Positions 1-40,685 of a stretch of 40,685 nt of DNA are shown here, piece after piece. Origin of the DNA: Deltaproteobacteria bacterium. GTDB taxonomy: Bacteria; Desulfobacterota; Syntrophobacteria; BM002. Each line of letters begins with the position of its first letter. Within the stretch, counting starts at the first letter, position 1. The translations under genes were made by a program, and so were the position numbers. A model generated the notes under the pieces. That model saw nothing but the letters and a program-made list of their open reading frames with translations, was not told the origin of the DNA and made no database searches. The stretch lies in NCBI GenBank assembly GCA_020347625.1, contig CP070735.1:2416976-2457660 (forward strand), written 5' to 3'.

Positions 1-701
1 GGGCGCTCCTCGCCGTAGCTGATCGTTGTGATTCGGCTCGCAGGGATTCCCAGGGACACCAGGTAATCCTTGGCCGCTTTTGACCGTCTCTCGCCGAGGG
101 CCATGTTGTACGCGTTGGTACCGCGTTCGTCACAGTGGCCTTCGATCGTGATCGAGCTCTCTGGCGCGTCTTTGAGTTGTCGCGCGTTATTCTCCAGCGT
201 TCGCCTGAACTCCGACTTGATAGTAGACTTGTCGAAGTCGAAGAAAATGTCCTCGAGTACCGGAAGCTTCACTTCCTTGATCTCGGGCTTCTCCACTGGC
301 TCTTCAACCGGCGGCGGTGGTGGTGGCGGCGGAGGCGGCGGCTGAGTGGAAGGCGGAGTGGAAGGTTCCACAGCCGGGGTTACCTCCTCGACGGGAACGG
401 CAGAAAGCGCCCTCAGAGATTCTGGTAACTCGTAGTAAACTCGCAACTCCGTGCCTGGGTAGATCCAGTGGGGATTGGTGATGTGTTGATTCAGCTCCCA
501 CACCTTGGGCCAAACCCAGGGATTACCATAAAGAGCGTCGCAAATATCCCAAAGCGTATCACCCTTTACCACGACATGGATATAGGTCTCTTTATCAGCC
601 TCGCCAGAAAGGTTTTGTTCTTGAGCCTCCACGCGAGCAGTTTGCGCAAAAGCCAGGAGCAAAGTGCCCACCATCAACCAAACAAGGACTGTTCGTTTCA
701 C
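1..701 (-). CDS. LysM-OmpA envelope protein, 3' part cut by window edge
   Basis: Partial gene read leftward from a GTG start at 701; the reading frame runs off position 1, giving 233 visible codons. The start is chosen for the purine-rich GGGAGAGG 5-12 bases upstream and the hydrophobic signal peptide that follows (KRTVLVWLMVGTLLLAFA). Next comes a LysM peptidoglycan-binding domain (about residues 40-90, with VVKGDTLWDIC and the NPxWIYPGTELRV motif), a Pro/Glu linker with eleven consecutive prolines, then an OmpA C-terminal domain with the FFDFDKSTIK and EGHCDERGT signatures. The OmpA domain binds diaminopimelate in murein, so the protein probably tethers or senses the wall in the periplasm. 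It resembles Pal but has an added LysM and no lipobox cysteine. The end of the OmpA domain lies outside the window. Confidence 0.85.
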   Translation of the reverse strand, partial: MKRTVLVWLMVGTLLLAFAQTARVEAQEQNLSGEADKETYIHVVVKGDTLWDICDALYGNPWVWPKVWELNQHITNPHWIYPGTELRVYYELPESLRALSAVPVEEVTPAVEPSTPPSTQPPPPPPPPPPPVEEPVEKPEIKEVKLPVLEDIFFDFDKSTIKSEFRRTLENNARQLKDAPESSITIEGHCDERGTNAYNMALGERRSKAAKDYLVSLGIPASRITTISYGEER

Positions 702-936
702 GGTTGACCTCTCCCGTTTTAAGGTGGAGCCAATTTTCTGAAAGCCTCTAAGGTCTATCCTACACTCTAACCCACGACCAATACACACATTTTTCCTGTA
801 TGTCAACCTAGATGACTTAGCAAGAAACATACCTGTTTATATGAGGAGAAGACGTAACCTGTTGTATTATCCTGAAATAATTAACGTTTAGCGAATTTAA
901 TCAATTGACGGTTAGCTTCTGCCGCCTGCTAGATAC
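702..936. other. Intergenic, no gene seen
   Basis: This is the left part of the 371-bp gap between the LysM-OmpA gene and secF. It is A+T-rich and holds the candidate promoter described separately. No ORF with a ribosome binding site and no tRNA-like fold was recognised. The right part of the gap is the CACAGAG-type inverted repeat at 937-1043. Confidence 0.5.
778..806 (-). promoter_or_regulatory. Candidate sigma-70 promoter for the LysM-OmpA gene
   Basis: On the minus strand a perfect -35 TTGACA (801-806) is followed after 17 bases by TATTGG (778-783), a weak -10. It lies about 75 bases upstream of the GTG start and reads toward it. The -35 and spacing are seen; function is inferred. Confidence 0.4.
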
Positions 937-1043
937 ACCGCAAAGAGCACAGAGTCCACAGAGAAAAGTCAGATATGTATAATATCAATCATTTTTCACC
1001 CAAAAGATCTTTTATGCGATCTCCGTCTCCTCTGTGGTTGACC
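937..1043. repeat. CACAGAG-family inverted repeat, copy 1
   Basis: Left arm 937-966 begins ACCGCAAAGAGCAC and is made of units of about 9 bases (CACAGAGNN). Right arm 1019-1043 is its degenerate inverse (CTCCTCTGTGGTTGACC). About 50 A+T-rich bases separate the arms. It sits just downstream of the secF stop codon. Copies 2 and 3 are at 12215-12326 and 19788-19875, with left arms starting from the same 14-base word in slightly different forms. Confidence 0.6.
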
Positions 1044-1072
1044 CTCCATATTCCGATCCTCCGGCACACCTT

Positions 1073-2140
1073 TTACCTCTTTGCTTTTAACCGGACTCGA
1101 GAGCTGGCAAACCTGCCCTCCCAGACGATCAGGACAGGACTTGCCACAAATATGGATGAATAGGTACCTACCAACACACCCACTATCAACGCGAAAGCAA
1201 AGTCATGAATGACCCCGCCACCCAATATGAAAAGCGCGGTGACCACTATCAGGGTGGTTCCTGAGGTGAGGATAGTGCGGCTTAGGGTCTGATTTATGCT
1301 ACTGTTAACCACCTCAGCGAACTCGCGCCGCTTGCCCGTGCGCAGGTTTTCCCTAATCCGATCGAAAACGATGATGGTGTCGTTTAGGGAGTAGCCGATA
1401 ATGGTCAACAAGGCGGCTACTACGGTCAGGTCAAATTCCTTGTTGGTGAGGGCAAAGGCGCCCACAGTTATCATCACATCGTGGATGAGGGCAATGACCG
1501 CTCCGAGGGCATACTTGAGTTGTAGGAACCAGCAGCAGACCAATGTGATCGCCAAGGCCGCCAGAATCAACATGGGAATGCTCATGCCAATGGCCCGAAG
1601 GACATACACTCCCATAAGTAAAACCCCGGCCATGACCAAAGCCGGCATCCATTTGACCTCAAATCTCCCGGAGATGTAGATTGCGATGAAGAGCAGGGCA
1701 TAGTAGATGGCTAAGAGTGCCTTCTGGCGCAGGTCTTCACCTACCTTGGGTCCCACCATTTCTACTCGCTCAATGATAACAGTATCTTCGCCGTAGGTCC
1801 GCTCTAAGCTGTCCTTTACCTCCTTGCTGAGGTTGGCCAGCTTGGACCTGGAAATGTCGGTGCGGATAAGAAAGACGCTTTCGCCTTCACCGCCGAACCG
1901 TTGGATGGCACTGCGGTCCAGACCCACGGACTTGAGTCCGTCTTTAATTTTGTCGGCACTGGTAGGGTTGTTAAACCTAACCTGGACAATAGTACCCCCG
2001 GCAAAGTCAATACCGTAAATGCTTGTTCCCCGCCAAACAAGGGCAGCGAGTCCAATGAGAATCAGCCCCAAAGACAGGATGAAAGCAACCTTCCGTCGAC
2101 CGACAAAATTAATATTGATGTCCGGTTTGATAAATTGCAT
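1073..2140 (-). CDS. secF: Protein translocase subunit SecF
   Basis: SecF, 355 aa, is an inner-membrane partner of SecD that uses the proton gradient to pull exported proteins through SecYEG. An N-terminal membrane segment (about residues 18-38) precedes the conserved YGIDFAGGT motif. A periplasmic loop and five further membrane segments follow, including the family motifs GYSLNDTIIVFDRIRE and, near the C-terminus, LTSGTTLIVV. The start is ATG with AGAGAGG just upstream. It is the last gene of the queA-tgt-yajC-secD-secF operon but is separated from secD by 203 bp that contain a repeat and two competing hairpins, so it may be regulated separately. Length and motifs are normal for the family. 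Confidence 0.96.
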   Translation of the reverse strand: MQFIKPDININFVGRRKVAFILSLGLILIGLAALVWRGTSIYGIDFAGGTIVQVRFNNPTSADKIKDGLKSVGLDRSAIQRFGGEGESVFLIRTDISRSKLANLSKEVKDSLERTYGEDTVIIERVEMVGPKVGEDLRQKALLAIYYALLFIAIYISGRFEVKWMPALVMAGVLLMGVYVLRAIGMSIPMLILAALAITLVCCWFLQLKYALGAVIALIHDVMITVGAFALTNKEFDLTVVAALLTIIGYSLNDTIIVFDRIRENLRTGKRREFAEVVNSSINQTLSRTILTSGTTLIVVTALFILGGGVIHDFAFALIVGVLVGTYSSIFVASPVLIVWEGRFASSRVRLKAKR

Positions 2141-2147
2141 GATACCT

Positions 2148-2184
2148 CTCTCAAGTTGAGAGCTAACATTAACAAGTTAGCTCT
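2148..2184 (-). promoter_or_regulatory. Competing hairpins over the secF ribosome binding site
   Basis: On the minus strand, hairpin A pairs AGAGCTAAC (2176-2184) with GTTAGCTCT (2159-2167), a perfect 9-bp stem with an 8-base loop. Hairpin B pairs CTCTC (2158-2162) with GAGAG (2148-2152). Hairpin B covers part of the secF Shine-Dalgarno sequence and shares bases 2159-2162 with hairpin A, so the two cannot form together. The pairings are seen; control of secF translation is inferred. Confidence 0.4.
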
Positions 2185-2193
2185 ACTTCGCTT

Positions 2194-2287
2194 CAGAGTT
2201 GGAATACTGGAATAATGGTTGAATTTGTTTTTCCTATTCTTTTTCCCCATCGTTCCATTCTTCCATCATTCCACTATTCCAGAACTG
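2194..2287. repeat. Octad-repeat inverted repeat between secD and secF
   Basis: Left arm 2194-2226 contains TGGAATAC and TGGAATAA in tandem (period 8). Right arm 2247-2287 is the inverse with five degenerate TGGAANGA-type units. A T-rich spacer of about 20 bases separates them. It would form a long imperfect hairpin in the secD-secF intergenic RNA. Confidence 0.6.
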
Positions 2288-2343
2288 ATGTGGAATGTTA
2301 CAGCTTCGAGAATTCGCCTCTCCCCCGAAAAATTATCAGAGGG

Positions 2344-3942
2344 CTAAATACTCAATTTCTTCATCCGCTTTTTCTGAAGCAGATAATCGAACAACAACCT
2401 AGATCCAAAAATAGCGGTAAACATGCTCGCGGCAATGCCGAGGCTCAGGGTAATGGCAAACCCCCGTACCGGCCCGGTGCCGAACTGCAAAAGGACTACC
2501 GCAGCGATCAATGTGGTGACGTTGGCATCTAGAATAGTAATGGTGGCCTTGCTGTACCCGCTGTCCAACGCTGCACGCGGCGTTTTCCCCAACCGTAATT
2601 CCTCACGTATTCGCTCAAAGATCAACACGTTAGCATCAACAGCCATGCCGATGGTGAGAATAATGCCGGCAATACCCGGAAGGGTAAGGGTAGCGCCAAA
2701 CGCGGCCAGCCCCGCCATAATTAAAACAATATTGAGGACCAAGGCCAGATCGGCGATAATCCCGGAGGCGCCATAGTAGATGACCATGAATGCAACCACC
2801 AACACACCACCCACGGCCATGGACAAGAGCCCCTTGCGGATAGAGTCTTTCCCCAGCGATGGCCCCACTGTCCGCTCTTCTAGTATTTTCACCGGGGCGG
2901 GCAAAGAGCCGGCCCGCAGCACCACAGCCAGGTCTTTCGCTTCCTCCATGGTGAACTGGCCTTCGATAATTGCATTTCCGCCGCTGATACGATCCTGAAT
3001 AACTGGGGCTGAATAGACGTTGCCGTCCAAAACAATAGCCAGCCGTTTCTTGACGTTTTCGCCGGTTATTCGCTCGAACAGCTTCCCACCGCGATCGTCG
3101 AAACTAAGTGCCACGTAGGGGCGATTAAACTGGCTGTCAATACGTACCTCGGCATTGGTTAGAAACTCGCCGGTGAGCAGGGTGCGGTCCTTGAGCAGGT
3201 AGGCGGTGCGACTCACCTGTCCGGTGACTGGATCAACTTGACGGCTATAGTAGACCTTATCGCCAGGCGGCACGTTGCCCTTGAGGGCCTCCTGCACGCT
3301 ACGTGCTTCATCAACCAGCTTGAACTCCAGCAGGGCCGTCTTGCCGATGAGGTCAATTGCCCGCTGTGGATCTTTGATTCCAGGCAACTGGATCAATATA
3401 CGGTTTTCACCCTGAGTTCGGATATCCGGCTCACTCACACCAAATTGATCAATGCGGTTGCGGATCGTCTCCAGACCCTGATCTACAGCAAGCTTCTTGA
3501 TATGGCGAACCTGACTGTCCTCGATTTTCAGGAGAAATTGGAGTTGGTCCTGTGTCAGAGTTCGATCGGACACCTCCAGCAAGGGAAACTTGTTCTTGAG
3601 TAGGTCAGCGACAGGCTGCCAATCTTGTTCCCTCGGCAGCAAGATCCGCAACCCGTCCTTGCCTTGCCGCTCCACCAGCCGGAATCGGATGTGTGCACTG
3701 CCCAGTTCATCCTTGATCTCTTGAGCCAGACGCTCCGCAGTGTTTTCCACCGCCTTGGCATGCTCCACCTCGAGAGTCAGATGCATGCCACCTTGCAGGT
3801 CAAGGCCGAGGTGAATCTTTTTGTCCGGAAAGACTTTTGTCCACCACGGGGGCATCTCCTTGCTCAAAGTGGGCAGCAAATAGATGAGCGCTATCGCAAA
3901 GACCGCCAGTACCAGGAGAGCCCGCCATCTCAGATCTTTCAC
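2344..3942 (-). CDS. secD: Protein translocase subunit SecD
   Basis: SecD, 532 aa, works with SecF and YajC to drive late steps of Sec export. A first membrane helix (about residues 7-26) is followed by the LGLDLQGGMHLTLEV motif. The large periplasmic P1 domain comes next, then five membrane helices from about residue 375, with the conserved GMAVDANVLIFERIREE segment. The start is GTG at 3942, supported by AGGAGA eight bases upstream; no nearby ATG fits as well. yajC lies 109 bp upstream in the same direction. Length is close to other deltaproteobacterial SecD proteins. Confidence 0.96.
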   Translation of the reverse strand: MKDLRWRALLVLAVFAIALIYLLPTLSKEMPPWWTKVFPDKKIHLGLDLQGGMHLTLEVEHAKAVENTAERLAQEIKDELGSAHIRFRLVERQGKDGLRILLPREQDWQPVADLLKNKFPLLEVSDRTLTQDQLQFLLKIEDSQVRHIKKLAVDQGLETIRNRIDQFGVSEPDIRTQGENRILIQLPGIKDPQRAIDLIGKTALLEFKLVDEARSVQEALKGNVPPGDKVYYSRQVDPVTGQVSRTAYLLKDRTLLTGEFLTNAEVRIDSQFNRPYVALSFDDRGGKLFERITGENVKKRLAIVLDGNVYSAPVIQDRISGGNAIIEGQFTMEEAKDLAVVLRAGSLPAPVKILEERTVGPSLGKDSIRKGLLSMAVGGVLVVAFMVIYYGASGIIADLALVLNIVLIMAGLAAFGATLTLPGIAGIILTIGMAVDANVLIFERIREELRLGKTPRAALDSGYSKATITILDANVTTLIAAVVLLQFGTGPVRGFAITLSLGIAASMFTAIFGSRLLFDYLLQKKRMKKLSI

Positions 3943-4051
3943 GCCAACTTTCTCCTTTTAAAATCATGAATAGCGAATAGCCGTTTTACCCCGGCTCCAC
4001 TTATAGATGCACACCATGCGGTTTACGCTGTGTAACCACGTAGTGGGCCGT

Positions 4052-4393
4052 TTACTTCTTGTCTTTTACTTCTGGCTCTTTGGACTCCATGCCCGCGATG
4101 TAGCTTCGCCCCACTTTGACCCGGACCTTCTCAGCGATCTCCAAAGTGACCACCGCATCGGTAATACCGGTTATTTTGCCATGCAGTCCGCCGACCGTGA
4201 CTACCGAGTCGCCCCTTTTCAGGCTGGTGAGAAGTTCGCGGTGCTTTTTTTGCTTTTTTTGCTGAGGCCGAATCAGCAAGAAGTAAAAAATAGCAAACAT
4301 CAGAAGTAGCGGCACCATGGCGGCGAAGCCGCTCCCCTGACCACCACCGGTGCCTCCAGTACCCATGGCATATGCCACGCCTATCCAATTCAT
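4052..4393 (-). CDS. yajC: Preprotein translocase subunit YajC
   Basis: YajC, 113 aa, is a single-span inner-membrane protein that associates with SecDF and the holotranslocon. A Gly-rich N-terminus is followed by one hydrophobic helix (about residues 23-42) ending in LLIRPQQKKQKK. The conserved GDSVVTVGGLHGKI domain comes after it and the C-terminus is Lys-rich. The ATG has an excellent GAGGAGG site seven to nine bases upstream. It lies between tgt and secD, its usual place in proteobacteria. Confidence 0.95.
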   Translation of the reverse strand: MNWIGVAYAMGTGGTGGGQGSGFAAMVPLLLMFAIFYFLLIRPQQKKQKKHRELLTSLKRGDSVVTVGGLHGKITGITDAVVTLEIAEKVRVKVGRSYIAGMESKEPEVKDKK

Positions 4394-4463
4394 AAAAAGC
4401 CTCCTCGTGCTTATGGGGAAGCACCTCCGATTGGGAGAAACAGATTGTCTCCAATCGTAGCTC

Positions 4464-6622
<2,159 letters not shown>

Positions 6623-6706
6623 GAAGTTTTTTCCACTAAAGCCAGATCATAAGCCACGAAAGCTAAGCATAGTTGCGTTTTGAAGTCAACTGATTTAGCT
6701 CTATTA

Positions 6707-7022
6707 AGGAGTTTCCCCAAGAATGTCATATGCGAGGCATAGGGGAGGCTACCCCTATACCTTTGCGGGTGCCTCTTCTGAGTGACTGGCGGAAGGTCTG
6801 TAGCCACTTCCCCGGCTGTGTCTGGGGGAGCCCCTGGTCCCGTTCCCTAAGAACGGGGAACAGGGAGGGGGTGCCTTCCCCCGGTCACAGCCGGGCTTGA
6901 AGTGACCAGACCGTAAGACTCGGAACGACAGAAGAGGCACCAGGAAAGGTATTTTCATTCTTGAAACCAAGGCGAACTGGCTTTGTAGACAAAGATCAAT
7001 TATCAATTTTGGGGAAACTCCT
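6707..7022. mobile_element. 316-bp element with 14-bp terminal inverted repeats (MITE-like)
   Basis: AGGAGTTTCCCCAA (6707-6720) and TTGGGGAAACTCCT (7009-7022) are perfect 14-bp inverted repeats at the ends. Inside are a 7-bp hairpin (6739-6745 with 6752-6758) and a rod-like palindrome spanning 6757-6952. No transposase or credible ORF is present, and no target-site duplication is obvious next to the repeats. The structure fits a miniature inverted-repeat element or a structured RNA gene with flanking repeats. The repeats are seen; mobility is inferred. Confidence 0.4.
6757..6952. ncRNA. Rod-like structured RNA candidate (6S-like architecture)
   Basis: The segment folds on itself along its length. 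The closing stem pairs 6757-6764 with 6945-6952, then after a 3x3 loop 6768-6780 with 6929-6941 (13 perfect pairs). A bubble of 14 and 16 unpaired bases follows. An upper stem then pairs 6795-6800 with 6907-6912, 6805-6810 with 6899-6904, and 6811-6820 with 6886-6895. A G-rich/C-rich pairing (6822-6830 with 6875-6884) and an apical 7-bp hairpin (6839-6857) complete it. Length and a central bubble between two stems recall 6S RNA, but I could not match the conserved 6S bases, and the transcribed strand is unknown. It may instead be the interior of a miniature transposon. Confidence 0.35.
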
Positions 7023-7029
7023 GCAGGGT

Positions 7030-7035
7030 TATAAT
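7030..7035 (+). promoter_or_regulatory. Candidate -10 element for ilvA
   Basis: A perfect TATAAT lies eight bases after the right terminal repeat of the 316-bp element. The sequence 17 bases upstream (TTTTGG, at the edge of that element) is a poor -35. If used, it gives ilvA a leader of about 180 bases. Confidence 0.3.
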
Positions 7036-7084
7036 GGCTAATGGTGGGCTGATTTCAACCCGAACCGGTTCACAAATCTTTACA

Positions 7085-7166
7085 AGCCTCAAAAGGGTTA
7101 GTTGACGGCCAACCCTGGATTTGCTATGAGGCTAAAATGTCAAATTCCACCGCATCTTGTTTAGCC
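7085..7166 (+). promoter_or_regulatory. Mutually exclusive hairpins in the ilvA leader
   Basis: Hairpin A pairs AGCCTCA (7085-7091) with TGAGGCT (7127-7133) and encloses GGGTT (7095-7099) pairing with AACCC (7111-7115). Hairpin B pairs GGCTAAA (7130-7136) with TTTAGCC (7160-7166). Bases 7130-7133 are needed by both, so only one can form. No U-tract follows B, so it is not a standard terminator. The pairings are seen; a regulatory switch is inferred. Confidence 0.35.
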
Positions 7167-7221
7167 GACTATCATTTGCAATGCTGACAGCTTTACAAAC
7201 TTACCTTTGAGGATTACTGCT

Positions 7222-8427
7222 ATGGTTAATATGGAAGCAATCAAACAGGCGGAAGCGGTCCTGAAAAACGTTGTCATCACGACCCCACTGGTCTATTCAA
7301 ACTACTTTAGCCGCCGTTTTGATGCCCACATTTATCTCAAACTTGAAAATCTCCAAAGAACCGGCTCTTTCAAGATCCGTGGAGCTTACCACAAACTGGA
7401 AAAAATCCGCCATAGCCTGGGTCCGGGAGGTGTTGTCGCAGCGTCGGCTGGCAACCACGCCCAAGGGGTAGCGCATGCTGCTCAACTAATGGGCGTATCT
7501 TCCTCCATTGTCATGCCCGAATGGGCCTCCATAAGCAAACAGATTGCCACCCGGTCATACGGCGGTCGGGTGATACTGAGCGGCAAGAGCCTGGCTGAAA
7601 GTCTGGCTCAGGCCCGCAAGCTAGAAGAGGAGGGCCGAACCTTCATTCATCCTTTTGACGACGAGGATATTATTGCCGGTCAGGGAACCATAGGTTTGGA
7701 GATTGTCTCACAGCTACCTGAGGTGGAGGCCATCCTGATCCCTGTTGGCGGCGGTGGCCTCATAGCCGGAATTGCCACCGCGGTAAAATCTATGTTGCCG
7801 CAGGCTTCAATAATTGGGGTTCAGACCGCTGCCTGTGCTTCAGCGCTGGCTGCTCGCAGTGCTGGTAAGCCCACCACAGTAACTGATAAATATTCCATTG
7901 CTGATGGTATCAGCGTCAAACAAACGGGACAGCTGCCATTTACCATCATGCAAAGATTCGTTGACGATCTGGTGGCTGTACAAGAGGAGGAGATTGCCAC
8001 CGCAATGCTCGAGTTGCTCGAGCGGAAAAAAGTCTTGGCCGAGGGGAGTGGTGCTGTTCCCCTGGCGGCTTTGATGGGCGGGCAACTGAGCAGCCTGCAT
8101 GAAAAGGTGGTGGTTCTTGTGATCAGCGGCGGCAACGTGGACACCCATCTGCTGGGGAGAATTCTCCGTCAGGGCCTTTTTAAGAGCAACCGCATTATGA
8201 GGTTCTCGGTACAACTAAAAGACGTTCCGGGCGCTCTCGCTGATCTCCTCAAAGTTGTCGCCAATTGCCGTGGCAACATTCTCCACGTCTCCCATGATCG
8301 TCTTGGCCGGCATCTCCCTGTGGAGTTAACTCGGGTGGAATTGGAGGTGGAAACCAGGGGGGCGGATCATATTGAGGAACTGCTGGATGCACTAAGCAAA
8401 AGCGGCTATGAGGTGGAGGCCCGTTGA
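7222..8427 (+). CDS. ilvA: Threonine ammonia-lyase with C-terminal ACT domain
   Basis: Biosynthetic or catabolic threonine dehydratase, 401 aa, converts threonine to 2-oxobutyrate and ammonia, usually the first step to isoleucine. The pyridoxal-phosphate lysine is in TGSFKIRGAY. The phosphate-binding Gly loop is PVGGGGLIAGIA, and the SAGNHAQGVA motif is present. The last 80 or so residues form an ACT domain, giving the roughly 400-aa one-ACT form rather than the 500-aa two-ACT E. coli form. ATG 7222 is preferred because GAGG (7209-7212) lies nine bases before it; a TTG at 7207 would overlap that site. The 3' end overlaps the convergent TPR gene by 22 bp. Confidence 0.92.
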   Translation: MVNMEAIKQAEAVLKNVVITTPLVYSNYFSRRFDAHIYLKLENLQRTGSFKIRGAYHKLEKIRHSLGPGGVVAASAGNHAQGVAHAAQLMGVSSSIVMPEWASISKQIATRSYGGRVILSGKSLAESLAQARKLEEEGRTFIHPFDDEDIIAGQGTIGLEIVSQLPEVEAILIPVGGGGLIAGIATAVKSMLPQASIIGVQTAACASALAARSAGKPTTVTDKYSIADGISVKQTGQLPFTIMQRFVDDLVAVQEEEIATAMLELLERKKVLAEGSGAVPLAALMGGQLSSLHEKVVVLVISGGNVDTHLLGRILRQGLFKSNRIMRFSVQLKDVPGALADLLKVVANCRGNILHVSHDRLGRHLPVELTRVELEVETRGADHIEELLDALSKSGYEVEAR

Positions 8428-10577
8428 GCCATCGAGATCTTTTCTTGTAGCTGCCGGATCCCTTCATTATCCGGGGTCATGGTCGCTACTCGTTGGCACT
8501 GTGCCATGGCTTCGTCCAATTCTTGGTTCTGCATGAGCAGCTCTGCCAATCTTTGCCTAAACAAGGAATTTTCCGGCTCCAGTTCAACACTTCGACGAGC
8601 CAGAGAGAGTGCTATTTCCAGGTTCGCCTCTGTCCGCCCATAAACAACGGCAAGACCGCTCAGAGCTGCCGCATCCTGACCATTGATTTGCAACGCCTTC
8701 TTGAAACCATTCATGGCCTCATCGTCCTTGCCCCGTTCCAGAAAACAATCACCAATTAGACGCCAAGCCTGGGCCCAATTGGGTTTCAGCTTCACCGTTC
8801 GCTCCAAGTGAGTCAAAGATTCTGCAAGCCGACCCTGCTGCCCACAAAGCTTTGCCAGTTGAAAATACACAGTAGCATTCTCAGGTTCCAGTTCGGCAGC
8901 TCGGTTAAAGGCCAACTCGGCCTCAGCCTCTTGCTTGAGACTCAGGAGGGCGCAGCCCAGATTGTATTGGGTCATAGCGTCGTTGGGATCCAGCTCGGCT
9001 ACTCGCGAAAACTCTGTAAATGCTTGCTGGAATCTGCCCATCTGCGCATAGCAAACCCCAAGGCTATTGCCGACGTTCACGTTGTAAGGATCAATAGCCA
9101 AGGCCCGTTGGAACTCCTTCACTGCCTCTTCCATTCGACCACTCTCATAGAGCCGATCGCCACTAATATTCAAGCTTACTGCGTCAAAGAGAGTCTGGGT
9201 GTTTGGTCCAAAAAAACCGGTGTGGACCAGTGCCTTACGCGCATTTTCCAATATATCCTGTTTGGCAAAACCCGGGCACGGGTGGATGCTCAGTCCAATT
9301 TGCACTGTGGTGCTCAGCTCCAATTTTACCCGCTGTCGGATTGCACGACCCTGCTCCTGTGCTGAATCAACATCTGCTCCCGGTAAAAATACACCGATTC
9401 GATCTGGACCGGCCCAGTCCACTGTGGCTTCAGCGGGACAACATCCACCACTCAACTCCAGGACCTTTTTGGCTCTGCGTGCCGCTTCTCTCGATCCATG
9501 CTGTCGCTGCCAAACTTTCCAGTCATCCAACTTGACCATAAGGAAAGCGGCATCCTCATCGTCGTTAAAAAAAGATGACAGCCTCTTCTCTATTGCCGAT
9601 TCGCGTTTGGGTACCAACCCCCGTTCGCGGAGTGAATGATAACTGAGGATCTTGTCACCTTTTTTCTTCCGCGCCATGTCCGCCGCTAAGGCTGCCCGTC
9701 GAATCACCTCCTCTGCCGCAGCCGGTCCTCCGCCAATCTCGCTCTTTTCCCACGGAAGGAATGGCCCATCATCATAGAAATCCTCCGGAAAACGAGCAAT
9801 ACCTGCCGCTAAATCCCACTGACTAGAATGTGTCTCTAACCTCCTGTCACTGTTTACTAGGGTATCGTAAAGCCGCTCAGTCCAAAGCTTTACGTCTCTA
9901 CTATGGGCCTTGGGCCAAAAGATTGCCACATAGCCACCTCCCAGGTGTGCAGCCATGGACGCGCTCGGAAGCGCTTCCACCACCTGAGGTGCCAAGGGTG
10001 TCCAGAATGGACCGGCTCCAGCCCAAACCTCAGGGGCTGGTTTCACCACAAAGCAGACGAGGGTGAATTGCGCCGCGCCGGGGCCATCGCTTAGCAATCG
10101 CCGCGAAGTCAGACTCCCATCATTCTCGGCCACTTCAATGGCGTGGCTGAGCTCCCGCATCAAGGCTTCCCGACGCCAAAGCATTGTTTCCGCTTCTCTG
10201 CATAAGTGTTTTTCCCATTGCAGTCTCTCAAGGCAAAGGCCGCCAATCCGCGCCAGGAGCGAGAAATTCTCAACATTGTCGAATCTCCGGTCCACACCTT
10301 CAGCAAATAAAACTCCGATCACCCTCCCACGTTGGACCAAGGGAAGCAGCAGCCACTCGAACTGATGGTCATATAAAGGTCGCCGGCTCAAAACCACATC
10401 ATTTATCGCCTTCAATACCGCTTTTGGGGAATTGTTCTGGCTGAGCAGGCTGTAATCGGGGAAAGGAGGAAAAATGGTGAGTTGTTTGCAACCAAGCAAG
10501 TCGTCAAATTCCTTTTGAAAAACTACTTGTTGGGTCACCACGTCCGCTGGAGTCAACTCGATAGAGTAGAGTCCCAT
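8406..10577 (-). CDS. GAF / tandem degenerate GGDEF / TPR protein
   Basis: A 723-aa soluble protein of unknown role. ATG 10577 is chosen because AGGAG lies four bases upstream; a TTG four codons earlier would absorb that site. Residues about 20-120 look GAF-like (VLFAEGVDRRFDNVENFSLLA). Residues about 160-320 and 340-465 each look like a diguanylate-cyclase fold with the GGDEF signature lost. The first reads HLGGGYVAIFWP, the second WAGPDRIGVFLPG, and both keep the characteristic AxGIARFPED- or QIGLSIHPCP-type strand and RRAALAADMARKKK-type helix. About seven TPR repeats fill residues 468-715 (NSLGVCYAQMGRF, YNLGCALLSLKQE). There is no signal peptide. Both cyclase sites are probably dead, so a nucleotide-sensing or scaffold role is inferred. 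It follows selA in the same direction, 167 bp away. Confidence 0.8.
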   Translation of the reverse strand: MGLYSIELTPADVVTQQVVFQKEFDDLLGCKQLTIFPPFPDYSLLSQNNSPKAVLKAINDVVLSRRPLYDHQFEWLLLPLVQRGRVIGVLFAEGVDRRFDNVENFSLLARIGGLCLERLQWEKHLCREAETMLWRREALMRELSHAIEVAENDGSLTSRRLLSDGPGAAQFTLVCFVVKPAPEVWAGAGPFWTPLAPQVVEALPSASMAAHLGGGYVAIFWPKAHSRDVKLWTERLYDTLVNSDRRLETHSSQWDLAAGIARFPEDFYDDGPFLPWEKSEIGGGPAAAEEVIRRAALAADMARKKKGDKILSYHSLRERGLVPKRESAIEKRLSSFFNDDEDAAFLMVKLDDWKVWQRQHGSREAARRAKKVLELSGGCCPAEATVDWAGPDRIGVFLPGADVDSAQEQGRAIRQRVKLELSTTVQIGLSIHPCPGFAKQDILENARKALVHTGFFGPNTQTLFDAVSLNISGDRLYESGRMEEAVKEFQRALAIDPYNVNVGNSLGVCYAQMGRFQQAFTEFSRVAELDPNDAMTQYNLGCALLSLKQEAEAELAFNRAAELEPENATVYFQLAKLCGQQGRLAESLTHLERTVKLKPNWAQAWRLIGDCFLERGKDDEAMNGFKKALQINGQDAAALSGLAVVYGRTEANLEIALSLARRSVELEPENSLFRQRLAELLMQNQELDEAMAQCQRVATMTPDNEGIRQLQEKISMAQRASTS

Positions 10578-10744
10578 GTCGCTCCTCAAGGCACAATTAT
10601 CAGTATCTTATTTGCCGCACTATACTAAAGAGTAGAGCTATTAAGGAAAACTAAGCGGGTCGGAGCCTATCATATCCGAAACTTAAATACGCCTCTTTAT
10701 TCAACTCCTGATACCAAAACATCTCGCAACTTCGATCTCGGATT

Positions 10745-12157
10745 TCAGGTGGCTAGCTGGGTAGCCGCCGCAACGATGACCTCCACATCTCCCGGCTGTA
10801 GGGTTCTCATATCTAGCAGAAAAAGTTCCTGTTCCACCCTGCCGATGATGGGTACCTCATAGCCACGAAAGTGCGCCTCCAGGCGGGTAGCTGAGATTTT
10901 TTCGGAACTCAGCGCCACCACTTTGGTGGGTAGAGCCTGGACCGGCAGGGCGCCGCCACCCACCATGGAGGAGCCGTCCATGACCTCCCCTTTGATATGC
11001 GCGGCCATACTATTTCTTAAACGCTCAAGCAAGTCGTGCGCCTGTTCCTCCAGAGTTCCCAGTTCGGTGGCAATCATTCTCAGGGTAGGAATGGCTTTGA
11101 TGGCGGCATCCTCGTCGCGGTAAAGCCTAAGGGTTGCCTCCAAGGCTGCCAGTGTCAGCTTGTCAACGCGAAGGGCACGTGTGAGAGGGTTTTGGCGCAG
11201 CTGCGCCATTAATTCGTTACTCCCCAAGATAATACCCGCCTGGGGACCTCCCAACAGTTTGTCGCAACTGAAGGTAATCACATCCACCCCGGAACGAACC
11301 GTATCTTGGACAGTGGGTTCTCCGCTCAAGCCAAATCGGGTGAAGTCCACAAAACAACCGCTGCCGAGATCTTCCATAACAAGCACGCCATGTTTTTTCC
11401 CAAGCGCCGCCAGGTCTTTTAAAGACACCTCCGCAGTAAATCCAATGATTTGATAGTTACTGGTGTGCGCTTTGAGCAGGAGCGCTGTGTCCGGACCGAT
11501 AGCCGCCTCATAGTCGTAGAGATGGGTTCTATTTGTACAACCCACTTCCCTGAGAAGGGCACCGCTGCGGGCCATAATATCAGGAATCCGGAATGAGCCG
11601 CCGATCTCCACCAGTTGCCCCCTCGAGACCACAACCTCCCTTCCCTGCGCCAGGGTATTGAGAACCAAAACCACTGCACCCGCGTTGTTATTGACCACCA
11701 AAGCCCCTTCTGACCCAGTTATCTCGCAGAGAATGGCCTCGGCATGCACGTAGCGAGATCCCCTACTACCGGCCTGTAGATCGTACTCCAAATTGGAGTA
11801 CCCGCTCCCGATGAGCTGTAACCTTTCCAGCACGTCTTGAGCAAGCAACGAGCGGCCAAGATTGGTGTGGACGATAATACCGGTAGCATTGATGACACGT
11901 TGCAGGGTGAATGACGCTAAACGTTCGATTTCCTCATGGATTTTACCTACGAGATTGGATCGGTCGAAGTATTGGGGATCAGGTCCGATTTCACCACTCA
12001 GAATCGCTTTACGGGTGCGGTCCAGGATGTTTCGAACCGCTCTAACCACCAAAGTGCGAGGATAAGTCTCAACTGCCTCCTTGATGGCTTCTTCACGCAA
12101 AATTTCATCCACCGCCGGCAGAGAACGTAGTGTTTCCTTGCTGACCGAATCTTCCAT
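10745..12157 (-). CDS. selA: L-seryl-tRNA(Sec) selenium transferase
   Basis: SelA, 470 aa, is a pyridoxal-phosphate enzyme that converts Ser-tRNA(Sec) to Sec-tRNA(Sec) using selenophosphate. Family marks are RVINATGIIVHTNLGRSLL, NNNAGAVVLVLNTLA, the acidic EDLGSGCFVDF segment, and the PLP lysine in FSCDKLLGGPQAG. Length is close to the E. coli protein (about 463 aa). The ATG at 12157 has only a weak GGATA-type site. selB, selC and selD are not in the window, and no gene here contains a recognisable in-frame UGA. Its presence means the organism very likely makes selenoproteins. Confidence 0.95.
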   Translation of the reverse strand: MEDSVSKETLRSLPAVDEILREEAIKEAVETYPRTLVVRAVRNILDRTRKAILSGEIGPDPQYFDRSNLVGKIHEEIERLASFTLQRVINATGIIVHTNLGRSLLAQDVLERLQLIGSGYSNLEYDLQAGSRGSRYVHAEAILCEITGSEGALVVNNNAGAVVLVLNTLAQGREVVVSRGQLVEIGGSFRIPDIMARSGALLREVGCTNRTHLYDYEAAIGPDTALLLKAHTSNYQIIGFTAEVSLKDLAALGKKHGVLVMEDLGSGCFVDFTRFGLSGEPTVQDTVRSGVDVITFSCDKLLGGPQAGIILGSNELMAQLRQNPLTRALRVDKLTLAALEATLRLYRDEDAAIKAIPTLRMIATELGTLEEQAHDLLERLRNSMAAHIKGEVMDGSSMVGGGALPVQALPTKVVALSSEKISATRLEAHFRGYEVPIIGRVEQELFLLDMRTLQPGDVEVIVAAATQLAT

Positions 12158-12214
12158 GATGATCTATCCCTGTGGATTTTGGCTATTGTCAGTCGCCACA
12201 AGGGTATCAAAATT

Positions 12215-12326
12215 AACTACAAAGAGCACCAAGGTCACACAGGGAGACAAAGTTGAGATAAGGTTTTTTCTCCGCTCCCCTTATGGATCAATCTTCTTTG
12301 TGATCTTTGTGTTTTCTGTGGTCAAG
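12215..12326. repeat. CACAAAG-family inverted repeat, copy 2
   Basis: Left arm begins ACTACAAAGAGCAC at about 12217. Right arm 12294-12326 is 33 bases and matches the right arm of copy 3 (19843-19875) at 27 of 33 positions by eye. The unit is about 9 bases. It occupies the middle of the 312-bp gap between selA and bioY; I see no gene in the rest of that gap. Confidence 0.65.
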
Positions 12327-12469
12327 ACCAACCCCGATGATCCATGGCAGAATTTCAAGTGTAACCTGCAATTGGATGCTTGGTCAGAGGTTGGCAATCT
12401 ACTACTATAAAAGTGCTGAAATAGCAAGGATTTTTGGCTGTTAGTGGCTTGCTTAACCAGACGAACCTC

Positions 12470-13075
12470 TCATCCGGGAAGATTGAACTTGGATAGACGG
12501 AATCGTTGATGCAGGACAGGACCAAGATAGAGCACCACCGCCATTTTTATAAGACCTCCTGGGAGTGGGACAAGGAAGCCTATTTTTACCGCCGTGCTCA
12601 ATGAGACAGCCTTTTCCTGGATAAGATTCAGGTTGAAGTAAAGCACTGTAACACCCGGAAGATATATGGCCATGGTGCCGACCAGAAGCACCAAGAGGAG
12701 AAAGGAGCGCTTCAACTGATCCCGCCTCTCTGTGAAATGGCCAATGACGTAGGCCCCGAGAATGAATCCCAACAGATAGCCGAAGGTTGGCTGCAGTACG
12801 TAGCCAGGCCCGCCTCCATGAGCAAATATAGGAATGCCCATCAGGCCAACGAGGACGTAGACCAACTGGCTGAGGGCCGCCAGCCGTCCCCCCAAAATCA
12901 GTCCTGAGAACATGACCATGAGTGTCTGCAAGGTCAGGGGCACATAAGGAATGGGAACCCTGACAAAGGCACCAATCCCGCTCAAGGCAGCAAACAGGGC
13001 CACCAAACTCATCTCTTGAGCGCTCAGCCACCTTGCTTTTTCTCTAACTTCTTCCAATCGATTGCTTCCAATCAT
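12470..13075 (-). CDS. bioY: Biotin transporter BioY (ECF S-component)
   Basis: BioY, 201 aa, is the biotin-binding membrane component of an energy-coupling-factor transporter. Six hydrophobic segments are visible, with the family motifs LFAALSGIGAFVRVPIPYVPLTLQT and GGRLAALSQLVYVLVGLMGIPIFA split across helices 1-3. The PTFGYLLGFILGAYVIG helix follows. ATG 13075 has no good ribosome binding site; a later in-frame Met before SLVALFAAL would also give a full BioY, so the start is uncertain. No bioM or bioN (ATPase and T-component) lies nearby, so it either shares an ECF module or works alone. It is divergent from mfd. Confidence 0.9.
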   Translation of the reverse strand: MIGSNRLEEVREKARWLSAQEMSLVALFAALSGIGAFVRVPIPYVPLTLQTLMVMFSGLILGGRLAALSQLVYVLVGLMGIPIFAHGGGPGYVLQPTFGYLLGFILGAYVIGHFTERRDQLKRSFLLLVLLVGTMAIYLPGVTVLYFNLNLIQEKAVSLSTAVKIGFLVPLPGGLIKMAVVLYLGPVLHQRFRLSKFNLPG

Positions 13076-13427
13076 TATCGTTCACGAAACGGCTTTACAA
13101 AACTGTCGCGTGAATGATGTGGGTCAAACAGATGCTAGTAACTCTAATGAAAAAGTGCAGTGCAGTCAACGTTGGGAGGAAAACAGAGGTTGTTCCGCAT
13201 GTAGTCTTTTCGCTGCGTCTGCTCATCAAACTGCCAGCTGTCCGCTCCCTTGCCTTTGCCAGGCAAATGCGTTAGTTTCTTCCTCTACCGACGGCCATAA
13301 ACCAGCACGAGCTCTAAGTAAAGAATCTGGGCCTAGAGGACCCGCCTTCACCGAGGTTTCCGCCTTCGTTAGAACTTCGGCGTGGCAAGACGGCGCGGCA
13401 GGCCCTGGCTTTGAGCTGCCCCAAGGG
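13076..13427. other. Intergenic, divergent promoter region of bioY and mfd
   Basis: This is most of the 539-bp gap between divergent bioY and mfd. It must carry promoters for both, but I found no convincing -35/-10 pair. A TTGTAAAGCC near 13097-13106 on the minus strand resembles half of a BirA box, but no second half was found. The G+C-rich part at 13225-13425 has ORF-like stretches without ribosome binding sites and I see no gene there. Confidence 0.4.
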
Positions 13428-13508
13428 AAAGGCACAGGGTACAGGGCTCAAGGTACATGGTAAAATGAATCTTTCATATTCTTTCTTTCTGAGCGCCTTG
13501 AACCTTTT
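13428..13508. repeat. Heptad inverted repeat upstream of mfd
   Basis: Left arm 13428-13460 has period 7 (AGGCACA, GGGTACA, GGGCTCA, AGGTACA). Right arm 13491-13508 is inverse, reading AAGGTTC AAGGCGC TC on the other strand. Thirty A+T-rich bases lie between. It is one of several heptad inverted repeats in this window, each with a different word. Confidence 0.5.
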
Positions 13509-13532
13509 CTGTTGGCAAAGCCATTGAAACTT

Positions 13533-13556
13533 GACCTGGCCAAAAATAACCAGGTC
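13533..13556 (+). other. Hairpin in the mfd leader
   Basis: GACCTGG (13533-13539) pairs with CCAGGTC (13550-13556) around a 10-base A-rich loop and is followed by TTCTTTG. It is a weak terminator-like or attenuator-like hairpin 59 bases before the chosen mfd start. Only the pairing is seen. Confidence 0.3.
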
Positions 13557-13614
13557 TTCTTTGACCAAATCAACTTCCCGCCGAGGATGGCGATGTGGGC
13601 GCAAGAACCCGGTT

Positions 13615-16600
13615 ATGAATGAGGACTTACTGACAAGAGACGACTGGAAATTTCTAGTTGGAGGTGGTCGCCTCGATGACCTCTACGCTGCCATTGCGAA
13701 TGCCACCACCCGTAAGGTTTTTGCTCAGGGCATGAGCGAGTGGGCCCTCGCTTATGCCATAACCCAATTGCTTCCACGTCTCAAACGTACGGTACTGCTC
13801 ATCACACCCTCTGCGAAGCGAGCCTGGCAAGCTCAACAGAGCATCTCCTTCTTTCTTGGACTTCCTGAACAGCGCTCAGGAGATCCGCTAGAATATCCTC
13901 TTTGGCTTTTTCCGGCATCCCAACGTCGCATGCCAGCGGAACCGTTCGTTGCCCCTGATGTCCAGGCTCAGCGGCTAGCAACTCTCTATGTGGCGGCCGC
14001 CAGCAACCAAGCTAAAATTATCGTCGCGTCAGCCCAGGCGGTAATGGAAAAGGTCTTGCCCCGAAAAGATTGCATGGATGCCAGTTGCTACCTAGTAAAA
14101 GGTGAGCAGGTATCCCGTGAAGCCCTTTTATCCCACCTGGTTTCCATAGGATATTACCGGACTGAATTGGTGGAAGAAATGGGTGATCTCAGCGTGCGAG
14201 GCGATATTGTCGATCTTTATACGCCACTTTACCAACAACCTCTGAGATTAGAGTTTTTCGATGAAACTCTGGAATCAATTCGCTTCTTTGATCCGGCCAA
14301 CCAGCGTTCCAGTGAACATTTGGAAGATGTGATCCTATTGCCAGCCCACGAGGTAATGCTTACCGGGTCCAACCAGCAACGGGCCAGTTCCTCGCTGAAA
14401 GCTGCCATGGGCAAGGAGAAAATATTCCGCAACGATCTGGAAATTTGGCTCGAGCGTGTGAGCGGCTCAAGCCACTTCCCTGGCATTGAGCAACTACTGC
14501 CCCTCTACTACGAACAACTGGAAACCCTATTACACTACCTACCAGCATCGACCTTGATTGTGCTCACTGATCCCGGTAGCATCAGGAAATCGGCAGTTGA
14601 ACGCTTCAGTCAAACTGAAAGCGACCGGGATTCTGCCAGCCAGCACTCTCGCTGGTCCCTGCCCCCTAAAACCTATTTAATCGACGATTCAGAAATGCTC
14701 GCCATGCTGGAGCGTTATCCCCAAGTCTTGCAGGGTGCTCTCCCCCTTCAAGATGAAGTGGAGCAGAAAGAAGCCACGGTGCTTCACTTTCGCCTCCAGG
14801 ATCATGAAGGATTGCAGCAACATATCCAGCGCCATCGGCAACGGCAGCGACTCTTGGAACCCCTGGCCCAGAGACTACGGCAATGGCAAAAATTTGGGAT
14901 CAGCCCTTTCCTTGTCTGTCGTACGGCTGAACAGGGCCGCCGCATGGAAGAGTTGCTCGTTGACTATGAGGTGGACTCATTGTTCACCTCTGAACCCTTT
15001 GGCCACCTATCCTTTCACGCCCCAGTAACCAAGATTATGGTGGGACATCTCCCCAGGGGATTTCTTTGGCCTGACGAGAATCTCGCGGTAGTCACAGAGA
15101 CGGAAATCTACGGTGACAAACCGCGGCGACGCCGTGTCAGGCCCTCTGAAACCGGCTCTTTTTTAGCTTCGTTCGCCGATCTCCAGGCTGAGGATTTTGT
15201 CGTTCATTTGGACCACGGTATTGGCATTTATAAGGGATTGGTGCATCTAAGCATCAACGGCCTGGCCAACGATTTTCTTCTGGTGGAATACCAGGATGGC
15301 GACCGTCTCTACCTCCCAGTTGATCGATTGGATCGAGTCCAGAAGTATATCGGTATCGAAGGCCATCAGCCCCGGGTGGATAAGCTGGGAGGGCAACGCT
15401 GGGCCTCTACGCGCAAACGGATCCAAAAATCCATCCGCAAGATAGCCAAAGAACTTCTGCATATATATGCCTTGCGCCAAATAAAGGAAGCAATGAACTT
15501 CTCACCACCGGACAGCACCTTTCGGGAATTTGAGGCAACCTTTCCCTATGAAGAAACCCCGGACCAGCAGGCTGCCATAGAAGAGGTCCTTGCAGACATG
15601 CAGCAGCCCAAAAGCATGGATCGTCTCATCTGCGGTGATGTCGGCTTCGGCAAGACTGAAGTTGCCTTGCGAGCCGCATTCCAGGCAGTGATGGATGGTA
15701 AGCAGGTTGCGCTTCTGGTGCCCACCACGGTACTGGCAGAACAACACTTCCTTACCTTCGAGCAGCGGCTCAATGGTTATCCGGTATTCCTGGAAGTGCT
15801 CAGCCGCTTTAAGGCGAGATCGGAACAGCAAAAGATCCTGGGTGAACTTCGAAACGGCCTCGTGGACATCGTTATCGGTACCCACAGATTGCTACAAAAA
15901 GACGTTGTGTTCAAGGACCTGGGATTGCTCATCATCGACGAAGAGCACCGATTCGGCGTTCGACACAAAGAGCGCATCAAACAGCTGCGCGCTGAGGTGG
16001 ATGTGCTTACCCTGACCGCTACACCAATTCCCCGCACATTGCACATGTCCCTCATTGGAATTCGGGATCTAAGCACCATCGACACGCCGCCGCAGGATCG
16101 TCGGGCCATCGAGACCCGGATCTGCTCTTTCGACGACATCATCATCAGGGAAGCCATTCTTAAAGAAAAGGCGCGAGGGGGCCAGGTCTTCTTTGTCCAC
16201 AACAATGTCAAGACCATTTATCGGATGGCTGAACACATCCAGGAAATGCTACCTCAAGTGAGCGTGGCGGTAGCCCATGGTCAACTCCGCGAACGCGAAC
16301 TGGAAAAGGTAATGCTCGACTTTGTTCGCCATCGCATAGACGTTCTCGTCTGCACTACAATTATTGAGTCTGGCTTGGATATCCCCGCTGCCAACACCAT
16401 CTTCATTAATCGCGCTGACAAGTTCGGCTTGGCGCAAATTTATCAACTCCGTGGCCGGGTGGGAAGATCTTCGGAGCAGGCCTATGCCTACCTGCTGATT
16501 CCGGGTGAGCATCTGGTTACCCGTCAGGCCCAACGCCGCCTTTTGGCCCTTATGGACTTCACAGAATTAGGTTCGGGTTTCAAAATAGCCCTAAATGATC

Positions 16601-17169
16601 TGCAAATCAGAGGCGCAGGAAGTATTCTCGGAGCTGCCCAATCCGGGCACATTGCTGCGGTGGGCTATGAAATGTACGTGCACCTTATGGAGAAGACCAT
16701 CGCCGACCTCAAGGGAGAAACAACCAGGGAAGCGGTGGAGCCGGAAATTCGTCTCAACTTAGCTGCACATCTCCCGGCAACCTATATTTCCGAAAGCGGG
16801 CAGCGGCTGACTTTATACAAGCGCCTCGCCACTGCCAGCAAGGAAAGTGAGCTTGCCGACCTGGAAGAAGAACTGCGTGATCGCTTCGGCCCCCTCCCTC
16901 CTGAAGCTTCCCACCTTCTGATTCTGCTGAATCTAAAGCTGCTCTTACGGAGGCTGTGGATAAGACGGTTAGACGTCCTTAACGGTGAATTTGTCCTCAC
17001 CTTTTCGGAAGAACCGGAAATAGACCTGGACAAGCTAACTCGTCTGGTTGCCTCGTATTCTGAACGTTTGCGGTTTACCCCTGACCACCGCCTCCACTTT
17101 CGGGGCTCCGGCCAGGACATAGTAAGGGCCATCACCGAGCTCAAAAAGCTCTTGCACAACTTAGAGTAA
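13615..17169 (+). CDS. mfd: Transcription-repair coupling factor Mfd
   Basis: Mfd, 1184 aa from ATG 13615, removes RNA polymerase stalled at DNA lesions and recruits UvrA. A UvrB-like N-terminal region is followed by the polymerase-interaction domain (from about residue 525, DFVVHLDHGIGIYKGL). The RecG-like helicase motor carries Walker A GDVGFGKTE at about 673, the DEEHRFG box at about 775, TLTATPIPRTLHMS, and QIYQLRGRVGRS. The C-terminal TRCF domain is at about 1045-1145. An in-frame TTG at 13531 would add 28 Arg/Lys-rich residues unlike the family and overlaps a hairpin, so the ATG is preferred, although its ribosome binding site is poor. A SurA-like gene follows 84 bp downstream. Confidence 0.96.
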   Translation: MNEDLLTRDDWKFLVGGGRLDDLYAAIANATTRKVFAQGMSEWALAYAITQLLPRLKRTVLLITPSAKRAWQAQQSISFFLGLPEQRSGDPLEYPLWLFPASQRRMPAEPFVAPDVQAQRLATLYVAAASNQAKIIVASAQAVMEKVLPRKDCMDASCYLVKGEQVSREALLSHLVSIGYYRTELVEEMGDLSVRGDIVDLYTPLYQQPLRLEFFDETLESIRFFDPANQRSSEHLEDVILLPAHEVMLTGSNQQRASSSLKAAMGKEKIFRNDLEIWLERVSGSSHFPGIEQLLPLYYEQLETLLHYLPASTLIVLTDPGSIRKSAVERFSQTESDRDSASQHSRWSLPPKTYLIDDSEMLAMLERYPQVLQGALPLQDEVEQKEATVLHFRLQDHEGLQQHIQRHRQRQRLLEPLAQRLRQWQKFGISPFLVCRTAEQGRRMEELLVDYEVDSLFTSEPFGHLSFHAPVTKIMVGHLPRGFLWPDENLAVVTETEIYGDKPRRRRVRPSETGSFLASFADLQAEDFVVHLDHGIGIYKGLVHLSINGLANDFLLVEYQDGDRLYLPVDRLDRVQKYIGIEGHQPRVDKLGGQRWASTRKRIQKSIRKIAKELLHIYALRQIKEAMNFSPPDSTFREFEATFPYEETPDQQAAIEEVLADMQQPKSMDRLICGDVGFGKTEVALRAAFQAVMDGKQVALLVPTTVLAEQHFLTFEQRLNGYPVFLEVLSRFKARSEQQKILGELRNGLVDIVIGTHRLLQKDVVFKDLGLLIIDEEHRFGVRHKERIKQLRAEVDVLTLTATPIPRTLHMSLIGIRDLSTIDTPPQDRRAIETRICSFDDIIIREAILKEKARGGQVFFVHNNVKTIYRMAEHIQEMLPQVSVAVAHGQLRERELEKVMLDFVRHRIDVLVCTTIIESGLDIPAANTIFINRADKFGLAQIYQLRGRVGRSSEQAYAYLLIPGEHLVTRQAQRRLLALMDFTELGSGFKIALNDLQIRGAGSILGAAQSGHIAAVGYEMYVHLMEKTIADLKGETTREAVEPEIRLNLAAHLPATYISESGQRLTLYKRLATASKESELADLEEELRDRFGPLPPEASHLLILLNLKLLLRRLWIRRLDVLNGEFVLTFSEEPEIDLDKLTRLVASYSERLRFTPDHRLHFRGSGQDIVRAITELKKLLHNLE

Positions 17170-17253
17170 CGTGTTATCAGTTGTGACTTGCAAGCTTTTT
17201 GTTTTGAGGTCAAGTAGTTAGATCAATTTAGCCCTGCTCGTTTGGGAATGGAT

Positions 17254-18234
17254 ATGCGCTGGAAAAGTTGGATTCTCAGTGTGTCGTTGTTTCTCTCACT
17301 GGAATGCGTTATATCCCTATCTCTCGCCGAGGCGGATGTCGTAGATCGCATCGTTGCCTACGTCAATGACGACGTCATCACCCTGAGTGAACTAAACGAG
17401 AGGACACACGAATTTATAGCCATGAGGGAGCAGAATCCTTTCCTCCCTGAACAAGACCAGTCGTCGCAAGCGATTCGCCGTGAGGTCCTGGACGGCCTTA
17501 TAAACGACCGTTTAACTGCACAAGAGATAGCTCGACTCGAGATCAAAGTCAGCGAGGCGGAGGTGGATGAGGTAATTGACAATATCAAGAAGGAGAACCA
17601 GCTCTCCACAGAGGCGGTGGAGGCCCAACTTCGCAAAGAAGGAATGACGATGGAGGATCTTCGCCGCAATATTAGAAAAAGTCTGGAACAGAACCAGCTC
17701 ATCCAGCGCGAAGTCCGCAGAAAAACGGTGGTCACCGATGAGCTGGTGGAAGCATATTACCAGTCTCACTTGGAGGATTTTCAGGAAAAGGAACGGTGGC
17801 GCCTTCATGATATTTTTCTGCCCATCCGCGCCGATGCTACCCCTGAAGAGGGGGCGAGATTATATGCCTATGCCCAACAGATCCTTGACCGCCTCCGTCA
17901 AGGCGCCGATTTTGCTGCAACGGCTCAGCGTTACAGCCGAGGTCCGGGCGCCGAGGCGGGCGGCGATCTGGGTTTCTTCTCCAAAGGCGAACTAGAACCG
18001 GTGCTGGAGAAAGCCATTGAAACACTTGAACCTGGTGAAATTAGCCCGGTAATCCCTACAGACAGGGGGCTGCACATCCTCAAAGTTACCGACGTTGACC
18101 AAACAAACGCCAAGTCTCTGGATGAAGTCCGGGAGAAAATTCGTCGCTTGCTTTATCAGCGAGAAATCGATTTTAAATACAGGGAATGGCTCAGCGGTCT
18201 ACGAGAGCGCTCCTATGTTAAAATTGTCGACTGA
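17254..18234 (+). CDS. SurA-like periplasmic peptidyl-prolyl isomerase
   Basis: A 326-aa periplasmic chaperone. The signal peptide is MRWKSWILSVSLFLSL and continues to about residue 25. The SurA N-terminal domain (VDRIVAYVNDDVITLSEL, LINDRLTAQEIARLEI) spans about 28-165. One parvulin domain follows at about 180-285, with RWRLHDIFLP, YSRGPGAEAGGDLGFFSKGEL and DRGLHILKVTD. E. coli SurA has two parvulin domains; one is common in deltaproteobacteria. The role would be folding of outer-membrane proteins. Possible starts are TTG 17242, ATG 17248 and ATG 17254; the last has GGGA at six bases and the most typical signal peptide. It probably shares a transcript with mfd. Confidence 0.88.
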   Translation: MRWKSWILSVSLFLSLECVISLSLAEADVVDRIVAYVNDDVITLSELNERTHEFIAMREQNPFLPEQDQSSQAIRREVLDGLINDRLTAQEIARLEIKVSEAEVDEVIDNIKKENQLSTEAVEAQLRKEGMTMEDLRRNIRKSLEQNQLIQREVRRKTVVTDELVEAYYQSHLEDFQEKERWRLHDIFLPIRADATPEEGARLYAYAQQILDRLRQGADFAATAQRYSRGPGAEAGGDLGFFSKGELEPVLEKAIETLEPGEISPVIPTDRGLHILKVTDVDQTNAKSLDEVREKIRRLLYQREIDFKYREWLSGLRERSYVKIVD

Positions 18235-18239
18235 AGGAT

Positions 18240-18372
18240 CAGCTGTCCGAAGTCCGTTGTCAGTTGCAGGACCTCTATAGAATTGACTTTTTAGCTTTTG
18301 TTCAAGGTGCCTCTGGCAAATGACCATTGACTATTGACCCTTGATCAATGACTAATCGACAACCGACACGAA
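18240..18372. repeat. TGACNAT heptad repeats between surA-like gene and asnS
   Basis: A period-7 tract at 18321-18372 uses TGACCAT, TGACTAT, TGACCCT, TGATCAA, TGACTAA units. A related inverted tract lies at 18240-18270 (GTCCGTT, GTCAGTT). The two arms could pair around a spacer of about 50 bases. This type of heptad resembles the short tandemly repeated sequences known from cyanobacterial intergenic DNA. The rest of this 213-bp gap shows no gene. Confidence 0.5.
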
Positions 18373-18447
18373 GACACATCTGACCGTTGAGTGTGGCAGG
18401 ATCCATATTCGCACCACTTACGGGTGAGTGAATAGCGGAGTAGCCGC

Positions 18448-19746
18448 ATGGCTGTAATTACCACTGTCGAGCAGATTGGCGAGTTTGTTGGCGAGACGGT
18501 AACCATCCGTGGCTGGCTCTATAACAAGCGTTCAAGCGGCAAAATCCGCTTCCTCCAAATCCGTGACGGCACCGGAACCATTCAGGCTGTGGTGGTTAAA
18601 AAAGAGGTAAGCCCCATTGCCTTTGCTGCCAGCGACACCCTTACCCAAGAATCATCCCTAGAAGTAACCGGCACCGTTCGTGCAGATTCCAGAGCTCCCG
18701 GCGGTTACGAGCTAATGGTGAGAAACATCGAAGTAATTCAGGTGGCGGAAGATTTTCCTATTACTCCCAAGGAACACGGTCCGGCATTCCTGTTGGATAA
18801 TCGTCACCTCTGGTTGCGTTCTGCAAAACAACACGCCATCCTGCGTATCCGCAGTCATGTTATCCAGGCAGCTCGGGAATACCTGAACCGGGAGGGATTC
18901 ATTCTCTTTGATGCCCCAATACTTACCCCCACCGCCTGTGAAGGCACCAGCACTCTTTTTGAGACTGATTATTTCTACGGCGAGAGGGCCTACCTCTCCC
19001 AAAGCGGTCAGCTGTACGCCGAAGCAGGTGCAATGGCCTTCGGAAAGGTATACACCCTGGGACCCACTTTCAGGGCGGAAAAATCCAAAACTCGACGACA
19101 CCTCACTGAGTTCTGGATGCTTGAGCCTGAAGTGGCCTATGCTGAATTAAAAGATATTCTCTCTTTGGCGGAACAGCTAGTCAGTCATTTGGTCCTTTCG
19201 GTGTTAACCCATAGAACCGAGGAGCTCCGGGTCCTGGAACGTGACGAAAGCAAATTAAAGTCAATAGTACCTCCTTTTCCACGAATAACTTATGATGAAG
19301 CCTTAGATATTTTGCGCCAACAGGGAGTCTCTCATGAGTGGGGCAATGATTTTGGCACCGCTGAAGATACGTTAATCTCACAGCAGTTTGACTGTCCGGT
19401 AATGATCACCCATTATCCGCTCACAGCTAAGGCCTTCTATATGAAGACTGCTCCCGACAACCCCGACGTGGCACTCTGTGTTGATGTGCTCGCTCCCGAT
19501 GGTTATGGAGAAATTATTGGTGGCTCACAACGGGAAGACGACTACCAAACCCTGCTGAAGAAATTGGAGGCGCATAAGCTGCCGCGGGAGCCTTTCGAAT
19601 GGTATCTAGATTTGCGACGCTATGGCACTGTACCCCATTCGGGCTTCGGTCTCGGTATTGAACGCACCGTTGCCTGGATCTGTGGCATTAGACATTTGCG
19701 TGAGGCCATTCCTTTTCCAAGGATGCTGCAGCGCATCTACCCCTAG
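18448..19746 (+). CDS. asnS: Asparaginyl-tRNA synthetase
   Basis: AsnRS, 432 aa, is a class IIb enzyme that charges tRNA(Asn). An N-terminal OB-fold anticodon-binding domain (about 1-105) is followed by the class II core. That core contains motif 2 ([19 protein letters not shown]), the KAFYMK segment that separates AsnRS from AspRS, and motif 3 ([15 protein letters not shown]). ATG 18448 has GGAG nine bases upstream. Because AsnRS is present, the GatCA genes further along probably serve Glu-tRNA(Gln) rather than Asp-tRNA(Asn); that is inference. Confidence 0.96.
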
Positions 19747-19787
19747 TCTACAGGACGATTTATGCAACCGCTGACGGATTAGGGATG

Positions 19788-19875
19788 TTGAACCACTGAG
19801 AGCACAAAGGACAAAAAGAAGTTAAGGTCATGCAACGAATTGTTCTTTGTGAACTTTGTGTCCTTTGGGGTTAAG
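19788..19875. repeat. CACAAAG-family inverted repeat, copy 3
   Basis: Left arm 19788-19820 contains ACCACTGAGAGCACAAAGG; right arm 19843-19875 is its inverse, ending TTTGGGGTTAAG. The loop is about 22 bases. It is the best-paired of the three copies in the window and lies between asnS and rodZ, ending 27 bases before the rodZ start, so it would be in the rodZ leader RNA. Confidence 0.7.
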
Positions 19876-19902
19876 TCTGACTGTGCAACAGGTGGTGAGG
19901 TC

Positions 19903-20856
19903 ATGAAAAGGCTCGGCGCAAATCTTCGTGCAGAACGATTAGCAAGGGGAATTAGTCTGGAACAAATATCTGCTGATACCAGAGTCAGTATGAGCATGCT
20001 TCGGGCCATTGAGGATGGTAATACCGGACAGCTTCCCGCCCCCGTTCTTGTCAAGGGATTTCTGCGGGCCTATGCAAAAACAATTGGCTTGGATCCTGAG
20101 GCGCTGGTTGTCCAATACCAGGAGCTCACCGAAGAAGTGGATGCGCGCCTGGACGCCATTGAGAAGTTTCACCGTCGGCTGCGGCCAAAATCATCCTCAA
20201 AAAAGGGACTTGTACTCCTCCTCGGTCTCGCCTTGCTCCTGGGTTTAACCCTTCTTCTGTGGCCTTCCAAGCGGTTGCAGCAGGGGTCTCAATCGCCCGC
20301 AATTGGAGAGCAGACTACCACAACAGAAACCAACCAAGAGACAACCCAAAAAGAATCCTTATCAGAAACGAGCCAGGATCAACCCTTAGAGGTTGCCCAA
20401 CAGAACCTTGACCTACCCAAGACATTAAATGGGCAAGAATCTGCAGGAGTCGATTTGACGGCTGAACCACCATCCATATCTCCTTCCGAGGCTGAAGTCT
20501 CGTCCATGCGGCAAGACAGTATTCCCCCTGCAGCTCAATACAAACAGCAAACTAAAACACTGTCTCCTGGTTATGTATTGCGGGCCGAAACGTTTGAAAC
20601 CACCTGGCTGCTTATCACAGTCGATAATGGTAATGAGCGCGAGTACCTGCTCCAGCCGGGGGAGCAACTAACATGGCAGGCCATGTCAGGCTATAAGCTT
20701 CTTATCGGAAACGCCGCCGGCATCCAGCTTTATCTAAATGGTAAACCGCTTAAATCTCTGGGCGAAAGCGGCAGGGTGGTTCGCCTAGAACTACCTGATC
20801 CTTCATTGACAGCTACAATCAATTCTGAGCAGACCGAGCCTGTGAACAGACCATAA
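19903..20856 (+). CDS. rodZ: RodZ-like cytoskeletal membrane protein
   Basis: A 317-aa bitopic membrane protein of the RodZ family, which links MreB to the elongation machinery. An N-terminal Cro-type helix-turn-helix (about residues 3-70; LRAERLARGISLEQISADT, YAKTIGLDPEALV) precedes a basic stretch (RRLRPKSSSKKG). A single membrane helix (about 104-122) and a long Gln/Thr/Ser-rich periplasmic linker follow. A C-terminal beta domain (about 220-305, ETTWLLITVDNG, GEQLTWQA) is of the RodZ type. ATG 19903 is chosen for GGTGAGG upstream; upstream codons would lie in the CACAAAG repeat. recO follows in the same direction. Confidence 0.88.
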   Translation: MKRLGANLRAERLARGISLEQISADTRVSMSMLRAIEDGNTGQLPAPVLVKGFLRAYAKTIGLDPEALVVQYQELTEEVDARLDAIEKFHRRLRPKSSSKKGLVLLLGLALLLGLTLLLWPSKRLQQGSQSPAIGEQTTTTETNQETTQKESLSETSQDQPLEVAQQNLDLPKTLNGQESAGVDLTAEPPSISPSEAEVSSMRQDSIPPAAQYKQQTKTLSPGYVLRAETFETTWLLITVDNGNEREYLLQPGEQLTWQAMSGYKLLIGNAAGIQLYLNGKPLKSLGESGRVVRLELPDPSLTATINSEQTEPVNRP

Positions 20857-20969
20857 CTAAGGACCGTGCTGATATCCGATCTCATTGACCATTCATTCAA
20901 CCCCGTCTCCAAAATGCGACATGATAAATGTGAAAAGATAAATGATCCGCTTTGTGTCAGGTAAGGTAT

Positions 20970-21728
20970 ATGGCCATTCGTCGAGCCGAGGCGATCATTC
21001 TCCGCAGCAGAGACTACAGCGAGTCCGATCGCTTAATTACCTTCTTTACTAGAAGCCAAGGGCAACTCACCGGTATCGCCAAAGGGGCGCGACGCAGCAA
21101 GAAGCGGTTCGTCCACACCCTTGAACCCCTCTCCCATGTCTCGCTCACTTATGTGGACCGGCCAACTTCCGGACTGGTGCGCATTGATGCCAGTGAGCTG
21201 AAAAACGCTTTCACCAGCCTGCGGAGCGACATTGCCCGTCTCGGTTACGCCAGCCTAGGTTGCGAAGTGGTGCTAGAAATGTCACCCGAGAGGCAGGCCA
21301 ATCCCTCGCTCTTTGTTCTGCTTTACCACTATCTCGAGCATTTGGAGCACGGTGCTGACCCGGAAAATTCCTCTCTTCTGTTTCAAACTCGGGTGCTCAG
21401 CCTCTGCGGCTATGCTCCCAATCTGCAAGCCTGTGTGCGTTGCGGGCAAGAGATGGTTGCAGGTGAAGATTGGTTTTTCTCCGTTCCCCAAGGTGGTCTC
21501 CTCTGCAGACCCCACAGGCGGGGTCCTGAAATCTACCCCATTTCGCCTGGCACTGTGATGCTCCTACGCCAAGCGCAGCAGCTTCCACTTACCAGAGTGT
21601 GGCGCCTAAGGTTTCAACGCCAATCCCGCGAGGAGTGCCGCTCTCTTCTCATAAATTTGATCCGGCACCACCTAGAAAAGGATCTAAAATCTCTCAAACT
21701 CCTCCATCAAATCGGCGCCATGCAATGA
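20970..21728 (+). CDS. recO: DNA repair protein RecO
   Basis: RecO, 252 aa, works with RecR to load RecA on SSB-coated gaps and to anneal strands. The N-terminal OB fold (EAIILRSRDYSESDRLITFFT, GQLTGIAKGARRSKKRF) is followed by a helical domain. A four-Cys/His zinc-finger-like site comes next (CGYAPNLQACVRCGQE, then GGLLCRPH). ATG 20970 is preferred over an in-frame TTG six codons earlier because typical RecO starts near the ILRSRDY strand and AAGG lies just upstream. Length is normal. Confidence 0.93.
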   Translation: MAIRRAEAIILRSRDYSESDRLITFFTRSQGQLTGIAKGARRSKKRFVHTLEPLSHVSLTYVDRPTSGLVRIDASELKNAFTSLRSDIARLGYASLGCEVVLEMSPERQANPSLFVLLYHYLEHLEHGADPENSSLLFQTRVLSLCGYAPNLQACVRCGQEMVAGEDWFFSVPQGGLLCRPHRRGPEIYPISPGTVMLLRQAQQLPLTRVWRLRFQRQSREECRSLLINLIRHHLEKDLKSLKLLHQIGAMQ

Positions 21729-21788
21729 ACGAACCGCATCCTCGTGAACTCCCGCGACAAAAGCTCTGGTTTTTGCGAGGCCAGCGGT

Positions 21789-21911
21789 ACAAGCTAGTTA
21801 TTCGTTATACGTTATGGGTCATTTTTTTCAGAGGACGTCTTGGAGTCACTATCTCACGGTCGTAAATCTGATCTTTCCTAATAACTAATAACGAACAACC
21901 ACTAACGAGAA
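21789..21911. repeat. CGTTATN heptad inverted repeat between recO and glyQ
   Basis: Left arm 21789-21820 has TTATTCG TTATACG TTATGGG (period 7). Right arm 21877-21911 is inverse (CTAATAA CTAATAA CGAACAA CCACTAA CGAG). The spacer is about 55 bases. It occupies the first half of the 344-bp gap between recO and glyQ; no gene is seen in the remainder. Confidence 0.6.
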
Positions 21912-22072
21912 GTTCAACTGTTTGCCTGCCCTCAGCTTGTCGAATGGTGGCAGCGCTCCCTATTACCTACCAGCGCTGTAAAGCCACTGGATAATGCGCT
22001 TGACAGAGAACCATTGGCAGGGTAATTTACTTCTTTAACCCATATTCACATCCCCTCTCCAAGGAGTCTCCC

Positions 22073-22954
22073 ATGACATTTCAAGAATTGATCTTGGCCA
22101 TTGAGAAATATTGGCACGATTACGGTTGTATCATTCAACAGCCTTACGATATCGAAGTGGGCGCCGGAACCTTCAACCCCGCCACCTTGCTCAGATGTCT
22201 TGGTCCTGAGCCTTACAATGTCGCTTACGTAGAACCTTCTCGCCGCCCCACCGATGGGCGCTACGGCGAAAATCCCAACCGTCTTCAGCATTACTATCAG
22301 TATCAGGTCATCCTCAAACCATCTCCCATGGATATACAGGAGTTGTACCTGGAAAGCCTTAAAACCTTTGGTATAGACCCTCTAGAACACGACATTCGTT
22401 TTGTGGAGGATGATTGGGAATCACCCACCCTCGGTGCTTCAGGGTTAGGTTGGGAAGTTTGGCTGGATGGCATGGAAATCACCCAGTTCACTTATTTTCA
22501 GACCGCCGGTGGTATACCGCTGGATCCCATCTCTGGCGAACTCACCTATGGTCTCGAGCGGATCGCCATGTACCTCCAGGACGTGGACAACCTCTTTAAT
22601 CTGAAATGGAACGATGAGATGACTTATGGCGATGTCCACCATAAATGGGAAGTGGAATTCTCTTACTATAATTTCGATGAAGCAGATGTGGACATGCTTT
22701 TCAAGCTCTTCGATATGTACGAAGCTGAGGCCGTCCGTATGAATGAGCGCAAGTTGGTGTTGCCAACCTATGATTACTGTTTGAAGTGTTCACACACATT
22801 TAACCTGCTGGATGCCCGGGGAGCCATCAGTGTGGCCGAGCGTACCAACTACATTGGTAGAGTACGAAATCTGGCTCGACTCGCAGCGCAGGGTTACCTG
22901 GAGCAGCGTAAGGAGATGGGTTATCCCTTGCTCAATCGATGGAAAAACCTATAA
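22073..22954 (+). CDS. glyQ: Glycyl-tRNA synthetase alpha subunit
   Basis: GlyQ, 293 aa, is the catalytic alpha chain of the bacterial alpha2beta2 glycyl-tRNA synthetase. Motifs seen are [29 protein letters not shown], here spanning residues 13-41, the [19 protein letters not shown] segment, and [10 protein letters not shown] (motif 3). The ATG has AGGAG eight bases upstream. glyS follows after 63 bp, so the pair forms an operon. The two-subunit form is typical of proteobacteria. Confidence 0.97.
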
Positions 22955-23017
22955 GACCGGGACACAGGGGGTGTTTGTCTCAAGCAATGACGTTGCAACG
23001 GAATCGGGGGAAAGTTT

Positions 23018-25084
23018 ATGACAAGCGATTTATTATTAGAGATCGGCACAGAGGAAATTCCAGCCAGCTATATCCAGCCCGCTCTGGACGCAATGGCTAC
23101 CATGATCAGCAAATTCTTGTCGAATCGGCGGGTAGAGCACGGGACCATCCGGACCATGGCCACGCCAAGACGCCTGGTCTGGGTAATCAAAGATGTGACG
23201 GATAAGCAAGAAGCTCAAATGGTCGAGATCACCGGGCCTCCCAAAGATGTCGCCTTTGACGAGGCGGGCAATCCCACCCAGGCCGCCATCGGTTTTGCTA
23301 AATCTCAGGGGGTGGATCCAAAAGAACTTCAGGTGAAACAAACCAGCAAAGGCGAGTACGTCATAGTCAGCCGCCACGAGGCTGGGATCTCTACTGTTGA
23401 ACTGTTGGGTGGAGTGCTTGCAGATCTGATCGGGGATATACCCTTTCCCAAATCCATGCGCTGGGGTGATTTGAAAGTTACCTTTGCCCGACCAATTCAC
23501 TGGATCGTTGCCCTGTTGGGCAAGGAAGTGGTCCCCTTCAGTTATGGCAACGTAACGAGTGGTAACACCTCTTACGGCCATCGCTTCATGAGCCCCGGAC
23601 CATTCGAGGTCACTGATATTAATGGTTATGTCGAGGCCCTGCGCGAAAGGTTTGTAATTGTAGATATAGAGGAGCGGCGGGAGCGAATACGGCAGATCGT
23701 TGCTGCCTGCGCCAAGGAAAAGAACGGTAATATCCGCGAGGATGAAGCTCTTATGGACGAGGTGGTTCAGTTGGTGGAGTATCCCACGGCCGTTTGTGGC
23801 AGTTTCGACCAGCATTACCTTGAGCTCCCGCAGGAAGTTTTAATTACTGCCATGCGCACACACCAGCGTTACTTCGCGGTGCTGGACGATGCAGGTAAAC
23901 TGATGCCCTATTTTGTAACGGTCAATAACACCTTGACCCGGGACCCTCAAGTTGTTGCCCTCGGTAACGAATACGTGCTCCGGGCCCGTCTCGAAGATGC
24001 CCGTTTCTACTACGTGGAAGATCAGAAGGTCTCTCTTGACGAGAGAGTCGAAGAGCTCAAAGAAGTCGTATTCCACTCCAAGCTCGGGACTTCTTACGAA
24101 AAGCTGGAGCGGTTCAAAACACTGGCTGAATATATGGCTGATCAGGTGGAACCGGATGACAAGGCTACAGTTAGCAGGGCTGCCTATTTGTGCAAGGCCG
24201 ACTTAGTGACTGGAACCGTGGGTGAGTTCCCAGAGTTGCAGGGAATCATGGGCCGCGCTTATGCTCAACTTGCCAACGAGGATGAGGCAGTGGCGGAAGC
24301 CATTTATGAGCACTACCTGCCAACCCATGCGGGCGGCCAACTCCCAGCTGGTACGGCTGGTTCTCTCGTGAGCATAGCGGATAAAGTGGACACCGTCGTG
24401 GGATGTTTCGGTGTTGGTCAGATTCCGACTGGCACTGCTGATCCCTTCGCTTTACGCCGCCAAGCCCTGGGGATCATTCGCATCATATTGGAAAAAGACC
24501 TCTCCATCTCTCTCTCTGATCTGATAGAAAAAGCCATCGAAGGCTTGGATGGAAAGCTCACTGAACCTGCTGAGCAGACCCATCAAGGTGTGCTGGAATT
24601 CTTCAAAAGGCGGTTGCAACACTTCCTTATCGGCCAGGGACATCCACAAGATGTTGTGGATGCCGTACTCGCCCATCATCTCGATCCCCTGGTTGAGACG
24701 GCCGCAAAAATAAGTACTCTTGAGGCCTTCAAAGAACGCGAGGGTTTTGAGCCCCTTGTGGGCACAGTCAAACGGGTGGTCAACATCTTGAAGGAGCCGG
24801 TTGATGCACCAGTGGATCCGCAGAAGTTCGTGAACCAAGCCGAGAAGGACTTGTATCAGAAGCTGACTGCCTGTGAACAAGCCCTGGATAAGCCTCTTGC
24901 CGATCGGGACTACAATGCGGTGTTGGACCAACTCAGTCAACTGAAAGCTCCAATAGACGGCTTCTTCGATGAGGTGTTGGTTCTTGATGAAGACGTGTCT
25001 CTGAGGCAGAACCGATTGGCTTTGCTCACGCGGATAGCAGGCCTTTTCCAACAGATGGCCGACTTTTCTCGCATCGTCCTGTAA
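23018..25084 (+). CDS. glyS: Glycyl-tRNA synthetase beta subunit
   Basis: GlyS, 688 aa, is the tRNA-binding beta chain that partners GlyQ. The N-terminus LLLEIGTEEIPASYI, the SMRWGDLKVTFARPIHWI segment, TAMRTHQRYFAV and the HD-like LGTSYEKLERF region are all in family order. The C-terminus is an ArgRS-type anticodon-binding domain ending FQQMADFSRIVL. ATG 23018 has GGGGGAAAG upstream. Length matches E. coli GlyS (689 aa). Confidence 0.97.
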   Translation: MTSDLLLEIGTEEIPASYIQPALDAMATMISKFLSNRRVEHGTIRTMATPRRLVWVIKDVTDKQEAQMVEITGPPKDVAFDEAGNPTQAAIGFAKSQGVDPKELQVKQTSKGEYVIVSRHEAGISTVELLGGVLADLIGDIPFPKSMRWGDLKVTFARPIHWIVALLGKEVVPFSYGNVTSGNTSYGHRFMSPGPFEVTDINGYVEALRERFVIVDIEERRERIRQIVAACAKEKNGNIREDEALMDEVVQLVEYPTAVCGSFDQHYLELPQEVLITAMRTHQRYFAVLDDAGKLMPYFVTVNNTLTRDPQVVALGNEYVLRARLEDARFYYVEDQKVSLDERVEELKEVVFHSKLGTSYEKLERFKTLAEYMADQVEPDDKATVSRAAYLCKADLVTGTVGEFPELQGIMGRAYAQLANEDEAVAEAIYEHYLPTHAGGQLPAGTAGSLVSIADKVDTVVGCFGVGQIPTGTADPFALRRQALGIIRIILEKDLSISLSDLIEKAIEGLDGKLTEPAEQTHQGVLEFFKRRLQHFLIGQGHPQDVVDAVLAHHLDPLVETAAKISTLEAFKEREGFEPLVGTVKRVVNILKEPVDAPVDPQKFVNQAEKDLYQKLTACEQALDKPLADRDYNAVLDQLSQLKAPIDGFFDEVLVLDEDVSLRQNRLALLTRIAGLFQQMADFSRIVL

Positions 25085-25709
25085 ACCTTGTCTAGGTTTG
25101 CCACACAAACCAATGCGGCCGCAAATTTACCTCCCTTAGTAGCGGTGTTTACCCGGTTTTGCTGTGGGGTAGTGGTCTGCTTTCGGCAAATTCCTTGTGG
25201 TGTTCGGGTGTGTGGTCCCACCTTCCCTAAAGCAGAACCGCAAGAAACATCTCACCTGACCGCCAGCATACCTGATCAAACAAGAATAAGAAGAAGTTTC
25301 TTTACAAGGTTCTACCTTTTTGTTAGCATGCGGTGATTTTTGAGCCCGCATTATTCGCGAAATGGTGTGACGATGCTGTGAATATGGCCGGGACGATTGT
25401 AGATTGCGGATTGAAAAATTACTGAAACTCCTGAGCAAACCAGATAACTCATGGCGGAATCTGAACGCTTAAATTGAATATCATCAATCTGCAATCTAAA
25501 ATTCAAGAGCCAGGATCCAACCAGAGGCGTACTTGAAAAGGATCGCAGGTGCCTGACGGAAGAAGGCCATACCTGCGGTTGTAAGAGGCGGTTTGTGATT
25601 AATAAGAACTGGCTCAATCCGACTATGAAACCTGACAACATACCACTAATAGCAGGTTCGCGCCGGATATTAGATTCGTGCCCGGAACTGTTCTCTTCCT
25701 TGAAGCCCC
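25085..25709. other. 625-bp intergenic region with several hairpins, no gene seen
   Basis: This is the longest gap in the window, between glyS and smc. Three foldable pieces are present. GGTTTTGCT (25155-25163) pairs with AGCAGAACC (25231-25239), with further internal pairing (GTGG with CCAC, GGG with CCC). A heptad inverted repeat spans 25395-25504. A hairpin at 25544-25577 pairs CGCAGGT and GCCT with AGGC and ACCTGCG. None has a U-tract or known riboswitch motif. No ORF with a ribosome binding site was found. Confidence 0.5.
25395..25504. repeat. GATTGNN heptad inverted repeat between glyS and smc
   Basis: Left arm 25395-25417 reads GATTGTA GATTGCG GATTGAA. Right arm 25484-25504 is its inverse, with 17 of 19 positions pairing. 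About 65 bases lie between. Period is exactly 7. Confidence 0.6.
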
Positions 25710-28700
25710 ATGCACATTAAGCAGCTCGAACTCTTCGGATTCAAGTCATTTGTCGACAAAGCCACCGTCACCTTTTCCACCGGAATCTGTGCGGTGGTGG
25801 GACCCAATGGCTGTGGTAAGAGCAACATCGTCGACGCCATTCGTTGGGTTCTGGGAGAGCAGAGCGCTAAACAACTCCGGGGCAAGTTCATGGAGGAGGT
25901 TATTTTTAGCGGTGCCAATGGACGCCCGTCGCTGAATTTTGCTGAGGTTTCGCTAGTCCTCTCCAATGAGGATGGCAAGGCGCCCCCCCCGTACCAAGAA
26001 TACAGCGAAATCATGATCACGCGTCGCCTTTTTCGCTCGGGAGATAGTGAATACTTAATCAACAAAATCCCTTGTCGCCGCATGGATATTCGCAGACTAT
26101 TTATGGACGTGGGCGTCGGGCATCGTCACTATGCCATTATAGAGCAAGGCAAGATCAGCCACGTTGTTGAGTCCAAACCAGATGATATCCGCGCCCTCAT
26201 TGAGGAAGCTGCCGGAATCACCAAGTTCAAACTCAAGAAGAAGGCCGCCCTCCGAAAGATCGAGCTGACCAAACAGAACCTTCTCCGTCTGGGTGACATT
26301 GTCGCAGAAGTTTCACGTCAGCTCTCGAGTCTGAAGCGTCAGGCCCAGAGAGCAAGCCGCTATCGCACCCTCAAGAAAGAGATTAAACAGATTGAAATCA
26401 CTCGCGCCCTGCACCACTATTGGCAGTGGCGGAATAAATTGGAACTTCTGGAACAAAACCTGGGCTCTTTACAGGATTCTCAAGCTGAGCGAGCCGCGCA
26501 ACTGGGCAGATTGGACGCCGATTTAACGGATCGATCCAGTCAGATGCACGAATTGGAGGAGAATCTCCAGCAGCGGAGAGAAGCGCTTTTTCAGCTAAGA
26601 AACTCAATCAGTAGCGACGAGAGCAGCCTACTCTATTTGCGGCGTCAAACAATAGAATTGGAGGAGAGACAGCAGCGTTTGTTTCAAGATATCCAGGAGC
26701 AAGAGGAACGTCAGGCGCAACTCACCCAGGAAAGGGAGCATATCGTTGACGAACAACGAGAGTTGGCAGAAGCTTGCTCCCAGGCTGAAATCCTCGCCAG
26801 AGAGCTGGAGACTGAATTAAATAGAGAGAAAGCACGTTTCAATCAGCTGACCGATCGATTGGATGCAGAAAAGAGTGATCTGGTAGATCTGTTGGGAGAA
26901 ATGGCGCGGGTTCGTAATGATCAGTTGTCCTTGCGAAAACGGCTCGAGGATCTCCAGCGCCGCCAGAACCGGTGTAGGCTTGAATATGAGGGCCTCGAGG
27001 AAAAGTCTAACGAGTTGCAACCACTTAGGCTGAGGTTGGAAAAGGAAAAATCAGCCATTGAAGCCGAGACTGAGAAACTGTCAGACGAGTTAAATTCTCT
27101 TAACCAAGAGAAACAAGAGTTTATACAGGCCCGAAATGAGTGCGCTGAGAAAATAAGCGGCTTGGAAAGTATTTACAACCAGCAACAATCTCAGCTCCAG
27201 GTGCTCTTAGAGATGGAAAGTTCCTACGCCTGGTTTAGCGACGCGGTTAGAGCGCTGATGAACGCCAGGGATGAGGATGAACTCAAGTGCAGCATCCGCG
27301 GTGCAGTGGCCGAAATGTTGGAAGTGGATCCCAGTCATCGCCAGGCGGTTGAGGCAGTGCTCGGTGGCCGGTTGCAGGCTTTAGTTGTGGATTCGCTCAG
27401 CGATGCATGTACAGCCCTTGAACACTTGAAAAGCACCGGGAGCGGCCGGAATCATTTCATTCCTCTATCTGTTGCCAATAAGTCGCCTGAACCTGTCGCT
27501 AGTGGTGAAGGCCCTGTTCCGCTCGCCAGTTTGATTAGGCCACGTCCGGGTTATGAGACCATTATTCACCACCTTTTCTCCAAAGTACTCTTTTGCTCAG
27601 ACCTTCAGCAAGCGCTGTCATGCTGGCAGTCTCATCCTCACACGTTTGTTTTGGTTACCTCTGAAGGTGACTTGGTAGCCCAGGACGGGACACTCTGGGG
27701 GGGAAGCCAAGAACAGCAGATAAGCATCTTGGAAAAACAGGAGGAGAGGAAAAATCTCGAAGCCAAGGTTGCAGGTTCGGCGGAAAAGCTACAGGCGGGA
27801 CAAGACAAGTTACGGAAAATTGAAGAGCAGCTTGTTGAGTTTACCTCACGATTCCAGACAATTCAGGACCAGCAGCAGAAGCTACGTGATCGATTCATGG
27901 AACAGGAAAAAGAGCACTTCCGTCTTGAGACCGAACAGCAAAGAATCACGGAGCGGCTAGCGGTACTTGATATGGAGAAAGATCACGATGAGGAAGAGGG
28001 CTCTCAACTCCAGATGGAGCGTGGCCAAAATGAACAGGAACTCGAGGCATTGGAAAAACGCCGCCAGGAACTGGAGGACGAACTAGCAGAAGCTCAACAC
28101 CAACGCCAAGAACTGGAACAAGTAGTGGACAACCTCCGGGAAAAAACAACCGCTCAGCAGGTTACAGTTGGCGCGCTTGTAGAGAAAAAAGAGGCAGCCC
28201 GCTCCAGTCATCAGCGGCTGGAGGAATACTCTGCGGAAGGCGACAGACGGCTCCAGCTGCTTCGGAGAGAGCGAGAAACCTGTCAGCAGCAGGTAGAGCA
28301 GTTAAGAGTAGAACAAAGCGAGACCCAAAAGCGACTTGAGGAGGCGCAGGGACAACTGCAGGAGCGAGAAAAGCTTCTCAGGAGTGAAGAGGACCACTGG
28401 CGTAAATTTGAAGATCAGCAGCATGCACTGGAATCGCGCAGGACGAAGATCCTTCAGCAAGACAAAGAACAGGAGCAGGAGGTTCAAAATCTGCGCCAAG
28501 AAATCACTGAACTCAACTTAAAGATCCAGTACCTCCTGCATCAGACCCAGGAACGCTACTATCTGGATCTCACCACCGAAAGCCCGCCTGACATGGAAGA
28601 ACCCATCGACCTCGACAGATTCGAGGAGAAAGTGCAGCGGCTCCGCGATCGAGTAGCGCGCATCGGCGAGGTCAACCTAACAGCCATAGAAGAGTACGAA

Positions 28701-29285
28701 GAGCAGCAGCAACGTCATGACTTCCTCACCGCTCAACGGGACGATCTAGTTCAGTCACTGGATGGTCTAAAAAAGGCAATTTCACGCATCAACCGGACCA
28801 CCCGCAGGCGGTTTCTCAAAACCCTTGAAGCGGTAAATCGCAAGCTTTCTGAGGTCTTTCCTCTTCTCTTCAATGGAGGCAGTGGCCATTTGCAGTTGTT
28901 GAACGACCGTGACCCACTGGAGGCTGGAATCGAAATTCTGGTGCATCCCCCTGGCAAACGGCTGACCAGCATGAGTCTGCTTTCGGGTGGAGAGAAGGCC
29001 CTGGCCGCGGCCGCACTCCTTTTTTCTCTTTATATGATAAAACCCAGTCCATTTTGCGTTCTGGATGAGGTAGATGCCCCGTTGGATGAAGCCAATATTG
29101 ACCGCTTTATTGAAGTGCTTAGGAAAATTAGCCAAGAATCACAGATTATTATGGTCACCCACAACAAAAGAACCATGGAGATCTCAGATGTTCTTCTGGG
29201 TGTAACCATGGAAGAGCCGGGTATTTCCAAGATCATATCAGTTAACTTTCAGGGTATTCCTGAGACCCATGGTCAAATGGTTTAA
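25710..29285 (+). CDS. smc: Chromosome partition protein SMC
   Basis: SMC, 1191 aa, is an ATPase of the condensin-like SMC-ScpAB complex that folds and segregates the chromosome. Walker A GPNGCGKSN lies at residues 31-39. Two long coiled-coil arms (about 165-510 and 680-1010, rich in Gln/Glu) flank a hinge at about 525-665. The ABC signature LLSGGEKALAAAAL is at about 1089 and Walker B with D-loop (FCVLDEVDAPLDEANIDRF) at about 1117. The ATG at 25710 starts the conserved MHIKQLELFGFKSF; its ribosome binding site is weak. Its last 17 bases overlap ftsY. The scpA and scpB genes are not nearby. Confidence 0.97.
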   Translation: MHIKQLELFGFKSFVDKATVTFSTGICAVVGPNGCGKSNIVDAIRWVLGEQSAKQLRGKFMEEVIFSGANGRPSLNFAEVSLVLSNEDGKAPPPYQEYSEIMITRRLFRSGDSEYLINKIPCRRMDIRRLFMDVGVGHRHYAIIEQGKISHVVESKPDDIRALIEEAAGITKFKLKKKAALRKIELTKQNLLRLGDIVAEVSRQLSSLKRQAQRASRYRTLKKEIKQIEITRALHHYWQWRNKLELLEQNLGSLQDSQAERAAQLGRLDADLTDRSSQMHELEENLQQRREALFQLRNSISSDESSLLYLRRQTIELEERQQRLFQDIQEQEERQAQLTQEREHIVDEQRELAEACSQAEILARELETELNREKARFNQLTDRLDAEKSDLVDLLGEMARVRNDQLSLRKRLEDLQRRQNRCRLEYEGLEEKSNELQPLRLRLEKEKSAIEAETEKLSDELNSLNQEKQEFIQARNECAEKISGLESIYNQQQSQLQVLLEMESSYAWFSDAVRALMNARDEDELKCSIRGAVAEMLEVDPSHRQAVEAVLGGRLQALVVDSLSDACTALEHLKSTGSGRNHFIPLSVANKSPEPVASGEGPVPLASLIRPRPGYETIIHHLFSKVLFCSDLQQALSCWQSHPHTFVLVTSEGDLVAQDGTLWGGSQEQQISILEKQEERKNLEAKVAGSAEKLQAGQDKLRKIEEQLVEFTSRFQTIQDQQQKLRDRFMEQEKEHFRLETEQQRITERLAVLDMEKDHDEEEGSQLQMERGQNEQELEALEKRRQELEDELAEAQHQRQELEQVVDNLREKTTAQQVTVGALVEKKEAARSSHQRLEEYSAEGDRRLQLLRRERETCQQQVEQLRVEQSETQKRLEEAQGQLQEREKLLRSEEDHWRKFEDQQHALESRRTKILQQDKEQEQEVQNLRQEITELNLKIQYLLHQTQERYYLDLTTESPPDMEEPIDLDRFEEKVQRLRDRVARIGEVNLTAIEEYEEQQQRHDFLTAQRDDLVQSLDGLKKAISRINRTTRRRFLKTLEAVNRKLSEVFPLLFNGGSGHLQLLNDRDPLEAGIEILVHPPGKRLTSMSLLSGGEKALAAAALLFSLYMIKPSPFCVLDEVDAPLDEANIDRFIEVLRKISQESQIIMVTHNKRTMEISDVLLGVTMEEPGISKIISVNFQGIPETHGQMV

Positions 29286-30327
29286 GCGACAAAAGGAAGG
29301 CGACCCAGCCGAGAGCGCTGGTGAAAATAGAAGCGAAAGCCACCAGCCTCAGGAGAGCAACACTGCAGCCGATGATCACTCCGCTGAAAATTCGGTGGAG
29401 GCTGCCTCGGAAACTCCTTCAGGGTTTTTCAGCTATATGCGCCAGCGTCTCCAGAAGACGCGCCAGACGCTGGTGGGCCAAATCGACCGTCTGGTTCTCG
29501 GCAAGAAAGAAATTGATGAGCAAGTACTGGAGGAACTGGAAGAAGTGCTCATCACGTCTGATCTGGGGGTTGATACCACCCAGAAACTAGTTGCTTCCCT
29601 GGAGGAAAAACTGCACCGCAGGGAACTCACCCATGCTGATCGGTTGCTCATCCACTTGAAAGACGAAATCCACCGCTTCCTCAAGGTTCAGGCGCCAGCC
29701 CTGGATGTCTCCGCTCACACACCATTTGTGATCATGGCCGTTGGTGTCAACGGTGTCGGTAAAACCACCACCCTCGCAAAAATGGCTTTTCAGTATCAAA
29801 AGGTGGGCTTGCGACCGATGCTGGTCGCTGCTGATACCTTCCGAGCCGCCGCTATCGAACAACTAACGCACTGGGCGGAACGTGTGGGAGTTGATCTGAT
29901 CAAACAGAGCAGTGGTGCCGATCCAGCCGCCGTGGTCTACGATGCCATGGTTGCCGCTCAGGCCCGTGAGGTGGACGTGGTGCTGATAGACACGGCCGGT
30001 CGACTCCACACCAAGGTAAATCTCATGGAGGAACTCAAAAAGGTGAAGCGGGTTATTTCGAGCCAGATGGACACTGCTCCCCATGAGATTCTGCTAATTC
30101 TGGATGCCACAACCGGGCAGAATGCACTTTCTCAGGCACGGTTCTTCCATCAGGAGCTGGCGGTGTCTGGACTGGTACTAACCAAACTAGATGGCACGGC
30201 AAAGGGAGGTATCGTAGTGGGGGTGTGCCAGGAGTTCCAAATCCCAATCCGCTTTATTGGTTTAGGCGAGGGTCTGGATGACCTCAAGGAGTTCGACCCC
30301 GAACAATTCGTCGAAGCGCTTTTCTAA
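29269..30327 (+). CDS. ftsY: Signal recognition particle receptor FtsY
   Basis: FtsY, 352 aa, is the SRP receptor GTPase that docks ribosome-nascent-chain complexes at the membrane. An acidic N-terminal A region (about 1-50) precedes the N domain. The G domain follows with GVNGVGKTTTLAKMA, ADTFRAAAIEQL, LIDTAGRLHTK and LTKLDGTAKGG. The ATG at 29269 lies inside the end of smc (17-bp overlap), suggesting coupled translation. The smc-ftsY pair is also known from Firmicutes. No clear terminator follows. Confidence 0.97.
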   Translation: MVKWFKRQKEGDPAESAGENRSESHQPQESNTAADDHSAENSVEAASETPSGFFSYMRQRLQKTRQTLVGQIDRLVLGKKEIDEQVLEELEEVLITSDLGVDTTQKLVASLEEKLHRRELTHADRLLIHLKDEIHRFLKVQAPALDVSAHTPFVIMAVGVNGVGKTTTLAKMAFQYQKVGLRPMLVAADTFRAAAIEQLTHWAERVGVDLIKQSSGADPAAVVYDAMVAAQAREVDVVLIDTAGRLHTKVNLMEELKKVKRVISSQMDTAPHEILLILDATTGQNALSQARFFHQELAVSGLVLTKLDGTAKGGIVVGVCQEFQIPIRFIGLGEGLDDLKEFDPEQFVEALF

Positions 30328-30396
30328 TCCGTGCCTCTTCCTTTATTTTCCGTTGTTCTGACAATTCCGGGAAACAATCAAGATAACAGCCTCGTT

Positions 30397-30429
30397 GTCG
30401 GATCAACCCGCCTCGCGGAAGCATCCGAC
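30397..30429. other. Hairpin between ftsY and glgC
   Basis: GTCGGAT (30397-30403) pairs with ATCCGAC (30423-30429) around an inner CCGC-CTC-GCGG hairpin. There is no U-tract on either side, so it is not a standard terminator. It may mark the end of ftsY RNA or the glgC leader; only the pairing is seen. Confidence 0.3.
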
Positions 30430-30561
30430 CAAGGGCCGTCTACAAATAAAGAACCATAGACAACACGATCGGCAATGATTAGTTTGACAATTCGTCCATA
30501 CTCAGGGACCATAAGGTTAGCTACCCTTTTAGTAAAACCCCTAGCGAAATAGGATATGATC

Positions 30562-31842
30562 ATGAAAGACATCCTCGCCTTCGTTATGGCTGGTGGGAGG
30601 GGCGAAAGGCTAATGCCACTCACCCGAGACCGCACCAAGCCTGCTGTCCCCTTTGGAGGCATTTATAGACTTATCGACTTGCCTCTGAGCAACTGCATCA
30701 ACTCGCAGATATACAAGATCATCGTGTTGCCCCAATACAAGTCCCAGTCCCTCAATGACCATCTGGAAGACGGCTGGAATATCTTCAACCAGAAGCTCGG
30801 CCATTTCTTGAAGATCGTGCCACCCCAACAACGAATAGGCCTTGACTGGTACCGAGGTACAGCCGATTCCATTCGACAAAACCTCTATCTCCTTGAGCGT
30901 TATAAACCAAGCCACGTCCTGATTCTCTCCGGTGATCACATATACAAAATGGACTACAGCTTATTTCATCGCTATCATATGGCTAACAAGGCAGACGTCA
31001 CCATCTCGCTCCTGGAGGTTGGAACAGAACTGGCTCATCAGTTCGGTGTGGCTGAAGTGGACGAAGAGTTTCGCATTCTTGGTTTCCAGGAAAAGCCCAA
31101 GGAGGATCCCAAGACTATTCCTGGCGATCCCAACCACGTGCTCGCCTCTATGGGAATTTACCTCTTCCAGACAGAGACTCTCGTGGAAATCCTTCGATCA
31201 GGTAGTGAGGATGACTTCGGCCACGACATCATTCCTCAGCTGGTGGATTCCCATCGAATCTACGCCTATCCCTATCGGAAACAAAACCAGATCGAGGACT
31301 ACATATATGTCACCTTGGAAGATGGTGAACGCAAGTTGCAGTTGGAATCCCATACCCGGGATTCCGGCTATTGGCGGGATGTAGGAAATTTGGATGCTTA
31401 CTGGAACGCCAACATGGATCTCACCGGAGTGGATCCCTATTTTAACCTCTACGGCCGGAAGTGGCCCATTCACACCTACCAGGCAGCTGTACCGCCTGCC
31501 AAATTTGTCTTTGCTACCGAACGGCCGCAGGGCTATCGTGTGGGCAAGGCTCTGGATTCCCTGGTAGCTCCCGGCTGTATTGTCAGTGGTGTGGTCCGGA
31601 ATTCTGTGCTGGCCTATAACGTGATTGTACGGAGTTGGGCCACAGTTGATGAGTCAGTCATCATGGATGGTGTGGTAATAGGGCGTCACTGTAAGATTAA
31701 AAAGGCCATTATAGACAAGGAAAACGTAATACCTCCCAACACCGAAATCGGCTACAACCCTAGCGAGGACCGGAAAAACTTCAGCGTGACATCCAGGGGT
31801 ATCGTGGCGGTTCCCAAAGGATATTTTAGAGGGGAAGAATAG
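30562..31842 (+). CDS. glgC: Glucose-1-phosphate adenylyltransferase
   Basis: GlgC, 426 aa, makes ADP-glucose from ATP and glucose-1-phosphate, the committed step to glycogen. Visible motifs are AGGRGERLMPLTRDRTKPAV (nucleotidyltransferase loop), YRGTADSIRQN, LSGDHIYKMDY, the sugar-phosphate segment GFQEKPKEDP and YWRDVGNLDAYW, then a left-handed beta-helix C-terminus (VIMDGVVIGRHCKI). ATG 30562 is chosen because AGGA ends seven bases before it; the ATG at 30556 is only one base from that site. No other glg gene is in the window. It converges with gatA. Confidence 0.95.
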   Translation: MKDILAFVMAGGRGERLMPLTRDRTKPAVPFGGIYRLIDLPLSNCINSQIYKIIVLPQYKSQSLNDHLEDGWNIFNQKLGHFLKIVPPQQRIGLDWYRGTADSIRQNLYLLERYKPSHVLILSGDHIYKMDYSLFHRYHMANKADVTISLLEVGTELAHQFGVAEVDEEFRILGFQEKPKEDPKTIPGDPNHVLASMGIYLFQTETLVEILRSGSEDDFGHDIIPQLVDSHRIYAYPYRKQNQIEDYIYVTLEDGERKLQLESHTRDSGYWRDVGNLDAYWNANMDLTGVDPYFNLYGRKWPIHTYQAAVPPAKFVFATERPQGYRVGKALDSLVAPGCIVSGVVRNSVLAYNVIVRSWATVDESVIMDGVVIGRHCKIKKAIIDKENVIPPNTEIGYNPSEDRKNFSVTSRGIVAVPKGYFRGEE

Positions 31843-31893
31843 TAAATCAACAGATAGCTGACAGCTGGCACATTTATCACCTCACCCCATGCT

Positions 31894-33351
31894 TCATAGC
31901 GGTGGTCGTTTCTGGTGAAATTCGGTGTTCTTCTCGAAATTATAGCCCACTTGCAAGGCCAACCCCTCGTGGAAATGTGGCGCCAGGATCTGAAGTCCAA
32001 TGGGTAAGCCTTGACTGGTAAAGCCACAGGGTATTGACAATCCTGGAATTCCAGCCAGGCTGGCGGGCAGAGTGAAGACGTCTGAAAGGTACATTTGCAG
32101 GGGATCATCCACCTTCTCCCCCAAACCGAATGCTGCAGTCGGTGCCACCGGGGCAGCGAGCACCTGACATTGTTTGAAAGCCTGGAGAAAGTCATCGCGG
32201 ATCAGGGTGCGCACTTGGGAGGCCTTTTTATAGTAGGCGTCGTAGTACCCGGCTGACAGGGCATAGGTTCCTAGCATTATCCTCCTTTTCACTTCAGCAC
32301 CAAAACCCTCCGACCTGCTCTTTCGATACATCTCCATCAGGGTTTTTCTCTCCCGGCTACGTAAACCGTACTTCACCCCGTCGTAACGCGCTAAATTAGA
32401 GCTGGCCTCTGCCGGAGCGATAATGTAGTAGGCTGCTACACCGTATTCTGTATGAGGGAGGGAGACTTCGATAGCTCTGGCACCCAAGGCCTCAAGCACC
32501 CCAACGGCGTCCTTTACCGCCCGTTCCACATCCGGGTCCAACCCTTCAATAAAATACTCCCGGGGTATTCCCACAGTGATACCTTCCAGCCCCTCCACCA
32601 GACTCTGCTGATAGTCAGGAACCTCAGTCGGCACTGAAGTTGAATCACGATGGTCGTAGCCTGCAATTACATTCAGCAATAGGGCAGCATCTCTTACATC
32701 TTTGGCAATTGGGCCGATTTGATCGAGGGAGGAGGCAAAAGCCACTAGACCGTAGCGGGACACCCGTCCGTAAGTTGGCTTCAGGCCCACAACACCGCAA
32801 TGTGCAGCTGGCTGGCGAATTGAGCCCCCTGTATCTGAGCCGATGGCTGCGATGCTCTCATCGGTGGCCACCGCAGCTGCCGAACCGCCACTTGAGCCAC
32901 CGGGTATGTGGTTAAGATCCCAGGGATTGTGAGTGGGCCCAAAAGCTGAGTTCTCACATGAAGATCCCATGGCAAACTCATCCATATTCGTCTTACCCAG
33001 AAGAATGCCGCCAGCTTCTTTTATCTTTCGGGCGACGGTGGCGTCGAAAGGCGGCACAAAATTGGCGAGAATCTTTGAGCCACAAGTAGTCCGAATCCCT
33101 TTGGTACAAAGCACATCTTTAATCGCTATGGGCACTCCGGCAATAACCGCTGTGGTGTCCTGGTAGCCGCGCTGATCCCAGCTTCGCGCCTGTTCCATTG
33201 CAGCTTCTTCTGACAGAGAAATATAGGCAGCCACCTTGGGCTCCAACTTCCGAATTCTTTCAAACAGGGAACTCGTAACCTCTTCGGCAGTAACCTCTCC
33301 TCGAACCAGCAAGCTTTTCAACTCGTGTATGGTCAGTTCGTAAAGCTCCAT
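31894..33351 (-). CDS. gatA: Aspartyl/glutamyl-tRNA amidotransferase subunit A
   Basis: GatA, 485 aa, is the amidase subunit that frees ammonia from glutamine for amidation of Glu-tRNA(Gln) or Asp-tRNA(Asn). The Ser-cisSer-Lys catalytic set is visible: the lysine in IAIKDVLCTKG, and the serines in PGGSSGGSAAAVA and GSDTGGSIRQPA. The second of two adjacent ATGs (33351) is preferred because AGAGGT lies five bases before it; the first is at 33354. gatC lies upstream in the same direction but 270 bp away across an A+T-rich inverted repeat. gatB is not in the window. Confidence 0.96.
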   Translation of the reverse strand: MELYELTIHELKSLLVRGEVTAEEVTSSLFERIRKLEPKVAAYISLSEEAAMEQARSWDQRGYQDTTAVIAGVPIAIKDVLCTKGIRTTCGSKILANFVPPFDATVARKIKEAGGILLGKTNMDEFAMGSSCENSAFGPTHNPWDLNHIPGGSSGGSAAAVATDESIAAIGSDTGGSIRQPAAHCGVVGLKPTYGRVSRYGLVAFASSLDQIGPIAKDVRDAALLLNVIAGYDHRDSTSVPTEVPDYQQSLVEGLEGITVGIPREYFIEGLDPDVERAVKDAVGVLEALGARAIEVSLPHTEYGVAAYYIIAPAEASSNLARYDGVKYGLRSRERKTLMEMYRKSRSEGFGAEVKRRIMLGTYALSAGYYDAYYKKASQVRTLIRDDFLQAFKQCQVLAAPVAPTAAFGLGEKVDDPLQMYLSDVFTLPASLAGIPGLSIPCGFTSQGLPIGLQILAPHFHEGLALQVGYNFEKNTEFHQKRPPL

Positions 33352-33414
33352 CATCTACCTCTTCTGTACCTAAGGCGAAAAACCCTCCGCATATTATTCA
33401 TGCCCTCCGACAGA

Positions 33415-33612
33415 ACACTAAGGACTAGGCACTATGCACTAAGCACTACCAAAAAAATGATTCGCTAGCTCAAAATTCCAGGTTCGAAGTATACAGTTTG
33501 AGTCTCAAAATTACGAAAATTAAATTTAAAGTTATTTCTCAGAAAAATATTATTTAGCAACTTTTTTCAAATACTTAAAGTTATCTAATAAAAGTGCTTA
33601 GTGCCTAGTGTC
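33415..33612. repeat. CACTANG heptad inverted repeat between gatC and gatA
   Basis: Left arm 33415-33450 is CACTAAG GACTAGG CACTATG CACTAAG CACTACC (period 7). Right arm 33591-33612 is its inverse (GTGCTTAGTGCCTAGTG). The 140-base spacer is strikingly A+T-rich, unlike the surrounding genes. It separates gatC from gatA, which are usually adjacent. Confidence 0.65.
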
Positions 33613-33621
33613 TCCTCCGCG

Positions 33622-33906
33622 CTAAATGACTTTTGGCACAATGAACTCGGCGTCATTCGCCTCTGGAGCGTTTTCCAAAGACTCTTTCCGTGGTAAGGAT
33701 TCCTCTACCAGATCCTCCCGAAAAGCGTTATGCAGATCAATGGCATGTGAAGTGGGAACAACCTCGGTAGTGTCCAACTCATTGAGTTTCTCCATGTATA
33801 ACAAGATCCGGTTCATCTGCTCTGTTAGGTGCTGTTTCTCGTCAGCACTAACCTCCAGACGAGCCAGTCGTGCCACGTGTTCTACCTCATCCAGGGTAAT
33901 TTTCAT
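33622..33906 (-). CDS. gatC: Aspartyl/glutamyl-tRNA amidotransferase subunit C
   Basis: GatC, 94 aa, is the small belt subunit that holds GatA and GatB together. The sequence MKITLDEVEHVARLARLEVS, the MNRILLYMEKLNELDT segment and the PTSHAIDLHNAFREDLV segment are typical, and the C-terminus has the usual FIVPKVI ending. Length is normal (about 95 aa). The ATG has GGGGGTT about eight bases upstream. gatA is downstream in the same direction. Confidence 0.95.
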   Translation of the reverse strand: MKITLDEVEHVARLARLEVSADEKQHLTEQMNRILLYMEKLNELDTTEVVPTSHAIDLHNAFREDLVEESLPRKESLENAPEANDAEFIVPKVI

Positions 33907-33996
33907 TGTTCAACCCCCAAAATAATATTACCCTCCAGCTTTCAGCTCCACAGTTTCATGTGCCTAGTGCAATCTGCCCGCTGTATTATGCCGTAA

Positions 33997-36105
33997 TTAC
34001 CAGCCGGTCTTTGATGATGTTGAATCTGGTGCAACCGGATGTTCCCGGGGTGAAATTTGGTGCTCAGTGATAATATCCAGAGTGGATTGCTGCTGCCGTA
34101 AATACTCAAAATCCACCTGAATTTCTGCCATTCGCCTCCTTTCAATAGCAATGAGAAAAGGAGGTTTGCTTACATCTCCTTCTGGATCTACAGATGCAAT
34201 CCCCGCTACTCCGGGTAGATCCTGTATTGCCAAGATGGCATCACGGAGCATTGGACGCGATGTCACTCCCGGGTGCTGGAGAGCCTTCACCAGCAAGCGC
34301 ATCGTATCGTAGGCTTGCGCCTCTGGATAGCCGGGCTTTTCACCAAAGGTGTCCTCATACCTTCGGACAAACTGACGGGTGAGAGGCAAACTGCTCTCAG
34401 GGAAGAAACCATCTACAAAAACAGCGCCCTGCAGATAGGGAGCTGCCATCTCGATAAGCTTGGGAGAGTTCCACAGATTGGTCCCCATTAGTTTAATTCC
34501 GGTAACGTCATGATATGCAAGTTGGGGGGCAATGAGACCCACTTTTCCGTAACCGTCAGGGATAAATATCGCCTCGAAGTCTAAGATTGGTAAAGGGTCC
34601 TCTTCCGGTAGTTCAGTACCTTCTTCTGCCGGCTTCTCTGCCAACCTCTCGGCATCAGCAATCTGCCCGGTTTCATCCATCAGTTCGCTTTCAAGTCTAG
34701 GATAATAGAGCCCCACAATTTTCTTGATCTGATCGGCAAAATCGGTCTGGGACGGCTCATAGGCTTCCACTCCTCGTACCTCACCCCCAAGTCGATCAAG
34801 TTCGTCCCAAAATAGGTTCATCAGTCTTGACCCGTAGCCGTCATTGGGGTAGAGAATGGCAAAGCGTCTGTAGCCCAATCCGAGCACTGCGTATTCCACC
34901 AGTGCCTTTGTCTGTTGTTCATTGCTGAGAAAGTTACGAAACACAAAATTGCCAAGCTCGCTGACTCCCTCCTTCTGGGTAAGAGTAATGATAGGCACCC
35001 AGAGCTTCTGTGCCTCCTCAGCGACCGCCTCGGCAGCCACACGGCTCAGAGGCCCAATAATTGCGGCGACTCTATGGTTAAGCACCAGATCCCTTACTGC
35101 TGCCACAGCCAAATCCGCGTCGCCCCCACTATCCTTTATGACCAGCTTAATATCCGGACTTCCAGTAATCTGAACTTTAAGGTCCTGGGCGGCCATCACC
35201 AATCCACGAAGGACCTTATCGCCATATGCTTGATAACGGCCGCTGAGAGGTAGAACACAACCCACGGTGGTCATATCCACCTTGAGCCATTCCTCAATTC
35301 TTTCGGCCATTGTCCGCCAAGTTTCGGCCAACGGATGCTCCGGCTGTTTCTCGATGAGTGCTTGAAGCTGTTGTTGAGCCATGACCAACTGCCCACTCTC
35401 CATATCGATCTCCACCATGCGAGTCTGCAGTTGAAGACTTGGAAAACCAACTGGGAAATGGGCAAGTAGGGCGAGCACCTGATCCCGATCAACTTGATCC
35501 AGCGCGCCGTCCACTTTTTCTGTCAGTGCGGAATGTTTATCCTCCCCGGCAAGCGAGTATGCCTTAACATACCACTTCACGGCCTCAACGTATTTTTCCT
35601 GCGCCCCTTGGGCGTCACCCACAACTTCGGCCGCCTCGGCTCTCTGAGACTTTTTGGGCAAATAGGCCATGAGTGATCTTCCGGTCTCTACCGCGTCATT
35701 GAAGCGCTCTAGCTTGACGTAGCAACGAAGCAGCCAAAGCCGGGCCTCATCTCCCTCTGGTCTGATTGGGAACCGATTCATAACCTCCTCGAACCAGGAC
35801 ACAGCCTCGCCGTAACGTTCCAAACGAAAGGCAATTTCGCCCTGCCGTAACAGCGCCTTTGCCGCCTCTGGACTTCTGGGAAATGCCATAGCCAGTTCAC
35901 GATATTGCTGGGAGGCCTCCTCCATATTACCTTGCTGGAAAGCTGCTTCCGCCCTTGCCAGCTGCTGTGGTGCTGCCTTACCATCCACAGTGGACGGTGG
36001 CTCCGCAGCAATCTCTTTTTTAGCTGGTAACAAAGCACAGCCAGCCAAAAGGAAAAGAACCAACCAGAGAGCAAATCCCCTTATAATCTGTCTCCTTAGC
36101 CTCAT
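33997..36105 (-). CDS. LpoA-like lipoprotein: TPR plus periplasmic-binding domain
   Basis: A 702-aa predicted lipoprotein. The signal is MRLRRQIIRGFALWLVLFL with lipobox LLAGC (Cys about 23). Residues about 45-265 are TPR-like helical repeats (AEAAFQQGNMEEASQQYREL, AKALLRQGEIAFRLERYGEA). From about residue 280 a type I periplasmic-binding fold follows (VGCVLPLSGRYQAYGDKVLRGL, AAIIGPLSRVAAEAVAEEAQ, YPNDGYGSRLMNLF). This two-part plan matches LpoA, the outer-membrane activator of penicillin-binding protein 1A, so a role in murein synthesis is inferred. An acidic insertion of about 30 residues (MDETGQIADAERLAEKP onward) interrupts the binding fold. The ATG has AGGAAAG upstream. The ligand, if any, is unknown. 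Confidence 0.82.
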   Translation of the reverse strand: MRLRRQIIRGFALWLVLFLLAGCALLPAKKEIAAEPPSTVDGKAAPQQLARAEAAFQQGNMEEASQQYRELAMAFPRSPEAAKALLRQGEIAFRLERYGEAVSWFEEVMNRFPIRPEGDEARLWLLRCYVKLERFNDAVETGRSLMAYLPKKSQRAEAAEVVGDAQGAQEKYVEAVKWYVKAYSLAGEDKHSALTEKVDGALDQVDRDQVLALLAHFPVGFPSLQLQTRMVEIDMESGQLVMAQQQLQALIEKQPEHPLAETWRTMAERIEEWLKVDMTTVGCVLPLSGRYQAYGDKVLRGLVMAAQDLKVQITGSPDIKLVIKDSGGDADLAVAAVRDLVLNHRVAAIIGPLSRVAAEAVAEEAQKLWVPIITLTQKEGVSELGNFVFRNFLSNEQQTKALVEYAVLGLGYRRFAILYPNDGYGSRLMNLFWDELDRLGGEVRGVEAYEPSQTDFADQIKKIVGLYYPRLESELMDETGQIADAERLAEKPAEEGTELPEEDPLPILDFEAIFIPDGYGKVGLIAPQLAYHDVTGIKLMGTNLWNSPKLIEMAAPYLQGAVFVDGFFPESSLPLTRQFVRRYEDTFGEKPGYPEAQAYDTMRLLVKALQHPGVTSRPMLRDAILAIQDLPGVAGIASVDPEGDVSKPPFLIAIERRRMAEIQVDFEYLRQQQSTLDIITEHQISPREHPVAPDSTSSKTGW

Positions 36106-36150
36106 GCCGTCTTTCCTTTTTTGGAGTCGTTGCTTGTAAAGCGCAAGAAA

Positions 36151-36248
36151 CCCTTTTTCATTTCACATTGATCATTACAGATTAAGGGACGAGAGTCGGG
36201 ATAGAATTTCACCAAAATAAAAAATGCTGAATGCGAAATGAAAAAGGG
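36151..36248. repeat. AATGNGA heptad inverted repeat beside the dnaK terminator
   Basis: CCCTTTTTCATTTCACATT (36151-36169) and AATGCGAAATGAAAAAGGG (36230-36248) are inverse at 18 of 19 positions. The units AATGCTG, AATGCGA, AATGAAA show period 7. The right arm overlaps the first arm of the dnaK terminator at 36243-36248, so the two structures compete. Confidence 0.6.
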
Positions 36249-36288
36249 TGCTAATTTCTCCCGTAAGAGAGTATTTTTAGCACCCTTT
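36241..36288 (-). terminator. Intrinsic terminator of hrcA-grpE-dnaK
   Basis: On the minus strand AAAGGGTGCTAA (36277-36288) pairs with TTAGCACCCTTT (36243-36254), a perfect 12-bp stem, and five T residues end the tract (36241-36245). It lies about 30 bases after the dnaK stop codon. The loop contains a small second hairpin. Confidence 0.85.
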
Positions 36289-36317
36289 CGTAGAATTAAG
36301 CAAGTCCCGATTGGCGG

Positions 36318-38234
36318 TTATTTTTTGTCCTCATCAACCTCTTCAAACTCAGCTTCCACCACCTCTTCATCACTGCCGGCACCCTCGTCGGCAGCTTCTC
36401 CGGTTTGCTGCTGAGCATCCCCAGCCTGGGAAGCCTGCTGGTACATGGCCTCTGCTACCTTATGTGAGGCCTGCATCAGTTCTTCAGAAGCGCGTTTTAT
36501 GGCTTCCACATCATCGCCCTCCATGGCAGTTTTCAACCGCTGCGTGTGTTCTTCGATGTTCTGCTTGGTTGCAGCATCAACCTTATCACCCATCTCTGCC
36601 AGGGTTTTTTCAGTGTGGTATATGAGCGAGTCAGCGTTGTTTTTGGCCTCCACGAGCTCTCTTTTATTCTTGTCTTCCTCGGCGTGCATCTCCGCTTCCT
36701 TAATAGCTTCTTCAATCTCTTTTTCGCTCAAACCACTGGAAGCGGTGATCCTAATGGACTGCTCTTTACCAGTGCCGAGATCCTTGGCCGATACGTTGAC
36801 AATACCATTAGCATCGATGTCGAAGGTCACCTCGATCTGCGGAACTCCCCTCGGCGCCGGGGGAATACCCACTAACTCGAAGCGCCCTAGGGTCTTGTTG
36901 TTGGCAGCCATCTCTCTTTCACCCTGCAGCACGTGGATGGATACCGCCGGCTGGTTATCAGCAGCGGTTGAGAAAATTTGGCTCTTACGTGTGGGTATGG
37001 TGGTGTTCTTTTCGATGAGTTTAGTCAGTACCCCGCCCAAAGTCTCAATCCCCAAAGAGAGTGGGGTCACATCCAGCAAGAGCACGTCTTTAACGTCACC
37101 TTTGAGCACACCAGCCTGTATTGCAGCACCCACAGCAACCACCTCATCAGGGTTGACGCCCTTGTGAAGCTCCTTACCAAAAATCTCTTTCACCTTCTCT
37201 TGCACCCGAGGCATCCGGGTCATGCCACCCACCAAAATGATTTCATCAATGTCTGAAGCTGCCAGGCCTGCATCCTTGAGGGCGGTTTGCACAGGCGGTA
37301 CCAATTTGTCGACTAGATCCGACACCAATGACTCAAATTTGGATCGAGACAGTTTAATATTGAGGTGCTTTGGACCACTTGCATCAGCCGTGATGAATGG
37401 CAGGTTAACATCCGTCTCCATGGAGGTGGAAAGCTCCATTTTCGCTTTTTCCGCTGCCTCCTTGAGGCGCTGCAAGGCCATTTTATCGCCGCGCAGATCA
37501 ATTCCCTGGTCTTTGCGAAACTCGTCCGCAAGCCAATCAATGACCCTCTGGTCGAAGTCCTCGCCACCCAAGTGGGTGTCACCGTTGGTAGCTTTCACCT
37601 CGAAGACGCCATCGCCTATCTCGAGTATGGAAATATCATAAGTGCCGCCGCCCAGGTCAAAGACGGCAATTTTCTCGTCTGCCTTTTTGTCGAGGCCATA
37701 GGCAAGCGAAGCTGCCGTGGGCTCATTGATAATTCTCAGGACGTTCAGTCCGGCAATACGACCAGCATCTTTCGTGGCCTGCCGCTGACTGTCATTAAAG
37801 TAGGCTGGCACAGTTATTACCGCGTCAGTTACTTTTTCACCTAGATAGTCCTCTGCTGTCTGCTTCATCTTTTGCAGCACCATGGCCGAAATCTCTGCTG
37901 GGCTGTATTCTTTACCACGAATCTTGATGTGTGCGTCACCATTGTCCGCCTTTACGATCTCAAAGGGACAAATGGTTATGTCGTGCTTTACTTCTGCGGA
38001 AGCAAACTTCCTGCCGATTAAACGTTTCACCGCATAGACGGTATTCTCAGGGTTTGTAATGGCCTGCCGTTTGGCCACCTGTCCCAATAGTCGTTCGCCA
38101 CCCTCCGTGAATGCGACAATTGAAGGGGTCGTGCGACTCCCCTCGGCATTCGTGAGGACCTTGGCCTCCTTGCCTTCCATAACCGCAACCACTGAGTTGG
38201 TGGTCCCCAGATCAATGCCGATTATCTTTCCCAT
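36318..38234 (-). CDS. dnaK: Molecular chaperone DnaK (Hsp70)
   Basis: DnaK, 638 aa, is the cytosolic Hsp70. The ATPase domain (1-385) shows [46 protein letters not shown] and [13 protein letters not shown]. The linker [19 protein letters not shown] leads to the substrate-binding beta domain, then a helical lid with a Gln/Ala-rich stretch and the acidic tail [16 protein letters not shown]. The ATG has AGGAGG at ideal spacing. It is the last gene of the hrcA-grpE-dnaK operon, ending at an intrinsic terminator; dnaJ is not adjacent. Confidence 0.98.
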
Positions 38235-38288
38235 GCTTTCCTCCTTAAACTTTTACCCGAATAGGGGTTTTTAACCTTTCCGTTTTTA

Positions 38289-39002
38289 TCATGCCTTCTT
38301 AACCTTTATCTTTACCTCAGCTTTTTCAGCCTTATCTTTGCCACCCGATTGTTTTCTTACGGCGTTACCCGACATGAGTCCTGAGGGCTTGGAAACCACC
38401 ACCATTGCCGGACGGAGCAGTCGGTCTTTTAGAATGTAGCCCTTTTGTAGCTCCCTCACAACGACATTGCTGTCATAATCCGCTGATTCCTCCTGCGAAA
38501 CCGCCTCGTGATAATTGGGATCAAAGGGCTCGCCCACTGCCTCTACCGCAGTGCAGCCGAACCTGGCCAGCGTATCAACGAAGCCCTTGAGCGTCATGTT
38601 CAGCCCTTCAAAAAGGCTGCCCTGATTGGATTCGACTTGCGAATGGTCCAGGGCCCTCTCCAAATTGTCAATGACTGGTAAAAGCTCTCGAATGAAGGAT
38701 TCATTGGCATAGCGGGTCTGTTCTTCTTTTTCGCGTTGAAGCCGCTTCTTGAAATTTTCCGCATCCGCAGCGGTTCGCAGCAGCCGTTCTTCTGAGTCAC
38801 TGAGCTGCTCTTCCAACTCCCTGTATTTAGCTAATAGAGCCGCTTTAGTAGCAGAATCAGGGTTAAATTCTTCTTCTTTGTCGATGTCAACCTGTTGCTT
38901 CTCTGCTTCACTTGCATTGCCGACGGGAACCTCTTGCCTTTCCTTTCGTTGTTCTTCTTGGTTCTCCTCAGGCTTGCTCGTTTGCTCCTTCTTTAAAACC
39001 AC
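38289..39002 (-). CDS. grpE: Nucleotide exchange factor GrpE
   Basis: GrpE, 237 aa, releases ADP from DnaK. A charged, low-complexity N-terminus (about 1-50) precedes the long dimerising helix (about 55-125, LAKYRELEEQLSDSEERLLR and NFKKRLQREKEEQ). The C-terminal beta domain has LARFGCTAVEAVGEPFDPNYHEAVSQ split over residues 155-185. It ends with a basic Lys-rich tail. The GTG start at 39002 is supported by GGGAGG nine bases upstream. It lies 135 bp after hrcA and 54 bp before dnaK. It is somewhat longer than E. coli GrpE (197 aa) because of both tails. Confidence 0.95.
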   Translation of the reverse strand: MVLKKEQTSKPEENQEEQRKERQEVPVGNASEAEKQQVDIDKEEEFNPDSATKAALLAKYRELEEQLSDSEERLLRTAADAENFKKRLQREKEEQTRYANESFIRELLPVIDNLERALDHSQVESNQGSLFEGLNMTLKGFVDTLARFGCTAVEAVGEPFDPNYHEAVSQEESADYDSNVVVRELQKGYILKDRLLRPAMVVVSKPSGLMSGNAVRKQSGGKDKAEKAEVKIKVKKA

Positions 39003-39084
39003 CCGAGTTCCTCCCTTGCTTTCAATACTTTTGTTAATAACGATTTGCGCTCAGTCAAGCCCCCAGCTACCTCTTAATAACAAA

Positions 39085-39105
39085 ACTCCCAAAAAACCAG
39101 GGAGT
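39085..39105 (-). other. Weak terminator-like hairpin between hrcA and grpE
   Basis: On the minus strand ACTCCC (39100-39105) pairs with GGGAGT (39085-39090) around a T-rich loop and is followed by TTTGTT. A partial stop or an RNA-processing site here could set the HrcA to GrpE/DnaK ratio; that is inference. Confidence 0.35.
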
Positions 39106-39137
39106 GCATCCATTTCTCGACCATTACAACGTTCTCG

Positions 39138-40181
39138 CTAGAAAGCCTCCTCCAACATTTTGCTCAAAAGCTTGGCGGTGTAGTCCACCAAGGGAATAAT
39201 CCGAGAGTAATCCATTCTGGTCGGTCCCATCACACCAAGAGTACCCAGAATTTCATTGCCACTGGTGTATGGCGAGGTGATGAAGCTCACATTCTCCATA
39301 TCCAGCAGCTCGCTCTCGGAGCCAATGAAAATGTTAACACCCTTACCCGCCATGCTCTTGTCCAGAAGGTCGATAATCTTACTCTTCTCCTCGAAGGCAT
39401 TGAATATCCGCCGCATCTGCTCGACATCAGCAAATTCGGGATTATCCAACAGATTGGTTCTGCCACCAATGTAGAGCTCACTTTCTTCTATATTTTCATT
39501 TAGAGCCTGCTGACTCAATTCCAAGGCTTTGCCTAGTAATCTGTCGAAGAGTACCTTTTCCTTTTTCATCTCCTCCAACAACCGCATCTTTACCTGGCGC
39601 AGGGTGAGATCCTGCAGAAGTCCATTGAGGTAACGGCTATACTTATCCAATTCGTCCTGGGTAATGCTCTCTTCTACGTCGACGATTGTATTGTGGACAA
39701 TGCCGGCCTTGGAAACCAGTATGGTCATGACGATATTTGGACGAAGTCGAATGAACTCTATCCTCTTAAAACCTATTTTCGACAGTCGAGGAGTAAGTAC
39801 GACACCGGCTTGTTTGGAAAAAGATGAAAGAACTTTGGAAGTTTCCTTGAGCAGGTCTTCCACTCGGGGCACCCCACCCTGATAGGAACGTTTGATACGC
39901 TCCCGGTCGGCTCCACTTAGTTGCTGAATTTGTACAATGGAGTCTATATAAACTCGGAGCCCGAGATCGGTTGGCACCCTTCCCGCCGAAGTATGCGGCT
40001 GGAATAGAAGCCCCAGTTCTTCCAGGTCTGCCATTACGTTGCGAACCGTTGCCGGGCTAACATTTAAGCCGTATCTTTTAGCTATAGCTCTAGAACCAAC
40101 CGGTACGCCGCCCTGAATGTACTCGAGAATGACCGCCTCAAGTACCCGCCGGCTTCTTTCTCCTTTTACCAATCCTGCCAT
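39138..40181 (-). CDS. hrcA: Heat-inducible transcription repressor HrcA
   Basis: HrcA, 347 aa, represses chaperone operons by binding CIRCE and needs GroEL for activity in studied species. A winged-helix domain lies at about 8-85 (ILEYIQGGVPVGSRAIAKRY, NVSPATVRNVMADLEELG, then HTSAGRVPTDLGLRVYID). A GAF-like dimer domain follows, with the C-terminal NVSFITSPYTSG and GTLGVMGPTRMDYSRII motifs. ATG 40181 is chosen because GAGGGA lies six bases upstream. Two in-frame ATGs at 40205 and 40211 fall inside the CIRCE operator and lack a ribosome binding site. It is first in the operon hrcA-grpE-dnaK and should be autoregulated. Confidence 0.95.
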   Translation of the reverse strand: MAGLVKGERSRRVLEAVILEYIQGGVPVGSRAIAKRYGLNVSPATVRNVMADLEELGLLFQPHTSAGRVPTDLGLRVYIDSIVQIQQLSGADRERIKRSYQGGVPRVEDLLKETSKVLSSFSKQAGVVLTPRLSKIGFKRIEFIRLRPNIVMTILVSKAGIVHNTIVDVEESITQDELDKYSRYLNGLLQDLTLRQVKMRLLEEMKKEKVLFDRLLGKALELSQQALNENIEESELYIGGRTNLLDNPEFADVEQMRRIFNAFEEKSKIIDLLDKSMAGKGVNIFIGSESELLDMENVSFITSPYTSGNEILGTLGVMGPTRMDYSRIIPLVDYTAKLLSKMLEEAF

Positions 40182-40194
40182 GGCTTCCCTCTTA

Positions 40195-40221
40195 TTAGCA
40201 CTCATCGTCATCGAGTGCTAA
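40195..40221 (-). promoter_or_regulatory. CIRCE operator (HrcA binding site)
   Basis: Perfect TTAGCACTC (40195-40203), 9-base spacer, GAGTGCTAA (40213-40221), identical to the CIRCE consensus. It sits directly after the -10 of the hrcA promoter and 14 bases before the hrcA start, so HrcA bound here would block transcription of hrcA, grpE and dnaK. Confidence 0.97.
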
Positions 40222-40224
40222 AGA

Positions 40225-40253
40225 AAGTTAGCAATGGTGCCCCCCTTTGTCAA
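40225..40253 (-). promoter_or_regulatory. Sigma-70 promoter of hrcA-grpE-dnaK
   Basis: On the minus strand a perfect -35 TTGACA (40248-40253), a 17-base spacer, and -10 TAACTT (40225-40230). The predicted start of transcription falls within the CIRCE element next to it. Confidence 0.8.
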
Positions 40254-40351
40254 GACTTAATTAATAGCAGGAGTTACCAATTTTGTTGGTCTTTTTGAAT
40301 CTGCTGAGATCATTATCCTCACAGCCGCTCGGGAAGGAAATGGTTCAGAGG

Positions 40352-40388
40352 AAAAAAAACCGGCTGGACGGGGCCGCATCCAGCCGGT
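40352..40388 (-). terminator. Strong intrinsic terminator without a visible gene
   Basis: On the minus strand ACCGGCTGGA (40379-40388) pairs with TCCAGCCGGT (40359-40368), a perfect 10-bp stem with a 10-base loop, followed by a run of seven further T residues (40352-40358). It reads leftward, so it ends transcription from the right, but no coding region is seen between it and position 40685. It may end a gene outside the window or a small RNA. Confidence 0.8.
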
Positions 40389-40597
40389 CATAAGAAAGGA
40401 GAAAAAGAGTTGAAGAGTCAAGAAGGCAGGGTAGCCTATTATCATGCTGTCCTTACCGTCCTAGCTCACCATTGTTTCTAAGCAAATTTCTTGCCATATT
40501 TACCCCGCGCCCAGCAAATTTATATACTACTGAAATTACTAATACTATTTTAAATAGCTGTATAATGCCGCACAGTCAAAATTGCCGTGTGAGGACT
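40389..40597. other. Intergenic right end, no gene seen
   Basis: A+T-rich sequence between the terminator and the 11-bp tandem repeat. A TATAAT at 40561-40566 on the plus strand lacks a good -35. No ORF with a ribosome binding site and no tRNA-like fold was recognised. Confidence 0.4.
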
Positions 40598-40633
40598 AAT
40601 CCGGACATAATCCGGACATAATCCGGACATAAT
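40598..40633. repeat. 11-bp tandem repeat, just over three copies
   Basis: AATCCGGACAT is repeated exactly three times (40598-40608, 40609-40619, 40620-40630) and followed by AAT. Each unit holds the palindrome TCCGGA. A period of 11 puts the units on one face of the DNA helix, as in arrays of regulator sites, but the function is unknown. Confidence 0.75.
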
Positions 40634-40685
40634 GCGACCTATTTCAGGACGTATCTGGTACTCCTACCCTTACCGATTCTTGCTA

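Follow-up and report, generated by a model that had tools for sequence, protein, structure and literature searches.

The element at positions 6707–7022 of the window, which is the whole 40.7-kb stretch of DNA analysed, looks like an ordinary miniature inverted-repeat transposable element (MITE) and its family is unexpected in two respects, namely its precise placement upstream of promoters and its conserved RNA-like passenger. The reading that we consider very probable is that the family consists of non-autonomous, promoter-aimed DNA transposons carrying an RNA passenger, and that the copy in the window is the product of two insertion sites having been joined. The features of the window are the following:

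6707–7022, plus strand: MITE-like element with type A ends, an internally deleted form (exact terminal inverted repeats, multiple copies, comparison of lengths)
6707–6720, plus strand: left terminal inverted repeat (TIR) AGGAGTTTCCCCAA; family consensus CAGGAGTTTCCCCAA
7009–7022, minus strand: right TIR TTGGGGAAACTCCT; the family repeat extends to the next base, G7023
6764–6948, plus strand: conserved structured core, matching positions 1–184 of model R1 with 201 bits (minus strand, 51 bits)
6661–6689, minus strand: predicted queA promoter TTGACT-17-TTAGCT, conserved across relatives, its −35 beginning at offset 17 from the left TIR
7102–7130, plus strand: conserved predicted ilvA promoter TTGACG-17-TATGAG, 79 bp past the element
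6683–6706, no strand: queA-side flank common to copy c1, which repeats AGCTCTATT on its other side
7007–7146, no strand: right TIR and ilvA-side flank; an inverted, identical stretch opens the contig of copy c2

As the preliminary description had said, the 14-bp TIRs of the 316-bp element (6707–6720, AGGAGTTTCCCCAA, and 7009–7022, TTGGGGAAACTCCT) are perfect and exact inverses of each other; no other perfect 14-bp inverted repeat with arms 100–1000 bp apart was present in the window. Across the family the TIR is best given as CAGGAGTTTCCCCAA, because G comes next outward in 77% of 129 ends. Only short mechanical ORFs were found across the element, in line with its having been called gene-less, and it does lie between divergent genes, with queA (PF02547) to the left on the minus strand and ilvA (PF00291 and ACT) to the right on the plus strand. 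The middle of the element is GC-rich, and the interior is made up of nested inverted repeats (24 nt at 92% and 19 nt at 89%) with a predicted fold of −173 kcal/mol (z = −10 relative to dinucleotide shuffles). The earlier wording, "palindromic rather than coding", was right about this inverted-repeat interior and overlooked a conserved, covarying and strand-specific RNA-like fold. Many full-length family members measure 452–465 bp, often about 459 bp, their core being separated from the left end by a left domain (CAACGAGCAATTCGCGCC...GCTCGTTGTTTCGCAGCC); this domain is missing from the window copy and from c1, both of which are therefore deletion forms.

BLAST revealed about 13 full or partial copies in the element's own genome (3.22 Mb, one scaffolded contig), in which the RNA model matched 16 times, at times on both strands of the same copy. 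The element was found in all nine of the same-genus genomes searched, one sister-genus genome contained 80 RNA-model matches and dozens of relatives of the element, and a third genus contained it weakly; these element counts rest on retrieved loci. No BLAST match was obtained in a fourth genus of the family or in the 47 more distant genomes searched, and the plasmid, phage and viral-contig collections searched yielded no match to the element. In the named collection the core motif was present at 78 loci, almost all of them from MAGs named Deltaproteobacteria or Desulfobacterota. A MAG with the label Zixiibacteriota (CP070839) begins with a core fragment (L167:1–77), for which misbinning or transfer is possible; this single Zixiibacteriota match was left out of the wider spread because it starts at a contig edge. 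Target duplications at the family level are 9–12 bp long, most often 10, and occur in many copies; they are common where the DNA on both sides is readable, examples of about 10 bp being GGAGTTCCTCC (c3), TTGATCTTTCC (c8), TATAACCCT (c2), GTAACTATGAA and GGATTCGGTG. The proposal that the element is a MITE is thus borne out by its many copies at unrelated sites, by the duplications at other copies and by a queA promoter that is element-free in relatives, and the single copy conserved at queA–ilvA that would have spoken against mobility is excluded, though the core evolves like a structured RNA. Mobility of this MITE-like family is well supported, and the family fits the description of a MITE save for a parent transposase, which was not found in the genomes searched.

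The family stands at a fixed spacing to predicted promoters. When the 129 TIR ends were read outward, TTGA started at offset 13 or 14 in 37 of them, other offsets mostly giving one or two. Promoters were predicted from sequence with a sigma70 score that combines −35 and −10, and the −35 of the best predicted promoter starts 12–15 nt from one TIR in 37 of 49 two-ended elements. Counts at offsets 12, 13, 14 and 15 were 6, 14, 22 and 4, respectively, as against about one per offset elsewhere; the best predicted promoter was not at offset 12–15 in 12 of the 49, and the promoter of the window copy, that of queA, lies outside this range at offset 17. Among the 44 elements that remained after removal of near-identical sites, 29 had a strong −35 at offsets 11–18, which was faced by the left end 15 times and by the right end 14 times, these counts not being fully independent because copies are related by descent. 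The −10 score rose at a spacer of 17 only (mean 1.05 versus −1.3 to −4.0 at other spacers), and a strong −10 was present in 11 of the 29, the corresponding figures being 1.2% for −35-like sites across the loci as a whole and 3 of 89 for those in the intergenic DNA of the window. Of 42 cases, 29 had an ORF starting at most 350 nt downstream of the predicted promoter, and the remainder mostly had too little flank. Type B ends (n = 30), which served as a control, showed no promoter peak. The −35 box is thus separated from the element by the duplicated stretch, and the promoter stays whole. The spacing speaks for target choice, for a distance fixed within a few bp is not what survival alone would produce; with promoters as predicted here, the view that the family is aimed at sigma70-type promoters is strongly supported. 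At the window copy, a TATAAT is present at 7030–7035 (plus strand) beside the right end as reported; it is not the conserved ilvA promoter, and the idea that it drives ilvA is unsupported, ilvA having its own promoter at 7102–7130 that persists in relatives without the element there.

Thirty-two cores were aligned over about 185 nt and showed long invariant stretches in internal loops. Compensatory base changes were frequent: 19 of 56 pairs were changed on both sides, double-changed cells numbered 133 versus 46 in shuffles, and 96% of cells were pairing versus less than 49% with the partners slid. In pairs of mostly Watson–Crick type, G·U cells on one strand outnumbered A·C cells by 52 to 16 (p = 1.4 × 10−5, a value that is indicative only because the sequences are related), whereas the corresponding transitions at unpaired positions were reversed (26 versus 46). 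The 17 divergent cores, nearly all from other families, gave 33 G·U versus 10 A·C. The excess of G·U over A·C therefore points to selection on the RNA from the strand that is plus in the window, and selection on the core as RNA is well supported by the alignment. A search of Rfam 15 at permissive thresholds with several kinds of copy returned no credible family and none at gathering score. Model R1, run on 395 genomes sampled from the phylum, matched the core in 9 of them, four further families included, with up to 32 matches in one genome. In one genome (G391; L188, L202, L207 and L211), cores lie close together in inverted pairs, with a few hundred bp separating the two, and these pairs adjoin conserved GCCCGCACCACCGGGAGAAGGGG sequence. 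Distal hairpin-arm deletions in L137, L150 and L161 end inside a short direct repeat of the core, GTGAC, as expected from slippage across the hairpin.

The sets of ends found around the core are unrelated to each other and number at least three, probably four:

Type A, CAGGAGTTTCCCCAA: ends of the window element
Type B, 23–28 bp, TACTACGGAGAGCACTAAATAGTTTGCA: G000 C1:44629–44914 (L032); many in the sister genus
Type D, TTCATCCGGTTAATGAGTACG: genome G088
Further ends, TAGCTCAATAAATAGGG: genome G427, one copy

Type B elements, which include many loci of CP070692, make up a second MITE-like family with the core in common and no promoter preference. One element with type A ends, 287 bp long (L140:3840–4126), lacks the core and lies just upstream of a predicted promoter, and the end pairs listed for its genome suggest further elements of similar length. 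Because the core occurs with several ends and a type A element occurs without it, ends and core are separate modules, of which the ends would set the target and the core would be a passenger. Guidance of promoter targeting by the RNA core was rejected because the type B elements, which carry this core as well, have no promoter peak, the core-less L140 element upstream of a promoter also speaking against it, and a role of the core as a cis leader was rejected because its orientation to the promoter is random.

In the explanation that we favour, a transposase supplied in trans would act on the CAGGAGTTTCCCCAA ends, and insertion would be aimed at sigma70-type promoters with the duplicated target immediately upstream of the −35 box, as the position statistics indicate, leaving the promoter whole and facing away from either end. 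The integration complex may sense the promoter itself, for example as bound RNA polymerase or as promoter DNA shape; the expected position of the duplicated stretch is about −48 to −39, the region bound by the alpha C-terminal domain. The passenger of about 185 nt would be selected as RNA on one strand, also between unrelated ends, and most likely is a trans-acting RNA or a selfish module that aids the persistence of its carriers. The window copy combines the queA-side flank of one site with the ilvA-side flank of another, by recombination or by an assembly join. The more general proposition, that a bacterial TIR transposon finds its targets via the RNA polymerase holoenzyme at sigma70-type promoters, uses the position just before the −35 box as a safe site and carries a new class of structured RNA shared across carriers, is advanced tentatively and may well prove wrong.

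Promoter sensing would be unnecessary if the transposase merely liked CTTGAC a few bases past the duplicated target, with promoters being targeted because they contain TTGAC and intergenic insertions surviving as harmless. The −35 motif, often with a C before it, is the sharpest part of the flank profile, and intergenic survival could raise the −10 enrichment somewhat; the motif alone, however, does not predict the enrichment of −10 at a spacer of 17 (11 of 29 versus 1.2% and 3 of 89), and we regard such a bare-motif preference as possible, if rather doubtful. A core conserved because transposition needs it as a hairpin or cruciform of DNA, and not as an RNA, would agree with its very stable fold and with the elements being mobile DNA. 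A hairpin favours neither strand, whereas G·U exceeds A·C on one strand in two largely separate sets, and the core is absent from an element with type A ends (L140) and present between unrelated ends; this explanation is unlikely. The notion of a stationary RNA gene or a regulator of queA and ilvA draws on the position between two promoters and on the conserved fold, but is contradicted by the many copies at unrelated sites, by the absence of the element from the queA–ilvA site in relatives and by the random orientation to the promoter; already refuted by the copy distribution, it retains hardly any probability.

The junction in the window calls for a separate weighing. No target duplication is present at the window copy, as had been stated. 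On the left it shares its flank, AAGTCAACTGATTTAGCTCTATT, with the left side of c1 (C1:3199349 onwards), on the right of which AGCTCTATT occurs again, followed by a DUF2065 gene (C1:3199783–3200001) found ahead of queA in relatives. On the right, 140 bp that include the TIR recur, inverted and without a difference, at the start of the contig of c2 (C1:296783–297233); beyond the far side of c2 comes a peptidase S49 (sppA-like) gene, which in relatives is the neighbour of ilvA and divergent from it. Both c1 and c2 have their own direct repeat, and the region upstream of queA is element-free in relatives with readable DNA there. The window copy is without a duplication because its left flank comes from the queA insertion site and its right flank from the ilvA site, and judged from these flanks it joins two insertion sites, either through recombination between copies or through an assembly join. 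That the queA–element–ilvA junction is an assembly chimera formed at a repeat, with no such copy in the cell, is a serious possibility falling a little short of even: c1 and c2 lie at 100-N scaffold joins and have flanks in common with the window copy, and in the 11 relatives where both queA and ilvA could be located the two are never neighbours, whereas the window copy lies inside an unbroken contig and differs from c1 by about 4%, so that it is no simple merge of c1 and c2. This difference, together with the lack of a simple c1/c2 patchwork, makes recombination between copies in part of the population plausible. The case is a warning that gene neighbourhoods in MAGs of this kind, like queA–ilvA, can be products of repeats.

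In the available text of two papers, prokaryotic MITEs such as ERIC, MITEAba12, QMITE2 and BrickBuilt have intergenic or AT-rich targets and transcripts that fold (PMC10969869, PMC6382973). As far as these texts go, the present family is like them in being short and gene-less, in having TIRs, short target duplications, intergenic positions, many copies and predicted transcript folding, and unlike them in its fixed spacing to sigma70-type promoters, its GC-rich interior and its covarying RNA-like fold common to carriers with other ends; the same texts contain neither a fixed promoter distance nor a covarying RNA in unrelated carriers (PMC10969869, PMC6382973). Neither promoter-spaced insertion nor the passenger RNA was found in the reference libraries and open-licence literature searched. 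Ty1, Ty3 and the Dictyostelium TRE elements, retroelements that follow the RNA polymerase III machinery to their targets, integrate at a fixed distance upstream of transcription starts and spare the gene; the present family parallels them in fixed-distance integration and is instead a bacterial TIR element. If confirmed, it would be a bacterial parallel to the use of RNA polymerase III by Ty elements and a natural route for placing DNA upstream of active genes. HEARO/omega RNA and group II introns are likewise structured RNAs within bacterial mobile elements; the present element differs from them by its TIRs and target duplications and by the lack of any gene for a nuclease or reverse transcriptase. 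As a candidate RNA family the core is new, with conservation sufficient for biochemistry, and its occurrence between unrelated ends raises a testable question, that of the benefit of an RNA to a gene-less DNA transposon.

The preliminary description had looked to a transposase gene with the same ends as the parent; none was present in the own genome or in the relatives searched, and no transposase lay between type A ends in the genomes searched, whose assemblies are incomplete or fragmented. A DDE_Tnp_1 search of 12 genomes found elements, none with paired A ends, and the own genome gave no DDE_Tnp_1 match. Among the end positions listed for G002, G009 and G010, pairs 0.9–2.6 kb apart were sought and just short, MITE-sized pairs were found. 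A 422-aa DDE transposase gene (L183:901–2296) lies between ends AATACTACTACGTTAAGTAATT and adjoins a type A element at a scaffold join; it was rejected as the parent, being near an A end but within an element that has its own different ends. IS4-type insertion sequences (IS10, IS231 and ISH8 groups) give target duplications of 9–12 bp, as the present family does; it differs from them in that a DDE_Tnp_1 transposase was found between its ends in none of the genomes searched. The TCCCC-AA-like inner end of the element resembles that of IS10, and we treat the link to IS4-type sequences as a lead only.
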